This document shows positions 1 through 64,000 of a stretch of DNA of 64,000 nt, in pieces. A program made the position numbers and the translations under genes. The notes below the pieces were generated by a model. That model worked only from the letters and a program-made list of their open reading frames with translations. It searched no databases and was not told the DNA's origin. The DNA is from Lewinella cohaerens DSM 23179 (GTDB lineage: Bacteria > Bacteroidota > Bacteroidia > Chitinophagales > Saprospiraceae). The first letter of the stretch is position 1, and every line of letters begins with the position of its first letter. Where the stretch lies: positions 1 through 64,000 of the forward strand of contig NZ_KB903550.1 in assembly GCF_000379805.1 (NCBI RefSeq), written 5' to 3'.

Positions 1-353
1 TGCCAACTAGGATAAGAATGGGAGCAAAAGCTATCGTGTACGCCGCCGACGTTGAGGCTATCCCCATTTTCCATCGTCTGGTGAGCGGCATTGATGATGC
101 TACAGCCATTGGTATAAAAAATCAGGTTTCCTTCATTGTCACAAATCATGCCTATGGGATCCATATGTATAGGAATATCAAAGTAAGAAACCTCTGGTTC
201 ACCCGAGCGGAAATCTATCAAGGTACCTCCGTGGTAAATATCAGTGGGCAATAGTCGAGGTGAACCGAGTACCCATTGGGCATCATGAGCTGCCTGGGCA
301 GAGAGGAAGATGGGGAATAATGTTGTGAGGAAAAAGTAGAGGTAGCGAAACAT
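1..353 (-). CDS. secreted protein, N-terminal part only (cut by window edge)
   Basis: Reading the minus strand from an ATG at 351-353 gives an uninterrupted frame to the first base of the window, so the C-terminus lies outside. The product starts with a signal peptide (MFRYLYFFLTTLFPIFLSA, cleavage likely before QAAHD). The mature part contains an LIFYTNGCSIINAAHQ-like segment. Such a segment is typical of large secreted Bacteroidota proteins that open with a beta-propeller-like region and often end in a type IX sorting domain; that continuation is an inference. No function can be assigned. Confidence 0.65.
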   Translation of the reverse strand, partial: MFRYLYFFLTTLFPIFLSAQAAHDAQWVLGSPRLLPTDIYHGGTLIDFRSGEPEVSYFDIPIHMDPIGMICDNEGNLIFYTNGCSIINAAHQTMENGDSLNVGGVHDSFCSHSYPSW

Positions 354-372
354 AACCAAGGAATTATTTGCG

Positions 373-407
373 TTGAATTGGCCATCACATAATGACGGCC
401 AATTCAA
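373..407. repeat. perfect 11-bp inverted repeat (hairpin)
   Basis: TTGAATTGGCC at 373-383 pairs perfectly with GGCCAATTCAA at 397-407 around a 13-nt loop. It sits between the start of the partial secreted gene (353) and the end of the small ORF at 441, both on the minus strand. It could terminate the small ORF or shape the leader of the secreted gene. No T-tract follows on the minus strand, so a classical intrinsic terminator is not proven. Confidence 0.6.
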
Positions 408-440
408 AGCGGTGAACACAAATTACTGCACAATCAGTTT

Positions 441-662
441 TTATCCGGTATTAGTGCCGATGATAAAATCAGGTTCAAATTCTCCATTTTCTGCACATAA
501 TGAAGTGCCCGTTAATGTTTCGGTGGGTGTTGGCTCGAAACAGTGTTCCAGAGGACTCTGTTGAGGTTGTGCATTTCCTAAAAAAACAAGAAAAAAAGCA
601 ATAAGAGAGAGGCGGCTCCTGAGAGTTGAGCCGGGTGTATAAAAAACTTGTAAGATCAACAT
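441..662 (-). CDS. small putative exported protein
   Basis: This 73-residue ORF starts at an ATG (660-662) and has a hydrophobic stretch (LSLIAFFLVFLGNA, about residues 20-33) resembling a signal peptide. After it come a short Cys-containing, acidic mature part and the stop. It lies upstream of, and in the same orientation as, the truncated secreted gene. I do not recognise a family. It could be a chance ORF or a decayed gene, so confidence is low. Confidence 0.35.
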   Translation of the reverse strand: MLILQVFYTPGSTLRSRLSLIAFFLVFLGNAQPQQSPLEHCFEPTPTETLTGTSLCAENGEFEPDFIIGTNTG

Positions 663-968
663 AACAATATTGATTTAGTGAGAGAATCGCGTTTGGTGCT
701 GGAAGTGAAATTAGATTATTTTCCGGCTTAGAGTTTTATTTTAATTTTTAAAATGTGCGCGTTAGTAGTTGAATCTTTTTCTGTAAGTTAACTGCAATAA
801 ATTTAATTTCCAAATTGCAATAAATCAGCGCTCATCAAAAAAAGCAATGATCTTCGTATTTCTATATCCTTGCACAAAAGAATTGTTATCTAGCATGACC
901 GCGACAAAACCCAACTAAATATAACAATCGCTAATGGACACCTTCTTTTAGGCAACGAAACTTCCTTG
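663..968. other. AT-rich intergenic region without a recognised gene
   Basis: About 300 bases of AT-rich DNA between the divergent small ORF and the glycosyltransferase. I see no tRNA, repeat or credible ORF. Its right end holds the promoter of the glycosyltransferase gene. Confidence 0.5.
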
Positions 969-976
969 TATATTTG
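946..976 (+). promoter_or_regulatory. Bacteroidota promoter of the glycosyltransferase gene
   Basis: TATATTTG at 969-976 matches the Bacteroidota -7 consensus TAnnTTTG exactly, and a TTTT stretch at 946-949 lies at about the right distance for the -33 element. Transcription would begin near 982, some 15 nt before the ATG at 998. This excludes the in-frame TTG at 974, which is the end of the -7 box. Confidence 0.6.
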
Positions 977-997
977 CCGAGCAAAATAACGATATCA

Positions 998-1744
998 ATG
1001 TACAAAGGGAAAAAAGTCATCGCAGTGCTGCCCGCCTACAATGCAGCGCTAACCTTAGAAAAGACCTATCGGGAAATCCCGTTTGACTTGGTAGACGAGG
1101 TGATTCTCTGTGACGATGCCAGTAAGGATAATACCTCGGCACTGGCAAAGGAGATTGGTATCAAGCACGTCATCGTCCATGAACAGAACAAAGGCTACGG
1201 TGGCAACCAAAAATCGCTTTACAATAAAGCACTAGAGCTAGGTGGTGATATCGTGATTATGCTGCACCCGGATTATCAGTACACCCCTAAGTTGATTCCA
1301 GCAATGGTCAACATCATTGGCGACGAGCTCTATCCTGTCGTGTTGGGGTCTCGTATTTTGGGCAAAGGTGCCCTCGCCGGAGGTATGCCGCTCTACAAAT
1401 ACATCGCTAACCGCTTTTTAACCCTGACCCAGAATTTACTCATCCGCTATAAGCTTTCAGAGTACCATACCGGATACCGTGCCTTCTCGCGCGAAGTATT
1501 GGAAGGCATTAATTATAATGCCAATTCTGATGACTTTGTATTTGATAATGAAATGTTGTCGCAAATCATTTACCACGGCTTTCATATCGCCGAAGTAACG
1601 TGTCCTACCAAGTATTTTGAAGAGGCGTCTTCTATCAACTTTCAGCGGAGTGCTAAATATGGATTAGGGGTGCTCCGGGTATCTGTTAGTCACTTCTTTC
1701 ATAAGCTGGGCTTAGGAGGATCGGCTATATACCAGAAGCCTTAG
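998..1744 (+). CDS. glycosyltransferase family 2, dolichyl-phosphate-mannose-synthase-like
   Basis: The 248-residue product is a GT-A fold family 2 glycosyltransferase. It opens with a beta strand and a PAYNAALTL motif (residues 12-20), then VILCDDASKDNT (residues 35-46, nucleotide-sugar binding) and LHPDYQY (residues 89-95), which occupies the place of the metal-binding DxD region. No trailing membrane domain is present, so it resembles short DPM1-like enzymes that transfer a sugar to a polyprenyl-phosphate carrier. The true acceptor is unknown. ATG 998 is chosen because the upstream TTG lies within a promoter element. The gene appears monocistronic. Confidence 0.85.
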   Translation: MYKGKKVIAVLPAYNAALTLEKTYREIPFDLVDEVILCDDASKDNTSALAKEIGIKHVIVHEQNKGYGGNQKSLYNKALELGGDIVIMLHPDYQYTPKLIPAMVNIIGDELYPVVLGSRILGKGALAGGMPLYKYIANRFLTLTQNLLIRYKLSEYHTGYRAFSREVLEGINYNANSDDFVFDNEMLSQIIYHGFHIAEVTCPTKYFEEASSINFQRSAKYGLGVLRVSVSHFFHKLGLGGSAIYQKP

Positions 1745-2024
1745 ATTGTTCTCTTCTTGAGGCTATATGGAAAGGTTGGAGAGCATTAGAAAGCAGTATC
1801 CTGAGTAGAACGAGTTGGGGGAAATTAATTTGATAGAAAGTGAATAATGATTGAAGTATTCGCCGCCCCCTTAGTGAAGTTATATTCATAATAAAACATG
1901 CAGATAGGGGATTATTATTAGGTGTAAATGCAGCGAATCGTGATTTAGAGAGGTTGAATAAATGAGGGCCGCAATCTGGCCCAAAACGTTGCTCAAACTA
2001 TTTCTGAATTAAAATGCGCTGATT

Positions 2025-2777
2025 ATGTCTTTTATCACTATTAGGTCAATTGCACTCTTAACACTATTTACGTTGGTTTTTGCTTGTAATGAAAATGAAA
2101 ACAACCCGGATTTTGTTGAATGTGAGTCGCTGATTGCTGAAATCGATTTTGTCGTTCCAGATAGTATACTTCAGGTTATCGTAACAGGAGGAACAGCCCC
2201 CTATAGCTACGATTGGAACGATGGTTCCAGCGAAAGTATACTTAGCGAACCTAGACCCGGAGTTTACGAAGTCACGGTGACGGATGCCCTAGGCTGTACA
2301 GCTGAAGCAAGCTTGGTCGCTGCAAGCGATTGTGTTTTGAATTTAACAGCAGATAGGGAATTTGAAGAAATCGGGAATACAGGCGTGTTCCGTTATACTA
2401 TAGATGCCACGAGTAGTGCTCCTCCAGTTGCTTTTCTGTGGTCTAATGGAGAAACGGGCAATTCGATTCAGATTACGGAAGCAGGCACATACGTAGCCTC
2501 AATTACGGATGCTAACGATTGTTTGATCGGCTACTCCACTACGATCAACGAAGGCCCTCAAGGACTTTGCGAATTCGGTATTCGAGTTTATTACTCCACA
2601 AGTGAGAATTTACTGAGGGTTGGTTTCCGCAACCTTAGCAGTGGTGGACCATACACTTATTTATGGTCAGATGGTTCTACCGAGCGTACTTTCAACAATC
2701 CTGTTCCTGGCACTAATTACACCGTCACGGTTACAGATATAGCTGGTTGCCCGGCGGTGGCTGAGATTAGTCTCTAA
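2025..2777 (+). CDS. surface lipoprotein with three SprB-like repeats
   Basis: A 250-residue protein with a lipoprotein signal peptide (lipobox LVFAC, Cys at about residue 21, followed by NENEN). The rest is three repeats of the SprB/PKD-like type. Each has a pattern of proline-glycine start, YxWSNG or YDWNDG, a GxYxVTVTD turn and a conserved GC. Known SprB repeats occur in gliding adhesins and other Bacteroidota surface proteins, so a cell-surface adhesive or structural role is likely. There is no type IX sorting domain; anchoring is through the lipid. Confidence 0.75.
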   Translation: MSFITIRSIALLTLFTLVFACNENENNPDFVECESLIAEIDFVVPDSILQVIVTGGTAPYSYDWNDGSSESILSEPRPGVYEVTVTDALGCTAEASLVAASDCVLNLTADREFEEIGNTGVFRYTIDATSSAPPVAFLWSNGETGNSIQITEAGTYVASITDANDCLIGYSTTINEGPQGLCEFGIRVYYSTSENLLRVGFRNLSSGGPYTYLWSDGSTERTFNNPVPGTNYTVTVTDIAGCPAVAEISL

Positions 2778-2812
2778 AGGCATATAAAGAGCTATTTAGA
2801 ACGAATAGGTGA

Positions 2813-2845
2813 GTGCTCCGGATGAGTTCTTGGCATCCGGAGCAC
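2813..2845. terminator. 12-bp perfect hairpin between convergent genes
   Basis: GTGCTCCGGATG (2813-2824) and CATCCGGAGCAC (2834-2845) form a perfect 12-bp stem with a 9-nt loop. It lies between the convergent ends of the SprB-repeat lipoprotein (2777) and the minus-strand lipoprotein (2882), as expected for a bidirectional terminator. No long T-run follows on either side. Confidence 0.65.
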
Positions 2846-2881
2846 ACAAGTAATAAGGCTATGCTAGCGAATGATTAGCTA

Positions 2882-3880
2882 TTATTCCCCCTCTAACTTG
2901 GTCATCAGCTCAAATCCGTCGAGGGTGACGGTACGAAGCAACTCTCCGGTTGATAGATCAATGCTATAAATATAAGTTTCGATATTATTCTCTAGGGTAG
3001 TTCCTCCTCTGCACACAAATGCATTGGTCGCAGTGTGAATCGTTTGGAGGTTGGGAGATAATTGATCAATAGCCAGGTCGCTACCAGATAAGGTCTGGGT
3101 GGTGAATTCATTGTCCGTTCTCACCAACCGCACTAAACGGAATACTCGATCAGCATCAGGGTACGTAAGGGCGTAAATGAAGTCGTTTTCAGGATGCTGA
3201 ACAAAGCCGAATAAGCCAGGTAATACACCGCTGTCGTTTACCAATTCATTGGTGTCTAAATCAAAGATGTAATATTTCTCTCTTTCGAGAAAAAGGAGGT
3301 CGTTGGTGCTTTTTTGATAAATCATAGCTTCAAAACTACTGCCATTGAGCGGTAAGTTATCTGCTTGTATTGTGAATGTTTGAGTTGTTAAGTCAGCAAC
3401 ATAAATAGCATTGTCAGCCTTGTCAAAAGCATAAACGGTATTATTGTTGGCACCGAAAGCCAAGAATTCAGGTCGAGTAACTAAAGAGCTTCCATCAGGA
3501 AGTTCAAGAAGTATGGTCGTTTTTTCAAGAGTAGTGAGATTTTGAATGATCATTTCTTGCCCATCAATCTGGTTGATGTAAATTCTCCGGTTTTGAGGGA
3601 AGTCAGTAAGGGCAGCGGTACCGTTTGGGAAATTAATTGCTCCGGCAGGTTCTTTAGTACCGGGTATAGAATCGTAGTTGCCGGTGGTGATATCTATAAA
3701 TGTTTCCCATTCGCCAACGCGACTTCTGAAATTAGTGGCATACACGTGAACAGAAGGATCGTATTCGCTAATGCTCGGCTGTTCGTCGTCGTCTTTACAA
3801 GAGGAAATACTCAGGGTAAGCATCAGACCAGTGAAAAAGATTAGGATAGAGAAAAAGGGCATTTTCTGAGGAGAGGGCAT
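2882..3880 (-). CDS. putative beta-propeller lipoprotein
   Basis: A 332-residue protein with an N-terminal hydrophobic helix and lipobox (LSISSC, Cys near residue 28) followed by an acidic KDDDEQ spacer, typical of Bacteroidota lipoproteins. The mature part alternates short beta strands such as VYAFDKADNAIYVADL and YIFDLDTNELV, spaced like blades of a YVTN-type beta-propeller. No catalytic motif is visible. Either M1 (3880) or M7 (3862) could be the start. The function is unknown, probably a periplasmic or surface-exposed binding protein. Confidence 0.65.
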   Translation of the reverse strand: MPSPQKMPFFSILIFFTGLMLTLSISSCKDDDEQPSISEYDPSVHVYATNFRSRVGEWETFIDITTGNYDSIPGTKEPAGAINFPNGTAALTDFPQNRRIYINQIDGQEMIIQNLTTLEKTTILLELPDGSSLVTRPEFLAFGANNNTVYAFDKADNAIYVADLTTQTFTIQADNLPLNGSSFEAMIYQKSTNDLLFLEREKYYIFDLDTNELVNDSGVLPGLFGFVQHPENDFIYALTYPDADRVFRLVRLVRTDNEFTTQTLSGSDLAIDQLSPNLQTIHTATNAFVCRGGTTLENNIETYIYSIDLSTGELLRTVTLDGFELMTKLEGE

Positions 3881-3975
3881 AATAGATTGTTTTAGGAGGA
3901 AAATATTTAATACGTTACCCCCTCAAGATAAAAGGTTCTTTTCGGTCACTATCAATAGCAAGCGTTAAACTTTTC

Positions 3976-4449
3976 CTAAACCATAGTAGCTAGCATGGCT
4001 AGGGCTTCTTCTTCGAGTTTACGCATCCGTTGAGCTTCTTCTTGAGTCTTATCTCCGAAGCCACAGAGGTGTAATACGCCGTGTATGATGACGCGCTGAA
4101 GCTCCGTAAGAAATGGGAGGCCAAGTTCTGTAGCATTTTCTGCTACGCGGTCTGTACTAATATAAAGATCACCACTGACAACAGGTGGATCAGCGTAAGG
4201 AAAAGTGATAATATCAGTGAGAGTATCGTGATCAAGGTACTCCACATTGAGTTGGTGGAGGTATTCGTCGTTACAAAAGATATACTGAAGTTGTCCTAGC
4301 GCTCCCTTATGGTGTTGAATAACACGCTCGATCCATTGGGTTAGCATTGTGAAGTCGGGCATAGGCTGCTCGACATCCTCTACATGAAAAGAGATTTCCG
4401 GTTCCAGCACTGCGTCTGAAGGGAAAGTGGGGAAAAGAGAATCTGACAA
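3976..4449 (-). CDS. ybeY: YbeY endoribonuclease (16S rRNA maturation)
   Basis: The 157-residue product has the UPF0054/YbeY signature: VSGDLYIS, then IIHGVLHLCGFGDKT. YbeY is a zinc-dependent ribonuclease in 16S rRNA 3' end processing and ribosome quality control. H123 and H127 match the first two zinc ligands. The third His of the canonical HGxLHLxGYDH is replaced by Asp (D133), which I believe is usual in Bacteroidota. The start is a TTG at 4449. The conserved domain begins at about residue 19, so the first residues may not be translated. A dispersed repeat lies directly upstream. Confidence 0.88.
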   Translation of the reverse strand: MSDSLFPTFPSDAVLEPEISFHVEDVEQPMPDFTMLTQWIERVIQHHKGALGQLQYIFCNDEYLHQLNVEYLDHDTLTDIITFPYADPPVVSGDLYISTDRVAENATELGLPFLTELQRVIIHGVLHLCGFGDKTQEEAQRMRKLEEEALAMLATMV

Positions 4450-4459
4450 ATGAAAAGTA

Positions 4460-4518
4460 CTTAATATTGCGCAGAAAATAAACTGCGATTTCGCTTTTTA
4501 TTTTCGTGCTGTTCCTTA
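4460..4518 (-). repeat. dispersed intergenic repeat, copy A
   Basis: Read on the minus strand from the TAA of the upstream gene, this 59-nt stretch is nearly identical to 30851-30902. It includes AACAGCACGAAAATAAA, then CAGTTTATTTTCTGCGCAATA. The two copies differ by one 7-nt gap and three substitutions. The core CGCAG-TTTATTTT-CTGCG can fold into a small hairpin. In both copies the repeat starts at an upstream stop codon and ends just before the next gene. Confidence 0.75.
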
Positions 4519-4929
4519 GAGCTTGAATTGCATTTCTACGGTACGTCCGCCGTTACGGTAGGCGATTTTATCGGATAAGTGCTGCATGAGAAATACGCCT
4601 CGGCCGCCACACTTACAGATATTTTCTTCTTTGGTTGGATCAGGAACCTGTTTATAATCGAAGCCACAACCCTCGTCTGATACCTGAATAGCTAGTTTAT
4701 CTTTAGCTTCTCTCAGGCTTATGGAAACTTTCTTATTACTGTCTTCGCAATTTCCGTGGATAATTGCATTATTGACTGCTTCTGTAAGGCTGATGAGAAT
4801 ATTGCCGTGTTGATCATCATTGAGGCGGTAACGTCTTACGAGCTTGGTAACAAATAGCTCTACTTTTGCAATGCTCTTGGCCTCAGAAGCTAATCTAAGC
4901 ATGAATGGTTGTGTACTAGTCTTCGTCAT
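4516..4929 (-). CDS. anti-sigma regulatory factor, RsbW/SpoIIAB-like ATPase
   Basis: The 137-residue protein is a single GHKL (HATPase_c_2) domain: N-box EAVNNAIIHGN (about residues 50-60), G1 box SDEGCGFD (84-91) and G2 GGRGVFLM (108-115). Such stand-alone domains act as serine kinases or anti-sigma factors in partner-switching systems, binding an STAS anti-anti-sigma protein. No STAS partner lies in the window. The gene precedes ybeY in the same direction with 66 nt between them. A promoter with a long leader lies upstream (5049-5079). Confidence 0.85.
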   Translation of the reverse strand: MTKTSTQPFMLRLASEAKSIAKVELFVTKLVRRYRLNDDQHGNILISLTEAVNNAIIHGNCEDSNKKVSISLREAKDKLAIQVSDEGCGFDYKQVPDPTKEENICKCGGRGVFLMQHLSDKIAYRNGGRTVEMQFKL

Positions 4930-5048
4930 ATATCGATTAATATAAGAAAAAATTGACTAAAATGCAAGGCCTCATAAACGAAGACCAACATTATTAAGAC
5001 GTCATTTGGAGTACGGGGTCACAATAGGGTAAGGCATCAATCGGACAA

Positions 5049-5079
5049 CAAATGTAAGGGATGTAGAGCAGTTTGTCAA
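5049..5079 (-). promoter_or_regulatory. promoter of the anti-sigma kinase gene
   Basis: On the minus strand TACATTTG (plus-strand 5049-5056) matches TAnnTTTG, and a TTGAC (plus-strand 5075-5079) lies about 20 nt upstream as a -33 element. Transcription would start near 5043, leaving a leader of about 110 nt before the ATG at 4929. Confidence 0.55.
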
Positions 5080-5125
5080 GAGCTGTACACCCCTTATTGT
5101 CATTTTTACAAAAAGATACTTGGGT

Positions 5126-8100
5126 TTAGTTGGCCCGCAAGCTCTTGAAGTACTCGTCTACGAGGTACTTATAATAAGGTTTCAAAGAAGGTGAAACCGT
5201 TTTAAACATATCTATTTCTGCTTCCCGCTTTTTCAGGTATTCCTGGAGGGAAGGAGGCAACTCCCGCTCGCGTTGGCGGGCGGTATCTGATTTGCGGCGT
5301 TCGTCCTGATCTTGCTGGCGCTCGGCTTTTTCGTGTTCGAGTAGCCGCGACATGATTTCTTGTTGGCGCTGCATCATTTCATTGGTCAGACGCTTGTTTA
5401 CCAGGTCTTCCTCGCTGCGATCCATTTCATCGATCAGCTCTTGGAGCTTTTGGTCTGTCCCATTACCTTGTTGCTGGCGTTCGGCTTGCTTCTTGCGCAA
5501 GGCATTGCGTAAGGCGGCTTGCTTGGCGGCCATTTGTGCATATTCTTTGCTTGATACGCCCTCGCCTTTTTCCAGCGCATTTTTCATGCGTTGCAGCCCT
5601 TCGTTGATGGATTGCTGGCCGGGGCTCATCTTGTCACCAGGTTTATTACCTTGTTTGCCCTGGCCTTGGCCGCCGGGGTTGTCACACATTTGGTCGCCGG
5701 CCATCATGCCCGACATTTGTTGTTGCATCTGGTTCATCACTTCGCTCAGCATCAATGCCAGGTCGTTGACGTTGGTCATCGTGCGTTGTTGGTGCTCAGA
5801 AGCCTGTGGCACGCGGCGCTCTTCCAGTTCTTTTACGCTCGCGCGCATATTACTGCGGATTTCGGTCACCTTTTCCGTTACAAATGACTCGATTTGGTAG
5901 ACTCGCTTGCTCAGCGCGTGCAGGCTATCCTGAATTAGGCGGAAGTCATCCTTTAGCTTAAACTGGTCCTGTACCAGCTCCACATAACGCGGGGTATTGA
6001 TACCTGCGCGCTCAAAATTATCGATTAAATCTTCTTGGTCAAAAGATAGGCCTACGAGGTTTTCCAGCAATTGGCGCAAAGCCTGCATGTCTTCTTCCAT
6101 TTGCTCTTGCTGCTCGCCTTCCATCTGCTGTTGCATCATGCTGGCCATGCTCTTCATCTTCTGGCCCGCTTTTTTCTGCGACTCGCTGGCGCCACTATTC
6201 TCTTGCTTTTCCAGTTGCTCCTGGCTCTCTTCCATGTCCTCCTCAATACTCTCCGACTGCTCCTCAAAGTCACCCATCTCAGTGGGTTTCTCCAGCTCCT
6301 CGTTCTTCTTCTCCATTTCCTCCATCTTCTCCTGGATCTCTTCAAACTTCTCGCTGATTTCTTCCTGCTTTTCTTGCAGTTCCTCTTGCGACTTTTCGCC
6401 ACTTTCGGTCTCTTCAGCAAGTTGTTCCTGCTCCTCAGCGAGTTTCTCCAGTTCGTCGATGGTCTCCATCATATCCTGCTCCAGCTCCAGTTGCTTGTAC
6501 ATTTCCAGCATCCGGTCCAGTTCCATCTCCATCTCTTCGTCGCTCATCTCCATCTCCTCCATCATCTCCAGGGCCTGGTCTTTATCCATTTCCTGAAGCA
6601 GCTCTTCAATCTGCTTCATCAGCTCCTGCATCTCTTCACTCAGCGATTCTTCAAACATTTCTTGCAGGCGTTCCTGCTTTTCCTGTAGGCGTTCTTCCTG
6701 TGGCGAAAGTTCTTCCTGCTTTTGGATGTTCTCTTCAAACTTTTGCTGAGCTTCCTGGATCTGTTGCTGCAACTCTTTCTGCCGCTCCAGCATTTTTTCC
6801 AGTTCCTTGCGATCCTGCCAATCCATTTCTTTTTCCTGAAGCATCTGCTCGCGCATCTCCTTCATCTTATCCTGAATAGCTTTAGATTCTTTCAGCGCAG
6901 CTTCCAGGTCTTCTTTGATTTGCTCTTCGTTTTCTTCAATCTGAGCAGCGATCTCATCTTCTGTAGGTACGGCATAGCTCATCAGGTTGGTACGGGCAGA
7001 TTTGCGACCGTTTACACCATCGTTATCCAATACCTCAAAGTAGTAAACCACATTATCTCCTGGCTTGAGGCCAAGTTCCCGTAGGTCAAAGGTATAATCG
7101 TAGCGAAGTGCTTTACCTTTGGTTATTGCCAGCGGTACGCTGACGGGCTCCTTGGCCGCACCTTCAAGATCACTAATGGTGTAGTGGAAGTTTAAACTGG
7201 TCAGCCCGTAATCATCGGACGCTTCTCCTACGAAATACATCAGTTTGTTATAGCTGCTGTCCTGAAAAGCTTCCACCCCGATCTCAGGATAGAGGTCAGG
7301 AATCACACTTAGACTGTAACCGATAGAATCGGCATTAGGCAACAAAGCATTTGATACATACAGGCGGTAAGTAAGGTCGCGTAGTGCGCGCTTTTCCAAC
7401 GTAAACAGATCGTCGTCAAAACGGCGTGCTTCCTTAATTTCCTGATCGTCGGAGAAAGCGATGCTCAAGTCGTCTGTGTGTTGAGCATTGAAAACCCAGT
7501 TGATCGTCGTTCCTACAGGGACATTCAGGTCACCGATGTTATCCAATTTCTCGTTACGACGCTGTAGGTAAGCAGGGTAATTGAGCTGTACTTCAAAGCT
7601 GGCGATATTAGGCTTTTTCAAAACCTCCAGCGTGAATTCTTCAGAGCTTACACCTCCTGCATACAAGCGAAAGCGGGTGTCTTTTTGCACATTACTAAAG
7701 CGGTGTGAAAATTGATTGATCGACTCTTTGGTCAGGCGGTACTGGTAGTTGTCTACTTCAATGTAAGCCTCATTGGGAAACTGTTCTCCGTCTATTTCAA
7801 TACTCAGTGGGAAATCACCAAATTGTACCACCGACAGGTCATCGGCAAGTAGATTAAAGCGGAAAGGCGCAGGACGTTCAAATTCTTGCCCGTTGCGAAT
7901 GAGGCGGCGGGTAGAATCTTTGATCATGCTAGGGGCGGCAAACAACAAGACAACAAGTAGCAACAATGGCGGTAAGGCATACTTGAGGTATTGGCGGTTG
8001 TTGTTGAGGTCAATAGCTGCGCGGAAAGGTACCGGACTAATCTCTTCGGTCTTCTGGTTGATACTGGCCATGATCAGGGCCTTGTTCTCAGCAGTATCTG

Positions 8101-8461
8101 CCTGATGGCGCAGTTGTAGTACGTTGAGTAGCTTATCTTTTACATTGCTAAAGTGGTCGCCAATAATCTGAGCGGCCTGCTCATGAGAGATGACTTTACC
8201 CAGGTGGAAATAAGCCATCAAAGGCCGCACGATCCAAATGCCCAAAGCGAGCAAGCTGGTGCCGACAAAACCAAAGAACAATAGTTTCCTTCCGCCTTTA
8301 CCGAAATAGAAAAAATTCTCCATCAGGCTCACTGCTAAAAACAGCAATAAGATAGCTCCTACGCTATACAGTGCCCCCCGAATCAATTGGTTCAGGTAGT
8401 ACTTCCGGATAAACTGATCTAACTTTTCTACCAGTAACTGGTAATTATCTTTGGCCGCCAT
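5126..8461 (-). CDS. giant membrane coiled-coil protein, DUF4175 family
   Basis: The product (about 1111 residues) is a Bacteroidota DUF4175 protein. Near the N-terminus are two membrane helices (about residues 35-55 and 62-80) and a third at about 160-180, then beta-rich periplasmic Ig-like segments. From about residue 520 to 750 there is an extreme Glu/Gln/Met/Lys-rich coiled coil, then a Gln/Met/Gly-rich linker and further helices. The family is conserved but uncharacterised. The long coiled coil suggests a structural or envelope-spanning role. ATG 8461 is preferred (ATG 8473 is possible); the TTG at 8509 lies in the promoter. The charged repeats produce long spurious ORFs on the other strand. 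Confidence 0.8.
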   Translation of the reverse strand: MAAKDNYQLLVEKLDQFIRKYYLNQLIRGALYSVGAILLLFLAVSLMENFFYFGKGGRKLLFFGFVGTSLLALGIWIVRPLMAYFHLGKVISHEQAAQIIGDHFSNVKDKLLNVLQLRHQADTAENKALIMASINQKTEEISPVPFRAAIDLNNNRQYLKYALPPLLLLVVLLFAAPSMIKDSTRRLIRNGQEFERPAPFRFNLLADDLSVVQFGDFPLSIEIDGEQFPNEAYIEVDNYQYRLTKESINQFSHRFSNVQKDTRFRLYAGGVSSEEFTLEVLKKPNIASFEVQLNYPAYLQRRNEKLDNIGDLNVPVGTTINWVFNAQHTDDLSIAFSDDQEIKEARRFDDDLFTLEKRALRDLTYRLYVSNALLPNADSIGYSLSVIPDLYPEIGVEAFQDSSYNKLMYFVGEASDDYGLTSLNFHYTISDLEGAAKEPVSVPLAITKGKALRYDYTFDLRELGLKPGDNVVYYFEVLDNDGVNGRKSARTNLMSYAVPTEDEIAAQIEENEEQIKEDLEAALKESKAIQDKMKEMREQMLQEKEMDWQDRKELEKMLERQKELQQQIQEAQQKFEENIQKQEELSPQEERLQEKQERLQEMFEESLSEEMQELMKQIEELLQEMDKDQALEMMEEMEMSDEEMEMELDRMLEMYKQLELEQDMMETIDELEKLAEEQEQLAEETESGEKSQEELQEKQEEISEKFEEIQEKMEEMEKKNEELEKPTEMGDFEEQSESIEEDMEESQEQLEKQENSGASESQKKAGQKMKSMASMMQQQMEGEQQEQMEEDMQALRQLLENLVGLSFDQEDLIDNFERAGINTPRYVELVQDQFKLKDDFRLIQDSLHALSKRVYQIESFVTEKVTEIRSNMRASVKELEERRVPQASEHQQRTMTNVNDLALMLSEVMNQMQQQMSGMMAGDQMCDNPGGQGQGKQGNKPGDKMSPGQQSINEGLQRMKNALEKGEGVSSKEYAQMAAKQAALRNALRKKQAERQQQGNGTDQKLQELIDEMDRSEEDLVNKRLTNEMMQRQQEIMSRLLEHEKAERQQDQDERRKSDTARQRERELPPSLQEYLKKREAEIDMFKTVSPSLKPYYKYLVDEYFKSLRAN

Positions 8462-8506
8462 TTCTTTTTGCATTACTTGTTCGCACGTCGCTATATCTAC
8501 AACTTT

Positions 8507-8534
8507 CAAATATACGCTTTAGTACACGCAATAG
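8507..8534 (-). promoter_or_regulatory. promoter of the DUF4175 gene
   Basis: CAAATATA at 8507-8514 reads TATATTTG on the minus strand, an exact TAnnTTTG -7 element, with a TTG about 17 nt upstream. The predicted start of transcription is near 8501, so translation must begin at 8473 or 8461. Confidence 0.6.
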
Positions 8535-8633
8535 TTGCTTTAGCATAAGGGAAATCAGGGGAGAACCGGGTATTGTGCAGTGAATGACGGAATCGTGACG
8601 ATTTTTGGGGTATGCATTCGTGCAAAGTCCAGC

Positions 8634-9593
8634 TTACTCCAGGAATTCAAACTCGTGGATCGCATCAAGGTCCAATACCGTTTTCCCAGAGCGCGGATAG
8701 TACATGGGCAAGTAGCGAGCATTCCACCGAATTTCCCGACAAGTATAGGAGCTACTGACGTGAACTCTTTGTCCAAAGGACTCGTCAAAACCTTCGATGA
8801 AGATAATTACTTCGGCTTGTTGGCGAGTGAAGTCTTTCGGCTCCCAGCCTAGAATGGGGCTTTTTTTGTCAATAATATGAACGATAGTCCAGTTTAGCGG
8901 CAGTAGATTCACTTGGTCTCGTTCTAGGGGTAGCGTGAAAAAACGTCGTGTGGAGTGTTTGTTATCGTCTTCTTCTACCCAGGAAAGAATGACGCTGGCG
9001 CGTAGATTGATAATCCGACTTTTTCGCAAATTGGCAATTCTGAACTGAAAGCTCATTTGCTCGGTTCCTCGATACGGAGAAATTAACGCATCCTTGCTAA
9101 AAATGAGCTGAGATTGCGCCTTAGAAAAGCGGGCAAAAAAAAGCCCTGTAGCAAGTGCGGTAGAGATGAGCCCCACCAGCGCATCGGCCGAAGCCAGTAA
9201 ATTGGCTCCTACTCCCTGCGGGTTGACGGCCCCGTAGCCCACGGTAGTAAAGGTTTGCACACTGAAGAAAAAAGCTTCGGCTAAATCGTCGAGCCAATGG
9301 CTGGCAATCACCCCCGATAATCTTTCTACCCCAATTAGAAGAAAGCCAATACCAAACAAAAAATTAACTGCAAGGTAATAGAGCACAACGTATAGAAAAA
9401 AGGAAGACCAACTCATTTCCACCAGGCTCTGATAAGCTGTCCACACCTGCTGCCCTTCCCTGATAATATTGTAGGATCCATCTTTATTGATCAAGCGATC
9501 TGCGGAGTGCGTAATCCTAGTACCAAAGCCAGGGTCCTGAAGTTCAGGGTTCCCCTTTGGGGTAGATTTGCGGTTGAATCCAGGAATATTCAT
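8634..9593 (-). CDS. inward-rectifier potassium channel, KirBac type
   Basis: A 319-residue protein with the Kir architecture. There is a cytoplasmic N-terminus, an outer helix (about residues 62-86) and a pore loop with the K+ selectivity filter TVGYG (117-121). An inner helix (about 130-157) leads to a C-terminal immunoglobulin-like cytoplasmic domain, containing FRIANLRKSRIINLRASV and a VNLLPLNWTIVHIID strand typical of IRK channels. It should form a tetrameric K+ channel in the inner membrane. Its neighbours are unrelated; it lies downstream of nothing on its strand and is probably monocistronic. The start ATG at 9593 fits the family's N-terminal slide helix. Confidence 0.9.
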   Translation of the reverse strand: MNIPGFNRKSTPKGNPELQDPGFGTRITHSADRLINKDGSYNIIREGQQVWTAYQSLVEMSWSSFFLYVVLYYLAVNFLFGIGFLLIGVERLSGVIASHWLDDLAEAFFFSVQTFTTVGYGAVNPQGVGANLLASADALVGLISTALATGLFFARFSKAQSQLIFSKDALISPYRGTEQMSFQFRIANLRKSRIINLRASVILSWVEEDDNKHSTRRFFTLPLERDQVNLLPLNWTIVHIIDKKSPILGWEPKDFTRQQAEVIIFIEGFDESFGQRVHVSSSYTCREIRWNARYLPMYYPRSGKTVLDLDAIHEFEFLE

Positions 9594-9864
9594 GGTGCTG
9601 CGGATGGGTTTAGTAATCTTCGTCTCTGAGAAGTTTGTTTTTAAGACGGACGTGTCAAAATCGGAAACCTTTAGGACTTTCGATGTGCATGAAACGCAAA
9701 ATTGACCAGAGAATCGTAATTTTAGGTCCTTTTACAGACGACACGGTATTTGCCAGATATGAAACTATCTCTTTAGATCATCGTAATCTAACCTAACATA
9801 CAACACGCAAAACTGTTTTTTCAAACAGAAAACGGCTTTGTCAATATCGTAAAATCGTCTATCA

Positions 9865-10791
9865 ATGAGAGCTGAAATCGTTCTTGTTTATTTCTTAATG
9901 CTGTTTTGGGCTATTCCATTATCGTCGCAATCAACGGAAGTTGAAACGAGTACCCCTCAAGGTGAAAGTTTCACGATGGTGGCTTTCGGAACCGGACAAA
10001 CTACGGGCCATATTGCTACGCTTACGGTAACCAATAATACAGCAGCTGAAGTAAACGTAGCCCCTCAATCCTTTTTACTTCCCGCTTTACAGACCTACCA
10101 AAGTTATGTTGGGCGAATTCCGGCAGGGATAAGTATCAAAAAAGGAGAATCTGTAGAAATTGCCCTTACCGGTTTTTGTATAGATGTTCATAGTCCGCCG
10201 ATTCCATTAGGGCGGGCACTGCTCCCTGTTAAGGATTGGGTGCCTGTTGGAACTAAAATCCCAAATCCTGGAATTGTCACAACAACACTTTTGCCCCGTG
10301 CGCCACTAGTTGATTTTAGCCTTTCTGATATTGGTTTTTTGAAAACACTACCTGAGTTCAAAACTCAACGCTCCAAAAAGGGAGGAGTACCTCGCATCAC
10401 TTATCCTGGTTCAGAAACACCCATTGGTGGCAGTCTGTCTAAAATCACAGACATGGCCAAAATAGCTCCGTTACTAGTTGCTATGGTGCAATCTATTGAA
10501 GCGGCTACGCCCATGATTCAAGAAGAATACACGACCCCTTTTCAGGGAGATTTGCTTAAAGAGCGCGAAGCCATCATCCAGCAAAGTGTGTGGATATTCA
10601 TGGCGCAGTTGACGGGCGCAAGCTACACCCAGGAAGATTTTGCTAAAAAAGTTGAGCAGGAACTACAGCAACGCACCGGCACTTTGGCTAACAGTTTGCC
10701 ACCAGGCCAGCAAGCAAAACTTGAAACCGGCATCAACAATTTTTGGACTGCTTTTTTAGCTACAGGCGCTGCTGCTAAAGTATGGCGATAG
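9865..10791 (+). CDS. secreted protein of unknown function
   Basis: The 308-residue product has a signal peptide (about residues 1-22, cleavage near PLSSQS). Next comes an Ig-like beta domain (TGHIATLTVTNNTAAEVNV, then IPAGISIKKGESVEIALTGFCI) resembling domains that regulate binding of extracellular ligands. The C-terminal half is helical and hydrophilic. It is followed at 53 nt by the giant repeat protein at 10845 in the same direction, so the two are probably co-transcribed and may act together at the surface. I do not recognise a named family. Confidence 0.7.
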   Translation: MRAEIVLVYFLMLFWAIPLSSQSTEVETSTPQGESFTMVAFGTGQTTGHIATLTVTNNTAAEVNVAPQSFLLPALQTYQSYVGRIPAGISIKKGESVEIALTGFCIDVHSPPIPLGRALLPVKDWVPVGTKIPNPGIVTTTLLPRAPLVDFSLSDIGFLKTLPEFKTQRSKKGGVPRITYPGSETPIGGSLSKITDMAKIAPLLVAMVQSIEAATPMIQEEYTTPFQGDLLKEREAIIQQSVWIFMAQLTGASYTQEDFAKKVEQELQQRTGTLANSLPPGQQAKLETGINNFWTAFLATGAAAKVWR

Positions 10792-10844
10792 ATGACCGGG
10801 ATTGAATCCTGGCGATTTTTTCCTTCCCCTTTGATACGTACCCT

Positions 10845-13800
10845 ATGAGAATATACTACACCTCCATTTTACTAGTTGCCTTACTTAGCGGCAGTTCATT
10901 ATCAGCCCAGTCTGTTGACCAGCCGACAGACACCACCGGGATAAATGGCTATGGGCAAGACCCCTGGACCAGCATTGACCTCACCGGCCAGCGTATGAAG
11001 CCGGGATTGTTGCAGTCCTCACAAGTTAATGAAACAAAAAGGAAAATACCTTTCTGGGTTCCTCTGGGAGGTGGTATTCTCGGAGGAAGTGTCGTCACTT
11101 ACATTCTTTTACAGGAAGAAGAACCCCAGGACACCATACCCATCATCGGACCAGAGCCGGAACCAGAGCCCGACTCTCTGGTGGTGAGGGATAATGCTTT
11201 CACCCTGCCTTGCTTACCTCCTTTTACCATCCGGCCATTACTTAATGATGAAGGGAGTGGTATTTTTATCAGTACTGTTGGCCCAACTGGTGATGCTACA
11301 GTGGAATTATTTGGTACAGATGCTTTAATCATTACTGATTTTGGACCAGCCGAAATATTTACATTTTCGATTAGTGTAAGCGACTCCTTGGGCAATTCGG
11401 CAACCAATAACATCACCCTGACGGTAGATCGCCCTGACATTTCAATTCAAGATGATGATTACAGTGCCCCTTTCAACACCCCCGTTTCGGGCAATGTGCT
11501 CGACAATGATCAAGGCAATGGTATCCGGGTAATTGATTTCACGCCACCTGCAACAGGAGGTACTTTTGAACTTGGGGAGGATGGACTGATGACCTTTGTT
11601 CCGTATCCTGATTTTGTGGGTACGATTACTATTCCTTACACGATTGAGGACGATTGTGAGCAGCAACTTTCCGCTACGATAACGATTACGACAGGTGCGC
11701 CCGATTGCGATTTTACAGTCACACTCACTCCTTCTCCCGCTGATTGTGGCTTAGCCAATGGTGTTGTTAACACTCTTGTCACTCCGGCAAATGACTACAC
11801 CTTTAATTGGTCAAATGGTATAGAAAGTCAGGATCTCGAAAACTTACTACCTGGCGATTATGAGGTCACTATTACCAGCAATAGTGGTCTTTGTATAGAC
11901 AGCATTGCAACGACGATTATTGAAAACCCCTTCACTTATATCGTTTCAGCTACCAGCGCAGCCGGAGACTGTACCGGAGAAGGAGAAATAACGCTTAACC
12001 TGGATGCTCCCGGAGCAGTACCACTCGTGACTACGATCAGTGGTCCCGAAGGAGATCAGCAATTTGTTCTACTGGCTGGGACGACGATGCTTAGTGACTC
12101 TATCAATCTTTTCCCCGGGGACTATATCATCGTTGTCTATCCTCAAAATGCAGGAGATGGCTGTGCCCAGCAAACGATGGTGAGCATCGCTGACAATAGT
12201 GTTTTGCCCACGCTGAGCAATGACAATTACACCACTCCCTTTCAGACTGCTGTGGGCGGGAACCTTCTTGATAATGATAGCGGAATGGTAATCGCCATCA
12301 CCGAAGCAGGAGATCCAGGCGAGGGTATTTTGAACTATAGCGAAAACGGCAACTTCACCTATACACCACCTGCTAATTTTACGGGAACGGTTAGCTTCCC
12401 TTATTCCATCACCGATATATGTGGCAATACCTTAACGGGAACAGTAACCATTGAGATAGGTGCACCAGATTGTAATTTCAGCCTCTCCCTGGAAGCCTTG
12501 CCTGCCGATTGCGGAATAGCAAATGGAAGTATCAGCAGCAGTATTTCTCAGGAAGGAGCATACAATTACGCTTGGTCAAATGGCGCAGAAGAAAATCAAA
12601 TTGAACAACTCATTCCTGGAGAGTACCAACTGACGGTAACCAGCAATGGCGGTCTTTGCAGCGAAGAGTATTCGGCGACGGTTACCGAAATCCCCGGTAA
12701 TTACATCAGCAATGTGAGTACTACACCAGGTAATTGTTTAGGCGGAGGCAATATTGAACTAACATTAAATTCTCCGGCCGCAGGGCCGCTCACGCTTGCT
12801 CTTACCAGTGCAACGGGTACTGAAACCTTCAGTGTCGATGCAGGAACAATTTCTTTAAACACGCTGACCAACATCCCCACTGGCAACTACACCTTTGGTG
12901 TGTATCCTGAGATTGCGGGAAGTGCTTGTAGCCAGTTCAACAGTGTAGCTGTTGGTGACAATACGCCTCTGGTCTTAGCTAACAATGATTTTTACACCAC
13001 GCCTTTCCAAACCGCTATTGGCGGAAACCTGTTGATTAACGATCAAGGTCTACAAGTTGAAGTGGTCTCCATTGAGGGCATTACGGGAGGCATGGTGACA
13101 TTCACCCCTGGTGGAGCATTCACTTTTACACCTACGGATACCTTTACTGGAATGGGTAGTTTTTCTTACACTATACGCGATGCCTGCGGAGGAGAGGCCA
13201 TTGCCAATGTAATGATTGTTGTAGGAGCACCCGATTGTAATTTCACCGTTGGCCTCAATGCCCAGTCGGCCAATTGTGGGTTTGACAATGGAGCGATCAC
13301 CACCACAATAGAGCCCGCTGACGAACAGTACGTTTATGCTTGGTCAGAAGGCAGTAGCAGCAGTTCATTAAGCAATGTTGCTGCCAGCCTTTACTCGCTC
13401 ACGGTAACAAGTAATGGCGGCCTATGTAGCCAAAGCTACAGCATAGTTGTACCCCAGTTGCCGATCAACTACTTCAATAACACCACTACCACGGCGGGTA
13501 CTTGTCTTGGCGGTGGTAATATAATGCTTGACCTCAATGCCCCAGACGGCGGCTTGCTAAATGGCGTCCTCAATGGCCCCGACTTCAATCAAACAATCAG
13601 CCTGCCTAGTGGTATTAATAACCTCAATGAACTTTTCAACTTAAGCGCAGGCAGTTATTCTATCACGCTCTATCCAGTAGCAGCAGGGCCTTCTTGTAGC
13701 CAAAGTATCAGCTTGTTGATCCCCGATGAGACCCCGGCTTTATCTGCGACAAATGATAGTTATACCACTCCGTGGCAAACACCTGTTGGCGGCAATGTTA

Positions 13801-15944
13801 TGGACAATGACAGTGGCTTAAACCCTGTACTGATCAGCACGGAAGAAGTCGTTGGAGGAACCGTTATCTTTGAAGCTGATGGTTCCTTTACTTTTACGCC
13901 AGCTATTGGTTTTACAGGAAGCGCAAGTTTCATTTACACAATTCAGGACGGTTGTGGTACTACTACGCAGGCGGAAGTGATGATTATGGTACAGGCACCA
14001 AGCTGTGTGTTCAATGTATCTCTGGAGGTTACCCCTGCCACCTGTGACTTTAACTCGGGGAGTATCATCAGCAGTGTTGATCCACCAGGGGTGTACACCT
14101 ACAACTGGTCAACCGGCGCTACCAGCCCTTCTGTCAGCAATTTATCTGCCGGAGATTACACCCTCACGGTTACGAGTAATGGTGGCTTTTGTGTGCAAGA
14201 ATTCGCAGCAACGGTAATGCAGGCCGAACCTATATTTGTTGACAGTTTGAGTACGGCCCCTGGCGACTGTGCAGGAAACGGATCTATTATCATAGATGTC
14301 ACCGCTCCTGACAACGGCGAGCTGGTCGTCATTATCAATGGCCCCAGCGGCGCGAGCGAGGTTACCATACCTTCTGGGTTTTCTGACCTTGGCGACTTGG
14401 TAAACCTCCCTAGTGGCGTGTACGACCTGGTCGTTTACCCCGTTTCGGTAGGCTTTTCCTGTAACGAGCAAACTTTTGCCGAGATCGAGGACAACACGCC
14501 GCCTTTCATTGTTAATGATGACAACTACATTACTCCTTTTCAGACACCTTTGATCAATAATGTTTTACTCAATGACGAGGGCCTGCTAGTACAGGCCGAA
14601 GAAGTGCTGGAGGTAACTGGCGGCACCGTTGATTTGAGCAGTAATGGAGATTTTATCTTCACCCCTAACGATGGTGCAACTGGTACGGCTAGTTTTGTAT
14701 ACACCGCTACAGACGCCTGTAATGAGTTGCAGCAAGGTACGGTGACCATTGAAATAGGAATACCTAATTGTAGTTTCACGGCTTCCTTTGTTCAGTCTGA
14801 AGCCAGTTGTGGTTATAATGACGGTAGTGTCATTGCAACCGTAAACCCCGCTGGCGACAACTATACTTATGCCTGGTCTAACGATGTGGATACCAGTCAA
14901 GTTCTGAACTTACCCGTGGGTGAGCATTCCTTGACGATCACAGACACCAACGATGGTTGCCCGCTGTCTTTCACGTTTGATATCACAGAACTTCCTGCTG
15001 CCTACATCAGTGACTTAGAGACAACGGCTCCAAACTGCAATCAAAATGGCGATATCAGCTTCTTGCTTGATGGCAATGCACCAGGGCTTTATGCCATCTC
15101 AATCACTGCTCCTGACGGGAATATCACGGAAATCAGCAATATCCCTACGGGCTTAATGCAGTTAAGTGATTACCTGACCATGATGAGTGGCACCTACTCC
15201 ATTAGTGCTTACAATCAAAATATTGGTGCCGTTTGTACAGAAGAGGTGATGGCTGTCGTTCCCGATTTGAGTGTTCCGCTGATTAATTTGAGTAGTATTA
15301 CCCAGCCATCAGGAGGCGGGGCGATGGATGGTAGCTTTACTATTGTTTTTGACCAGCTCAGCACTGGTCCCTACCAAGTAGATATCAATGGTGCAGACGC
15401 TGGTGCTTCTAGTGGAGCGCCCTTTACTGCCGACAATTTGGGTGCAGGTTCGTATGTCGTTTTCGTAACCGATGCTAATGGCTGTACCTCCAACACCATC
15501 ACCATTGAGTTGGCAGGCAGCATGCAAATTCGTATTGGCTGGCAGCAGCCGGAGATTTTCTTTACAGAAAGAGATAATGAGCCTGTTAGTGATCTTCCGA
15601 ATCCTGTTTTGAGGTCTCAGTGGCGGCCTTTCCTGCTATTAGAGCATGCCCGTACTCGCTATTTTTATCAACTTAAATTTACCGAAGCACAGCGTTATTC
15701 ATCCATTGGACGGATGACGCCCATTTTGCATACCAGTTTTTATTACGGTAGAAAAAATCAAAATGACACAGGTGATTGGAGTTGGAATACCGGCCCAGGT
15801 TACCTGGCGAGTCCCTCTCTCGGGTGGCAATGGGAAGCGAATATTGAATGGGGCCCGCCTTCAAGTCAAGCGTGGTCTTTACAGGCAACAGGAGCCTGGG
15901 GGAATGAGCCTCGGTTATTGATTGGAATCAATTGGGAGTACTAA
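10845..15944 (+). CDS. giant secreted protein with five tandem ~255-residue units
   Basis: The 1699-residue product has a signal peptide (cleavage near SLSA-QS) and a second hydrophobic stretch at about residues 75-90 (VPLGGGILGGSVVTYILL), then an acidic Pro/Glu spacer. Five units follow, starting near 11452, 12217, 12982, 13748 and 14514. Each has a tandem-95/cadherin-like domain (NDxYTTPFQTPVGGNxLDND), an SprB-like repeat (WSNG, LTVTSNGGLC) and a third beta domain ending in YPxxAGxxC. A single SprB-like unit precedes a C-terminal ~135-residue region rich in aromatic beta strands ending in WEY. No type IX sorting domain is visible. Adhesive surface role inferred. Confidence 0.8.
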   Translation: MRIYYTSILLVALLSGSSLSAQSVDQPTDTTGINGYGQDPWTSIDLTGQRMKPGLLQSSQVNETKRKIPFWVPLGGGILGGSVVTYILLQEEEPQDTIPIIGPEPEPEPDSLVVRDNAFTLPCLPPFTIRPLLNDEGSGIFISTVGPTGDATVELFGTDALIITDFGPAEIFTFSISVSDSLGNSATNNITLTVDRPDISIQDDDYSAPFNTPVSGNVLDNDQGNGIRVIDFTPPATGGTFELGEDGLMTFVPYPDFVGTITIPYTIEDDCEQQLSATITITTGAPDCDFTVTLTPSPADCGLANGVVNTLVTPANDYTFNWSNGIESQDLENLLPGDYEVTITSNSGLCIDSIATTIIENPFTYIVSATSAAGDCTGEGEITLNLDAPGAVPLVTTISGPEGDQQFVLLAGTTMLSDSINLFPGDYIIVVYPQNAGDGCAQQTMVSIADNSVLPTLSNDNYTTPFQTAVGGNLLDNDSGMVIAITEAGDPGEGILNYSENGNFTYTPPANFTGTVSFPYSITDICGNTLTGTVTIEIGAPDCNFSLSLEALPADCGIANGSISSSISQEGAYNYAWSNGAEENQIEQLIPGEYQLTVTSNGGLCSEEYSATVTEIPGNYISNVSTTPGNCLGGGNIELTLNSPAAGPLTLALTSATGTETFSVDAGTISLNTLTNIPTGNYTFGVYPEIAGSACSQFNSVAVGDNTPLVLANNDFYTTPFQTAIGGNLLINDQGLQVEVVSIEGITGGMVTFTPGGAFTFTPTDTFTGMGSFSYTIRDACGGEAIANVMIVVGAPDCNFTVGLNAQSANCGFDNGAITTTIEPADEQYVYAWSEGSSSSSLSNVAASLYSLTVTSNGGLCSQSYSIVVPQLPINYFNNTTTTAGTCLGGGNIMLDLNAPDGGLLNGVLNGPDFNQTISLPSGINNLNELFNLSAGSYSITLYPVAAGPSCSQSISLLIPDETPALSATNDSYTTPWQTPVGGNVMDNDSGLNPVLISTEEVVGGTVIFEADGSFTFTPAIGFTGSASFIYTIQDGCGTTTQAEVMIMVQAPSCVFNVSLEVTPATCDFNSGSIISSVDPPGVYTYNWSTGATSPSVSNLSAGDYTLTVTSNGGFCVQEFAATVMQAEPIFVDSLSTAPGDCAGNGSIIIDVTAPDNGELVVIINGPSGASEVTIPSGFSDLGDLVNLPSGVYDLVVYPVSVGFSCNEQTFAEIEDNTPPFIVNDDNYITPFQTPLINNVLLNDEGLLVQAEEVLEVTGGTVDLSSNGDFIFTPNDGATGTASFVYTATDACNELQQGTVTIEIGIPNCSFTASFVQSEASCGYNDGSVIATVNPAGDNYTYAWSNDVDTSQVLNLPVGEHSLTITDTNDGCPLSFTFDITELPAAYISDLETTAPNCNQNGDISFLLDGNAPGLYAISITAPDGNITEISNIPTGLMQLSDYLTMMSGTYSISAYNQNIGAVCTEEVMAVVPDLSVPLINLSSITQPSGGGAMDGSFTIVFDQLSTGPYQVDINGADAGASSGAPFTADNLGAGSYVVFVTDANGCTSNTITIELAGSMQIRIGWQQPEIFFTERDNEPVSDLPNPVLRSQWRPFLLLEHARTRYFYQLKFTEAQRYSSIGRMTPILHTSFYYGRKNQNDTGDWSWNTGPGYLASPSLGWQWEANIEWGPPSSQAWSLQATGAWGNEPRLLIGINWEY
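11452..15270 (+). repeat. five tandem ~765-bp coding repeats
   Basis: The signature NDxYxTPFQTPxGGNxLxND recurs with starts near 11452, 12217, 12982, 13748 and 14514, a period of about 765-766 bp. The protein pattern is strongly conserved while the nucleotide sequences have clearly diverged, so the duplications are old. Confidence 0.75.
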
Positions 15945-16110
15945 AACCAGTGCGAAAGGCAAGGCCTGTAGCCCGGCGGACGGAGGAGCAGGACAAAGGA
16001 TGGGCAGGAGCGGAGCGACCGACAGCCTGGTGCCGAGGCACGAAGGCATGGCCCCTAGGAGCCTGTTTAACGATTTTGTTTGGAGGAAAAAAACAATCGA
16101 ATAATGTTAT
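15945..16110. repeat. GC-rich non-coding segment, possible dispersed repeat
   Basis: After the giant gene a GC-rich stretch (15955-16065) carries AAGGATGG, AGCGGAGCG and GACAGCCTG motifs. A related stretch occurs in the opposite orientation at 51261-51370. Short ORFs here have no protein-like character. I treat it as a degenerate intergenic repeat. Confidence 0.4.
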
Positions 16111-16118
16111 TACTTTTG
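16111..16118 (+). promoter_or_regulatory. candidate -7 element upstream of ECF sigma gene
   Basis: TACTTTTG matches TAnnTTTG. A second near match, TATCTTTTG at 16196-16204 (spacer one base longer), lies closer to the gene. Either could drive the sigma factor operon starting at 16270. Confidence 0.4.
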
Positions 16119-16269
16119 TAGCGAAATAAAGTAGTCTTTTTAAGCCGTTCTTAACATTTTAGTGCACAGGTCTAAAAAAAATTAACCTTTACCTGTATCT
16201 TTTGCATCAATTTGCGTCTAAAAGCCAAGTTCACTTGTGCTAGCAGATGCTGATAAAAGCTAATAATGC

Positions 16270-16845
16270 ATGTCCGCTTGTAATGCACAGATGAACGATC
16301 TTGATGTAATCCACAGTTATTTGGATTCTCAGGCATCGCGTTGTTTTAATTTACTGTACCAGCGATATTCTGGAAAAGTATATGCTAAGTGCTTGACGCT
16401 CTTAGGAGATACTGCCTTGGCTGAAGATGCGACTCAGGAGATTTTCACCAAAATCTTTTTAAACTTGGGGCGCTTCAACGAGAAGTCTAAATTTTCTACT
16501 TGGTTGTATTCAATTACGTACAATTTTTGTATTGATTACATCCGGAAGAAAAAGAAAGAAAAGGCTGTTTTTTCTGACGAGATGGAGAAAGCTCCAGACA
16601 TGGCCGAAGATAATATTCCAGACAAGGAAATGCTGGAGCTCAACCTGCTTCAATTAGAGCAGGTGATGGGTAGTCTTAAAGCAGGAGATCGGGCGATTCT
16701 CCTTATGAAGTACCAGGATGGTGAGCAAATTAAAGATATCGCGGAACAGTTTGGGAAATCAGAGAGTGCTATTAAAATGCAAATTAAGCGGGCAAAGGAA
16801 AGAGCCAGAAAAATTCGGGAAGAAAGCTTTGCCATGGAAGCATAA
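16270..16845 (+). CDS. ECF-type RNA polymerase sigma factor
   Basis: The 191-residue protein has sigma-70 region 2 (LYQRYSGKVYAKCLTLLGD, then EDATQEIFTKIF and FSTWLYSITYNFCIDYIR, about residues 27-95). Region 4 (about 130-185) contains an ILLMKYQDGEQIKDIAEQFG helix-turn-helix. It is an extracytoplasmic-function sigma factor. The first ATG at 16270 is used, but the ATG at 16291 (MNDLDVIHSYL) may be the real start. It heads a co-directional group with a small protein, an MscS-like channel and a DUF3078 protein, which may be its regulon. No membrane anti-sigma factor is adjacent. Confidence 0.88.
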   Translation: MSACNAQMNDLDVIHSYLDSQASRCFNLLYQRYSGKVYAKCLTLLGDTALAEDATQEIFTKIFLNLGRFNEKSKFSTWLYSITYNFCIDYIRKKKKEKAVFSDEMEKAPDMAEDNIPDKEMLELNLLQLEQVMGSLKAGDRAILLMKYQDGEQIKDIAEQFGKSESAIKMQIKRAKERARKIREESFAMEA

Positions 16846-16856
16846 ATTCTAAAGTA

Positions 16857-17141
16857 ATGGATGAAAAGGGGCGTAATCCATTTGAAGAAATGGAGGATCA
16901 TCAGATCCGGAATTTCTTTGAAGGACCAACAGATAGAAAAATAAAATCCGGCTTAGACGGCACCCTTGGTACCGTTAGATTCCTGGGAAACATCGCTGAT
17001 GTTTACTTGTCACGCTTTGTTGATACCGTTGTGGGCATGGCTAGTGCAAATAGTCAGCGCGACGAAGAGTCAACGCCTTCTAGTGGCAGGCTTGACCCTG
17101 ATCAGACACCTGGTCGAGACAAAAAATACCCAAACTTATAA
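16857..17141 (+). CDS. small hydrophilic protein downstream of sigma factor
   Basis: A 94-residue protein starting 11 nt after the sigma factor stop. It is charged, with one moderately hydrophobic helix in the middle (TVRFLGNIADVYLSRFVDTVVGM) that could be amphipathic. The C-terminus is polar and probably disordered. No family is recognised. Tight spacing argues that it is a real co-transcribed gene and may modulate the sigma factor, which is inference. Confidence 0.6.
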   Translation: MDEKGRNPFEEMEDHQIRNFFEGPTDRKIKSGLDGTLGTVRFLGNIADVYLSRFVDTVVGMASANSQRDEESTPSSGRLDPDQTPGRDKKYPNL

Positions 17142-17179
17142 TTTACTTTTAGTAAAACCGCTACCCATATTTTCTGCTT

Positions 17180-18031
17180 ATGGATCAAATTTTCAAGACG
17201 ATTGCGACACAGTTGATGGCCATGCTAGACGTCATTCCGAGTCTGTTAACGGCCTTTGTTGTATTTTTAGTAGGCTTAATTCTTGCTAAAACACTACGCA
17301 GAGTAATCGGTAAACTATTAGCCAAAAGCGGTATCGACAAGCTAGCCGATCGTTTAAATGATATCGACATGGTGGCCAATACGGATATTGACATCAAGCC
17401 CAGTGCGATGATTTCCGGCATCATCTATTACCTGATACTTTTTGTCTTCATCATGGCAGCTGTGGATGTCTTGGGAATGAAGGCGATATCTGATTTGATG
17501 ACGGATATTATTAACTATATCCCGAAAGCCCTTTCCGCATTTTTTGTCTTTCTCATTGGAATACTTTTCTGTGACTTGATCAAAAAAATGGTCCAGACGG
17601 CCTGTGAATCATTGGGAATTGGCTCTGCTAAATTGCTGGCTAATGTGATTTTCTACTTTTTATTCCTCAACGTAGCCTTGATTACGCTGAAGCAAGCCGA
17701 ATTGCAGACCACCTTCATGGAGAATAACATTTCCATTATCCTTGGTGGGGTGATTTTTGCTTTTTCTATTGGCTACGGCTTGGCTTCTCGCCCTCTGATG
17801 TCAAATATGCTGGCAGCCTTCTACAACAAAGGTCGGTTTGCCGTAGGCGACGAAATCACCGTAGATGGCCAAAGAGGAGAAGTTATAAATATGGACACGA
17901 CGACCCTCACTTTGCGAATGAAAGAGGGAGAGCTCATCGTACCTTTGAGTAAATTATCTAACAATCATTATATCATTCATCGACGCGCGCGCTTCATGCC
18001 GCTTAAAGAGAATGAAGGACAGGAGGACTAA
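17180..18031 (+). CDS. MscS-like mechanosensitive ion channel
   Basis: The 283-residue product has an N-terminal amphipathic helix and four to five membrane helices (about residues 15-40, 72-95, 110-130, 150-170 and 183-205), including repeated conserved TM-helix motifs (SLLTAFVVFLVGLILA and ALSAFFVFLIGILF). It ends in a short MscS beta domain (VGDEITVDGQRGEVINMDTTT and IVPLSKL, about 225-265). It would be an inner-membrane osmotic release channel, lacking the large C-terminal vestibule domain of E. coli MscS. It lies in the sigma factor operon and precedes the DUF3078 protein by 36 nt. Confidence 0.82.
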   Translation: MDQIFKTIATQLMAMLDVIPSLLTAFVVFLVGLILAKTLRRVIGKLLAKSGIDKLADRLNDIDMVANTDIDIKPSAMISGIIYYLILFVFIMAAVDVLGMKAISDLMTDIINYIPKALSAFFVFLIGILFCDLIKKMVQTACESLGIGSAKLLANVIFYFLFLNVALITLKQAELQTTFMENNISIILGGVIFAFSIGYGLASRPLMSNMLAAFYNKGRFAVGDEITVDGQRGEVINMDTTTLTLRMKEGELIVPLSKLSNNHYIIHRRARFMPLKENEGQED

Positions 18032-18067
18032 CGGCCTGTCAAACCTCTTAATTAAACCAATTTTGAA

Positions 18068-19018
18068 ATGAAAGGATTATCTACCTTTTTAGCCATCGTA
18101 CTAATGATGGCTTTACAGCCTATTGCAGCCCAAACAACAGAAGAGCTGCAAGCAATGAAAGATGAAAAAGCTGCTGAGTTGGCAGAACTCAAAGGTGAGT
18201 TAGCTGAACTCACGGGTAAAGTCGACGCCCTAAAAGGCGAAGTAGCTGGCTTAACGGATCAACTGACCCCTTACCCGCGCTGGGATACGGGCCTATTGGG
18301 CAATGTAGGACTCAATTTTTCAACTTTTAATGACTGGCTTTTGCGCGACCAGCCAAATACCAGCGCGGTTAATATCGGTTTTTCTTCTACCGGTTTTGCT
18401 AACGCAGATTTTGAAAAGGCCTTTTGGCGTAATAGCCTTAGTCTTACCCTTGGATGGTTAAAGTTTGACAACCGTGACAATCCGGATGATAATGACGACT
18501 TTCAGGTTTCAGCGGATGCCTTCAATATCACCTCTTTGTATGGCTACAAATTGTCAGACAAACTAGCCATCTCTACTTTGGGAGAATATCGTACCTCCAT
18601 CCTAGACGGACGTTTCAATAACCCTGGCTATCTTGACCTTGGTGTGGGTGCTACCTGGACACCAATCAAAGACCTTGTGGTAGTGGTACATCCATTGAAC
18701 TATAACTTTGTGTTCTCTGATGCAGAGTTTGACTACAAGTCTTCTCTAGGTGCAAAGATTGTAGCGGACTATACCCGCCAGTTAACAAAAAACATCGCCT
18801 GGAAATCTAACCTCTCGGCTTTCGCCAGCTACGAAGGCAGCGACCTGTCTAACTGGACTTGGGTAAACGGCCTATCTACCGCTGTAAAAGGCATCGGTAT
18901 TGGCCTGGACATCGGCTTACGTAACAACAAGCAGGAAGCGCTTGCTGCTGAAAAAACGGACAACCCACTCCAGACCTACTGGATTTTAGGCTTGTCTTAC
19001 GCAATTTCTGCTAAGTAA
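18068..19018 (+). CDS. DUF3078 outer-membrane beta-barrel protein
   Basis: A 316-residue protein with a signal peptide (cleavage near PIAA-QT). A coiled-coil spacer of EELQ/AELKGEL repeats (about residues 25-65) leads to a beta-barrel region containing the DUF3078 hallmark VGLNFSTFNDWLL and alternating aromatic strands to the C-terminus (SYAISAK). DUF3078 proteins are Bacteroidota outer-membrane proteins of unknown function. The Glu/Leu coiled coil may reach peptidoglycan. It is the last gene of the sigma operon and is followed by a strong terminator. Confidence 0.85.
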   Translation: MKGLSTFLAIVLMMALQPIAAQTTEELQAMKDEKAAELAELKGELAELTGKVDALKGEVAGLTDQLTPYPRWDTGLLGNVGLNFSTFNDWLLRDQPNTSAVNIGFSSTGFANADFEKAFWRNSLSLTLGWLKFDNRDNPDDNDDFQVSADAFNITSLYGYKLSDKLAISTLGEYRTSILDGRFNNPGYLDLGVGATWTPIKDLVVVVHPLNYNFVFSDAEFDYKSSLGAKIVADYTRQLTKNIAWKSNLSAFASYEGSDLSNWTWVNGLSTAVKGIGIGLDIGLRNNKQEALAAEKTDNPLQTYWILGLSYAISAK

Positions 19019-19050
19019 TCTTGTAAGGAAACAATCAAAGTATTCTTATA

Positions 19051-19090
19051 AAGATGCCGGTTCACGGAAACGTGAATCGGCATCTTTGTT
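19051..19090 (+). terminator. intrinsic terminator with GAAA tetraloop
   Basis: GATGCCGGTTCACG (19053-19066), loop GAAA, and CGTGAATCGGCATC (19071-19084) form a 14-bp stem with one G-T wobble. Flanking AAA/TTT extends the stem and TTTGTTT follows. It terminates the operon ending with the DUF3078 gene. Confidence 0.85.
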
Positions 19091-19217
19091 TAAGTCGGGG
19101 GCCGGAAACCGGAAGTATTTTTCGCACCCCACACCCCGCACTTCGTACTAAAAGTCACCATCCAACCCACGCCCGGGCTGAAGCCCAGACTACGCCCCGC
19201 TCTTCGCACAAAGCCCC

Positions 19218-22200
19218 CTACCTCAACAAAGTCACACTCCCCGTGTAAATCCGCTGCACGCCATTCAGGTATTCCACTTTGGCCTTGTAGGCATAAGCTC
19301 CTTGTGGTAAAATTTCTTCTTTATAGCGACCGTCCCAAGCTGCGGCGGGTTGATCTTCGCTAAGTTCTTCGGAAACGAAAACCCTTTGCCCCCAGGGCGA
19401 AAAGATCTCCAGCGTCCACGAAGCGAGGCCAATACCTGCAGGTTTGAAGACGCGCACATCGCCGCTACCACTTTCCGGCGAAAGGGCATTGGGAAAGAAA
19501 ATATCGTACATAAAGTCGGGGTTTACATCTACATACGCCGTATCCGTACAGCCATTCAGCGAGCTGGCGATGAGCGCTGCTTGCCAACTTCCGTTCTGTT
19601 CATAATCATGCACCGGGTCGATTTCTGTACTGCTAGCACCATTCCCGAAATTCCATAAATAGTTATCAGCGCCAGTGCTCTCATTATTGAAGAGCACAAT
19701 ACCACGATACATATCTGTAGGAAGTTCCCACGTAAAATTAGCCACTGGACGGGGAAGTAGATTGACGCTGCCGCTGAGTTGGAGGGAATCAAAGCAAAGA
19801 CCATCATAAGTAGCGACCAGGCTCACATCGTAGCTGCCAGCTTCACTGTATTCAATAACCGGATTGGGCTCGGTAGAGGTCTCTCCGTTGCCAAAATCCC
19901 AGTAATAGTCGGTGGAATTGAGTGTCGCGTTATCAAAAACGACCGTCTGTGGTGCGCAATCGTCAATCAGAATAGGCGCAAAATCCGCTAGTGGTTGAGG
20001 GACAATCTGGAAATTACGCTGAAGAACATCCTGGCAGCCAAAGGTATTGTTGGCGAGTAGCTGTACACTGTATTCCCCCTGTCCCGAAAAGGTGATGCTT
20101 GGAGACGTAAGGCTGCTGTTTATGCCATTGCTAAACGTCCAATCGTAGGAAGTCGCTCCAGTGCTGGTATTGGCAAAATCAATCACCTGCTGTTCACCGC
20201 AATAGACTTCTTCCGGTAAGGAAAATCCTGCTTGCGGCTCCTCAAAAACGACCACACTAACGGTGTCGTAACTGGAGAAACACCCTTGCAAATCTGCTGT
20301 TCTTAGACTCACCGTGTACAAACCTGATGCCGTAAACGTATGGCAAGGGTTCAGCGTCGTAGAACTGTTCTCGTCTCCGAAATCCCATTCGTAAAAATCA
20401 GCGTTCGTAGCCGTCGCATTGAAACAAACATCCAAGGGGGGGCAACCACTCGCGCCTTCCATGAGTACCGTGCCCTCGGGCCTTTCCCTGACCGTAACGG
20501 TACTCGCAAAACTCGACTGACAGGAATAAGCCGTATTGCTGATAATCATTGTCACTTGATAAGTTCCTGGCTGCTCATACTGATGAACCGGATCGGTGGC
20601 AGTGCTGTTGCGGCCGTCACCAAAATCCCAAAATACCGTCTGGAAATCAGAGGACTCATTTGTAAACGCAATCTCCTGATCCGGACAGATGACCGGAGGG
20701 TGGCTAAACAAAGCCTCAGGGCTGGGCAGCACCTCGATATTGATAGATGTAGAATCTTCGCTACAGGCTGTAATCGCATATTGGTAGACGGTGTAGTATC
20801 CCGGATTCACAAAAGTATGCACAGGGTTCGCCTGGTCAGAGGTGGTACCGTCGCCGAAATTCCAGCTTACCGCCGAACCAAAGGAAGAATAGTTCGTAAA
20901 ATCCACACTCAGAGGCACACAGCCTTGCGTAGTATCTACCCCGAAAAAAGGCGTGACATTGCTGGGATTGACCAGCAGCTCTTGGAAGCTGCTATCGCTC
21001 CCGCAGCTGTTACTCGCAATCAGCTGAATAATATAAGTCGTGGCAGCGGTATCTGGCGTGGTAAAGACCTGCATGCCGGGCAAGGAATCTTGAGAAGTGA
21101 AGCCATTGCCAAAGTTCCAAAAGTAACTCTCGGCATTTCCTAAACTGGTATTGGCAAAGCTGATTTCCAAAGGCCCACAGCCATCATCTACCGGAATGCC
21201 AAATCCAGCAACAGGGCGCGACAAGACTGTCACGGTATCAATCGCCATTGAAACACCACAGGCATTACTCACAGCTACCATCACTTGATAGGTGGTGTCA
21301 AAAAGCCCTGGTGCATAAACAACACCTTGAGGGTTTGGAAGTGCACTGCTTTCTCCGTTGCCTAGCGTCCAGTCATATTGTAAATCAACGCCAGTACTTA
21401 CATCTGCAAAATTAACGCTCAGTGGGCCACAGCCTGTTGGCGTATCCAATGCAAAAGCAGGATCGGGCAAACTCGTCACTACCAATTCTCCATCTGCCGA
21501 ACGACTACAACCCGCAGTGTTAGTTGCCGTCAAGGCTACTGGGAAAGTTCCTGTGTTCGCCATCGAAAAACTTACACTATCTCCATTTAGCATTTGAGTT
21601 CCATCGATCAACCAAGTATAGCTAACACCATCTTGTGGGCTTGCGCCTAAACGGATATCAGCCGCAGCACATACGTAGTCTGGTAAGCTGAAGACGGCTT
21701 CAGGAATAGCTTGTATTTCGACCCCGACGCTATCAGCAAAACTACAGCCGGTATTGGCATTGATAATCGAATATTGATACCAATATACGGTATCCAACAA
21801 GAGCTGGCTTGTGTTAATAACACCTTGATCAGGGTCTGCCAAAGCGGGCCCCGACCAAGTACCGCCCGCAGGAGTAGGGGCAGGTAAATTTTGCATACCA
21901 CTCCCTACACAAAAGGCTAGATTAGTGCCCGCATCAAGGTTACCTGGCCCTTGAATATCGAGCATCAAAGCATCACTAACTTCACAGCTACTGCCTTCGG
22001 CGATGGTGTAGGTGTAATCAAAAGAACCACTGCCAGCTGCTGCCAAATCTACTTCGCCAGAGAAAGCGTCCATGATGCCGGGGCCAGTCCATTGCCCGCC
22101 AGCAGGGGTGCCCATCAGGGTAATCAAACCTTCGCTGATACAGACGCTTTGATCTGGGCCCACCACCGCTTCTTCAGGGTCAATTATCGTGATAATGACT

Positions 22201-24035
22201 TCTGTCGCAGCGGTGCAAGCCTCGAGCGCATAGGATAATTGCACGGAATATATGCCTTCACCCGGGCTGGTAAAGGTGCCATTAGCACTATCGGTAATAA
22301 AATCACCTGACCAACTCAATAGCCCACCTTCAGGCATTGCCGTAGGGTTAAGCTCTTGTTGTAATATCAATGTCCCTGCATCTATACAAAAAGCAGAAGT
22401 ATCAGGCGAAGTCAGCGTAGGCAACTCCTGTACATTTACAATGGTCTCCTTTCGGAGCAAACAATTACTACTATCCAGCAAGCTGTAAACAAGATCAAAA
22501 GAGCCCGTACCGCTAAGACCTGGGTCAAAAACACCTTGCTGATCATCGACAATGCCCGGGCCTGACCAGCTGCCGCCTGTGGGGCTGAAATCCAGCTGTA
22601 CTAAAGCTTCGTTTTCGCATAGATCAAGGTTTTCGGCTATCGTAACACTTTCGCCCAATAGGATGTCAATACTCATGCTGTCTCCATAAACGCAAGCCCC
22701 ATCCAAAATTTGATATTGCACATTAAATGACCCTAAACCTGTAATGGAAGGATCAAAAATACCGCTGGAATCGATGCCTAGCCCCGACCAGAATCCTCCT
22801 GCGGGGGATGCAGTTAAGGAAACTGGGTCGGAAGCATCGCAAATGGGACCGAGGGGTGATAACTCCAGCAACACCACCTCGGATCCCTGGATAGAAAGCA
22901 CGGTATTATCACTTGCATCCGGGCAGTACCCGTTACTGACCACGAGGTCAATAGCATAGTCACCTACCTGGTTAAAATTTACCAATGGGTTGGCTCCATT
23001 GGGGATATTAGGCATCGAAGGCCCACTCACCGACCAATTATAGGTACTGATATCTCCTTCTGTGAGTAAATAATCGCCCAACTGTACGCTGGCAGAATCA
23101 CAAAAAGTCGGTATTTCTTCCAATTCGATAAGGGGAGGCGCCAGCACTGTTACGGTTGTCGTCCATTCACTGCTCCCACAGAGGTTGTTGGCTTGTAAAC
23201 TGACGGTATAAGTCCCTGGTACCGTAAACTCCACCGTCGGAGTTGGGCTTTGCGCATTAAACGTATCCAGAAAAACGACGCCCGCACTATCAGGGAAAGT
23301 CCAGAGATAATCATCTGCAAAATCAGAATTGTTGCCAAACGTGACGGTCAAGGGTACACAACCTATGGCTGCATCGCTTCCGTTGGCAGTACTTCCGGCT
23401 ACGGGCTTATCGAGCACTTCTACGGGTAAGGTGAGGCTGTCTGTTCCACACTGGTTGGTCACTACCAAGGTCACATCGTATACCCCCGCAGTATCGAAAA
23501 CATGATCAGGGTTGGGGTCGGTAGAGGTCGTGCCATCACCGAATAACCATAGGAATTCATCACCGTGGCAACTGCTATTGGTTAGCGCAATGGAATCACC
23601 GGCACAAACGATAGGAGGGGCACTGAAATTTGCACGTGGCTTAAAACGTATAGCCACCGGCGCAATCTGAGTATGACAACTCTGCCCCTCCTCGCAAAAA
23701 CGGTAAATTTCCAGGCTTATATTGTAAACGACGAAGTCATTGCCCGACGAGCAGGCCGTGCCTTCATCAAAAAGGTAGGTGTAGAAATAATTAGAAACTT
23801 CATAAACCGTATCCCGATCACCATTGCCCCAATCCCAGACGTAGAAGTCGATATCGGGCATGATCGTTTGGTTAATGACCTCGAAGGTTGCTCCTTCACA
23901 GACGGTAATTTCTTCGCTGAGCAAGGCCCAGTCGGCAAAAATATCACCACACTCGTCAGTGATACATTGTGCATTTAAAGTAAAATTTAAGCTTCCGATC
24001 AAGGCCAGAAGCGACAGACGTATTGATAGTTGCAT
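19218..24035 (-). CDS. PKD-repeat adhesin with type IX secretion type B sorting domain
   Basis: The product is about 1605 residues with a signal peptide (LSLLALIGSLNFTLNA, starting at ATG 24035). Long runs of PKD and Ig-like domains follow, with repeated WNFGDG or WDFGDG and GxYxVxL motifs and many AGGxWSGPGI segments. The C-terminal ~85 residues (FFPNALSP, then FSPWGQRVF and WDGRY and PQGAYAYKAKV) form the gliding-motility-associated type B sorting domain, which directs export by the T9SS. It lies 26 nt downstream of a PorP/SprF-type gene, the usual adhesin/partner arrangement. In-frame codons up to 24119 overlap that gene and are unlikely to be translated. Confidence 0.92.
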   Translation of the reverse strand: MQLSIRLSLLALIGSLNFTLNAQCITDECGDIFADWALLSEEITVCEGATFEVINQTIMPDIDFYVWDWGNGDRDTVYEVSNYFYTYLFDEGTACSSGNDFVVYNISLEIYRFCEEGQSCHTQIAPVAIRFKPRANFSAPPIVCAGDSIALTNSSCHGDEFLWLFGDGTTSTDPNPDHVFDTAGVYDVTLVVTNQCGTDSLTLPVEVLDKPVAGSTANGSDAAIGCVPLTVTFGNNSDFADDYLWTFPDSAGVVFLDTFNAQSPTPTVEFTVPGTYTVSLQANNLCGSSEWTTTVTVLAPPLIELEEIPTFCDSASVQLGDYLLTEGDISTYNWSVSGPSMPNIPNGANPLVNFNQVGDYAIDLVVSNGYCPDASDNTVLSIQGSEVVLLELSPLGPICDASDPVSLTASPAGGFWSGLGIDSSGIFDPSITGLGSFNVQYQILDGACVYGDSMSIDILLGESVTIAENLDLCENEALVQLDFSPTGGSWSGPGIVDDQQGVFDPGLSGTGSFDLVYSLLDSSNCLLRKETIVNVQELPTLTSPDTSAFCIDAGTLILQQELNPTAMPEGGLLSWSGDFITDSANGTFTSPGEGIYSVQLSYALEACTAATEVIITIIDPEEAVVGPDQSVCISEGLITLMGTPAGGQWTGPGIMDAFSGEVDLAAAGSGSFDYTYTIAEGSSCEVSDALMLDIQGPGNLDAGTNLAFCVGSGMQNLPAPTPAGGTWSGPALADPDQGVINTSQLLLDTVYWYQYSIINANTGCSFADSVGVEIQAIPEAVFSLPDYVCAAADIRLGASPQDGVSYTWLIDGTQMLNGDSVSFSMANTGTFPVALTATNTAGCSRSADGELVVTSLPDPAFALDTPTGCGPLSVNFADVSTGVDLQYDWTLGNGESSALPNPQGVVYAPGLFDTTYQVMVAVSNACGVSMAIDTVTVLSRPVAGFGIPVDDGCGPLEISFANTSLGNAESYFWNFGNGFTSQDSLPGMQVFTTPDTAATTYIIQLIASNSCGSDSSFQELLVNPSNVTPFFGVDTTQGCVPLSVDFTNYSSFGSAVSWNFGDGTTSDQANPVHTFVNPGYYTVYQYAITACSEDSTSINIEVLPSPEALFSHPPVICPDQEIAFTNESSDFQTVFWDFGDGRNSTATDPVHQYEQPGTYQVTMIISNTAYSCQSSFASTVTVRERPEGTVLMEGASGCPPLDVCFNATATNADFYEWDFGDENSSTTLNPCHTFTASGLYTVSLRTADLQGCFSSYDTVSVVVFEEPQAGFSLPEEVYCGEQQVIDFANTSTGATSYDWTFSNGINSSLTSPSITFSGQGEYSVQLLANNTFGCQDVLQRNFQIVPQPLADFAPILIDDCAPQTVVFDNATLNSTDYYWDFGNGETSTEPNPVIEYSEAGSYDVSLVATYDGLCFDSLQLSGSVNLLPRPVANFTWELPTDMYRGIVLFNNESTGADNYLWNFGNGASSTEIDPVHDYEQNGSWQAALIASSLNGCTDTAYVDVNPDFMYDIFFPNALSPESGSGDVRVFKPAGIGLASWTLEIFSPWGQRVFVSEELSEDQPAAAWDGRYKEEILPQGAYAYKAKVEYLNGVQRIYTGSVTLLR

Positions 24036-24061
24036 AGTATTCAGACGGATTTTCGGGGATG

Positions 24062-25267
24062 TTAACGATACCAAATGTTGTTCCAGCGGCGATGATGGCT
24101 TCGGCCCACAGGCGGGCACTGCACACTGCCCTTGCCGCGGCGACCACCTGATCGCTTTTTGCCTGCACCATTTGGGCTTAGCACACTACAAAACAAACCT
24201 CCACTCTGGAGATAGTAGCGAATGTTAACTTCTACCACTCCACCAGAAGCGGAGCGCAAGCCACCAATATTCATATCGTAACTAAGGCCAATCTCCAGCG
24301 CTTGCCGTTTATCCAAATCGAAAGCTAGCCCGAGGTAGGCGATTAAAGCATCCGTATTCTGGAAACCCGCAAAGGGGTGACTATTGTGGTAAAACAAGCC
24401 TAGTGACCCTCCCTGGTACAGCCCCGTTAGACCGAGGGTCGTAGCGTTGATGCCGCCCTGTCCTTCCAGACGGAATTGAGGCACCAGTCGAAAGCGATTG
24501 ATCTGGCCGTTGCCAACACTGAGGAAAGGCAGGTAAAGACTTCCGTGCGCCGTCCAACGCAAAGGAAGTGGGGTGTCCAGCCCTTGCAAAGATTCAATAG
24601 GGCCGGTATTAAAGCTGATGTTGAGCAAATTATTCAGCGCAATGCCGTAATCGAATTGCAGGTCTTCTTTTCCGCGTTTGCGAATATCCACCCGGTGGAT
24701 AAAACCAAAATCGACACCACCAAACTGCACTGGTACCCGGCTCCCTGGATCGAAAGCCGTAGCATTGACATTCCCAAAACGAGGATCGAGCTGATCCGAG
24801 AAAACGAGTTGATCCCAATCAATACGTTTTTCCATCCAGTAGGGACTAATCCCCAAACGAAAGTTATGCACTGATCGTCGGCCTTCGATGCGGGCCACAA
24901 AACCGAGTTGTAGCTTGGCCGCAGTAGTCGTTAAGAGGCCTTCCCCTTCGACATCACGAGCGATACTGAGGCCAATAGCTCCCGGCAGGCAAGGCTCAAA
25001 ACTCTCTACGGAGGCATAGAAAGAGTTGAAGCCACTAGGAATTTGGTTCCACTGGCGTCGATAGGTAGCAGTACCCGTCAAGCCGCCATTGATCCCAACA
25101 TAAGCCGGGTTAAGGTGCAAAGGGGTATTAAAAAACTGAGAAAAGATAAAATCCTGGGCCCGAAGGCTCGGAGATAGGAGCAGTAGCCAGCACGTGACTA
25201 CCGTAGCTGCACGAAGCAGCACGTGAAAGAAGGGTACCATGTTGAAGTTGTTTTTGGGACGTACCAT
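24062..25267 (-). CDS. PorP/SprF family type IX secretion outer-membrane protein
   Basis: The 401-residue product has a signal peptide (cleavage near SLRA-QD) and the family opening DFIFSQFFNTPLHLNPAYVG, then YRRQWNQIP. A barrel-like array of strands ends in an RYYLQSGGLFC segment. SprF is needed for surface attachment of SprB, and PorP/SprF paralogues are commonly encoded beside one T9SS type B cargo. Here the cargo would be the 1605-residue adhesin immediately downstream. The last ~40 residues after the barrel are basic and unusual. M1 (25267) or M10 (25240) may be the start. Confidence 0.88.
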   Translation of the reverse strand: MVRPKNNFNMVPFFHVLLRAATVVTCWLLLLSPSLRAQDFIFSQFFNTPLHLNPAYVGINGGLTGTATYRRQWNQIPSGFNSFYASVESFEPCLPGAIGLSIARDVEGEGLLTTTAAKLQLGFVARIEGRRSVHNFRLGISPYWMEKRIDWDQLVFSDQLDPRFGNVNATAFDPGSRVPVQFGGVDFGFIHRVDIRKRGKEDLQFDYGIALNNLLNISFNTGPIESLQGLDTPLPLRWTAHGSLYLPFLSVGNGQINRFRLVPQFRLEGQGGINATTLGLTGLYQGGSLGLFYHNSHPFAGFQNTDALIAYLGLAFDLDKRQALEIGLSYDMNIGGLRSASGGVVEVNIRYYLQSGGLFCSVLSPNGAGKKRSGGRRGKGSVQCPPVGRSHHRRWNNIWYR

Positions 25268-25753
25268 ATCTCACCTCAACGACCGGGTCGTAAGACCTAG
25301 CAGCTTCAGCTTGCTACAGCACTAAAAAAAGCTATCGCACGCTAGCCATCAAGCTACTCTCAACTCTGTGTACACACAAAGTCATAAGAGGTAGTTTCCC
25401 TTACGGGACAATACCTACGTACTATCGCAAAAAATTAAATAGTCAGTAACTCACTTAACCGGGGAAATAAATGGGGTTGTGAGTTTTGTTGTGAAGTTTT
25501 CTCAAGACAGGTTCATGGGAACCCTAAATTCAGGATAACATATTATGTTTTTCAAAGATAGGTAAAAGATGGTTAATAATGCAAGGCTAAGGAGGGATAA
25601 AATAATATCAATTCTGCGTTTTTAATTCTTTTCCTGGATGTTTTTATAAATCCTCATGTTCTGAAGGGTAGCCCTTGTTAATGCCTGCGACCTATTAGCG
25701 ACGGCTATCATCAATAGTGTTTTGCTCTAAATGTTGATAATCTAACCGCATTT
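25268..25753. other. intergenic region, no gene seen
   Basis: Nearly 490 bases between the PorP/SprF start and the CPBP protease end. I see no convincing ORF or RNA. The part nearest the PorP/SprF gene would be its leader and promoter region. Confidence 0.5.
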
Positions 25754-26437
25754 TCATTTCTCTTCGGGTACAAAATATTTAACATAGATTAATATTAAAA
25801 TCGGCACGAAAACCAAGCCTAAAACAAAGTTTAATAAAGAGATCCAACCAGATAATTCATTTCCACCTTGAGCAATCAGTACTAATTCCCCTAAAGGCCC
25901 TTTTGAGAAAATTGTGTTATGGATAAAATTCCATCCAAGATGAAGCCCTAAAGGCAGCATTATTGATTTTGTTTTGGCAAAAGCCCAAGCCCAAGCATAT
26001 CCCATTACTCCAGTTCCCAAAAACACTAAAGCCATAGCTAAAATGTTTCCTAGAACGCCAAAAGAAAACCAATGATATATCCCGAATGTAATGGCCGAAA
26101 TTAGAATGGCTTTATTTGTGCCAATTTTTTGGATTAGAATGTATAGGATAGCTCCACGAAAAATCAACTCTTCAGTTAATACAGATTTTAAGTCCCACCA
26201 AAATGATTTTAGAATAATTAGAGGTGTGATAGTCTCATTTGAAACCCAAGTCGATGACTTTAGGAGTGATTCAGTATATTGAACAATGGCACAAAGTATT
26301 GCCGTAATTAGGAATCCGATTAAGAATTCTTTTAATCTTTTAATGATTGGAAGAATCCCTAGTGATAGAATGCTTTTCTTTTCAATTAAGAATAATAACA
26401 GCCAAGAAATTGCAAGAATAATAATGATACCTATCAT
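25754..26437 (-). CDS. CPBP family intramembrane metalloprotease
   Basis: A 227-residue polytopic membrane protein (six to seven helices) with the three CPBP/Abi motifs: EELIFRG (E89, E90, R94), FGIYHW (His122) and LHLGWN (His166). These form the metal site of prenyl-protein-protease-like intramembrane proteases. In bacteria the family includes bacteriocin self-immunity and protein-processing members; the substrate is unknown. The gene is more AT-rich than the flanking core genes and follows the serine hydrolase gene on the same strand after about 170 nt. This suggests recent acquisition, which is inference. Confidence 0.85.
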   Translation of the reverse strand: MIGIIIILAISWLLLFLIEKKSILSLGILPIIKRLKEFLIGFLITAILCAIVQYTESLLKSSTWVSNETITPLIILKSFWWDLKSVLTEELIFRGAILYILIQKIGTNKAILISAITFGIYHWFSFGVLGNILAMALVFLGTGVMGYAWAWAFAKTKSIMLPLGLHLGWNFIHNTIFSKGPLGELVLIAQGGNELSGWISLLNFVLGLVFVPILILIYVKYFVPEEK

Positions 26438-26609
26438 CTTTTCAATTTGTTTTGTAACATTAACCTCCTTTGAGCTGCTTGTTTAGTGTACAACACTTTG
26501 GAGGTGTTTTTTAAGCTGTCTGAGAGGAAGATGGGTTAAACTTCCTTAATTCGATAACTGCTTGTAGCGACTATTGCTGTTATACGACACTGTTAGCATC
26601 CGTGTTGAA

Positions 26610-28061
26610 TTACAATTTAACAGCAGTTTGCCCATAGAGTGTGAAGGATTTAAAATCATCCTTCATCAAAAATGCAACTTCGACACCAGTGTTTGGGTGA
26701 ATAAAATTAAGCTCATCGCCAACAATTGGGGTGAGCTTGTACTCGTCTCCATTAGGGAATATTAGTGAAATCAGGTTGTTGCTTTCATCATATTCGACAG
26801 AAAGATTTAATTGATTGTTCCATTTGTATTCACCTGACAATTGCTTTAAGTCACTGGAATTTACTTGCTTCCGAGAGACACTTGTTTGCTTAAAATGTTG
26901 CCAGTTATATACCTGTGAGGCTGATAAAAGTAATTCGTTCCCTAGCGCCCCTCCATTATCTGAATTGATCAAGTAAACCAAGCCATTTCCACTTGCAAGG
27001 TCTATTGTCATACCTGTACGGTAACCGGCATTGCCTCCGTAGTGAGTGATAGAAACATCATCACCAGCCCGATTTAATATGAATCCGTAAACTTGGCCGT
27101 CTCGTTCTTGGCTAAGTATCGATTTTATATCTGACGGTGAAAATATCGATTTTTTGCCTTGATAGGCATTGTAAATTTCAATTAGAAATTTAGCCATATC
27201 AGTAGCGTTACTCCAAAGTCCAGCTGCGGCTTGTTCCGGATGATTTCTCCAGCCGCCATCTAAAACATCTCCTGATTGAACGTAACCCTTTGCTACCTGA
27301 TTAGCTTTCGAGGCAGGTAGGGGCTGCGTGAATTCAGAATGTTTCATGCCGGCAGGTTCAAGAATCCATTTTCTCATGATGTTCGAGAATTCATCATTGT
27401 ATATGTCTTGAAGAGCCAGTTCGGCTAATGTGTAAGCACCACCAGAATAAGCCAGGGTTTCATTAGGTGGTCTGATAACATCTATCGCTGGGGAATTGAC
27501 TCCTTCAGTCCCCCTTAGAATATCTATATCAGAGGGCACGACGAGACCTTTAGCGTATCCCTGGTATCCTCCGGGAGTGATTCCTGAAGTATGGGCGAAG
27601 AGATTACGAAACGTAACTGGGTTTTCGGCTGTTTGTTTGCCTTGGGGCAATTCAAAATCCTTGAGGTAATCTTCGATGTTTTTATCCAGGTCTATTTCAC
27701 CAGCAGAATGCATACGCAGTGCCGCTAGGAAAGTTACCGGTTTAGACAGTGACGCTGCCTGGAAAATACTTGAAGCATCCAGTTTTTGTTCGTCGGAAAA
27801 GTTGGCATTTTGATAAACATCAGCCCATTCAATCTCACCTTGATGAATTACAGCAAGAGATAACGCCGGAATATTATACGCTAACATTTTATTTTCTATA
27901 GAACTGAAACTTTCCGCCTCTCCTAAAAACGTCACTTTCTCACGAATTTCAGCCTCTAACTGAGCTTTTCTTTCCAATGATTTATGGGGAATAGAAGCAC
28001 AGGAAGTAATAAAAACGAATATTAAAGACTGAAAAAATAATTTATTCATAAGTGACGTCAT
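26610..28061 (-). CDS. serine hydrolase lipoprotein, class C beta-lactamase/PBP4 fold
   Basis: The 483-residue product has a lipoprotein signal (lipobox ITSC, Cys21). The beta-lactamase-like domain has the SxxK motif SLSK (S104-K107), the second motif as YSGGAY (YSG instead of YSN, a variant common in this superfamily) and HYGGNAG as the third motif. The C-terminal ~110 residues form a lipocalin-like beta domain frequent in such hydrolases. Likely a periplasmic esterase or peptidase. Real beta-lactam hydrolysis cannot be inferred. The ATG at 28061 gives the lipoprotein signal; M5 is also possible. A TG microsatellite lies just upstream. Confidence 0.82.
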   Translation of the reverse strand: MTSLMNKLFFQSLIFVFITSCASIPHKSLERKAQLEAEIREKVTFLGEAESFSSIENKMLAYNIPALSLAVIHQGEIEWADVYQNANFSDEQKLDASSIFQAASLSKPVTFLAALRMHSAGEIDLDKNIEDYLKDFELPQGKQTAENPVTFRNLFAHTSGITPGGYQGYAKGLVVPSDIDILRGTEGVNSPAIDVIRPPNETLAYSGGAYTLAELALQDIYNDEFSNIMRKWILEPAGMKHSEFTQPLPASKANQVAKGYVQSGDVLDGGWRNHPEQAAAGLWSNATDMAKFLIEIYNAYQGKKSIFSPSDIKSILSQERDGQVYGFILNRAGDDVSITHYGGNAGYRTGMTIDLASGNGLVYLINSDNGGALGNELLLSASQVYNWQHFKQTSVSRKQVNSSDLKQLSGEYKWNNQLNLSVEYDESNNLISLIFPNGDEYKLTPIVGDELNFIHPNTGVEVAFLMKDDFKSFTLYGQTAVKL

Positions 28062-28074
28062 TGGTTAATTATGA

Positions 28075-28089
28075 TGTGTGTGTGTGTGT
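28075..28089. repeat. TG dinucleotide microsatellite
   Basis: Seven consecutive TG units directly upstream (14 nt) of the serine hydrolase start. Simple dinucleotide tracts at this position can change promoter or leader spacing by slippage. Confidence 0.8.
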
Positions 28090-28122
28090 TGATGCGAACT
28101 TACCCTATACTCAACAATCTCC

Positions 28123-29913
28123 TTACTCAAATCGCTTCAAAGGCACTCCCGCAATTGCACGCAGCGAAGCGATAGATAACTGCCGGGCTATTGCTTCGGT
28201 CACCCCTTGATCAAGAAAATGGTCCTCGATTCTGACTTGCGCCTGGAAGTAAGCCATTTTCAGCGCCTGAGCTGTAGGCGCAAGGAGGGGGTCTGCCCCC
28301 GACCAGCGATCGACGTTGCGGAAAAGGTTCTGCTGCCAGGTTTCCAGTATCGTAGCTTCTGTAGCAGGCAGGCCTTGTGTTTGGTAATAAAGGATGTTTT
28401 GGCGGCCTGCTGCTTCCTGCAACGCTTCTGTTTGTGTGATAGCGGCCGGATTGAGATCCATCGCAATGGTTTGTAGCAATTGTACCTCGGGCCAGGCGGT
28501 AAAGGTGCCACAGTTTTCTTGCTGAAGCAGTCGGCGATAATCGCCCATTTGTTCTAACGCACTTTGGGTAGCGGCTGGATGCCGATCATTTACCCAGCAA
28601 GGCAGCAAGTAGCTCACCGCTGGGGCCGCGTGTACATAAAAGAGGTGAAGCAAGAGCTGATCTAGCCCCTGGTAAGCATAAGTAGCCCGATAATTGAATA
28701 CACTGGTGCTTACGCCACTATTCAAATAAGCAGCCTTAATGGCATCATTCATCAATTGATTGACCCCTGCGCTGGCCCCCAAGCTTGTAAACGAAAGATA
28801 GGCCTGATAAGCCAAGCCTATCGCTGTTTGATCACCTTCAATCACTAATGGTGCGTTGGGATCATAAGGCAACTCACGAATCGCTAGCTGTAAGGCATTT
28901 TGCTTTTTAGTAGCATTTACATTTTGGTAAAAGGGAATTAACTGTTGGTACTTCCGTACCGTAAAATCTTGCGTTCGCATCTGTTCGTATGCCTGGGTGG
29001 TACCTGTACCGTAATAACCATCTAGGCTACTTTGGTAGAAACCGCTATTCTTGAGCACGCGCTGTAGGGCTATAACGGAATTACGTTTTACATTACCTCT
29101 GATTTCTGGCAAGCGAGACACAGGCTTCTCCTCTGCTGAGCTTACCACGCTTACTGGCTGCTCAATAGGAGATGTTGTTGAATTGTTGGCAGGAGGAGTA
29201 GGGATAGTCGGAGTACTGGGGCGAGGTACAGTAGGAGGATTTTTAGTAATAATACCACTCTCTGAAACTTCCATTTCTTCCGGGCGAACAGGTGTTCCTG
29301 GCCCGCGAGCCTCCGTTGGAGGAACCGTATTTTGATCCGAAAGATTCAACGGAATAAGGTCTTCTTTGATACCTGTAGCTAAATTGGTCACCGGTAACAA
29401 GCGGCCACTATTAACCATTTTTACAAAAGCATCTTCAAAACCAAGACTGCGGATACGGGGAAGTTGAGCTTTGGCCGTTTCCACATCAGGAAAGGTACCT
29501 GTCAGTACTTTTACGGCGCCATCGGCCAATAAAACATTCAGCGGACCCGCTTTGCTCAGGTCTTGCCAGTTGATGACCTTACTTGAATAACGAGTAGCAA
29601 TTTGAATGACCGGTACATCTATACCTTGCGTATATTTTCCCGGAAGGGCCTGAGCACTGGTAAAGCCTTCCGCCTGTAGTGCTTCCACAACCCCTTCTGC
29701 GGCGGTAACTTTGGGGTACTGCCCAAGGAAAACTTGTTGTAAATTGCCTTCGCCTGTTTGTACGTAAAGAAAGCCCAATGAACGGATTTTAGAAAAATCC
29801 TGAGGCCGGACTTCTACAAACGAGCCCACAAACGCGGTATAATAATCTTGGCCAGTCAAAGGCTGCCAAATGGAGAAACTGCCAAGCAGTAGTAAAATAA
29901 GAAGTTTGTTCAT
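28123..29913 (-). CDS. exported SPOR-like and peptidoglycan-binding protein
   Basis: A 596-residue protein with a signal peptide (cleavage near LTG-QD). Two SPOR-like segments (about residues 25-90 and 100-170) have repeated G-F-V-x-V-x-x-G patterns, such as YYTAFVGSFVEV and VKVLTGTFPDVETAKAQL. Next come a Pro/Thr linker and a PG_binding_1 module (NVKRNSVIALQRVLKNSGF, then LDGYYGTGTTQAYEQM, about 275-315). A helical C-terminal domain of unknown type ends the protein. SPOR domains bind denuded glycan strands, so a periplasmic cell-wall role is likely. A MITE lies upstream of its start. Confidence 0.75.
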   Translation of the reverse strand: MNKLLILLLLGSFSIWQPLTGQDYYTAFVGSFVEVRPQDFSKIRSLGFLYVQTGEGNLQQVFLGQYPKVTAAEGVVEALQAEGFTSAQALPGKYTQGIDVPVIQIATRYSSKVINWQDLSKAGPLNVLLADGAVKVLTGTFPDVETAKAQLPRIRSLGFEDAFVKMVNSGRLLPVTNLATGIKEDLIPLNLSDQNTVPPTEARGPGTPVRPEEMEVSESGIITKNPPTVPRPSTPTIPTPPANNSTTSPIEQPVSVVSSAEEKPVSRLPEIRGNVKRNSVIALQRVLKNSGFYQSSLDGYYGTGTTQAYEQMRTQDFTVRKYQQLIPFYQNVNATKKQNALQLAIRELPYDPNAPLVIEGDQTAIGLAYQAYLSFTSLGASAGVNQLMNDAIKAAYLNSGVSTSVFNYRATYAYQGLDQLLLHLFYVHAAPAVSYLLPCWVNDRHPAATQSALEQMGDYRRLLQQENCGTFTAWPEVQLLQTIAMDLNPAAITQTEALQEAAGRQNILYYQTQGLPATEATILETWQQNLFRNVDRWSGADPLLAPTAQALKMAYFQAQVRIEDHFLDQGVTEAIARQLSIASLRAIAGVPLKRFE

Positions 29914-29956
29914 GCTATGCTATTTTGGTACCAGTAGTAAATAGGGTTCGGCAAAA

Positions 29957-30165
29957 TAAGAGCTTGTTTGGGAGTTTTGCGAACTAATTTTCAAAGAATT
30001 ACGGTTCTGACTAAGAAATTAAAGCCGAGCTTAGCGGGCTAAGTAAGGGTTTCATTTCGACGACAGGTTCGTAAGTCCTTGGAAATAAGGAAGCATCAAT
30101 CATTTTCTTTCCTCTAATTTGGGATATTTGTTTTTCACCAAATGAAATTCCCAAACAAGCTCTAA
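29957..30165. mobile_element. 203-bp MITE with IS5-like ends and TAA target duplication
   Basis: GAGCTTGTTTGGGA starts at 29960 and its exact inverse TCCCAAACAAGCTC ends at 30162. The match extends to 17 of 18 bases. Each end is flanked by TAA (29957-29959 and 30163-30165), consistent with the 3-bp TNA target duplication of some IS5-family subgroups. There is no transposase ORF inside, so it is a non-autonomous element or a heavily deleted IS. It occupies most of the space between the divergent SPOR-like and sigma factor genes. A partial copy of the right end occurs at 51442-51464. Confidence 0.75.
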
Positions 30166-30301
30166 ACGAATACATTATAGAAAAACGTATAGCTTGATAA
30201 AAAACGAATCCTGGCGTTAAACTTAAATGAAGTTTAGAAGTCCAAGTTTCTGGTGCTATGTAGAAACATCAGGTTATCATTAAACCCAAAAGCTGTTAAT
30301 A

Positions 30302-30853
30302 TTGCTACCAGCCGATACTGATCAGGAAATTTTGCGTCTTATGCAAGAGCCAGCTCAACGAGAGCGAGGCTTCCGGCTGTTGGTGAATACCTATGGTGAT
30401 CGGTTGTATCAGCATATTCGTCGCATGGTGCATACCCATGAGGATACTAACGATGTTTTGCAAAACGCTTTGGTAAAAGCCTATCGAGGCATCGAGCGAT
30501 TTCAGGGCAACAGCCAGTTGTATACGTGGTTGTACCGAATAGCGACCAATGAAGCACTCACTTTTTTGGAGCGCCGAAAAAGGCAGCGGCGTTTATTTGT
30601 GAGCCCCGGCAATGATGATTATGTATTGCCCGAAGCGCGTGCAGAATTACACATGGATGGTGCCTATGTGCGGGAACGACTGGATCAGGCTATCGCCCAA
30701 TTACCACCCAAGCAAAAAGCAGTATTCAGCTTGCGGTATTTTGAAGAAAAAAGCTACCAGGAGATGTCCGATATTTTCACCACTTCGGTAGGTGCTTTGA
30801 AAGCCAGTTACCACCATGCTGTTAAGAAAATTGAAGCCCAATTAAGTAAATAA
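30302..30853 (+). CDS. ECF-type RNA polymerase sigma factor
   Basis: The 183-residue protein has sigma region 2 (LVNTYGDRLYQHIRRMV, then DVLQNALVKAYRGI and YTWLYRIATNEALTFL) and region 4 (AIAQLPPKQKAVFSLRYFEEKSYQEMSDIF, about residues 125-155). The start at 30302 is TTG; the ATG at 30341 would remove little of region 2 but loses conserved N-terminal residues. It heads an operon with a single-pass anti-sigma-like protein and a Spy-like periplasmic protein. This arrangement is typical of envelope stress control in Bacteroidota. Confidence 0.88.
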   Translation: MLPADTDQEILRLMQEPAQRERGFRLLVNTYGDRLYQHIRRMVHTHEDTNDVLQNALVKAYRGIERFQGNSQLYTWLYRIATNEALTFLERRKRQRRLFVSPGNDDYVLPEARAELHMDGAYVRERLDQAIAQLPPKQKAVFSLRYFEEKSYQEMSDIFTTSVGALKASYHHAVKKIEAQLSK

Positions 30854-30902
30854 GAAACAGCACGAAAATAAAATCACAGTTTATTTTCTGCGCAATACTA
30901 AG
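30851..30902 (+). repeat. dispersed intergenic repeat, copy B
   Basis: Starts at the TAA of the sigma factor gene and ends directly before the ATG of the next gene. It carries AACAGCACGAAAATAAA and CAGTTTATTTTCTGCGCAATA as in copy A (4460-4518, minus strand), with a 7-nt gap and three substitutions relative to it. Confidence 0.75.
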
Positions 30903-31403
30903 ATGAAAGAGCAAAAAAATATCAGGCAAGAACTCCGCGAACAAAAAGCGGAATACTTGTTAGAAAAGCAAGGGGGAATCCCGCAATGGGAACTCCCGTC
31001 TGGCTATCTTGATCAGTTGACGGACGAGGTACTGAATGCGACGACAGCTAAACCCAAAGCTGGTAAAATTGTTCGTTTTAATCGCTTTTTGCGGATGGCC
31101 GCAGCTGCGGTGGTCGTACTTGCACTTGGTTACTGGTATTGGTATCCACAAAATGCTGGTACTACTTTGACCGCCTCTGCGGAACCAGACTGGAGTGGCA
31201 TTTCGACAGAAGACCTTCAAGACTATGTAGCCAGTAACCTTGATGATTTTGAGGTAGACTTGTTAGCTGCATCTGCTGTGGAAGCCGATAACGAGATGGT
31301 TCCGGGCACCGGTATCAGCACAGAAGCCATTGAAGAATACCTGGAAGCAGAAGACTGGCTGGATGAGATGGACGTTTCAGAGCTTTTTGATGAAAACATT
31401 TAA
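30903..31403 (+). CDS. putative anti-sigma factor, single-pass membrane protein
   Basis: The 166-residue product has a cytoplasmic N-terminal ~60 residues with a PxGYLDQLTDEVL segment, one membrane helix (MAAAAVVVLALGYWYWY, about residues 63-80) and an acidic periplasmic tail. This is the usual layout of anti-sigma factors encoded after ECF sigma genes, although no ZAS zinc motif is present. It follows the sigma gene by 49 nt, all of which is the dispersed repeat. The next gene starts 19 nt after its stop. Confidence 0.7.
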   Translation: MKEQKNIRQELREQKAEYLLEKQGGIPQWELPSGYLDQLTDEVLNATTAKPKAGKIVRFNRFLRMAAAAVVVLALGYWYWYPQNAGTTLTASAEPDWSGISTEDLQDYVASNLDDFEVDLLAASAVEADNEMVPGTGISTEAIEEYLEAEDWLDEMDVSELFDENI

Positions 31404-31422
31404 TAAAAACGACAGTAAAGTC

Positions 31423-31878
31423 ATGATAATACAGAAACTATCGCTCCTACTATGCTGCGTAATACTCACTTTGAGCACCCGTGCTCAAGATGGAGACTGG
31501 GTGCCGGAAAACGATCAGATTCGCGCGCAACGTGCGGCTTACATCACCCAACGTCTGAAACTGAACAGTACAGAGGCCGCCCATTTTTGGCAGGTATTTA
31601 ATGAATATGAGGCCGAAAAAGCAAGCCTCAAACAATCTTTTCGCACAGAAAGATCACGCCCTACTACTGAGGCCGAAGCCGACCAGTTGATCTTACGCCG
31701 ACTCGAGCTAGATGAAGCCATGCTGCAACTAAAACGCCAGTTTTACACTGACGTAAGAACAAAAGTTCCGGCACGTAAACTTATGCTGTTGCCCCAGGCT
31801 GAAACGGAATTTAAAAGAGATTTACTACGTCAAATTCGAGACCGCCGACAACAATCCGGTAGAAGTAGTGGCGGATAG
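31423..31878 (+). CDS. Spy/CpxP-like periplasmic protein
   Basis: The 151-residue product (start ATG 31423) has a signal peptide (cleavage near TRA-QD). A charged helical mature part follows, with QRAAYITQRLKLNSTEAAHFWQVFNEYEAEK, and later LLPQAETEFKRDLLRQIRDRR. This resembles the small helical Spy/CpxP-type chaperone or stress sensors found after sigma/anti-sigma pairs in Bacteroidota. Family membership is inferred from composition and context, since the LTxxQ motifs are weak. The reading frame extends upstream to 31330, but that part overlaps the anti-sigma gene in another frame. Confidence 0.65.
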   Translation: MIIQKLSLLLCCVILTLSTRAQDGDWVPENDQIRAQRAAYITQRLKLNSTEAAHFWQVFNEYEAEKASLKQSFRTERSRPTTEAEADQLILRRLELDEAMLQLKRQFYTDVRTKVPARKLMLLPQAETEFKRDLLRQIRDRRQQSGRSSGG

Positions 31879-31884
31879 CCATAA

Positions 31885-31892
31885 TACTTTTG
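31885..31892 (+). promoter_or_regulatory. candidate -7 element for the TPR gene
   Basis: TACTTTTG matches TAnnTTTG just downstream of the Spy-like gene. It would start a transcript of the TPR gene with a leader of roughly 115 nt. Confidence 0.4.
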
Positions 31893-32015
31893 TATCTTGT
31901 ATGGAATGATTCATTTCTTTTGCTTTGTTTTGTAACAAACTAGCTGCTTTCTTACGTATAATATAGGAAGCCCCGAGAGGTAGCTACAAGATTGATTCCA
32001 GTCCAACACAAAGAT

Positions 32016-33419
32016 ATGAATAGACGAAGAAAAGGTGATTGGGACACCAGGATTGTTGACTTGGTAACCGCCTACGAAACAGGTGAGTCCACGGCTTTTC
32101 TGGATGTTGAAGCTTATCATGATTTGATAGAATACTATCAGAACGAAGAGCAGTTTGAAAAAGCCCTCACGGTCGCCCGTCTTGCTTGCGAACAATACAA
32201 GTTCTCTACTGATTTTTACGTGCAGCAAGCCCAGCTTCTGATCTATACCAACCGACATACACAGGCGCTCGAAATTTTAGAGCTGGCCCTTACCTTTGCT
32301 CCCGGCGATTTTGAACTCAATTTACTCTTAGCGGAAGCATTTATTCGTACCGGAAAAAACCAGGCAGGATTAGCACGCCTGGCTCCCTACAAACTACAGG
32401 CAAGTGCGGAAGACCTGAGTGAAATACTATTGGTTGAATCGATAGCCTACGAACGGCAAGGGCAGTACGAGCACATGTTCTATGCGCTAAAAGCAGCGCT
32501 AGAGGCCGACTTGACCAATGAACGAGCCCTGGAAAGAGTGAGCCTTTGCACAGACTTCTGCCGCAAGCATGAAGAAGCTTGTGTTCTTTACAATAAGATT
32601 ATTGACGAAGACCCTTACAATGCTTTTGCTTGGTATTACCTGGGGCAAGCGCTCGTGTATTTGCGAAAATCAGAAGAGGCGCTGGAAGCCTACGAGTATG
32701 CGTTTCTTGCTGACCCTGATTTTGAAGAAGCTTACCTCGAATTCGCTGAGCTATCCTTCGAAAACCATCAGCCCGATAAAGCGCTTGAGACGTACAATGA
32801 GATGGCCGAACGGTTTGGCACCGATGGCGACTTACTGCTTCGTATGGGCAGTTGTTACCATGAGATGTACCAGCACGAAACGGCTATCGCTTACCTTGAG
32901 CAAGCCGCCCGCATTGAGCCGCACAATGATGAAGTGATCTTTAAGATTGGCGAATGCTATGCTGCCCAGGAAAAGTGGGCGGTAGCTTTGAGTTTCTTTC
33001 GCAAAGCTATTCGGATGAACGGCGAAGACGAAAACTATTATCAGGCATTGGCCGAAGCTGCTTTCTCTGTTAGTGACTTCGACTTAGCAGAAAAAGCCTA
33101 TGATGAAGCGCTCGATCTTGCACCAGATAACAGCCAGCTATGGCTCGACCTCGCATGGTTTTACCTCGAAATGCTGAGGCCACAAGATGCGTTAAAGGTG
33201 CTGGAAGAGGCCAATGAAACCTTGTACGAAGCCGAAATTGCCTACAGTTACATTGCCTGTTTGCTTGCCAGCGGCCAACGCCAGCAAGCCTTGGCCAAGT
33301 TAGCCGAAGTCTTGCTAGATTATTATTCAGAACACGCTTACCTCTTCGATTGGCAACCGCTATTGCGGAGTGACTCGGAAGTAAATGCGGTTATTAGTTT
33401 GTATAGGCCGGAGGCCTGA
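32016..33419 (+). CDS. tetratricopeptide repeat protein
   Basis: A 467-residue protein built almost wholly of TPR helical pairs, about ten to twelve repeats, with motifs such as AWYYLGQALVYLRKSEEALEAYEYAFLADP and LLRMGSCYHEM. It has no signal peptide or membrane helix, so it is predicted cytoplasmic, a protein-interaction scaffold of unknown partner. ATG 32016 (MNRRRKGDW) is preferred to the TTG at 31992. Its stop is the last core-like sequence before the AT-rich accessory block. Confidence 0.85.
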   Translation: MNRRRKGDWDTRIVDLVTAYETGESTAFLDVEAYHDLIEYYQNEEQFEKALTVARLACEQYKFSTDFYVQQAQLLIYTNRHTQALEILELALTFAPGDFELNLLLAEAFIRTGKNQAGLARLAPYKLQASAEDLSEILLVESIAYERQGQYEHMFYALKAALEADLTNERALERVSLCTDFCRKHEEACVLYNKIIDEDPYNAFAWYYLGQALVYLRKSEEALEAYEYAFLADPDFEEAYLEFAELSFENHQPDKALETYNEMAERFGTDGDLLLRMGSCYHEMYQHETAIAYLEQAARIEPHNDEVIFKIGECYAAQEKWAVALSFFRKAIRMNGEDENYYQALAEAAFSVSDFDLAEKAYDEALDLAPDNSQLWLDLAWFYLEMLRPQDALKVLEEANETLYEAEIAYSYIACLLASGQRQQALAKLAEVLLDYYSEHAYLFDWQPLLRSDSEVNAVISLYRPEA

Positions 33420-33458
33420 TTAGGCCTTAGTTGGGCTTTCTGTATTTCGCGTAAGTCC

Positions 33459-33497
33459 AACTAGGTGTTGCGCATAAAAACAAGTTAGCGGTCATGA
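33459..33497 (+). repeat. left end of the first cassette-like unit
   Basis: GTTAGCGGTC at 33484-33493 (GTTAGCGGTCaTGA at 33484-33497) is the exact inverse of GACCGCTAAC at 37356-37365. Upstream, GTCCAAC (33457-33463) fits RYYYAAC, so the junction could be read as a short R''/R' pair of a recombination site. It lies 22 nt before the GTG start of the nSTAND gene. Confidence 0.6.
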
Positions 33498-33515
33498 AAA
33501 ATAAAAAAGAAAAGA

Positions 33516-36500
33516 GTGAGTAGATTTCAAGCGATAGAAAATGAACTTAAATCAATAAATGGAACAGTCTTCCAAGAGCTGTGTGATAGCTATTTGAAGC
33601 TAAAGAACAAGAACTATCTTGCATTTTCACGAACAGGAAGTCAGACAGGGAAACAGAAAACAACAAAAGGTACACCCGACTCATTCTTCCTCTTGCCAAA
33701 TGGAAATTACTTATTCGTTGAAATCACAACAGATATAAGTACTAAAGATAAATTGGCAAATGATATTCGAGCATGCTTTAATTTTAAGAAAACAAAAGTA
33801 CCAATCAACAAAGTTGAAGAAATCGTCCTCTGCATAAACTGGAATATTGACCAAAAAGAAATTCTCAAATTAAATACTCTAGTCAAAAGGTATAACAATA
33901 ATGTAACCGTTCGATACCTCATGCTCCAAGAATTGGCAATTGAGCTTCATTTAAATCATAGAGATTTAGCACACGAATATTTGGGGTTGCCATTGGATAC
34001 TGGACAAATCGTATCAATGGAGACATTTATCGGCGAATACAATAAAGCGTCTAAGGGTATTTCTACTCCCTTGAATAATACATTTTTACATAGAGAGAAT
34101 GAATTTAATCAATTACGGCAAGCGATTCACGAAAATGATTTTGTAATATTAACTGGTGCACCTGGTGTTGGAAAAACTAAATTGGCACTTGAAGGGATAA
34201 AAGGGTTTCTTGCAGATAACTTGTCATTTGGAGCTTATTGCATCTCATATAAGCATCATACATTATTAGACGATTTATTTCAATACTTTGACTCAGAAAA
34301 AGATTATGTACTTTTTGTTGATGACGCAAATAGAATAGATGCTTTTAATCAGATAACAGGCTTTTACAGAGCTATTAGGAAAGGGCAATTAAAAGTAGTT
34401 ATTACAGTCCGCGATTATGCCTTTCAAGAAATTGGAATATTATGTCAAGAATTTTTTCCAAAAAGGCTCGATTTAGAAAAGTTTTCAGATGAACAAGTAA
34501 CTGATATAATTAAAGCAGATCCATTTAATATCTTAAATCCTGATTATCATAAAGAAATTGTAAGAATTGCGGACGGTAACCCGAGACTTGCAATTATGAC
34601 TGCTTTACTTGCCAGAGCTGAACAAAATATTTACGCTCTTCATGATGTGTCAGATTTGTTTGAAAACTATTTTTCAACATTCATTAAAGATGATGGCGAA
34701 TTTGCAAAAGAATTAAACATAAAATGCCTCGGCTTGATAGCATTTTTCTTTACAATTCCATATAAGAATAAGGAAATAACAGAATCGATTCTTAGGAGTT
34801 TCGATATTGTGTATTCTGATTTTATAGATGTTATTGATAAGTTAGACCAGTTGGAATTAGTAGAGATACAATTTGAACACGTTAAAATACCTGAACAAAA
34901 TCTCTCCACATACTTTTTTTATAAAGCATTCATAAAAGACAACTTACTTTCCTTTGAGATTTTACTCAATAGGTACTTTGATGAGAACAGTACACGATTT
35001 AACGATTGTGTAATTCCTGCTAATAATACATTTGGTTCAAGGAATGTAATGGACAAGCTACTCCCACACTTGCAAAATTATTGGCAGCATATTAAGAATG
35101 ATAAAGAAAAGGCGTTCAAATTCTTATCTACATTTTGGTTCTATTTAATGAACGAATCAATTGAATTTATATATTCAATAGTAGCATCTTTACCAGACAA
35201 TTCTAATACGACATATGAGGTCGCATATGAAAATAATGCCTTTTCGTATCAAAAGAATGAGGTGATCGAACTTTTAGGCGAATTCTTTCGATTCCCAAGT
35301 GAATATTTAAAAGATTCACTTGAGTTAGCATTTGAGTACTCAAGGAAGAAGCCCGAGCATCTACCAGAACTAATTCATAAGATTAGGGAGAAAATGACCT
35401 TCGATAGAGAAGATATGAGGCATCGCCCTACTCGACAAAATGTTTTATTTGAGATATTAATAAGTGGTTTAAATAATAGTGACTCATTATTGTCAGTAGC
35501 CTTTTATGAATTGTCAAAAACCTTTTTGAAATATAAATTTCAACATACAAAGGGAGGTAGAAATCATTCCTTTTACTGGTATCATTATTCAATTCCTAAT
35601 AGCCCACTAATCCAAGAATTTCGTACAAACATTTGGAATTCACTTGAAAAAAATTGGGATGCAGACCCTATAAATTCATTTGAGTTGTTGAAAAGTTATT
35701 CAAACGTAACTCCTGATGTAACAAAAGAAATAATGGAGTTTGATATTCTATTCATAGTCAAAATAATTAAAGAAAAACTTACCCCCTCTTCATTCGAGCA
35801 TTGTAAATATGTTCAGGACCAAATAAGGTGGTGCAATAGAAATTCGGTAACTCATATTTCATTCTCATCATTCTCATCGTCATTTACCAATCCAATGTAT
35901 GAAGACTACTTAAAGATTGATTGGGATAAATTTAGAGATAAAGAGATGTTTGAGTTTGATGATTACCGAGAATATGAAAAACTAAAGGAAGCAGAAATAC
36001 GAAGTAACTTTATCTTTAAAGACTTCAAAGAGCTTGAAAAGTTCTACGATACTTTCATGTATTTGAAGAAAGTTGCGAAAAATGACTGGCAATACAATAC
36101 AACTCTTGACCTCGTTGTAGATGAAAATTGTAAAAATGATTTTGAGATAGGTTGTCAAATTTTTAGTAAAGTTATAAGTGAAAACAATGAAACGAACTAT
36201 ATACCAAGAGTTCCCTTTAGAAACCATCTAAATACAAAAGAAAAAGTATCACGAATTTGGGAGATTATACAAGGGCAGAAAGGTGGTGAGTCAGGGTTTC
36301 TTATGAAGCTATTACCCTCACGATTAATTGATATGCTTGGAATATCGAACCCAACAATAAGCCATGACACCCAACGAGAATTTAATAGTAAAAGACAATG
36401 GGAGTTATCATTCTATGACAACTTAGATGAATCACTCATCAGTAAAGATTATGTTGACCATTTGATTCACACAATTAGCAGCATAAAACAAGCAAGAACA

Positions 36501-37346
36501 ATCCACTTTGACCGCTTAAAAAGATTTCTACTTATTGAACCTAATTTATTCCAAAAAATATTAGAAACTATATTTGACAAGAATGAAAAGGAAAGTACTA
36601 ATATCCAAGTTTGGATGGACTTTTTTAGTACCCATTTTGACCAATTGGGAGATGATTTTGAACTAATCAAACAATCATATATCCAGCAAAATGATATTCA
36701 AAATCATTTTGATCATGAAGGGAAAGGATTCTTGAACATCCTAAAACAAGAACCGAATTTTCTTTTTGAGTATGTTGATAATTTATACCAAGATAAACGA
36801 CTTAGTGTCTCCGCAGACCATAGAAATTTTGCTTTCATATGGCAGGTTGATAACATAGAACCTGTATTAGAAAATGTTTTTAATTTAGTTGATGAAAAAG
36901 AACCATACTTCGGCATTGGAGATCATTTTTGCAACTCATTTTTTAGAAATTTGAAAGAAGAAATAAAAAATAGAGCTAAACACTTTCTAATTGACTATAT
37001 AAGTAAATATTACTCTGATTCAAGTAAGATGAATATTGTAGTTGACATTGCAAGAAACTCTATGAATGAGATATTCGAGGAGGTATTGCTGTTGTTTATT
37101 TCCTTATGCCAAGATAGAGAATTGTTTTCTGAAATTTGGTGGAGAGGAAACGGCGGAACATATTCAGGAGATGTGATAATCGCCGACATAGAAATGGCAG
37201 ATTGGAAGAATATCCAATCAATAATTGAGAAGTCTGATGTTGGAATTAAGTTGATTCCAATAAAGACCTACATTAATGAAAAAATCGAGCAGTGTAATAA
37301 GAGTGGCGATTGGGAACGACAGAGAAGATTTATGAGCAAATATTAA
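33516..37346 (+). CDS. nuclease-nSTAND3-type NTPase, probable defence protein
   Basis: The 1276-residue protein begins with a restriction-endonuclease-like domain (about 1-165): GTPDS (52-56) followed by VEITT, with D55 and E69 as likely metal ligands and Thr where the usual Lys of ExK stands. Then comes a STAND NTPase of the nSTAND3 type: HRENEF, Walker A GAPGVGKT (214-221), Walker B LFVDDAN (266-272), TVRDYA (298-303) and GNPRLAIM (354-361). The last ~900 residues are helical and unrecognised, probably a sensor or scaffold. Such nuclease-STAND proteins resemble Avs-like anti-phage effectors. Start is GTG 33516. It is much more AT-rich than its neighbours and bracketed by inverted repeats. 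Confidence 0.78.
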   Translation: MSRFQAIENELKSINGTVFQELCDSYLKLKNKNYLAFSRTGSQTGKQKTTKGTPDSFFLLPNGNYLFVEITTDISTKDKLANDIRACFNFKKTKVPINKVEEIVLCINWNIDQKEILKLNTLVKRYNNNVTVRYLMLQELAIELHLNHRDLAHEYLGLPLDTGQIVSMETFIGEYNKASKGISTPLNNTFLHRENEFNQLRQAIHENDFVILTGAPGVGKTKLALEGIKGFLADNLSFGAYCISYKHHTLLDDLFQYFDSEKDYVLFVDDANRIDAFNQITGFYRAIRKGQLKVVITVRDYAFQEIGILCQEFFPKRLDLEKFSDEQVTDIIKADPFNILNPDYHKEIVRIADGNPRLAIMTALLARAEQNIYALHDVSDLFENYFSTFIKDDGEFAKELNIKCLGLIAFFFTIPYKNKEITESILRSFDIVYSDFIDVIDKLDQLELVEIQFEHVKIPEQNLSTYFFYKAFIKDNLLSFEILLNRYFDENSTRFNDCVIPANNTFGSRNVMDKLLPHLQNYWQHIKNDKEKAFKFLSTFWFYLMNESIEFIYSIVASLPDNSNTTYEVAYENNAFSYQKNEVIELLGEFFRFPSEYLKDSLELAFEYSRKKPEHLPELIHKIREKMTFDREDMRHRPTRQNVLFEILISGLNNSDSLLSVAFYELSKTFLKYKFQHTKGGRNHSFYWYHYSIPNSPLIQEFRTNIWNSLEKNWDADPINSFELLKSYSNVTPDVTKEIMEFDILFIVKIIKEKLTPSSFEHCKYVQDQIRWCNRNSVTHISFSSFSSSFTNPMYEDYLKIDWDKFRDKEMFEFDDYREYEKLKEAEIRSNFIFKDFKELEKFYDTFMYLKKVAKNDWQYNTTLDLVVDENCKNDFEIGCQIFSKVISENNETNYIPRVPFRNHLNTKEKVSRIWEIIQGQKGGESGFLMKLLPSRLIDMLGISNPTISHDTQREFNSKRQWELSFYDNLDESLISKDYVDHLIHTISSIKQARTIHFDRLKRFLLIEPNLFQKILETIFDKNEKESTNIQVWMDFFSTHFDQLGDDFELIKQSYIQQNDIQNHFDHEGKGFLNILKQEPNFLFEYVDNLYQDKRLSVSADHRNFAFIWQVDNIEPVLENVFNLVDEKEPYFGIGDHFCNSFFRNLKEEIKNRAKHFLIDYISKYYSDSSKMNIVVDIARNSMNEIFEEVLLLFISLCQDRELFSEIWWRGNGGTYSGDVIIADIEMADWKNIQSIIEKSDVGIKLIPIKTYINEKIEQCNKSGDWERQRRFMSKY

Positions 37347-37351
37347 AAAAA

Positions 37352-37386
37352 TCACGACCGCTAACAAGCCCTAGCCGTTAGGTGTA
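37352..37386. repeat. junction between two cassette-like units
   Basis: TCACGACCGCTAAC (37352-37365) is the inverse (13 of 14) of the start of the nSTAND unit at 33484. After 11 nt, GTTAGGTGTA (37377-37386) begins the VWA unit and is the exact inverse of TACACCTAAC at 39027-39036. GTTAGGT fits the GTTRRRY core of integron recombination sites. The whole junction is only about 25-35 bp, shorter than known attC sites. Confidence 0.65.
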
Positions 37387-37433
37387 AAATTAGAATTGAT
37401 TAACTTTAATCCAATAGTATAACGAATATATTT

Positions 37434-39020
37434 ATGGTCAACTGGTTGAATAAATGGATTAGGGGACGATCAGAAAAATCGATCCGTAACGGGGTGATTT
37501 TAACCTTGTTGGCAATTCTAATTACTCGTGGGGTTTATGAAGATGTGAGAGTGTATATAGACGTTGTTACAATTGTGCTCTTTTCTGTTTTGCTCACCGC
37601 AATCCTTCGACCTGATATCAAAGAACTAATCACACAGATAAAGGGCGTTGGGTTTCCGGGATTACAAATACCAATAAGCGAATATTTGTCAGAAGTAGAA
37701 AGAGTAGAAGAAAAGTACTCACAAACAATAACAGAATATGCAAAAGAGGAAGATGTCGCGATAATAGACTCCTTTACCAATAAGATAATTATTGACAACA
37801 AGATTGAAGCAGAGTTAGGAAATATAGCCCGGTTTTATAAAGAAATATCAAGAACCCAAGAGCAAATACCAATTGGCGGTAAGAAGTTAATTGACTATTT
37901 GTTGAGAGTTGATGTCATAGGAAAAGACATCTATCAGCTCTCTCTGTATTATCTCAATATCCAAGAAAAAGAAATTAGTGAAAATAAGCACAGTATTCTG
38001 CGAATTGGCATTCGAATTTGGAGAATGCTAGTAGCGATTTTTCGGAAATTCAAAGATCTTCGAATCTTATCAAGTGCTGCTAATAGTGAGTTCAAAGGCG
38101 ATATAAAGAGAATGCAGCTTGGTGGCATGAATTTTGGCAAGATAGATAAAAAAGCCGTTTCATTATTTTCAACGATTAATATAGTAGACGACTTTGATAA
38201 TGGTTATCCGATTGTCCAGTTAGATAAAGACAATTTTGAAATCATAGAGTATCAAGGAGATGAATTAGTCAAAGCCGAATTATTAGAGGTAATACCTGTA
38301 GATTCTAATGTGAAGATGAGAATTGTATTAGCTCTTGATAGTAGCTTGTCAATGAATGAGAATAATAAGATTGCATTAGCAAAAGATGCTAGTAAGGCAT
38401 TAGTTTATTCCTTACTTTCACTAAATCTAATGATCGATGTCGAGTTTGCTATATACCCTTTTAATAGTGTCAATAGAGATGGTTTTATAGACTTTGGAGA
38501 ACAGCGGATTTGGTCAAGTGCCATTGAAGAAATAAATGAAGCAATTGATTCAATAACGCCCGGTGGTGATACACCTTTATTGGATGCACTCAAGTTGTCA
38601 TTGGATGTCATTGAGAATTTTGAAGGCTACAAGCAGATTATATGTCTTTCAGATGGAATCGATAACAATAGTGAGATAGGCTACGATGAAATATATACAA
38701 GAGCAGAGAGGAGCAACACACCAATATATTCAGTTGGTTATGGCCAAGACGAGTACCTCGAATTTCTAGTCAGTATCTCTAAAATCACAAAAGCTGGAGG
38801 TGAGAATACTGGTTCATTCATGAGGATATCGCCAGAGAATCTGAGGAATGTTTTTTCGTATTTATCTGGATCAATAAACCATGCATATCATCTAAGGTGG
38901 AAACCAACGAAATATAAGAAAGGGGATTTAAGATACTTTGACATCAATGTTAACTACGAGACTCAATCCTCAGGAATCGTGTACTTAACATTCAGTAAAT
39001 TATCTTATACAATGATATAA
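37434..39020 (+). CDS. membrane-anchored von Willebrand factor A domain protein
   Basis: The 528-residue protein has two N-terminal membrane helices (about 19-35 and 40-57) and a helical middle part (about 60-240). A beta segment (IVQLDKDNFEIIEYQG) like those before VWFA-related domains comes next, then a VWA domain (about 295-480). The metal-ion-dependent adhesion site is complete: DSSLS (D302, S304, S306), GGDTP (T380) and LSDGID (D407). A ligand-binding or protein-complex role at the membrane is likely. It is as AT-rich as the preceding nSTAND gene but has its own inverted repeat, so the two could have arrived separately or as a pair. Confidence 0.75.
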   Translation: MVNWLNKWIRGRSEKSIRNGVILTLLAILITRGVYEDVRVYIDVVTIVLFSVLLTAILRPDIKELITQIKGVGFPGLQIPISEYLSEVERVEEKYSQTITEYAKEEDVAIIDSFTNKIIIDNKIEAELGNIARFYKEISRTQEQIPIGGKKLIDYLLRVDVIGKDIYQLSLYYLNIQEKEISENKHSILRIGIRIWRMLVAIFRKFKDLRILSSAANSEFKGDIKRMQLGGMNFGKIDKKAVSLFSTINIVDDFDNGYPIVQLDKDNFEIIEYQGDELVKAELLEVIPVDSNVKMRIVLALDSSLSMNENNKIALAKDASKALVYSLLSLNLMIDVEFAIYPFNSVNRDGFIDFGEQRIWSSAIEEINEAIDSITPGGDTPLLDALKLSLDVIENFEGYKQIICLSDGIDNNSEIGYDEIYTRAERSNTPIYSVGYGQDEYLEFLVSISKITKAGGENTGSFMRISPENLRNVFSYLSGSINHAYHLRWKPTKYKKGDLRYFDINVNYETQSSGIVYLTFSKLSYTMI

Positions 39021-39026
39021 AAACAA

Positions 39027-39091
39027 TACACCTAACTTTGCTACCAGCGACCATGCTCGTTCCTCGCACGGCGTGGTAGCCCGAGTTGTTT
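39027..39091 (+). other. attC-like recombination site at end of VWA unit
   Basis: TACACCTAAC (39027-39036) inverts the unit's start. ACCTAAC fits RYYYAAC (R''). Next come GCTACCA (39040-39046) and its exact inverse TGGTAGC (39074-39080), like L''/L' arms, then CCGA and GTTGTTT (39085-39091) with the GTT of an R' core. Total about 62 bp, the size of small attC sites. The R' consensus is only partly met, and no integrase is in the window. Confidence 0.5.
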
Positions 39092-39102
39092 TTGTGCCGC
39101 TC

Positions 39103-39975
39103 CTACTCCTCCTTAGTCAACTCTATAAAGCCCTCGATCTTATCATTGTCGATGGTTACAGCAAGGTCGTAATGCTTGATCAACCAACGGCCATTTTCAA
39201 AGTGGGCGACGCCTGAGCCGCGACATGGCCCCATCCAGGTTTCGAGCATTTCTTCCCACCAGACATACTTGTTGTTGTCGCTGAAATACAGCTGCCGATC
39301 ATACGGTTTAAACGCCCAGGCCGACTCGCGGTCGAAGGCAAATTGTGCCCATACGTGGAAGGTATCTCGCGGCCAACGTTCGGTGGCATCTGTGCCCAGG
39401 TAGATGCCGTCTTCGGACATGCTGCCAAAAAAAGTGTCCTCATCGGCTTCGGCAGCAGCTACATGCCAGGCATCTACGAATGCGTGTACACTATCAGCCA
39501 AGCTACGTTCTTCCACGGTGCAGTTTTCCTTGCGGCGGGTATCAGTCACCTGGTGGACCTTCCACCCTTCCGCCGTTTTGACCATCTGAAAAGCGTTGGT
39601 GCCACAATGAGACAATTCTCCATTGAGGAAAAAGCTATACTCCGTCCAGGCGGTAGCCAGTGGTAGATCTACCTCGATCACCTGAGAATATAGGCGTTCA
39701 TCGAGTGCACCAGCAGGGAATGACGCTATAGATTGCAACCACCGCTGGCTGCTGCCTTGTTGCATATAAGGTTTCCCTTCTTTGTCATAACCAACACTCT
39801 GCATCCGGATATCCGGGTGAAGCAAGGCTGCAACGGTCGTACTATCAGCCGTGCGCATACCATCAAACAAAGCTTTAATGACTAGTGCTACTTCTTCTTC
39901 GTCAGACATTGTTGTTTGTGAACGGAGGGCAGAAGTTGTAAGAGTAAAAATTAAGAGCAGTAATAGAAATCTCAT
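39103..39975 (-). CDS. secreted protein with two NTF2-like (SnoaL) domains
   Basis: The 290-residue product (start ATG 39975, MRFLLLLLIFTLTTSALRSQ signal peptide) holds two NTF2-like cone folds. The first is about residues 25-150 (VIKALFDGMRTADSTTVAALLHPD, then VHQVTDTRR). The second is about 155-285 (FVDAWHVAAAEADEDTFFGSMSEDGIYLGTDA, then SGVAHFENGRWLIKHYDLAVTI). The second matches the SnoaL_3 nuclear transport factor 2-like type. It is probably periplasmic. Enzymatic activity is unknown; such domains bind small ligands or act as isomerases. Divergent from the DUF3089 gene. Confidence 0.8.
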   Translation of the reverse strand: MRFLLLLLIFTLTTSALRSQTTMSDEEEVALVIKALFDGMRTADSTTVAALLHPDIRMQSVGYDKEGKPYMQQGSSQRWLQSIASFPAGALDERLYSQVIEVDLPLATAWTEYSFFLNGELSHCGTNAFQMVKTAEGWKVHQVTDTRRKENCTVEERSLADSVHAFVDAWHVAAAEADEDTFFGSMSEDGIYLGTDATERWPRDTFHVWAQFAFDRESAWAFKPYDRQLYFSDNNKYVWWEEMLETWMGPCRGSGVAHFENGRWLIKHYDLAVTIDNDKIEGFIELTKEE

Positions 39976-40037
39976 AGTGAGCGTTATTTTATTGGTCTCT
40001 AAATTAAGCTTACTCTTTAACATTCTGAGGATTAATC

Positions 40038-40067
40038 TTTGTGAATCAGCGAGGGCGTGTATTTTTG
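40038..40067 (+). promoter_or_regulatory. promoter of the DUF3089 gene
   Basis: TTTG at 40038-40041 and TATTTTTG at 40060-40067 with 18 nt between them match the Bacteroidota -33/-7 consensus well. Predicted transcription start is near 40073, about 100 nt before the ATG. Confidence 0.6.
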
Positions 40068-40176
40068 CAATCACTACGCCTCTTTTTGCAGTACCCTTCG
40101 GCAATCTATTGGTTACAGCGACACGAAGAATGTTGCGTATTTCACGATACTCCAATGTTCAGCAATAAAAAATCAG

Positions 40177-41193
40177 ATGAAACTCCTTTACCTGCTTTCA
40201 AGCATCGTTTTATTCTCCATCTATCTGACCAGTTGCCAGGTTCATCCACGTGAACCCTTTTCATCAGCTCAGGTGCCTACTACGCCTGATTATAGCCAGG
40301 ATCGGTACTGGGCCGCATTGCCTTGGCGGCAAGATGCTGCCGATAAAACACCCGACGGGCTCAGCGACCAGCAAGCGAGTGCCAAGGTTGATGTGTTTTT
40401 TCTCCATCCTACCACTTACACCGGTAAGCGTGGCGATAAGCTGTGGAATGGCCCGGTAAAAGACCCTGAGCTCAACGAGCGGACCAACGATAGCCCCATC
40501 CAATACCAGGCTAGTATCTTTAATGGTTCTGGTCGGGTTTTTGCGCCCTATTACCGCCAGGCGCATTTACATGCTTACTTTACAGAGGATACCCTAAGCG
40601 CCCGGCGTGCTTTTGACCTGGCGTACGATGATGTACGCAAAGCATTTCGCTACTATCTGGCCAACCACAACCAGAATCGTCCCATCATCATTGCTTCACA
40701 TAGCCAAGGTACTACCCATGCGATTCGTCTATTGAAAGAGTTTTTTGATGATAAACCACTTAGTAACCGGCTGGTGGCTGCTTACATTGTAGGAATTCCT
40801 GTATTGAGCACAGCTTTTACAACTTTGCAACCTTGCCAAGACAGTACCGATTTGAATTGCTATACTGCCTGGCGCACCTACAAACGGGGCTATGAACCTA
40901 AGCAGAACCACCCCGCTGTGGTCGTTACCAATCCTTTAATCTGGACATTGGAAGACACCTACGCACCAGCCAGCCTTAACGATGGCGCGGTGATTCGGCC
41001 GTTTGAAAAACTACGCCCAGAAGCAGCTGATGCTCAGGTGTACGGCCCTGTGTTGTGGGCTTCGAAGCCCAAATTTCCTGGCAGTTGGCTGATGATGACA
41101 AAAAATTATCACATTGGTGATATGAATATTTACTACCAAAATATCAGGGAAAACGTAGCTTTAAGGGTTGCTGAATATTTAGCCTTAAACTAG
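40177..41193 (+). CDS. DUF3089 alpha/beta-hydrolase-like lipoprotein
   Basis: The 338-residue product (ATG 40177) has a lipoprotein signal (lipobox YLTSC). It follows the DUF3089 pattern: DVFFLHPTTY, then FAPYYRQAHLHAY, a serine-hydrolase-like nucleophile elbow ASHSQGTTHA and the late NYHIGDMNIYY motif carrying a candidate catalytic His. It is probably an envelope esterase or hydrolase of unknown substrate. The next gene, a sensor kinase, starts 46 nt downstream and may be co-transcribed. Confidence 0.8.
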   Translation: MKLLYLLSSIVLFSIYLTSCQVHPREPFSSAQVPTTPDYSQDRYWAALPWRQDAADKTPDGLSDQQASAKVDVFFLHPTTYTGKRGDKLWNGPVKDPELNERTNDSPIQYQASIFNGSGRVFAPYYRQAHLHAYFTEDTLSARRAFDLAYDDVRKAFRYYLANHNQNRPIIIASHSQGTTHAIRLLKEFFDDKPLSNRLVAAYIVGIPVLSTAFTTLQPCQDSTDLNCYTAWRTYKRGYEPKQNHPAVVVTNPLIWTLEDTYAPASLNDGAVIRPFEKLRPEAADAQVYGPVLWASKPKFPGSWLMMTKNYHIGDMNIYYQNIRENVALRVAEYLALN

Positions 41194-41239
41194 CACTTCA
41201 TACCGTTCTTCCAATTCCTACTCTAACTTATATTTTTCT

Positions 41240-42415
41240 ATGGATATCTATCAGCGAAAATCACGGCAAAAATGGTACCTCGCGATCTTAGGCTTGGTGA
41301 TTATCCTTTTTTCTATTTGGTACACCAGCTACATGGCCGAGCGATTAGCCGTTGTAGAGCAAAACAACACTCGTTTTTACGCCATTGCCCAAGAAGACTT
41401 GAGCACTTGGGATAATGAAGCGCAGGATTACTGTGACTATACATTACATTCGGAGATTCTACTTTCTAATACGATGATCCCTGTTATCATTGTGAACGAA
41501 AGCGGTGGCGTAGATTGGGGAGCAAACTGGGGCAGTGAAGAACGCGATACCAATAAAGTTTATTTGCAGAAAAAAATGCAGGAGCTTATTGAGGACGGAG
41601 CAGAACCGATCGAAGGCTACGGAACCCTTCTTTATTTTGGCGAAAGCAAAATACTAACACAGCTACGCTATTTTCCAGTCGTCCAATTTTTACTGATTGG
41701 CGGCTTTATTGTCTTCGGTTACATAGGCCTCAACTCTGCCCGTCGTTCAGAGCAAAACCGCGTTTGGGTAGGCATGGCCAAAGAAACAGCCCACCAGTTG
41801 GGTACACCTATCTCAGCCATCGTTGCGTGGATTGAACACCTCAAAATTCTTCGCCCCGAAGACGAGGAAACCATGGAGGTTGTAGAGGAGCTACGCAACG
41901 ACGTACAGCGCTTGGAATTGATCGCTGATCGCTTTTCAAAGATCGGTTCGGTTCCTAAGTTGGACCAGGTAAATATTTATGAGGAATTAGGAAAATGCAA
42001 AGACTATATGCAACGGCGGGCTTCTCGTAAGGTCAAGTTTGATTTCCCTGACCCGATGTTGAACCAACAAAATGTCGCTATTAATCCGCCTCTATTTGAG
42101 TGGGTGATCGAAAACCTCTTACGTAATGCACTCGATGCGATGGGCAGTAAAGGAGAGATCAGTGCTGAGGTTTATGAAGACAGCCAATTTGTTTTTGTAG
42201 ACATCACCGATTCCGGTAAGGGCATTCCTGCAAGCAACCACAAAAGGGTATTTCAGCCTGGGTTTACCACCAAGAAAAGAGGCTGGGGATTGGGCTTAAG
42301 CTTGACCAAACGGATCATCGAAGATTACCACGGAGGGAAAATTTTCGTCAAGCGCTCCGAAGAAGGTAAAGGAACTACTTTCACGATAAGTCTTCCAAAG
42401 CAGCCCGCTAAATAA
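41240..42415 (+). CDS. membrane sensor histidine kinase
   Basis: A 391-residue kinase with a membrane helix at about 13-33, a ~110-residue periplasmic domain (34-145), a second helix at about 146-166 and a cytoplasmic HisKA-like helix. The H-box is ETAHQLGTPISAI (phosphoacceptor His185). The HATPase domain has an N-box (NLLRNALDAM), DITDSGKGIP and GWGLGLSLTKRII. There is no HAMP or PAS domain. It is the sensory half of a two-component system; no response regulator is adjacent, so the partner lies elsewhere. Confidence 0.88.
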   Translation: MDIYQRKSRQKWYLAILGLVIILFSIWYTSYMAERLAVVEQNNTRFYAIAQEDLSTWDNEAQDYCDYTLHSEILLSNTMIPVIIVNESGGVDWGANWGSEERDTNKVYLQKKMQELIEDGAEPIEGYGTLLYFGESKILTQLRYFPVVQFLLIGGFIVFGYIGLNSARRSEQNRVWVGMAKETAHQLGTPISAIVAWIEHLKILRPEDEETMEVVEELRNDVQRLELIADRFSKIGSVPKLDQVNIYEELGKCKDYMQRRASRKVKFDFPDPMLNQQNVAINPPLFEWVIENLLRNALDAMGSKGEISAEVYEDSQFVFVDITDSGKGIPASNHKRVFQPGFTTKKRGWGLGLSLTKRIIEDYHGGKIFVKRSEEGKGTTFTISLPKQPAK

Positions 42416-42586
42416 GCGCTTGTCGCGCAGTAGCTGCTCACTAAAAGAAGCGATAAGTGATGTGTTAACTCATCAACCCTTTTGATTACAAAAAAGTGGT
42501 TTTAGGTCATCACATCTAAATAGGGCGGGATATTTATTTTTTACGCCTACTAAGCCCCATCTTTGTGGAGAGATTCAAAAGCCTCC
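42416..42586. other. leader region of the TonB-dependent transporter
   Basis: A CATCTTTG (42557-42564), one mismatch from TAnnTTTG, lies about 25 nt before the ATG at 42587. The TTG inside it is therefore unlikely to be a start codon. Confidence 0.35.
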
Positions 42587-44902
42587 ATGATGGTAACATG
42601 TAAATATTTTCGATTTTTCAAGACGACGCATAGTATTCAACTAGGCCTCCTGTCATTGCTTTTTCTTTGTTTGGGCTACAGCCTAAATGCTCAGGCAACT
42701 TTGCGAGGGAGTGTGCGTGATGCCGATAACGGGCAGTATCTTACCGGAGCCACCGTTTATCTCAAAAACATCAAAAAAGGTACCGACACGGATACATTGG
42801 GCAACTTCCGTTTCACGGATTTAGCTCCCGGGAGGTATACGATTGAGGTTTCCTTCTTGGGGTACCAACAACTGGAGATGGCAGAGGTTCTGGTGTCAAC
42901 CGGTAAAGAACAAGTACTGGACATTGAGTTGCAGGAAGCCCCTACCAGCCTGACGTCGATCACCGTCAAAGCTAGTCGATCCCCTCAAAGCGGAGCTAGC
43001 CCTAACCTGTTGCGCCTCACACAGGAAGAAACACTGCGTTTTCCAGTTACCTTCAATGACCCGGCCCGCTTGGCTACTGCCTACCCTGGGATCAGTGGTG
43101 CCAATGATCAGGCCAACCACCTAGTTATCCGTGGGCAGTCGCCACTGGGAATGCACTGGCGCCTCGAAGGGCTCGAAATTGTAAACCCCAACCATACCGC
43201 CAACGCTGGTACCTTTTCCGACCGCAGTACGTTAAGTGGCGGTGGCGTCAATGCGCTAAGTGCGCAACTTTTGGAAGAGGCCAATTTTTACTTGGGGGCT
43301 TATCCTGCCGGCTACGGAAACGCCACTGCCGGGCTGATGGATTTACGCTTGCGTAACGGAAACAACGAACAAAGAGAACATACCATTCAGGCCGGACTCA
43401 TCGGTTTTGACATTGCAACCGAAGGGCCGATCAAGGAGGGAGCTAGTTCTTATCTCGTCAACTATCGCTATTCCTTCACAGGCCTGCTCAGTGACCTGGG
43501 CGTTCCCCTCGGTGACGAAGATATTCGGTTTCAAGATTTGAGCTTTAAGCTGAATTTTCCTGGAGAGAAAGGCAATGCTTTTCAACTTTTTGGGATAATG
43601 GGTAGGAGTAGCAATGACTTTATCCAGTCAGAAGACACCACGGCTTGGGAGAGTGAAAAAGACCTTTATAGTACCATTGATTTCGATTCAAAAATGGCGA
43701 CTATTGGTTTCAATTGGCAGCACCCCCAGCAAGATAAGGGGCTTTGGCTGCTATCGGGTGCCTGGTCAGGCATTCGTAATAGTCGCTTGGCGGTGGCCAG
43801 TGACTTACCAAATCGGGAATACGATAATCTGGAGCAAGAAAAAACATCACTACGCTTGAGCTATCGCCGAAAGCTGTTGCCTTTTGGTAGTGTCACTTTT
43901 GGGATAGAAGGCTTATACCTTGATCAAAAAGTGAGCAGGGAGTTTGCTCTCGGCGGCGAAGGAATTCCGGGAAGGGTCAGTGATGGGATCGTGCTTAGCC
44001 CTTATCTGGATTGGCGCTACCAAATCAAAAAACTCAACTTGCAACTAGGATGGCGAGCGACAACCTACCTAAACTGGCTGGATGAAAAAACATATTCCGA
44101 GCCTCGCTTAGCGGTTAGCTATTTAGCCAATAAAACAACTAGCCTCGGAGGGGAGTACAATGTCACAACACAAGCTCCTTCCCCTTACGCGCCCCAATTA
44201 CAGGCCCGTAAGGCCCGGCAATACAGTTTATTCTGGAACCGTAAGCTGGGGGATAACCGTAAAATCAGTCTTCAGGTTTATCATCAAGAACTCACACAGG
44301 TAGCAGGAACTGGAGCACGCTCAGCAATCAATCAGTTGGAAATCATACTGCCGGAATCATCGGCAACTACCGAAGGTCGTACCCAGGGGGTGGAGCTTAG
44401 CTTGCAACAATTTGCTACTGGGGGCTGGTGGTACGTCCTCAGTGGGAGTTTGTTCGATGCACGCTACCTCAATGAGCAGGATGAATGGGTGAAGACCCGT
44501 TTTGCCCAAGATTTTGCCACAGCACTCACCTTTGGTAAAGAATGGAGTGGCGTAGACCGACTAGATCGCACCAATCGCTTTGGTTTCAATGTAGCTGTAC
44601 GCTGGAATGGTGGTTTACGCTCAACGCCGATACTACTCCAGGCTTCGCAAGCCGCTAGAACTACGGTCTTCGATTACGGTGCAGGGTTCACTAATCAGCT
44701 ACCTGCTTATTTTCGGACAGACTTGCGGATTTACTACCAAAAAAACCATGCAACCTGGAATTCTATGCTTTCGCTAGATATCCAAAATTGGAGTGGTCAA
44801 CAGAATACCGCCTACGACTATTATGATCGTTATTTGGGAGAAATCACCACGCGATACCAGTTGGAGTTTATTCCAATACTGAGTTACCGCATTAATTTCT
44901 AG
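42587..44902 (+). CDS. TonB-dependent outer-membrane transporter
   Basis: The roughly 771-residue protein has a long basic signal peptide (cleavage near LNA-QA). A carboxypeptidase-like regulatory domain (LRGSVRDADNGQYLTGATVYLKN, about 35-115) is followed by a plug domain (about 125-240, with LVIRGQSPLGMHWRLEGLEI) and a 22-strand barrel to a C-terminal aromatic residue (SYRINF). It imports a large substrate with TonB energy. No SusD partner is adjacent, so it is not a classical Sus pair. ATG 42587 or 42590 is the start. Confidence 0.88.
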   Translation: MMVTCKYFRFFKTTHSIQLGLLSLLFLCLGYSLNAQATLRGSVRDADNGQYLTGATVYLKNIKKGTDTDTLGNFRFTDLAPGRYTIEVSFLGYQQLEMAEVLVSTGKEQVLDIELQEAPTSLTSITVKASRSPQSGASPNLLRLTQEETLRFPVTFNDPARLATAYPGISGANDQANHLVIRGQSPLGMHWRLEGLEIVNPNHTANAGTFSDRSTLSGGGVNALSAQLLEEANFYLGAYPAGYGNATAGLMDLRLRNGNNEQREHTIQAGLIGFDIATEGPIKEGASSYLVNYRYSFTGLLSDLGVPLGDEDIRFQDLSFKLNFPGEKGNAFQLFGIMGRSSNDFIQSEDTTAWESEKDLYSTIDFDSKMATIGFNWQHPQQDKGLWLLSGAWSGIRNSRLAVASDLPNREYDNLEQEKTSLRLSYRRKLLPFGSVTFGIEGLYLDQKVSREFALGGEGIPGRVSDGIVLSPYLDWRYQIKKLNLQLGWRATTYLNWLDEKTYSEPRLAVSYLANKTTSLGGEYNVTTQAPSPYAPQLQARKARQYSLFWNRKLGDNRKISLQVYHQELTQVAGTGARSAINQLEIILPESSATTEGRTQGVELSLQQFATGGWWYVLSGSLFDARYLNEQDEWVKTRFAQDFATALTFGKEWSGVDRLDRTNRFGFNVAVRWNGGLRSTPILLQASQAARTTVFDYGAGFTNQLPAYFRTDLRIYYQKNHATWNSMLSLDIQNWSGQQNTAYDYYDRYLGEITTRYQLEFIPILSYRINF

Positions 44903-44918
44903 GTGTATATAGGGCTAT

Positions 44919-45680
44919 TTATCCTTTTTGCTCCTGTTCCCAAGCGTACCAGGCAGCACCTACAGCTCCGGCTTTGTTAAGGTAACCCGCAGGTTTTACC
45001 CGAAAATCTACGGTTAGTTCGTCTTTGTATTCGTCAAAGCTTTTGCTACCTCCTCCTCCAATAATAATGAGGTCTGGAGAGAACAGGCGTTGTAAATGCA
45101 GTAGGTACTTATTAAAAATCTTACCCCATTGCGCCCAGGTGAGTTCTTTTTCTTTACGTGCTACTTTGGAGACCGCTTTCTCAACGACTTCCTTCTTGTT
45201 TTTAAGAAACAAGTGACCTAGTTCCGTATTGGGGACCAACTGCCCGTCAATGAACAGTGCAGAACCGATGCCCGTACCCACGGTGAGCATCATCACTACT
45301 CCTTGTTCACCTTTGCCTGCACCAAAGCGCATTGATGCCACGCCAGCAGCGTCTGCATCGTTAAGCACATAAACGTGGCAACCTGAAGCCTCCCTTAGTA
45401 ATTCGGAAATATTGGTTCCAATCCAGCTGGCATCAATATTTGCAGCACTTAGCGCTACACCATGGCTAACAATTGCAGGAAAACCAACCCCAATCGGGCC
45501 TTTCCATTTAAAGAACTTTACCAATTGCTTAAAAGTAGCCGCTACAGCTTCCGGAGTTGCAGGTTGGGGCGTATCCAAACGGTGGCGTTCGGTAATCATC
45601 TCACCAGTTTCAACATTGATGAGCCCGCCTTTGATCCCAGTGCCTCCTATGTCTACACCCAGAATAATATTATCTTTCAT
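44919..45680 (-). CDS. ROK family kinase, polyphosphate-glucokinase-like
   Basis: A 253-residue sugar kinase with the phosphate-1 motif GVDIGGTGIKGG (residues 8-19), a VLNDADAAGVA segment with the catalytic Asp and a TVGTGIGSALF phosphate-2 motif. LNKAGAVGAAWYA closes the C-terminus. Length and pattern fit polyphosphate glucokinases (PpgK), which phosphorylate glucose using polyphosphate or ATP. The short ROK zinc motif is absent, as in that group. It is convergent with the transporter gene and 9 nt upstream of the cyclophilin stop on the same strand. Confidence 0.82.
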   Translation of the reverse strand: MKDNIILGVDIGGTGIKGGLINVETGEMITERHRLDTPQPATPEAVAATFKQLVKFFKWKGPIGVGFPAIVSHGVALSAANIDASWIGTNISELLREASGCHVYVLNDADAAGVASMRFGAGKGEQGVVMMLTVGTGIGSALFIDGQLVPNTELGHLFLKNKKEVVEKAVSKVARKEKELTWAQWGKIFNKYLLHLQRLFSPDLIIIGGGGSKSFDEYKDELTVDFRVKPAGYLNKAGAVGAAWYAWEQEQKG

Positions 45681-45689
45681 ACGATACTG

Positions 45690-46568
45690 TTAGCGAATGA
45701 GTTTAATGACCATCCATACATCTTCATTCGGGCGATTTTGTCCATTCGTGTTTACTGCCGCGATCCGATCAATGACATCTAATCCTTCAATGACCTGACC
45801 AAAGACGGTGTATTCCTGATCAAGGAAAGGCGTTCCTCCCATTTTTAGATATTCCTCCCGTACGTAAGATGGGTAACGAAATCTCGCAGCTCCCTCTTTA
45901 TTGTTAAGATCTTGCTCACTCACCGGCTTACCTTGGACGATGTAAAACTGAGAACCAGAACTGCGCTTTTGTGGATTGTTGGTACGAGCAGCAGACAAGG
46001 CCCCTTTTACGTGTGCCAAGGAGTCAACAAACTCTGCTTTTATGGTATAACCAGGGCCACCAGATCCCAACATCTTCCCAGGAGGAGCATTCTTACTATC
46101 AGGGTCACCACCCTGGATCATAAAGCCCTGGATGACGCGATGAAAAAGTAGGCTATCGTAATACCCTTGCTCTATCATCTTGACAAAATTGTCTTGATGC
46201 AGCGGCGTTCGGTCATAGATTTCTGCCAACATATCCCCCATTGGGGTCTGGATAAGTACGAGGCAACGCTCTGGTGCCAGCACTGTTACTTTCTTTTCTT
46301 TCGTACCCGTTTTTCCTTTCTCGTCGGTGGCCGTAAGTTTTACGGTATAGGTTCCAGAACCAAGAAAACGATGTTCAGGTGAAATTTCTGTAGATGTTTG
46401 GCCATCTCCAAAGTCCCAGAAATAGGTTTGGGCTTTCTCCGTTTCGTTGTTGAAGGTCAATGTTTTTGCCGCGGCAATATCTTCCGTTGGCACTGAAAAA
46501 TTAGCAATAGGACGGGCACAGCTACCAACCAATAACAGGGCAGCCAAATAGAGAATAACTTTATGCAT
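45690..46568 (-). CDS. lipoprotein cyclophilin with N-terminal PKD domain
   Basis: The 292-residue product has a lipobox (VGSC) followed by a PKD domain (about 25-105, with YFWDFGDGQTSTEISPEHRF and YTVKLTATD) and a cyclophilin-type peptidyl-prolyl isomerase domain (about 108-290, LFHRVIQGFMIQGGDP, SGSQFYIVQG, FGQVIEGLDVIDRI). It should catalyse proline isomerisation in the periplasm. The PKD fusion is unusual and suggests surface or glycan association. Its start overlaps the stop of the neighbouring cyclophilin by one base, so the two are co-translated. Confidence 0.87.
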   Translation of the reverse strand: MHKVILYLAALLLVGSCARPIANFSVPTEDIAAAKTLTFNNETEKAQTYFWDFGDGQTSTEISPEHRFLGSGTYTVKLTATDEKGKTGTKEKKVTVLAPERCLVLIQTPMGDMLAEIYDRTPLHQDNFVKMIEQGYYDSLLFHRVIQGFMIQGGDPDSKNAPPGKMLGSGGPGYTIKAEFVDSLAHVKGALSAARTNNPQKRSSGSQFYIVQGKPVSEQDLNNKEGAARFRYPSYVREEYLKMGGTPFLDQEYTVFGQVIEGLDVIDRIAAVNTNGQNRPNEDVWMVIKLIR

Positions 46569-47212
46569 TAGTTCAGGATTTTTATCGTCATTTTGACGTC
46601 TTCAAGAGGGCGATTTCCTGCCGATGGGTTGGTGCTTACCTTAGCAATAGCGTCAATTACTTCGAAGCCTTCGACAACTTCCCCAAAGACGGTGTATTCA
46701 AAATCAAGCTGTGGCGTACCGCCCAACTCTTTATAAAGCTCGCGTTGTACATCAGAATAAGGGCGACCAGTACGTTGGCCAATTTGATCCAATTCCATAT
46801 CAGTTACGGGCTTGCCGTGTACGATATAAAACTGAGAACCAGAGCTGGCTTTTGCAGGGTTAGAAGTCCGGGCAGCGGCCAATGCTCCTGTCAGGTGCAA
46901 AGCTCCAATCTCCGCAGGAATGGTATAACCAGGGCCACCCATTCCTAAAGATTGACCAGCGGGCGCGTCCTTGCTGTCAGGGTCACCACCCTGGATCATA
47001 AACCCGGCAATAATGCGGTGAAACAAGGTACCATCATAAAAGCCTTCTTCGGCCAGCTTGATGAAATTATCGCGATGTTGAGGCGTACTGTTATAGAGTT
47101 TCACCTTCATATCCCCCATATCGGTAGAGATAAGGGCGTAGGTATTTCCATCATTGTTACAGCCACTTAGGGTAGCCAATATCAACAGGGCGAAGAAAAG
47201 TCTTGTTATCAT
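46568..47212 (-). CDS. lipoprotein cyclophilin-type peptidyl-prolyl isomerase
   Basis: A 214-residue lipoprotein (lipobox LSGC) consisting of one cyclophilin domain: LFHRIIAGFMIQGGDPDS, then ARTSNPAKASSGSQFYIVHG and FGEVVEGFEVIDAIAKV. The catalytic Arg in the FHR motif and the QFYI segment are present. It is translationally coupled (TAATG overlap) to the PKD-cyclophilin downstream; the pair probably arose by duplication. Both act in the periplasm on exported proteins. Confidence 0.88.
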   Translation of the reverse strand: MITRLFFALLILATLSGCNNDGNTYALISTDMGDMKVKLYNSTPQHRDNFIKLAEEGFYDGTLFHRIIAGFMIQGGDPDSKDAPAGQSLGMGGPGYTIPAEIGALHLTGALAAARTSNPAKASSGSQFYIVHGKPVTDMELDQIGQRTGRPYSDVQRELYKELGGTPQLDFEYTVFGEVVEGFEVIDAIAKVSTNPSAGNRPLEDVKMTIKILN

Positions 47213-47231
47213 CAGTATTCGGATTTAAAGC

Positions 47232-47597
47232 TTATTTACTACTGTCCTCTTTAAGCGAAGCCGTTTCCGCTTCCCATTCTTTGAAATAGCGGATAATTCC
47301 TTGCTTGAAAAGGATTTCTTGTTCTTTAAGATTGTTGGGTGGAATTTTACGGACCAGCTCCCAGTGGGGCCAACCATCAGCATCACGCCCTGCAAACTCG
47401 TAGTAGCCATAATAGCCCAACAAGCGACAAGTGGCAATGTGCATCAGATCCTGCTTTTCCTCTTTGCTAAACTTTTCTTGCCAGCGCCCCAGTTCCTGGA
47501 TGCCAATCAAAAAAAGGATACCATTAAGATCAGGCAGTACCTCTCTTTGGAAGCGATCTTTGAGGAAATGACGAATGCGTAACCACTCGAAATTCAT
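47232..47597 (-). CDS. conserved hypothetical protein of Bacteroidota
   Basis: About 121 residues from ATG 47597 (MNFEWLRIRHFLKDRF), soluble and mostly helical with a Tyr/Trp-rich middle (LLGYYGYYEFAGRDADGWPHWEL). The first residues to 47642 read from a TTG that is the end of a perfect TATTTTTG promoter box (47640-47647), so a downstream start is more likely. I recognise the look of a small conserved Bacteroidota protein but no function. It lies upstream of the cyclophilin pair by 19 nt and may be the first gene of that operon. Confidence 0.65.
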   Translation of the reverse strand: MNFEWLRIRHFLKDRFQREVLPDLNGILFLIGIQELGRWQEKFSKEEKQDLMHIATCRLLGYYGYYEFAGRDADGWPHWELVRKIPPNNLKEQEILFKQGIIRYFKEWEAETASLKEDSSK

Positions 47598-47639
47598 CTC
47601 CCATTCTTCGGTTTTTAAGTCTTTTGTTTCCACAGGGGG

Positions 47640-47647
47640 CAAAAATA
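47640..47647 (-). promoter_or_regulatory. -7 promoter element of the 47.6-kb operon
   Basis: CAAAAATA on the plus strand reads TATTTTTG on the minus strand, matching TAnnTTTG. It places the transcript start near 47633 and explains why the TTG at 47642 is not the start codon. Confidence 0.5.
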
Positions 47648-47704
47648 GTGATTTGAACGTTGTAGAACAACTTAGTAGAAGGATCGTCCTTCACAGGACT
47701 TAAA

Positions 47705-47785
47705 GTAGAGGGTATAAGGATGTAAAAACGGCAACATCTTCCTCTACGATCTACCCTGATCGACATCAGTCGATCATCCCTCTAC
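47705..47785. repeat. nested inverted repeats downstream of the redoxin gene
   Basis: GTAGAGGG (47705-47712) pairs with CCCTCTAC (47778-47785). Nested inside is a perfect 8-bp hairpin, TGATCGAC-ATCA-GTCGATCA (47757-47776). It lies just beyond the redoxin stop (47799) on the minus strand and could stop transcription before the next gene. Confidence 0.6.
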
Positions 47786-47798
47786 AGCTGTATAGCAT

Positions 47799-48353
47799 TT
47801 ATTTCCATTTGATACCACAACCCGCGCTCGGGTATTGCTTTTCAGGGGCAGGCTTCGCGGCGAGCATCTCGTCTAGTGCTTGGCGTAGATCTTTGCCATC
47901 AAGAGGAGAGTCATTGCCGGGGCGAGAGCTATCAATACGGCCTCGGTAATAGAGTTTCTGTGCTCCGTCAAAGATGTAAAAATCAGGGGTGCAAGCCGCG
48001 TCGTAAGCTTTGGCTACGTCCTGGCTTTCGTCATAGAGGTAAGGAAAATTGTAACCTACCGCCTTAGCGTGTTCTGTCATAAGTTCAGGTCCATCCATAG
48101 GATAGTTGTTCACATCATTGGAACTGATGCCTACAAAGCCAATGCCTTGGGCTTTGTAATCCTTAGCGATACGGACAATTTCTTCGTTGACGTGAATTAC
48201 GTAAGGGCAGTGGTTGCACAAAAACATGACAACGGTTCCTTTGTCGGTTGCGATGTCTTGTAGGCTGAGATTTTTTCCACTTACGGTATCGGGCAGGTTG
48301 AATTCAGGAGCTTTTGTCCCGAGCGGGAGCATGTTGGATTCCTTTAAGGCCAT
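47799..48353 (-). CDS. thioredoxin-fold redoxin (AhpC/TSA-like)
   Basis: A 184-residue soluble protein of the thioredoxin superfamily with PLGTKAPEFNLPD at the start, a CxxC site CNHCPYV (about 46-52) at the end of a VVMFLC strand, VGISSNDV and a cis-Pro region (CTPDFYIFD). It resembles thioredoxin family proteins common in Bacteroidota that act as peroxide or thiol reductases. No signal peptide is present, so it is cytoplasmic. Residue 8 (48332) is a possible alternative start. Confidence 0.85.
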   Translation of the reverse strand: MALKESNMLPLGTKAPEFNLPDTVSGKNLSLQDIATDKGTVVMFLCNHCPYVIHVNEEIVRIAKDYKAQGIGFVGISSNDVNNYPMDGPELMTEHAKAVGYNFPYLYDESQDVAKAYDAACTPDFYIFDGAQKLYYRGRIDSSRPGNDSPLDGKDLRQALDEMLAAKPAPEKQYPSAGCGIKWK

Positions 48354-48435
48354 GAGCTGTTATTCTTTTTTGCAAAAGTAAAGTTATTCAACATCTTTCC
48401 GGGCTTAAGTGTTGAGAGAATAAATAGAACAAGTT

Positions 48436-48675
48436 ATGTGGACAGAACAGGACAATGAGCTGCGGGCAGCATTTGAATTCAAAAATTTCACCCAAGCCTT
48501 CGCTTTTATGACCGAAGTGGCTTTTGTAGCAGAGGCACAACAGCATCACCCCAATTGGTCAAACGTTTACAATACGGTTAGCTTTCGTTTGAATACACAC
48601 GATGCGGGCAATACCGTTACCGAAAAAGACCGCAAACTAGCGGCGGCTATTGATGAGATTGCGGTGAGGTATTAG
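48436..48675 (+). CDS. 4a-hydroxytetrahydrobiopterin dehydratase (PCD)
   Basis: A 79-residue protein with the pterin-4a-carbinolamine dehydratase signature: FTQAFAFMTEVAFVAEAQQHHPNW, with the His-His of the active site, then VYNTVSFRLNTHDAGNTVTEKD. It dehydrates the carbinolamine made by aromatic amino acid hydroxylases, regenerating the pterin cofactor. It is shorter than usual (about 95-110) at the N-terminus. It lies alone between the divergent redoxin and convergent M48 gene. Confidence 0.85.
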   Translation: MWTEQDNELRAAFEFKNFTQAFAFMTEVAFVAEAQQHHPNWSNVYNTVSFRLNTHDAGNTVTEKDRKLAAAIDEIAVRY

Positions 48676-48703
48676 AGCCGGTTTTTATCCACCACCTCTA
48701 AAT

Positions 48704-50212
48704 CTACCGTTGCCCCTGCCCGTCAGGCGTGGCTACTGTCTTGATGAGCGTTCCTTTCTTCAGGCGAATCGTAAGTTCCATACCGTTGAGGATAGCCAAT
48801 TCATCTAAGCGGTCGCTGGGTTGGCGGTAAGCAGAAAAAGCCTCGCGCAGTGTCATGTCACGACTGAGGGTTTCAATCTTGATGCGTTCCGCCTGGCGGT
48901 TCAGTTTGTCGGGGTCGCTAAGGCTACCAAAGCTCGTCATAGTCGCTAGCATACGGCCACGATAAGAAGAAAAATCCTGTTCGGTAGACAGGCCGAGGAA
49001 ATGGTAAATGTATTCACCGTACTGAATGTAGTAAGAGACGGTTTTCAAAACCTGCTGAGCAGGCTGCCCGTTGGCATCTTGGCCCTCCTGCACCAGGTCT
49101 GCGTATACCTCTAGCGCGGAAAGACCGTTGACGGTGCGGCGTTGGCTGCCCGTTGTTTGCAGTTGGTATTTTTCGGCAGTAGCCTGCGCCGCAGCTTCTA
49201 GCGAAGCCCCTTGCCCCAGTTGTAGCATCATTACCGCTTTACCGTCTTCGGGTGCCATTTGCACCTGCTGGGGGGTGTTGGCTGTCTGCCAGCCGCTGGG
49301 GATCGCATACTGGAATTTTAATTCAGGATGATAGAAGTTGCTATTCTCCACAAAACCCTGACGAGGATCTTCGCCGTACATCAGTCCGTCGATCATACGC
49401 AGGTAGGAATCGCGGCCTACTTCGTAAGGGCCGCTACCTCTATTGCGTCGCTGCCACTGGTCGGCAAGCTGCCCCACTTTTACGTTGCGGTCAGCTGGGT
49501 CGGGGTGGGTAGACATAAAGGTAGGCAGGCGTCCTTCTGGGCCACCGCTCAGGCGATCGAGGGTAGCAAAGAAGCCAGCCATCTGGTGAGCATCGTAGCC
49601 AATTTCAGAAGAGTATTCTACGCCTAGTTTGTCGGATTCGCTTTCGGCATCACGACCATATTTGAGTAGCATGAGCTGCATGGCCTGGCTAGCTTCATTA
49701 CCAAACTGGGCAAACTCCGGAGATAGAATCATCCCGGCAATCAAGCCTACTTGCGCCAAAATACTACGGCTGTACTGGCGGGCGGAGTGCCGTGCTGTAA
49801 CGTGGCCGATCTCGTGCCCTAGCACCCCGGCAAATTGTGCTTCGTTGTTGAAGTGCGCCATGATGCCGCGGGTGAAGTAAACATATCCCCCCGGCAAAGC
49901 AAAGGCATTGACGACAGGAGAATCCAGTAACTTAAATTCAAATTTTAGGTCAGATCGGTGAGAAACTGCTGCCATCTCCTGCCCTTTGGCATTGAGGAAT
50001 TGCTGCATTTCATCGTCTTGATACAAACCAAATTGCGCCACAATAGCCGGGTCGTTTTGGTCACCCATGGCCTGCTCTTGTCCGGCAGACATCAGCATGA
50101 GTTGTTTCTTGCCGGTAACAGGGTTGCGCGAGCAACTGTCCCAGGAGAAGGAGAACATCAGCACGAAAACGGTGAGCAAAAGGCTGCGGTAAGATAAGTT
50201 GTGGTGTATCAT
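48704..50212 (-). CDS. M48 family metalloprotease lipoprotein
   Basis: The 502-residue product has a lipobox (SWDSC) followed by SRNPVTGKKQLMLM, typical of BepA/LoiP-like M48 proteases. The zinc site HEIGHVTARHSARQ (HExxH) and the downstream Glu helix (AESESDKLGVEYSSEIGY, third ligand) are complete. The C-terminal half contains a TPR-poor beta region and ends in a LysM-like or PrsW-type tail (REAFSAY). A periplasmic protease in outer-membrane quality control is inferred by family. Confidence 0.9.
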   Translation of the reverse strand: MIHHNLSYRSLLLTVFVLMFSFSWDSCSRNPVTGKKQLMLMSAGQEQAMGDQNDPAIVAQFGLYQDDEMQQFLNAKGQEMAAVSHRSDLKFEFKLLDSPVVNAFALPGGYVYFTRGIMAHFNNEAQFAGVLGHEIGHVTARHSARQYSRSILAQVGLIAGMILSPEFAQFGNEASQAMQLMLLKYGRDAESESDKLGVEYSSEIGYDAHQMAGFFATLDRLSGGPEGRLPTFMSTHPDPADRNVKVGQLADQWQRRNRGSGPYEVGRDSYLRMIDGLMYGEDPRQGFVENSNFYHPELKFQYAIPSGWQTANTPQQVQMAPEDGKAVMMLQLGQGASLEAAAQATAEKYQLQTTGSQRRTVNGLSALEVYADLVQEGQDANGQPAQQVLKTVSYYIQYGEYIYHFLGLSTEQDFSSYRGRMLATMTSFGSLSDPDKLNRQAERIKIETLSRDMTLREAFSAYRQPSDRLDELAILNGMELTIRLKKGTLIKTVATPDGQGQR

Positions 50213-50271
50213 GGATAAGAGAATTTTTTATTAAAAATAGGGGAAGGATTACTTATTTTTTAGAGGCACAT

Positions 50272-51090
50272 TTAGACTACTGAGGGTTTAAATACCAAGC
50301 CAAGAGCTCGATCAAGCTCCGGCAAAACCCGCTTAAACTGCTGAGGGTAGATGAAGTAGAAGGCAATGCCCATGGCCGTCAGGTCCAGCTCGGGAAGGCC
50401 AATCCAACGTTCTAGCGCTTCTTGCGAAAAACCACTGACGCCTTGCAAATCTTCCCAGCTCACCGATGACCAATCGCCATAGTCATAAGCAGGGTAAGTA
50501 TTTTGGAAGATGCGAGCGTATTCGTACCAGGCGGGATTGAGGTACTGCTTGGCATCTACAAAACCACGCAGCACGTGCTCCAGACAAAACATAACCACGC
50601 CATCCGGTTCATAGATTTCCGAAATGTGGAAATGCTCTTGGTACTGAGGCGAAGGAAACGGATGAGGGTAAATGATGATGTTCTCATAATTCGTAAACAA
50701 AAATTCCTCTTGCCCAAAGGTCATCGTCACCGGCACGCTCGCAATGATCACTTTTACATCCAAGGGAATAGACTCCAGTACCTGCGGCTTATAGTCAGAA
50801 CCCTCGTTGAAGAGAAACACCCGCCGTCGGAATTCTCTTTGCTCTGGTTCTGATAGTTGCTGATAAAACGGTGATTTCTCCGCCAAAAACTGCGCCATCT
50901 CCGTAGGCAGATCAGGGGGGCTACGCTGCCACCACCACCAGTTGATCTGGGGCGCGAGCACATAGAACGAGACCAGTATCACCACCATGGCGATCATGAG
51001 CAAAGACCAGCTGGTGTCTACCTCTATGGTGAGATAAACGCCGAGGCCGAGCAGCAAAATAAAAGGTATGGCCAATCTAAAAGCGGGCAT
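50272..51090 (-). CDS. MtfA-like membrane protein without HExxH zinc site
   Basis: About 272 residues (ATG 51090, MPAFRLAIPFILLLG) with two N-terminal membrane helices (about 5-22 and 27-45) and an MtfA/M90-like domain (FLAEKSPFYQQLSEPEQREFRRRVFLF, then VIIASVPVTMTFG). In active family members a zinc-binding HEFAH follows. Here the region reads VMFCLEHVLRGFVD, so the HExxH is lost. The protein is probably a catalytically dead relative with a binding or regulatory role. In-frame codons up to 51252 are AT-rich and unlikely to be translated. Confidence 0.7.
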   Translation of the reverse strand: MPAFRLAIPFILLLGLGVYLTIEVDTSWSLLMIAMVVILVSFYVLAPQINWWWWQRSPPDLPTEMAQFLAEKSPFYQQLSEPEQREFRRRVFLFNEGSDYKPQVLESIPLDVKVIIASVPVTMTFGQEEFLFTNYENIIIYPHPFPSPQYQEHFHISEIYEPDGVVMFCLEHVLRGFVDAKQYLNPAWYEYARIFQNTYPAYDYGDWSSVSWEDLQGVSGFSQEALERWIGLPELDLTAMGIAFYFIYPQQFKRVLPELDRALGLVFKPSVV

Positions 51091-51260
51091 GTTGTTTATT
51101 TTTATCTCAATGTACGGCAAGATTTTGACGGTAATAAGTTTTTCCGTCACTAAGAGTTTGTTGGCTGGTTTGTTTGTTGGCTGGTGTTTATTGTTGAATT
51201 CAGCATACAAGAGCACCATTAACCAACAAACGATTAAAATCAACCCTTCCAACCATTATG

Positions 51261-51370
51261 GGCCTCCGCCTACCTACGGTGGCGTCAGGCTGTCCGTCCT
51301 TGCAGTCCTACCATCCTTAGGCCCTACGCGCTCCGCTTGTCGCGCTCACCTATTCGGTTCGCGGAGGAGA
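51261..51370 (-). repeat. GC-rich segment, possible dispersed repeat
   Basis: Read on the minus strand it contains AAGCGGAGCG, AAGGATGG and GGACAGCCTGACGCC, similar in order and spacing to 15955-16065. Conservation is partial (roughly two thirds in the alignable core by eye). Confidence 0.4.
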
Positions 51371-51441
51371 AAAGGTTTTGTTTGTTTCAACTGTTGGCCA
51401 CAGCAGCCAGGGAATACGGTGAAAAAAGATTAACTTATAAG

Positions 51442-51464
51442 ATGAAATTTCCAAACAAGCTTAA
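51442..51464 (+). mobile_element. partial copy of the MITE right end
   Basis: ATGAAATTTCCAAACAAGCT differs by one base from the right end of the MITE at 30142-30161 and is followed by TAA, the same target triplet. No left end was found within a few hundred bases, so this is a remnant. Confidence 0.55.
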
Positions 51465-51549
51465 GTGATGAAGAAGTTCAATAGTATCATAAATAAAGCA
51501 AGCAAGTCGGAATTAATTCGATGCAAAATCGGTTAAGGAGAGCAAATAA

Positions 51550-51726
51550 TTGACAGGGAAGCTTGAAAACGGAGAGGGCCTTTTGCACAAAACAACGATG
51601 ACGGTAAATGAATTAGGGAAAATAAATGTTTATGAATATGTTTACTTTTTGAGTAAACATGCGGAAAGACATATTCAGCAAATGGAAGAGAATCGAGCTG
51701 AATTTGAAAGAGTTGAGAAGCACTAA
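51550..51726 (+). pseudogene. C-terminal fragment of a DinB-family protein
   Basis: An open frame from a TTG at 51550 (internal ATG at 51598) to a stop at 51724-51726 encodes about 58 residues. The last part (VYEYVYFLSKHAERHIQQMEE) matches the C-terminal helix of DinB_2 four-helix-bundle proteins, with the conserved His-x-x-Arg-His-x-x-Gln pattern of the metal site. The N-terminal three quarters are missing, so it is a remnant of a deleted or truncated gene. Its stop overlaps the motif CTAACAAGCGCTA. Confidence 0.6.
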
Positions 51727-51744
51727 CAAGCGCTAAAGCATAAA
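51723..51744 (+). repeat. cassette-junction-like motif shared with 37.36 kb
   Basis: CTAACAAGCGCTA (51723-51735) differs by one base from CTAACAAGCCCTA (37361-37373), the junction after the nSTAND gene. Both directly follow a gene end and precede an AT-rich unit. Here no GTTRRRY follows. Confidence 0.45.
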
Positions 51745-51749
51745 AAAAT

Positions 51750-51953
51750 ATGGGAATGCAAGGAGTAAGCATTAATAGATTCAGTACCTATTTGCTGTTT
51801 TTGATCATTACAATGGGCACAGGTTGCCAGACGTATAAAGGGTACTATTATTCGAGTTTCAATTCTGACCATCCGCGCACTTATGAGTATTCTTGTAAAG
51901 CAGATCCAACAAGCACCCAGTATTGGAGAATCGATAATATTAGAGCTGACTGA
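51750..51953 (+). CDS. small putative lipoprotein
   Basis: A 67-residue ORF with a signal segment ending in a lipobox (TMGTGC, about residues 21-26) and a short Tyr-rich mature part (QTYKGYYYSSF). It begins 23 nt after the DinB remnant and may itself be a truncated gene. No family recognised. Confidence 0.45.
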   Translation: MGMQGVSINRFSTYLLFLIITMGTGCQTYKGYYYSSFNSDHPRTYEYSCKADPTSTQYWRIDNIRAD

Positions 51954-52008
51954 AATTTATGATGATCAAGAATGGAAAAAGAAGATAAATTGATTTGCTA
52001 CTGTTGCA

Positions 52009-52371
52009 GTGATGCTTTGCCCAAAGTGTAATGAGCAATCAAAGGAGATGAGAAAGTGGAGCTATGTATTACTTATCATTAATGGTATTAACATCGTAGA
52101 AAAGATACGTTGGGGCTATTTCGTGAAGAATACATCAAGGTTGATAATCTATATGCCTTCGATGCTGGATTTAATGATCAGCATCATTGTGTCTCTTATT
52201 GCTACAGTTGTTATTGTCAAGAAAATGACGAATGATGATCACTCTAATGTGGTTTTCCGTGATGATGTATTGGATGCTTTTGATAAGGCATTACCAAAGA
52301 GAAATTATTGGTTTGTAGGCATACTCACCTTGGCAGCCTGTTTTTACGTAAGTATAAAAGCAATGTTTTAA
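52009..52371 (+). CDS. small two-helix membrane protein with CxxC
   Basis: A 120-residue ORF from GTG 52009 (ATG at 52012) with a CPKC zinc-ribbon-like knuckle at the N-terminus and membrane helices at about 48-66 and 100-117. A second frame just upstream (from ATG 51973) encodes an ICYCC knuckle and stops near the same place. The original gene may thus have been longer and been broken by a frameshift. Function unknown. Followed by a lipoprotein gene after 1 nt. Confidence 0.45.
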   Translation: MMLCPKCNEQSKEMRKWSYVLLIINGINIVEKIRWGYFVKNTSRLIIYMPSMLDLMISIIVSLIATVVIVKKMTNDDHSNVVFRDDVLDAFDKALPKRNYWFVGILTLAACFYVSIKAMF

Positions 52372-52372
52372 T

Positions 52373-53125
52373 ATGAGAAAACAACTGTTAATCCTAATCT
52401 TAATAAGCCAATTGTTTCACGCGTGTTCAATTCCAGGGGCTTACTATTTGGTGAACTTAACTGATGCTAGCCTTAATGTTAGACTAGGTTATGAGTATTC
52501 TTTTGAAAATTTAGAAATCAAATCTACCATGTATGAAGGCGAGGCACTTGAGTATGATGATTTTGATGAAATGCTAGATCATTCATATGTATTTGATACG
52601 CTATCGTGCTCTGTTATTTTTACTTTGGAGCCAAACACCTACGCGTTTATTGGCTATGGATCAAATCATAGAAGTTATGTAGATGTAATTGATATTGCTC
52701 AGATTCAAAAACCAATGAAAATCAATGAGGGAGATAATGACAAAGTGAGTATTTCGTCAGCAAGAATGGGTTCGTATATTGGAGTAGTTACGATAGATGA
52801 AGTTGATGAGATTAGTAATACTTTGCCGCCAGATGGCGTGTACACCTATGATATTGCTTTCGCTGAATGGGGAGGAAAATCAATGGGGGATAAAGTGGAA
52901 ATTACGATAAAGAACAGGAGTGTTGAAGTTCGATATGATGGCGGAGGGCAGTTGCCGCTAGCAGAAAAAGGTGATTTGCTAGAGACCGGCATACTTGTCC
53001 GTCATAAAACAGGAGAATGGATCATTGTCCGATCCCAAGGTGAGATTAATACAGAAGAAATAGGCGGCTGTACAGGAGGGCCTTCAATAATTGACTTCGA
53101 TAAGCAAAAATTCTGGATGTGCTAA
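52373..53125 (+). CDS. lipoprotein of unknown function
   Basis: A 250-residue protein with a lipoprotein signal (lipobox FHAC, Cys18). The mature part is acidic and beta-rich, with a YIGVVTIDEVDEISN segment and a C-terminal GGCTGGPSIID. It follows the small membrane protein after 1 nt, suggesting one transcript. It is more AT-rich than the core genes. No recognised family. Confidence 0.6.
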   Translation: MRKQLLILILISQLFHACSIPGAYYLVNLTDASLNVRLGYEYSFENLEIKSTMYEGEALEYDDFDEMLDHSYVFDTLSCSVIFTLEPNTYAFIGYGSNHRSYVDVIDIAQIQKPMKINEGDNDKVSISSARMGSYIGVVTIDEVDEISNTLPPDGVYTYDIAFAEWGGKSMGDKVEITIKNRSVEVRYDGGGQLPLAEKGDLLETGILVRHKTGEWIIVRSQGEINTEEIGGCTGGPSIIDFDKQKFWMC

Positions 53126-53169
53126 ATGAAGACAGCTCTCTAGCTTTATTATCCAAGAAAACAACTTAA

Positions 53170-53358
53170 ATGCTTAGCTTTAAAGATGACAGCATACTGG
53201 ATACTCCTACTCCAAAGGGAGTTACGGAATTGAGTAATTACCAACTTGTTGGATTCCTTGAAGAGGATCATCAATATGCACGAACATTTAGAGAAGTATT
53301 TCCGAACTTCGTATATGCCGAAAAACAGTGGTGGCAACCATTAAGACAAGACTCCAAA
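53170..53358 (+). pseudogene. possible gene fragment fused in frame to the S41 peptidase
   Basis: The reading frame of the S41 gene is open for 63 codons before its signal peptide. It encodes a hydrophilic segment (TELSNYQLVGFLEEDHQYA, then NFVYAEKQWWQPLRQ) that does not look like an export leader. It probably represents the remains of another protein. It could be translated if the upstream start at 53170 is used. Confidence 0.35.
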
Positions 53359-54867
53359 ATGACAAAAATTACAATTGTTTTCTTTTTTTTAGCCTCATCA
53401 TTTGCTGTCTTTGGTCAATCTATTGATGAGCCTTTTTCGATAGAAAAGATGGAAAAAGACTTAGAGATATTTAAAGAAATAAGGCAAACGGCTAATTCAG
53501 GTCTCTACAAATACCGTACAAAACAACAAATTGATAGCTTATATGAATGGGCTGGCGATGAAATTCAAAATATTTCCACTTATATAGGTTTTTACAACTT
53601 AATCTCTACCCTTACTGATTTTGAAGGAAGCCTGCATAACAATACTTCTTTACCCCAAAAGTACCTGGAAAGTATATTGGCCGAAGAGAATGGCTACTTC
53701 CCCTACCCCCTAAAGTGGATAGAAGGCAAATGGCTTCTTAATTACGAAAATGGCGACCTTCCTTTGGGGGCAGAAATTACAGTAATAAATGATGTGCCAA
53801 TCTCGGAGGTGATAGTACACCTGCATAAATACTATACTACCGACGGCATAAATACAACAGGAAAAAGAATTGGGGTAAGTAGTGCTTTTAGCAGGTACTA
53901 CAGGTATCACTATGGCTTAAAAGATACTTTCGAAATTTCGTTCATAGCTCCAAACTCGAATATCGAAGAAACATTAAAAACGGCGAGTGTCAGGTATGCA
54001 GACTATCGTGTTAACTTCAGAAAAAGACACTCTCATCCGTTTGACAAACTTCAATTCAAAAGGATACAGAAAAATGAACGATATGCCTATAAACAAATAG
54101 ATGAGCATACAGGACTTCTTACCCTCAATACATTTGGTATGGGCAATGAAGAATCAGAAGAACACTTGGCGTACAAAGAATGGTTGGACAGTGTTTTTAT
54201 AGCTATGAAAGACCATGAATTGGAAAATTTAATTGTAGATGTGAGGAACAACGGCGGTGGCGACGACCCAAATGATGTTGTAACGTATTCGTACCTAACC
54301 AATAGAACGTTTCAAGAAAGCAAGGAGGCCTGGATTAGCTTTGACAAGGTTCCATTGCTCAAGTATTATGATTCCCCATTTCCCAGAATACTCCGCCCGC
54401 TCGGTGTTGGCAAATTCAATCGTGATTTTCAAAAAAGGTTTCCAAGAGAAGAGGATGGGAGGTTCTATATAAGCAAAGCGTCTAATGAAATGAAAATCCG
54501 ACAACCCGACGACAATGCTTTTAAAGGGAACATTTATCTTTTGATAAGCCCAAGAGTTGCCTCGGCAGGGAGCCTTTTTGCTGCGTTGGTAGCAGGAAAT
54601 GATAATACCACTTCAATTGGTGAAGAAACAATGGGCGGATATTATGGTCATAATGGACATACTCCTTTTGGTTACGTTTTACCAAGGTCAAAAATTGTTA
54701 CCGAGTTTTCCATTGATAACATAACCCAGGATGTGCCTGAAAAGCCAAACCAATTTTACAACAGGGGAGTTATCCCTGACTATGAGGTTTTACAATCTTT
54801 TGAAGATTTTTTAGCCAACAAAGACACGCAAATGGAATTTGTCTTGCAACTGATAAAAGAGAAATGA
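53359..54867 (+). CDS. S41 family C-terminal processing peptidase-like protein
   Basis: About 502 residues from ATG 53359 with a signal peptide (cleavage near FAVFG-QS), a helical N-terminal part and an S41 protease core. The core has LIVDVRNNGGG (about 290-300), LLISPRVASAGSLFAALV with the catalytic Ser in the ASAGS turn, and GGYYGHNG. Periplasmic protease or degenerate relative; PDZ domain not obvious. It overlaps the next gene by 4 nt (ATGA), so both are translated together. AT-rich, in the accessory patch. Confidence 0.8.
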   Translation: MTKITIVFFFLASSFAVFGQSIDEPFSIEKMEKDLEIFKEIRQTANSGLYKYRTKQQIDSLYEWAGDEIQNISTYIGFYNLISTLTDFEGSLHNNTSLPQKYLESILAEENGYFPYPLKWIEGKWLLNYENGDLPLGAEITVINDVPISEVIVHLHKYYTTDGINTTGKRIGVSSAFSRYYRYHYGLKDTFEISFIAPNSNIEETLKTASVRYADYRVNFRKRHSHPFDKLQFKRIQKNERYAYKQIDEHTGLLTLNTFGMGNEESEEHLAYKEWLDSVFIAMKDHELENLIVDVRNNGGGDDPNDVVTYSYLTNRTFQESKEAWISFDKVPLLKYYDSPFPRILRPLGVGKFNRDFQKRFPREEDGRFYISKASNEMKIRQPDDNAFKGNIYLLISPRVASAGSLFAALVAGNDNTTSIGEETMGGYYGHNGHTPFGYVLPRSKIVTEFSIDNITQDVPEKPNQFYNRGVIPDYEVLQSFEDFLANKDTQMEFVLQLIKEK

Positions 54868-55748
54868 AAGAAATCGTAATTACTTTTTTAGCCTTAATTT
54901 TCTTTGGAAACCTTGGATTTTCCAAGGTAGGGAGTGTTAGAGATACACTGGAGACAACGACTGTTTTGTATAAAGTCACACACCCTGATATTCAATATGA
55001 ATCTTATCTGTTTGGCACTCACCACGCTTTCGGGAAACCCTTTTTTGATTCGTTGCAGTTTGCAAAAGATGCTCTTTTGTCATGCAAAATTCTAATTAAG
55101 GAGAACCTTAATATTCCGGGACATCTAGCAGAAGACATCATTAATAAAAGAACATCTACTACAAAATGGAACAAGTATTTAGACAAAGAAAATTATTCCT
55201 ATATCCAAGCTCTTTTTTCACCAAGCAATTTGGAATTCGATAAAATGACTCCGGCTGAATTGTATGCTTTTTTAAGTCGGCACTACAAAGAAAAGGTTTG
55301 CATCGGCAAAGACCCAAAGGCTAATTATTTTTCTCTTGATGACTATATCGGAATGATAGCTGAGCAAAATCAAATAGAGGTAATTGGGCTTGAGACGACG
55401 GAGGATCAGATCTCATTAATCAACAACGACTTGAAAGGAATGCCTCGGAAAGTCCATAAAAGGAGGCTTGAAAGTATGATAAACAGAATCCAATCGGAGT
55501 CTGATGACCATTGTGCTGAAACTGAATGGTACCGAGAAATGGACTTTGATTTTCGGCTGAATGAATCTTGCCAAAATACTTTGGTGTTGTCAGATCGAAA
55601 TGAGAAGTGGATGATTCAAATACAAGATCATTTTACTTCAAAAAGCTGCTTTGTAGCCGTCGGGTTAAGTCACTTAATGTTTGAGTGTGGCTTGATAAGC
55701 AAATTAAGCGAGTTGGGGTATAAAATAGATCCAATCGAAGTAAAATGA
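54864..55748 (+). CDS. TraB/GumN family protein
   Basis: A 294-residue protein with a signal peptide and the TraB/GumN signatures: the early GTHHAFG motif, LSDRNEKWMIQIQDHF and the late FVAVGLSHLMFECGLISKLSELGYKI. TraB/GumN (PrgY/TIKI-like) proteins are putative metal-dependent proteases that bind peptides. The start overlaps the S41 stop by 4 nt, suggesting a functional pair acting on periplasmic peptides, which is inference. Confidence 0.8.
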   Translation: MKEIVITFLALIFFGNLGFSKVGSVRDTLETTTVLYKVTHPDIQYESYLFGTHHAFGKPFFDSLQFAKDALLSCKILIKENLNIPGHLAEDIINKRTSTTKWNKYLDKENYSYIQALFSPSNLEFDKMTPAELYAFLSRHYKEKVCIGKDPKANYFSLDDYIGMIAEQNQIEVIGLETTEDQISLINNDLKGMPRKVHKRRLESMINRIQSESDDHCAETEWYREMDFDFRLNESCQNTLVLSDRNEKWMIQIQDHFTSKSCFVAVGLSHLMFECGLISKLSELGYKIDPIEVK

Positions 55749-56005
55749 AACGACCGAACATTACCAATGTTGGGATAAAAACGGAGTTGAAATAGCATGT
55801 GACTAAAATAAATCAGCTTCTAACCCATTTTGAGCCGCTGGAAAGGCATTTGTCTTATGCTAAAGCGATGAATGTATTATTTCTTTTCACAGCTTCGGTT
55901 ACCTAAAGCTTTGATTGCGAGGATAAACTATTACAGGATCACGGCCTTTGAAAAGAAAATTTGTAAAAAAGTACTGTACAACTTGCCTCCTAATAAAATA
56001 TGTCC
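55749..56005. other. intergenic region with a short ORF remnant
   Basis: It contains a palindrome AACATT-ACC-AATGTT near 55757-55771 and a 35-codon open frame from GTG 55799 to 55906 (TKINQLLTHFEPLERHLSYA). That frame may be the start of a lost gene. Otherwise nothing recognised. Confidence 0.3.
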
Positions 56006-56013
56006 TAGATTTG
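55983..56013 (+). promoter_or_regulatory. promoter of tRNA-Phe and probably the his leader
   Basis: TTG at 55983-55985 and TAGATTTG at 56006-56013 (TAnnTTTG) are 20 nt apart. Transcription would begin near 56019, 30 nt before the tRNA. No comparable promoter fits in the 15 nt between tRNA and his leader peptide. Confidence 0.6.
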
Positions 56014-56048
56014 CCTCGCCTTTTAAAGAAAGGTACTCTTAATAGGTT

Positions 56049-56121
56049 GGTGCGGTAGCTCAGTTGGTAGAGCAATGGACTGAAAATCCATGTGTCGGCG
56101 GTTCGATTCCGCCCCACACCA
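56049..56121 (+). tRNA. tRNA-Phe (GAA)
   Basis: The cloverleaf fits: acceptor GGTGCGG with CCACACC (one C-A mismatch), D arm with AGCTCAGTTGGTAGAGC, anticodon stem GGA-CTGAAAA-TCC with anticodon GAA, variable loop, and T arm GGCGG-TTCGATT-CCGCC. The discriminator is A121 and CCA is not encoded. The his leader ATG follows after 15 nt. Confidence 0.95.
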
Positions 56122-56136
56122 CTTCTTTCAGCAATT

Positions 56137-56211
56137 ATGAACGTAACTTTTGTACATCATCATCATTCAGGCTTTGCTTTTGCGGCGAATGGTGATCTGG
56201 TGGGTGCATAA
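56137..56211 (+). CDS. hisL: histidine operon leader peptide
   Basis: A 24-residue ORF reading M-N-V-T-F-V-H-H-H-H-S-G-F-A-F-A-A-N-G-D then LVGA and stop. Four consecutive CAT codons occupy 56155-56166. It ends 20 nt before a strong terminator and 148 nt before hisG. Four adjacent His codons in a short leader directly upstream of a his operon are the classic sign of ribosome-mediated transcription attenuation. When charged tRNA-His is scarce, stalling at these codons would favour the antiterminator (56182-56192 with 56243-56253). The peptide itself has no other role. Confidence 0.85.
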   Translation: MNVTFVHHHHSGFAFAANGDLVGA

Positions 56212-56253
56212 TTACTGAATTAACACACAATAAAAAGGTCTTCCGTTAGTCGC
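56182..56253 (+). promoter_or_regulatory. candidate antiterminator of the his attenuator
   Basis: GCGGCGAATGG (56182-56192), 15 nt after the His codons, can pair with CCGTTAGTCGC (56243-56253): 8 Watson-Crick pairs, 2 G-U and one mismatch over 11 positions. The second arm is the upper 5' arm and loop of the terminator, so the two structures exclude each other. Energies were not calculated. Confidence 0.55.
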
Positions 56254-56268
56254 GGGAGGCCTTTTTTT
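56232..56268 (+). terminator. intrinsic terminator/attenuator upstream of hisG
   Basis: Bases 56232-56245 pair with 56253-56266 (14 bp including two G-U pairs) around a 7-nt loop. The 3' arm runs directly into a T tract (56262-56268). It is the terminator expected in a his attenuator. Confidence 0.85.
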
Positions 56269-56359
56269 ATTTCCCTAAGTCAAGGTTTTGACGGAAATAA
56301 GTCACTTGGCCTCCAACACAAACGGGGGAATACTGTTCCAAACCATAAAATACCCAAAA

Positions 56360-57220
56360 ATGGCCAAACGACTCAAAGTAGCTGTTCAAAAATCCGGGCG
56401 CTTACTCGATGATTCACTCAAATTACTCAAAGAATGTGGCATCAGTATTGATAACGGGCGCAACCAGCTAAAAGCTTCAGCGCGTAACTTTCCAATCGAT
56501 GTGTTGTATCTCCGCAACGGAGATATTCCTCAGTATGTGCAAGATGGCGTAGCGGATATCGGGATCATTGGGCAAAACACGGTGCTCGAAAAAGAGAAAA
56601 ACATTAAAGAGGCGCTACAATTGGGGTTCTCTAAATGCCGCCTGTCTATTGCCACTCCTCGACAAACCGATTACTCCGGACCTCAGTGGCTGGCAGGCAA
56701 GCGTATCGCTACCTCCTACCCCAATTCGCTCCGCCAGTATCTCAAAAGCAATAATGTTACTGCCGAAATCCACGAAATATCTGGCTCGGTAGAAATTGCT
56801 CCCAACATTGGCTTAGCTGATGCCATCTGTGATTTGGTAAGCACCGGCAGCACACTTTTTAAGAACAACCTAGTGGAACAAGAGGTGATGTTCAAGTCGC
56901 AGGCTTGTATCGTACAAAACGAAGCTTTAGATCCCGAACTACAGCAGATTTTGGACAAGCTGGTCTTCCGCATTCAGTCCGTCCTGACAGCCCGCAAAAA
57001 CAAATACCTTCTGATGAATGCCCGCGACGAAGCCGTGCAAGACATCATCAATGTACTGCCCGGCATGAAGAGTCCTACCGTTATGCCACTCGCACAAAGT
57101 GGTTGGAGCTCCATCCATACCGTTATTTCAGAAGACCGCTTTTGGGATATTATTGATTCCCTCAAAGACAAGGGTGCGGAGGGTATTTTGATTGTTCCGA
57201 TTCAGAAGATGATTCTTTGA
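56360..57220 (+). CDS. hisG: ATP phosphoribosyltransferase, long form
   Basis: HisG catalyses the first step of histidine biosynthesis, condensing ATP and PRPP. The 286-residue length fits the long form with a C-terminal ACT-like regulatory domain (about 210-286, LLMNARDEAVQDIINVLPG, then VISEDRFWDIIDSLKDKGAEGILIVPI) that binds histidine. The catalytic part has VAVQKSGRL (residues 6-14), IGIIGQNT and the PRPP loop DLVSTGSTL. ATG 56360 (MAKRLKVAVQ) is chosen; the frame upstream to 56288 is not family-like. First gene of the his operon, preceded by an attenuator. Confidence 0.95.
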   Translation: MAKRLKVAVQKSGRLLDDSLKLLKECGISIDNGRNQLKASARNFPIDVLYLRNGDIPQYVQDGVADIGIIGQNTVLEKEKNIKEALQLGFSKCRLSIATPRQTDYSGPQWLAGKRIATSYPNSLRQYLKSNNVTAEIHEISGSVEIAPNIGLADAICDLVSTGSTLFKNNLVEQEVMFKSQACIVQNEALDPELQQILDKLVFRIQSVLTARKNKYLLMNARDEAVQDIINVLPGMKSPTVMPLAQSGWSSIHTVISEDRFWDIIDSLKDKGAEGILIVPIQKMIL

Positions 57221-57477
57221 TGATGAGGCTTGCTTTGAAGTATGCCCTAGTGTAACGTTTTAACAGGCAAGCCTCATCGTATTAGGTATTTAGTACGGGG
57301 TACTGGGATTACCTGCGGTGATCGTCGCAGGCTCCTCAGAGTTGTCGTTCCTCCTCAGAGTTTAGCAAACCCTATGGTTGAACCTGCCAAGTACCTTTTA
57401 CCTTGTACCCAGTACAGTGATTTTATATAATTCAGCTCACTGACGATACATTTTTATAATCAAATCTCACGTTACTT
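57221..57477 (+). other. structured 257-nt spacer inside the his operon
   Basis: Contains GATGAGGCTTGC (57222-57233) with inverse GCAAGCCTCATC (57267-57278), GTACTGGG (57300-57307) with inverse CCCAGTAC (57408-57415), CCTGCG/CGCAGG (57312-57331) and a direct repeat CTCCTCAGAGTT (57332-57343 and 57351-57362). No ORF. The other operon gaps are 1-4 nt or overlaps. Confidence 0.65.
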
Positions 57478-58764
57478 ATGCAACTCTATCTCAATGCTGA
57501 TCCTGAAAAGTGGCCAGAAATTCTGGCGCGCCCAGCCCTGGATTTGGCCCAGCTCGAAGCGCCAGTCAATGCGATCCTTCAGGAAGTAGCTACACGGGGT
57601 GATGATGCCTTGCTGGATTTTACGGCCAAGTTTGATGGCGTTCGCCTCGCAGAGTTGGCGGTAAGCAAAGAGGAAATAGCACTGGCCGCAGAACAATTAC
57701 CGGAAGCGTTACGGACTGCGATCCAAACGGCAAAAAGCAATATTTCACAATTTCATGCGGCCCAGCAGGAAACGCCTCTGGTGATAGAAACCATGCCGGG
57801 CGTTCGCTGCTGGCGCAAGAGTGTAGGTATTGAACGGGTGGGCTTGTACATTCCTGGCGGTACGGCGCCTTTGTTTTCAACGGTTCTTATGCTTGCGGTA
57901 CCCGCTCAGTTGGCAGGGTGCAAAGAAATTGTTTTGTGTACGCCGCCGCAAAAGGATGGTACGGTACATCCCGCCATTCTTTACGCTGCCCAATTAGCGG
58001 GTGTGGAACGTATCTTTCGGGTAGGCGGCGCCCAAGCCATTGCAGCGATGGCTTATGGCACGGAAAGTATTCCGGCGACTTACAAGATATTCGGCCCTGG
58101 AAATGCCTACGTGACTGTTGCCAAGCAATTGGTAAGCAGGTTGGGAGTAGCCATCGATATGCCAGCCGGCCCCTCCGAAGTGATGGTTGTCGCCGATGAA
58201 ACAGCAGATCCCGATTTCGTGGCGGCAGACCTCTTGAGTCAGGCCGAACACGGTGCCGATAGTCAAGTCGTATTGGCCACTTATTCAGAGCAGATGGCTA
58301 AACGTGTGATAAAGGCGACGGAGGAACAACTCGCGAGCTTACCTCGGCGTGAATTTGCTACAGCCAGTTTGGCAAACAGTTCGGTACTGGTGGTCTCTAC
58401 ACCAGCGGAAGCTATAAAGTTGATCAACGCTTATGCCCCGGAACACTTGATCTTATCGGTAGATAACCCAGAGGAATTGGCTGCGGGCGTTATCAACGCT
58501 GGCTCTGTATTTATGGGGCACTACACACCGGAGTCGGTTGGCGATTACGCCAGTGGTACAAATCACACTTTACCCACCAATGGCTTTGCGCGGGCATACA
58601 GCGGAGTATCCTTGGATGCTTTTGTAAGGAAAATTACTTACCAGCAATTGACCAAAGAGGGTTTACAAAATATTGGCCCTACCGTAGAAACGATGGCAAC
58701 GGCAGAATCCTTAGTAGCCCACCAACGCGCAGTGAGTATTCGTTTAGCAAAGTTAAATTCTTGA
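57478..58764 (+). CDS. hisD: histidinol dehydrogenase
   Basis: HisD oxidises histidinol to histidine in two NAD-dependent steps. The 428-residue protein shows the family motifs KSVGIERVGLYIPGG, KIFGPGNAYVTVAKQ, MPAGPSEVMVVAD, LLSQAEHGADSQ and the C-terminal HTLPTNGFARAYSGVSLDAF with zinc-binding and catalytic His. Length is normal for the family (about 430). It is preceded by a 257-nt structured spacer and followed after 4 nt by hisC. Confidence 0.97.
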   Translation: MQLYLNADPEKWPEILARPALDLAQLEAPVNAILQEVATRGDDALLDFTAKFDGVRLAELAVSKEEIALAAEQLPEALRTAIQTAKSNISQFHAAQQETPLVIETMPGVRCWRKSVGIERVGLYIPGGTAPLFSTVLMLAVPAQLAGCKEIVLCTPPQKDGTVHPAILYAAQLAGVERIFRVGGAQAIAAMAYGTESIPATYKIFGPGNAYVTVAKQLVSRLGVAIDMPAGPSEVMVVADETADPDFVAADLLSQAEHGADSQVVLATYSEQMAKRVIKATEEQLASLPRREFATASLANSSVLVVSTPAEAIKLINAYAPEHLILSVDNPEELAAGVINAGSVFMGHYTPESVGDYASGTNHTLPTNGFARAYSGVSLDAFVRKITYQQLTKEGLQNIGPTVETMATAESLVAHQRAVSIRLAKLNS

Positions 58765-58768
58765 CCCC

Positions 58769-59821
58769 ATGCCTCAGATTTTTGATCTTAAACAATGGGT
58801 GCGTCCTAATATCGCGGCGCTAAAACCCTACTCTTCGGCGCGTGACGAGTTTAAAGGCACTGCCGATGTTTACCTGGATGCCAATGAGAACCCCTACGAA
58901 ACAGGCCTCAATCGCTACCCTGATCCAGGTGCAGCAGCAGTAAAGGCAAAGCTGGAAAAACTAAAGGGTATACCAACCAACCAAATTATGCTGGGCAATG
59001 GCAGCGACGAAGTCATTGATCTTTTATTTCGCATTTTTTGTGAACCTGGGCAAGATGAAGTCATCATCCTGCCACCGACTTACGGCATGTACCAAGTGAG
59101 CGCAGACATTAATAACGTAGGTGTGGTAACGGTACCCCTGAAGAAGCGTTTTGTGCCAGATGTACCCGCTATTTTGGCAGCAGCCAACGAAAAAACAAAG
59201 ATGCTTTGGCTCTGTACTCCGAACAACCCCAGCGGCAACGACTTCCCCGCCAGCGATATCGAACTATTGTTAAAGGAGTTTCCCGGCATCGTGGTCATTG
59301 ATGAAGCCTACGTCGATTTTGCCGGGCGAGATGCTTACATCAGTTGGTTGGAACGCTACCCTAACCTGGTTGTCATGCAGACCTTCTCTAAAGCCTGGGG
59401 GTTAGCAGGCATTCGCCTCGGAATGGCCTTTGCCTCGCCGGAAATTATAGCCTTACTCAATGCCGTGAAGCCGCCCTATAATGTGAATCGACTTACGCAA
59501 CAAGCTGCCCTCGCCGCCTTGGAAAAGCAGGAGGAACAGGCACAACAGGTTATCGTTTTACTAGGCCAGCGTACCTTGTTGCAACAATACCTCAGCGGCT
59601 TGGAATTTGTCGAACGTATCTACCCTTCCAGCGCCAACTTTATCCTGGCCAAAGTGACCGATCCACAAGGGATCTACAATTACCTGATGAACAAAGGCAT
59701 TATCGTTCGCGATCGTTCACGGCAGTACCTCTGCGAAGGATGCTTGCGTTTTACGGTAGGTACACCAGAAGAAAATGAAAAATTATTCCGGGCCTTATTG
59801 GCATATCCGAAAACAACGTAA
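58769..59821 (+). CDS. hisC: histidinol-phosphate aminotransferase
   Basis: A 350-residue fold-type I PLP aminotransferase converting imidazole acetol phosphate to histidinol phosphate with glutamate. Motifs: [10 protein letters not shown] near the N-terminus, [33 protein letters not shown] and the PLP-binding lysine in [13 protein letters not shown] (about 207-219). Starts 4 nt after hisD; hisB follows after 2 nt. Confidence 0.97.
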
Positions 59822-59823
59822 CC

Positions 59824-60960
59824 ATGCAAAAAATACTCTTTCTTGATCGCGACGGCACCCTCAATTTGGAACCAGAAGATTACCAGGTAGACGCCTTGTC
59901 AAAAGTTGTCTTTTATCCAGAGATATTTCAATACCTGGGGCGCATCGCTCGGGAGCTGGATTACGAACTCGTAATGGTTACCAACCAGGATGGTTTGGGT
60001 ACGGACAGCTTTCCGGAAGACACCTTTTGGCCTGCTCAGAATATGATTGTTGATACGCTGGCAGGAGAGGGCATTACCTTCTCCGAGATCATTATTGACC
60101 GCACCTTTGCGAAAGACAACCAACCTACCCGTAAACCTGGTACCGCACTCCTTACAAAGTATCTGGAAGGCGATTATGATTTGGCGAATAGCTATGTTGT
60201 AGGAGATCGCCTGACCGATATGCAGCTAGCGAAAAACCTGGGTGCTAAAGGCATTTGGATGAACAATGCGCCAGCCTTAGGAGCCGATGAATTACAGAGC
60301 GAGCAACTACAGGAATTGGAAAGCACCATTGCACTCACCTCCACCAGCTGGGCCGACATCTACGCCTTGCTGAAACTTGGTGGCCGTGAAGCCCGGGTAC
60401 ACCGCCAAACCAAGGAGACGGATATTTTGATAGAACTCCGTTTGGATGGTACCGGCCAGGGAAAAATGGATACAGGCCTCGGGTTTTTCGATCACATGCT
60501 GGATCAACTGTCCCGTCATTCTGGTTGCGATCTTAATGTGACAGTAAAGGGAGACCTGCACATCGATGAGCACCACACCATCGAAGATACCGCCCTCGCA
60601 CTTGGGGAAGCTTTCGCACAAGCATTAGGTAACAAGATAGGCATAGAACGTTACGGTTTTTACCTCCCCATGGATGATGTGTTGGCTCAGGTTGCCATAG
60701 ATTTTGGTGGCCGGCCCTGGATCGTTTGGGATGCAGAATACAAGCGTGAGAAGATTGGCGACATGCCAACGGAAATGTTTTTCCACTTTTTTAAATCCTT
60801 CTCGGATGCTGCCCGTTGTAATTTGAACATTAAGGTAGAAGGAGACAACGAGCACCACAAAATCGAAGCGACATTTAAAGCTTTGGCGAAAGCCATAAAA
60901 ATGGCCAAACGTCGCGATGCGCGTGATGCCCAATTGCCAAGCACCAAAGGAATACTGTAA
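59824..60960 (+). CDS. hisB: bifunctional histidinol-phosphatase/imidazoleglycerol-phosphate dehydratase
   Basis: A 378-residue fusion. The N-terminal HAD-type phosphatase (about 1-170) has FLDRDGTL (catalytic Asp8 and Asp10), VTNQDGLG and a C-terminal acidic motif. The C-terminal dehydratase (about 185-378) has [32 protein letters not shown] and [12 protein letters not shown] with the di-manganese His ligands. This fused form is typical of enterobacteria and many Bacteroidota. Tightly spaced to hisC (2 nt) and hisH (1 nt). Confidence 0.97.
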
Positions 60961-60961
60961 G

Positions 60962-61552
60962 ATGAAAATTGCAATCATTGACTACAACGCCGGAAATGTA
61001 CGCTCGGTACTTTATGCCATGGAGCGCATTGGCCATGAGGCACAGTTGACCTCCGACCATGAAGTAATCCGTGCTGCCGATAAGGTGATCTTTCCAGGGG
61101 TTGGCGCAGCAGGAACAACGATGGCCTTTCTTCGGGAAAAAGGCCTAGACAAACTGATACCCAGCTTAACACAACCTGTATTGGGCGTATGTTTGGGGAT
61201 GCAGTTGCTTTGCGATTATTCGGAAGAAGACGGTCATACCCCTTGTTTAGGAATCATACCTCAGGCGGTGAAGCGTTTCCTGCCACAGCAGGGAGAGAAA
61301 GTACCTCATATGGGGTGGAATACATTACGTTTGCACGAAAATAGCTGGTTGAACGCCGAACTGGAAGGCCAGCATGCTTATTTCGTACATAGTTATTATG
61401 TAGAACTGGGCCCTTACACGGTAGCCGAAACCGACCATGTTCATCCTTTCAGTGCAGTGTTGCAAAAGGATAATTTTTATGCCACCCAGTTTCACCCAGA
61501 GAAATCGGGAAGCGTGGGCGAACGGATTTTACTTGATTTTTTAGACAGATAA
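60962..61552 (+). CDS. hisH: imidazole glycerol phosphate synthase, glutaminase subunit
   Basis: A 196-residue class I glutamine amidotransferase supplying ammonia to HisF. MKIAIIDYNAGNVRSV opens it; PGVGAAGT, the nucleophile elbow GVCLGMQLL (catalytic Cys) and TQFHPEKSG (His, Glu) complete the triad. ATG 60962 is one base after the hisB stop; the reading frame open upstream overlaps hisB and is not used. Confidence 0.97.
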   Translation: MKIAIIDYNAGNVRSVLYAMERIGHEAQLTSDHEVIRAADKVIFPGVGAAGTTMAFLREKGLDKLIPSLTQPVLGVCLGMQLLCDYSEEDGHTPCLGIIPQAVKRFLPQQGEKVPHMGWNTLRLHENSWLNAELEGQHAYFVHSYYVELGPYTVAETDHVHPFSAVLQKDNFYATQFHPEKSGSVGERILLDFLDR

Positions 61553-61555
61553 GAT

Positions 61556-62275
61556 ATGTATATTATTCCTGCAATCGACATTATTGATGGCAAATGTGTT
61601 CGCCTCACCCAGGGCGACTATAACCAGAAAAAAGTCTATAACGAAGACCCATTGGAGGTCGCAAAAGCCTTTGCTGACGCCGGGGTGACTCGCCTTCATT
61701 TGGTAGACCTAGATGGTGCCCGAGCCAAGCATATCGTTAACTATAAGGTATTGGAACGCATCGCTACCAAAACCAATCTGCACATCGATTTTGGTGGTGG
61801 CCTCAAGAAAGATGATGACCTGTGGATTGCTTTTGAATGTGGTGCTCAGCAGATTACAGGAGGAACTGTAGCGGTAAAAGCCCCTGATCTGTTTCTATCG
61901 TGGCTGGAACGCTTTGGGCCTGAACGTATCATCTTGGGAGCTGATGTTAAGAACGGAAAAATAGCCGTTAGCGGTTGGCAAGAAGAAAGCCAGGAAGAGT
62001 TACTTCCTTTTCTTGAGCGTTACCTGGCGGCAGGGGTGCGCTATGCTGTTTGTACCGATGTCTCCAAAGATGGCCTTTTGGCCGGTTCCGCCAAGGAACT
62101 TTACGCACAAATCAGGACAGAATTTCCAGATTTGCAACTAATCGCCAGCGGCGGTGTGACGGCTACAGACGAAGTAGAGGAATTGCGAGAAATGGGATGC
62201 TTTGGGGCCATTATCGGGAAAGCGATTTACGAGGGGAAGATTTCTTTGAAAGATTTAATGAGAGACCAATGTTAG
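61556..62275 (+). CDS. hisA: ProFAR isomerase
   Basis: HisA isomerises N'-ProFAR to PRFAR. The 239-residue (beta-alpha)8 barrel has the catalytic Asp in [31 protein letters not shown], the second Asp in [14 protein letters not shown] and IASGGV at the C-terminal phosphate site. Begins 3 nt after hisH and overlaps hisF by 7 nt. Confidence 0.97.
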
Positions 62276-63024
62276 CAAAACGAATCATACCCTGCCTAGA
62301 TATTAAAGATGGGCGTACCGTGAAAGGGGTCAACTTTGTCCAATTACGCGATGCTGGTGACCCGGTAGAGCTGGGCGCCCGCTACAGCGAAGAAGGAGCC
62401 GATGAATTGGTGTTTCTGGACATCACGGCTACCCATGAAAAGCGTAAAACACTGGCCGCACTGGCGCGAAAAATTGCCCGGCACCTCAAGATACCTTTTA
62501 CGGTTGGTGGAGGTATTCGGTCGGTTGATGATGTAGGAATGCTACTGGATGCCGGCGCTGATAAAGTCTCTATTAACTCAGCAGCCGTGCGCCGGCCGGA
62601 ACTCATCAGCGAACTGGCGAGGGACTTTGGTAGCCAATTTGTCGTACTAGCCGTAGATGCAAAGCTAGTAGGCGACGAATGGTATGTACACCTCAATGGT
62701 GGCCGGATTGCAACGGAGATGAAACTCTTTGATTGGGTAAAAGAAGCGGAGAATCGTGGCGCTGGAGAAATTATGTTTACCAGTATGGACCATGACGGCA
62801 CCAAGGCGGGGTTTGCCAATGAAGCTACAGCAAAGATTGCTGAACTGGTACAAATTCCCGTAATTGCTTCGGGAGGAGCAGGAAGCATGGAGCACTTTGC
62901 AGAAGTGTTTACTAGCGGCCAGGCCGATGCCGGGCTAGCCGCCAGTATTTTTCACTTTGGGGAAATACCTATTCCGCAGCTAAAAAGTTACCTGCAAGGA
63001 AAACGTATTCCGGTAAGGGTCTAG
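62269..63024 (+). CDS. hisF: imidazole glycerol phosphate synthase, cyclase subunit
   Basis: HisF uses ammonia from HisH and PRFAR to make imidazole glycerol phosphate and AICAR. The 251-residue barrel begins [23 protein letters not shown], then [22 protein letters not shown] and [27 protein letters not shown] 62269 overlaps the end of hisA, implying translational coupling. It converges with the membrane gene at 63021 by a 4-base overlap, which ends the operon here. Confidence 0.97.
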
Positions 63025-63467
63025 AAAGACGCAAGTCCGCCAATGATACCGATGAGGAACATCAAGGCATAAATTCCTAACATAATTGCCATGAGGATGC
63101 CGTAGAATTTGAACATTGATTTGTGGTTCTCAAAAGCATCACGGAGAAATACTTGGTTGTCGTCGCGAAGTGCAACTTGCATTTTCGTAGCGAAATTGTA
63201 CAAGTAGTAAATCGGAACAAGGCTAATACCAAGTGCAATAACGTATACCAAAATCATAATTCCTCCCATGCCAGCCATGCCGCCGGCAATCATTGCACCA
63301 CCGCCAAAGAGCATCATGAGAACGCCCAAGCCAATAAAAACAAAGCCAATAATGGCAATAAATTTACCCCAACGGGCAGATTCTGCAAGGAAACCGCGAA
63401 TAGCGTCTGTAATAATTAATTCTGACCCCGGGTTGCCGGTGTCGTCAAGAATGTTGTCAATATCCAT
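63021..63467 (-). CDS. four-helix membrane protein, DUF5362-like
   Basis: A 148-residue protein with a short cytoplasmic N-terminus and four membrane helices (about 35-55, 60-88, 112-130 and 132-146), including a Gly/Met-rich [17 protein letters not shown] stretch and [14 protein letters not shown]. This resembles the small Bacteroidota DUF5362 family; function unknown. It is convergent with hisF and divergent from hisI, so it interrupts the his genes. Confidence 0.7.
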
Positions 63468-63618
63468 TGTTAAAGTTTAGGTGAAAAAGTGGTTTTTCGT
63501 TTGTGTCAGAGACAGCACAAAAAATAAATTTAAAAACCTAAAAGAAGGCTTAATTTGTTTTTTGCGCAATCGTTATTGACACTCTTCTATTGTTTAATAC
63601 TTTTAAAGGTAACAAGTA
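63468..63618. promoter_or_regulatory. divergent promoter region of the membrane gene and hisI
   Basis: About 150 AT-rich bases. TACTTTTA at 63598-63605, one mismatch from TAnnTTTG, with TTGAC about 20 nt upstream, could serve hisI. Separate transcription of hisI from hisGDCBHAF is expected because the opposite-strand gene lies between. Confidence 0.4.
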
Positions 63619-64000
63619 ATGCGTGAATTTTCGAGTTCAGACATAGATTTCCAGAAAGGAGAGGGTTTAGTGCCTGTTATTGTACAGGATGCTAATACCC
63701 AGGTTGTGTTGATGTTAGGTTATATGGACGAGGCCGCTGTTGATAAAACACTTATTGAAAAACGAGTGACCTTTTTTAGCCGCAGCAAAAATCGCTTATG
63801 GACAAAGGGCGAAAGCTCCGGCAACTTCCTTGAATTGGTTGATCTACAGCTCGACTGCGATCAAGATACGCTGTTGGCACTCGTTGTACCCAAAGGGCCT
63901 ACTTGCCATAAAGGAACCGATACCTGCTTTGGCACAGAAAACAAGGGCTCATTTATTCCTTACCTGGAAAAAGTGATTCAAAATCGTCGGGATAACCCCA
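63619..64000 (+). CDS. hisI: phosphoribosyl-AMP cyclohydrolase (HisI/HisIE), N-terminal part
   Basis: Reading from ATG 63619 the frame is open to the window end (about 127 residues). It contains the PRA-CH signature: VPVIVQDANTQVVLMLGYMDE, FFSRSKNRLWTKGESSGN and the metal ligands in DLQLDCDQDTLL and PTCHKGTDTCF. This enzyme opens the adenine ring of PR-AMP. The remaining sequence would show whether a C-terminal HisE pyrophosphohydrolase domain is fused, which is common in Bacteroidota; the last residues seen (FIPYLEKVIQNRRD) look like the start of such a domain. Confidence 0.93.
   Translation, partial: MREFSSSDIDFQKGEGLVPVIVQDANTQVVLMLGYMDEAAVDKTLIEKRVTFFSRSKNRLWTKGESSGNFLELVDLQLDCDQDTLLALVVPKGPTCHKGTDTCFGTENKGSFIPYLEKVIQNRRDNP

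What the first reader, a model, noticed from the sequence alone, without database searches (positions are those of the whole stretch)
56137..56268. Histidine attenuator with HHHH leader peptide in a Bacteroidota his operon
A 24-residue ORF with four CAT codons in a row is followed by a 14-bp terminator with a T tract, and an alternative pairing (56182-56192 with 56243-56253) would break the terminator. This is the classical peptide attenuation logic known for Gammaproteobacterial his operons. I am not sure it has been described for this lineage.
Basis: partly seen in the sequence, partly recalled or inferred. Interest (0 to 1): 0.78.

Follow-up and report, generated by a model that had tools for sequence, protein, structure and literature searches.

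The report
Histidine attenuator fused to a tRNA gene
The stretch just ahead of this bacterium's histidine genes looks like a switch that a stalled ribosome flips when histidine runs low; similar switches lie ahead of these genes in most relatives examined, and here and in its nearest relatives the switch also sits directly behind the phenylalanine tRNA gene and seems to share that gene's promoter, an arrangement that our searches did not find in print.

Summary
Window 56137-56211 encodes MNVTFVHHHHSGFAFAANGDLVGA. A 15-bp terminator with seven T follows (56232-56268), then hisGDCBHAF. An alternative duplex, 56180-56198 with 56236-56255, is as stable as the terminator.

It is conserved. 163 of 210 unique hisG upstream regions carry an ATG leader with at least 4 His in 8 residues, against 0-2 in controls. 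165 of 185 leaders have a strong terminator. Antiterminator arms match their own terminator better than those of other loci, with 0 of 2000 permutations as good; the Neolewinella subset alone fails. Peptide attenuation is the best reading, and not new in kind: a 2021 Flavobacterium paper reported leader-peptide clues at amino-acid operons and a conserved hisG 5' element.

In 27 of 210 loci, all from the window's family or close named relatives, a tRNA-Phe(GAA) gene lies upstream, in 23 of them 0-25 nt before the leader ATG. The predicted promoter precedes the tRNA. The attenuator thus doubles as the tRNA-Phe terminator. In six Lewinella/Neolewinella loci the AUG abuts the tRNA, so tRNA 3' maturation may create a near-leaderless leader mRNA. 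That last step is inferred.

The parts
55983..55985 (+). TTG of the -33 element of the predicted promoter (20 nt before the -7 box)
   Evidence: a TTG 19-21 nt upstream of the -7 box in 25 of 25 tRNA-linked loci that have a box
56006..56013 (+). -7 box TAGATTTG (Bacteroidota sigma-A consensus TAnnTTTG), 35 nt before the tRNA; predicted start of transcription about 56018 (inferred)
   Evidence: position of the box at -12 to -5 from PMC9723704 section 15
56049..56122 (+). tRNA-Phe (GAA), the only tRNA-Phe found in the held genome
   Evidence: the three weaker matches in G000 are tRNA-Lys, -His and -Thr
56137..56211 (+). leader peptide ORF, 24 codons plus stop
   Evidence: conserved in relatives
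56155..56166 (+). four regulatory His codons (CAT x4), codons 7-10; all 12 bases pair within 56189-56204 in the 1:2 hairpin
   Evidence: first His at codon 6 or 7 in 138 of 185 leaders
56143..56215 (+). 1:2 hairpin; His codons in the 5' arm, arm 2 in the 3' arm
   Evidence: fold of 56137-56230, -21.4 kcal/mol
56180..56198 (+). arm 2, 5' side of the antiterminator (core from 56182, with 15 nt between the last His codon and the core)
56236..56255 (+). arm 3, 3' side of the antiterminator (left arm and loop of the terminator and the first bases of its right arm)
   Evidence: duplex with arm 2 -20.2 kcal/mol
56232..56268 (+). intrinsic terminator 3:4, 15 bp with T7, between tRNA-Phe and the his operon
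56360..57220 (+). hisG, ATP phosphoribosyltransferase
   Evidence: TIGR00070 199.8 bits (cut-off 75.75)
57478..58764 (+). hisD
   Evidence: TIGR00069
58769..59821 (+). hisC
   Evidence: TIGR01141
59824..60960 (+). hisB, bifunctional
   Evidence: NF003937
60965..61552 (+). hisH
   Evidence: TIGR01855
61556..62275 (+). hisA
   Evidence: TIGR00007
62272..63024 (+). hisF
   Evidence: TIGR00735

Best explanation
This is a ribosome-mediated (peptide) transcription attenuator of the hisGDCBHAF operon, built into the end of the tRNA-Phe transcription unit. Transcription starts at the tRNA promoter (about 56018) and makes pre-tRNA-Phe followed at once by the leader ORF. With enough His-tRNA, ribosomes pass the four His codons, the 1:2 hairpin sequesters arm 2, the 3:4 terminator forms, and the product is essentially just tRNA-Phe. 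With little charged tRNA-His, the ribosome stalls at codons 7-10 and covers about 56155-56180, the strand that pairs with arm 2. Arm 2 (56182-56198) is then free to pair with arm 3 (56236-56253) before arm 4 is made, and polymerase reads on into hisG. Shown from sequence: the parts, the conservation of leader, terminator and arm pairing, and the promoter-tRNA-leader order. Inferred: start site, stalling, read-through, and that no other promoter drives hisG.
For: Leader with at least 4 His in 8 aa in 163 of 210 unique hisG upstream regions, against 0 on the reverse strand and 0-2 in shuffles. In the even class sample, 98 of the 115 examined hisG loci have a leader with at least 3 His and 82 of 115 a leader plus terminator. 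First His at codon 6 or 7 in 138 of 185 leaders. Terminator of -8 kcal/mol or better in 165 of 185 leaders, against 3-6 in shuffled spacers; it starts 17-52 nt after the stop in 164 of the 165. Antiterminator duplex mean z -2.36, 117 of 165 within the best 5% of shuffles. Cognate arm 2/arm 3 pairing beats all 2000 permutations both in 25 tRNA-linked loci and in 70 sampled of 140 others. In nine chosen loci of the window's clade, 8 of 9 core positions are paired in 9 of 9 and one in 7 of 9, with A-U/G-U/G-C at one position and G-C/G-U/A-U at another; the full double change is in one locus at each (cores). 1:2, 2:3 and 3:4 have near-equal energies of -21.4, -20.2 and -20.5, and all four His codons pair with the arm-2 strand. 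tRNA linkage: 27 of 210 loci (30 less three duplicates). -33/-7 promoter upstream of the tRNA in 25 of 25 loci whose sequence reaches that far, and no -7 box between tRNA and hisG in 25 of 27. In six genomes of the family, a Trp-rich leader plus terminator precedes trpE in 4 of 6 and a Phe-rich one precedes the prephenate dehydratase gene in 6 of 6, without a shuffle control.
Against: No expression data. In the tRNA-linked loci the antiterminator z is weak under the narrower arm definition (mean -0.93, window -0.71) and -2.07 (window -2.14) when loop and 5 nt of the right arm are included; even then 11 of 25 are not in the best 5%. In the Neolewinella-type subset (n=7) cognate pairing is not better than permuted (1371 of 2000 as good). 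The reversed-arm control gave 1542 of 2000 for tRNA-linked loci but 86 of 2000 for the others, so a little compositional signal remains. 25 of 210 loci lack an ATG leader and 20 of 185 leaders lack a detected terminator. L161 and L162 keep tRNA-Phe and terminator but have no His leader. Two of 27 loci have a promoter-like box between tRNA and hisG. The energy model cannot tell which fold wins kinetically.
Confidence: 0.88

Rival explanations
1. The hairpin is only the terminator of the tRNA-Phe gene, and the His-rich ORF is incidental; hisG is expressed by leak or from another promoter.
For: In L161 and L162 tRNA-Phe, terminator and hisG are present without a His leader, so the hairpin can exist as a plain tRNA terminator.
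Against: His leaders occur in 185 of 210 loci and terminators behind 165 of these, most without a tRNA within 700 nt; arm 2/arm 3 pairing tracks the locus.
Confidence: 0.04
2. The leader ORF encodes a working small protein (for example a metal-binding His-rich peptide), and the terminator is unrelated to its translation.
For: Some stretches after the His run are conserved within groups of loci.
Against: Across loci the shared traits are the His run near codon 6-7 and its place before a terminator; the rest of the peptide changes between lineages, and the conserved stretch in the window's clade is the RNA arm that pairs with the terminator.
Confidence: 0.03
3. The tRNA-Phe neighbour is a bystander: the attenuator works, but the his operon has its own undetected promoter, or tRNA processing plays no part.
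For: Most leaders found have no tRNA upstream; 110 of 162 non-tRNA leaders have their own -7 box within 60 nt of the ATG. L008, inside the tRNA-linked HisG clade, has no tRNA and its own box. Only the sigma-A box was scanned.
Against: No sigma-A box between tRNA and hisG in 25 of 27 loci, and a promoter before the tRNA in 25 of 25 loci that reach that far. The linkage is kept across a clade: 24 of 25 linked rows fall together in a HisG tree of 52 rows that I chose, 3 changes against a shuffled mean of 17.5.
Confidence: 0.2
4. Regulation is by a T-box, riboswitch or protein rather than by leader translation.
For: None found; His T-boxes exist in Firmicutes (PMC9413887, passages).
Against: No Rfam family other than tRNA passes its gathering score in the window or in 16 hand-picked relatives' loci; His codon runs are conserved in frame behind an ATG.
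Confidence: 0.03

Closest known systems
Gammaproteobacterial his operon leader (Rfam RF00514 His_leader; hisL of E. coli and Salmonella)
   Same: Short leader peptide with a run of His codons, competing 1:2, 2:3 and 3:4 pairings, intrinsic terminator, hisG next. RF00514 aligns over its whole length (1-126 of 126) to 56154-56271 as a weak match.
   Different: 22.3 bits against a gathering score of 49, E 0.15: not a member by Rfam's own rule. Four His in a row against seven (recalled), no Shine-Dalgarno expected in this phylum, and here the tRNA-Phe promoter is predicted to drive it.
hisG 5' element and leader-peptide candidates of Flavobacterium psychrophilum and other Flavobacteriaceae (PMC9723704, 2021)
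   Same: Same phylum and gene; [quoted passage not shown]
   Different: In the passages and sections seen it gives no structure or mechanism for hisG specifically, claims conservation only within Flavobacteriaceae, and mentions no tRNA linkage; its supplement could not be read.
His attenuators of the Bacillus cereus group, some Eubacteriales and Erysipelotrichales (PMC9413887, 2022)
   Same: Three to five His codons in a row, terminator and antiterminator before the his operon (passages).
   Different: Other phylum; no tRNA linkage mentioned in the passages seen.
Leaderless peptide attenuators (Sinorhizobium trpL; polycysteine leaders of mycobacteria; recalled, not read here)
   Same: Leader peptide read from an mRNA with almost no 5' UTR, as predicted for many of the his leaders found here.
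   Different: There the 5' end comes from transcription initiation (recalled); in the window's clade it could come from tRNA 3' processing (inferred).

Membership tests
Ribosome-mediated his operon attenuator (functional class) | short ORF with tandem codons for the product amino acid upstream of its biosynthetic operon | tested here: met
   CAT x4 at 56155-56166, hisG follows; 163 of 210 loci with at least 4 His in 8 aa
Ribosome-mediated his operon attenuator (functional class) | intrinsic terminator between leader and first gene | tested here: met
   56232-56268; 165 of 185 leaders
Ribosome-mediated his operon attenuator (functional class) | antiterminator mutually exclusive with the terminator, freed by a ribosome on the His codons | tested here: met
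   56180-56198 x 56236-56255 and its competition with the His codons for arm 2; cognate pairing 0 of 2000 permutations; Neolewinella-type subset not supported. Sequence evidence only
Ribosome-mediated his operon attenuator (functional class) | read-through rises when charged tRNA-His is low | not testable with these tools
   needs an experiment
Rfam RF00514 His_leader | score at or above the gathering score of 49 bits | tested here: not met
   22.3 bits, E 0.15, full-length alignment; 0 of 16 hand-picked relatives' loci pass
Leaderless leader-peptide attenuator | mRNA 5' end within a few nt of the leader AUG | tested here: inconclusive
   from box position, 56 of 110 non-tRNA leaders with a box predict a UTR under 10 nt, but only 20 of the 45 with a box-ATG gap of 10 nt or less also have a TTG at spacing 19-21; 52 of 162 have no box; the window itself would have about 15 nt, and only after RNase Z cleavage; no 5' ends mapped
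T-box riboswitch | Rfam T-box match | tested here: not met
   none and none among the matches up to E 10 listed

The most novel reading that the evidence does not exclude
In Lewinella-type Bacteroidota the his attenuator is the terminator of the only tRNA-Phe gene, and tRNA 3' maturation (RNase Z) is a required step of the switch: the cut behind the discriminator base releases a near-leaderless mRNA (5'-C-AUG in six Lewinella/Neolewinella loci) on which the leader ribosome can start. One transcript would thus feed both a structural tRNA and a ribosome-sensing switch, and his read-through would depend on tRNA processing as well as on histidine.
Probability: 0.3. Interest if true: 0.75.

Novelty: new variant of a known kind. 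Interest (0 to 1): 0.58.

Why it matters
Peptide attenuation needs a ribosome that follows closely behind RNA polymerase. Finding its parts conserved across the window's class (Bacteroidia, as inferred from the named relatives), where Shine-Dalgarno sequences are absent (stated for Flavobacterium psychrophilum in PMC9723704), predicts such coupling there and gives many natural reporters for it. [quoted passage not shown] The tRNA-Phe fusion shows how a plain tRNA terminator can double as an amino-acid sensor, and it makes a direct test possible: does tRNA maturation set the start of leader translation? It also gives sequence material for an Rfam family, since none reached its threshold here.

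Tried and rejected
Rfam at gathering scores found only the tRNA; permissive scores gave a sub-threshold His_leader alignment, which I do not count as membership. The narrow definition of the terminator arm hid the antiterminator in the tRNA-linked loci; because their duplex runs across the terminator loop I repeated it with the loop and 5 nt of the right arm, and both results are reported. Alignment A1 is out of register by two columns at the terminator between the L001-L004 group and the rest, so I made no pair counts on it and used cognate against permuted duplex energies plus a pair table on nine arm cores. The automatic core finder picked wrong arm-2 cores for L156, L157, L159 and L208. 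The table uses 9 of the 18 loci: besides those four I left out L002, L003 and L206 (same core as L001), L005 (shorter loop, out of register) and L154 (another type of core). A leucine leader upstream of leuA was looked for with one threshold and not found in 6 of 6 genomes. Literature: ten searches listed no paper that describes a his attenuator linked to a tRNA gene or a class-wide Bacteroidota his attenuator; the library lacks most subscription papers. I recall, without having seen it here, that Vitreschak et al. 2004 (FEMS Microbiol Lett) mention attenuators in Bacteroidetes/Chlorobi; Lopatovskaya et al. 2010 is cited in PMC4833913 (passages). Either may contain his cases.

Rows dropped or not taken: 12 of 127 genomes with a hit were not examined (fragments, contig-edge hits, one weak 29% hit, and some of the more distant hits for lack of fetch slots). 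From I fetched 15 places (6 of the window's family or order, 9 outside the class) of 252 genomes with a hit; some others of the 252 were already in hand. From, 66 of 68 loci were used (L207 and L211 lack the hisG start). Three exact duplicates (L148, L149, L160) were removed. One search used a random 70 of 140 non-tRNA loci. The 16 loci and the 52 were picked by hand. Of the linked genomes, G021 (L010) was not checked for a second tRNA-Phe.

Full report
What is there. The window holds a his operon hisG-D-C-B-H-A-F at 56360-63024, each gene matching its NCBIfam equivalog. Before it lie, in order: a sigma-A type promoter (TTG 55983-55985, TAGATTTG 56006-56013), tRNA-Phe(GAA) 56049-56122, a 14-nt linker, the leader ORF 56137-56211 encoding MNVTFVHHHHSGFAFAANGDLVGA, and an intrinsic terminator 56232-56268. 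The leader is the only one of 646 ATG-started ORFs of 8-60 aa in the window that holds HHHH. The region folds better than all 200 of its shuffles.

Alternative folds. On their own the three competing structures have nearly equal energies: 1:2 hairpin -21.4 kcal/mol, 2:3 antiterminator -20.2 as a duplex (-20.7 as a fold of 56180-56254), 3:4 terminator -20.5. In the 1:2 hairpin (56143-56215) all 12 bases of the His codons are paired, with 56189-56204, that is, largely with arm 2. Fifteen nt separate the last His codon from the arm-2 core, which fits the leading edge of a ribosome stalled there (inferred from general knowledge of ribosome footprints).

Conservation of the leader. I collected hisG upstream regions from relatives (18 of 40 genomes had hisG, all 18 used), from an even sample of the class (127 of 295 genomes had hisG, 115 examined), from 15 places, and from 66 of 68 named loci. 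That gave 213 loci, 210 unique; many are close relatives of each other. An ATG-started ORF with at least 4 His in 8 residues is present in 163 of 210, with at least 3 in 185 of 210. The reverse strand gives 0 and 11; five sets of dinucleotide shuffles give 0-2 and 5-16. The first His falls at codon 6 or 7 in 138 of 185 leaders. Outside the window's class I examined only nine loci, of which five have a leader with at least 3 His. So the claim is about the class (Bacteroidia, judging by the named relatives); for the rest of the phylum there is too little here.

Conservation of the stems. 165 of 185 leaders are followed by a hairpin of at least 6 bp and -8 kcal/mol with a T run, against 3-6 when the spacer is shuffled. 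The region after the His codons pairs with the terminator's left side, loop and first right-arm bases better than shuffled copies: mean z -2.36, 117 of 165 in the best 5%. With left arm and 4 nt of loop only, the mean is -2.45 overall but -0.93 for the tRNA-linked loci. Pairing a locus's arm 2 with its own arm 3 beats every one of 2000 permutations among loci, both for 25 tRNA-linked loci and for 70 of the 140 others. The seven Neolewinella-type loci alone do not show this (1371 of 2000 permutations as good), perhaps because they hardly differ from each other. A control with reversed arm 2 gave 1542 of 2000 and 86 of 2000. In nine chosen loci of the window's clade 8 of 9 core positions are paired in all nine; one position shows A-U, G-U and G-C, another G-C, G-U and A-U, the end point of each series being a single locus.

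tRNA-Phe linkage. In 27 of 210 loci a tRNA-Phe(GAA) lies on the same strand within 700 nt upstream of hisG (one search lists 30, three of them duplicates). In 23 the leader starts 0-25 nt after the ARAGORN end of the tRNA. In L010 and L213 it is about 145 and 225 nt further on, and in L161 and L162 there is no His leader while tRNA, terminator and hisG are present. A TTG-N19-21-TAnnTT[TC]G promoter precedes the tRNA in 25 of 27; in the other two (L010, L159) the stretch in hand ends before that point. No such -7 box lies between tRNA and hisG in 25 of 27. In the held genome the only tRNA-Phe found is this one. In nine linked genomes 20 of 22 further tRNA-like matches were checked and none is tRNA-Phe. 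The linked loci come from genomes of the window's family (and G181) or from records named Lewinella, Neolewinella, Flavilitoribacter or Saprospiraceae, plus two bacterium-level records whose HisG is 81% (L148, a duplicate) and 95% (L206) identical to the window's. In a quick HisG tree of 52 rows that I chose, with many open forks, 24 of the 25 linked rows fall together with one unlinked row (L008, support 82), and G181 stands apart; the label needs 3 changes against a shuffled mean of 17.5.

Leaders without a tRNA. Of 162 such leaders, 110 have a TAnnTT[TC]G box within 60 nt of the ATG, against 7.2 in shuffles; 52 have none. With the box at -12 to -5 (PMC9723704 section 15), 56 of the 110 predict a 5' UTR under 10 nt and 5 predict none. 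Published maps give about 3.7% of 5' UTRs under 10 nt in B. thetaiotaomicron (PMC7366714, passages) and 5.5% leaderless in F. psychrophilum. However, only 57 of the 110 also have a TTG 19-21 nt upstream, and 20 of the 45 with a gap of 10 nt or less. Near-leaderless leaders are therefore a prediction. In six Lewinella/Neolewinella loci (L009, L153, L155, L158, L163, L214; L009 is the same stretch as L160, N. aquimaris) the ATG follows the tRNA directly. If RNase Z cuts behind the discriminator base, the released mRNA would begin C-AUG. The genome has an RNase Z homologue (E 3e-85; 287 bits, just under the curated cut-off of 292.95).

How it most likely works. One promoter drives tRNA-Phe and, through the attenuator, the his operon. 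With enough charged tRNA-His the transcript stops behind tRNA-Phe; with little, the stalled ribosome opens the way to hisG. Because the tRNA lies upstream of the switch, its supply should not depend on the outcome. The arrangement of parts and their conservation are shown; stalling, read-through and promoter use are inferred.

Relation to what is known. By logic it is the classical his attenuator. By Rfam's own cut-off it is not a member of RF00514 (22.3 against 49 bits), and no Rfam family but tRNA passes its threshold in the window or in 16 hand-picked relatives' loci. PMC9723704 (2021) already reports leader-peptide clues for amino-acid operons and a hisG 5' element present in other Flavobacteriaceae; PMC7366714 mentions short ORFs reminiscent of leader peptides in B. 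thetaiotaomicron (passages). PMC8305728, on his genes of this very superphylum, uses the word attenuation once, in the passage about Salmonella and E. coli (passages). Older predictions for Bacteroidetes may exist (recalled). The tRNA-Phe fusion and the class-wide extent appear in none of the listings and passages of my ten searches.

Wider use of attenuation. In six genomes of the family, Trp-rich leaders with strong terminators precede trpE in 4 of 6 and Phe-rich leaders precede the prephenate dehydratase gene in 6 of 6; none was found at leuA in 6 of 6. No shuffle control was run for these.

On re-reading the calls I corrected the ends of the 1:2 hairpin and of the antiterminator, recounted the compensating positions, and narrowed several statements of extent.

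Noticed in passing
L250, L251, L253 (upstream of the prephenate dehydratase gene): Two Phe/Tyr-rich short ORFs one after the other before one terminator, e.g. MLSSNFFYFCGFYFYA and MPNYTTTISYSFYSFYFFYGAP in the window's own genome (L250); possibly a double Phe attenuator.
   Followed up: partly
L255, L256, L258, L259 (upstream of trpE): Trp leaders such as MNLCNQNNWWWHSKHSNQSE followed by terminators of -23 to -26 kcal/mol.
   Followed up: partly
L016, L080, L085, L088, L098, L108, L118: His leaders ending in HHSS just before the stop; six of the seven have no detected intrinsic terminator and L080 only a -8.0 one. Perhaps another way of acting, translational or Rho-dependent.
   Followed up: no
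L125-L127, L129, L130: His-rich leaders upstream of hisG in family f56 (HisG about 47% identical) without a detected terminator.
   Followed up: no
L161, L162: tRNA-Phe and terminator before hisG but no His leader, in a Saprospiraceae MAG and Neolewinella maritima: possibly natural loss of attenuation.
   Followed up: partly
window 56049-56121: The tRNA-Phe acceptor stem seems to have a C5-A68 mismatch (GGTGCGG with CCACACC), also in L004 and L009, whereas L006 has CCGCACC and encodes CCA (read by me).
   Followed up: no
window 57222-57278: Perfect 12-nt inverted repeat (57222-57233 and 57267-57278) in the 257-nt gap between hisG and hisD, not followed by a T run.
   Followed up: no
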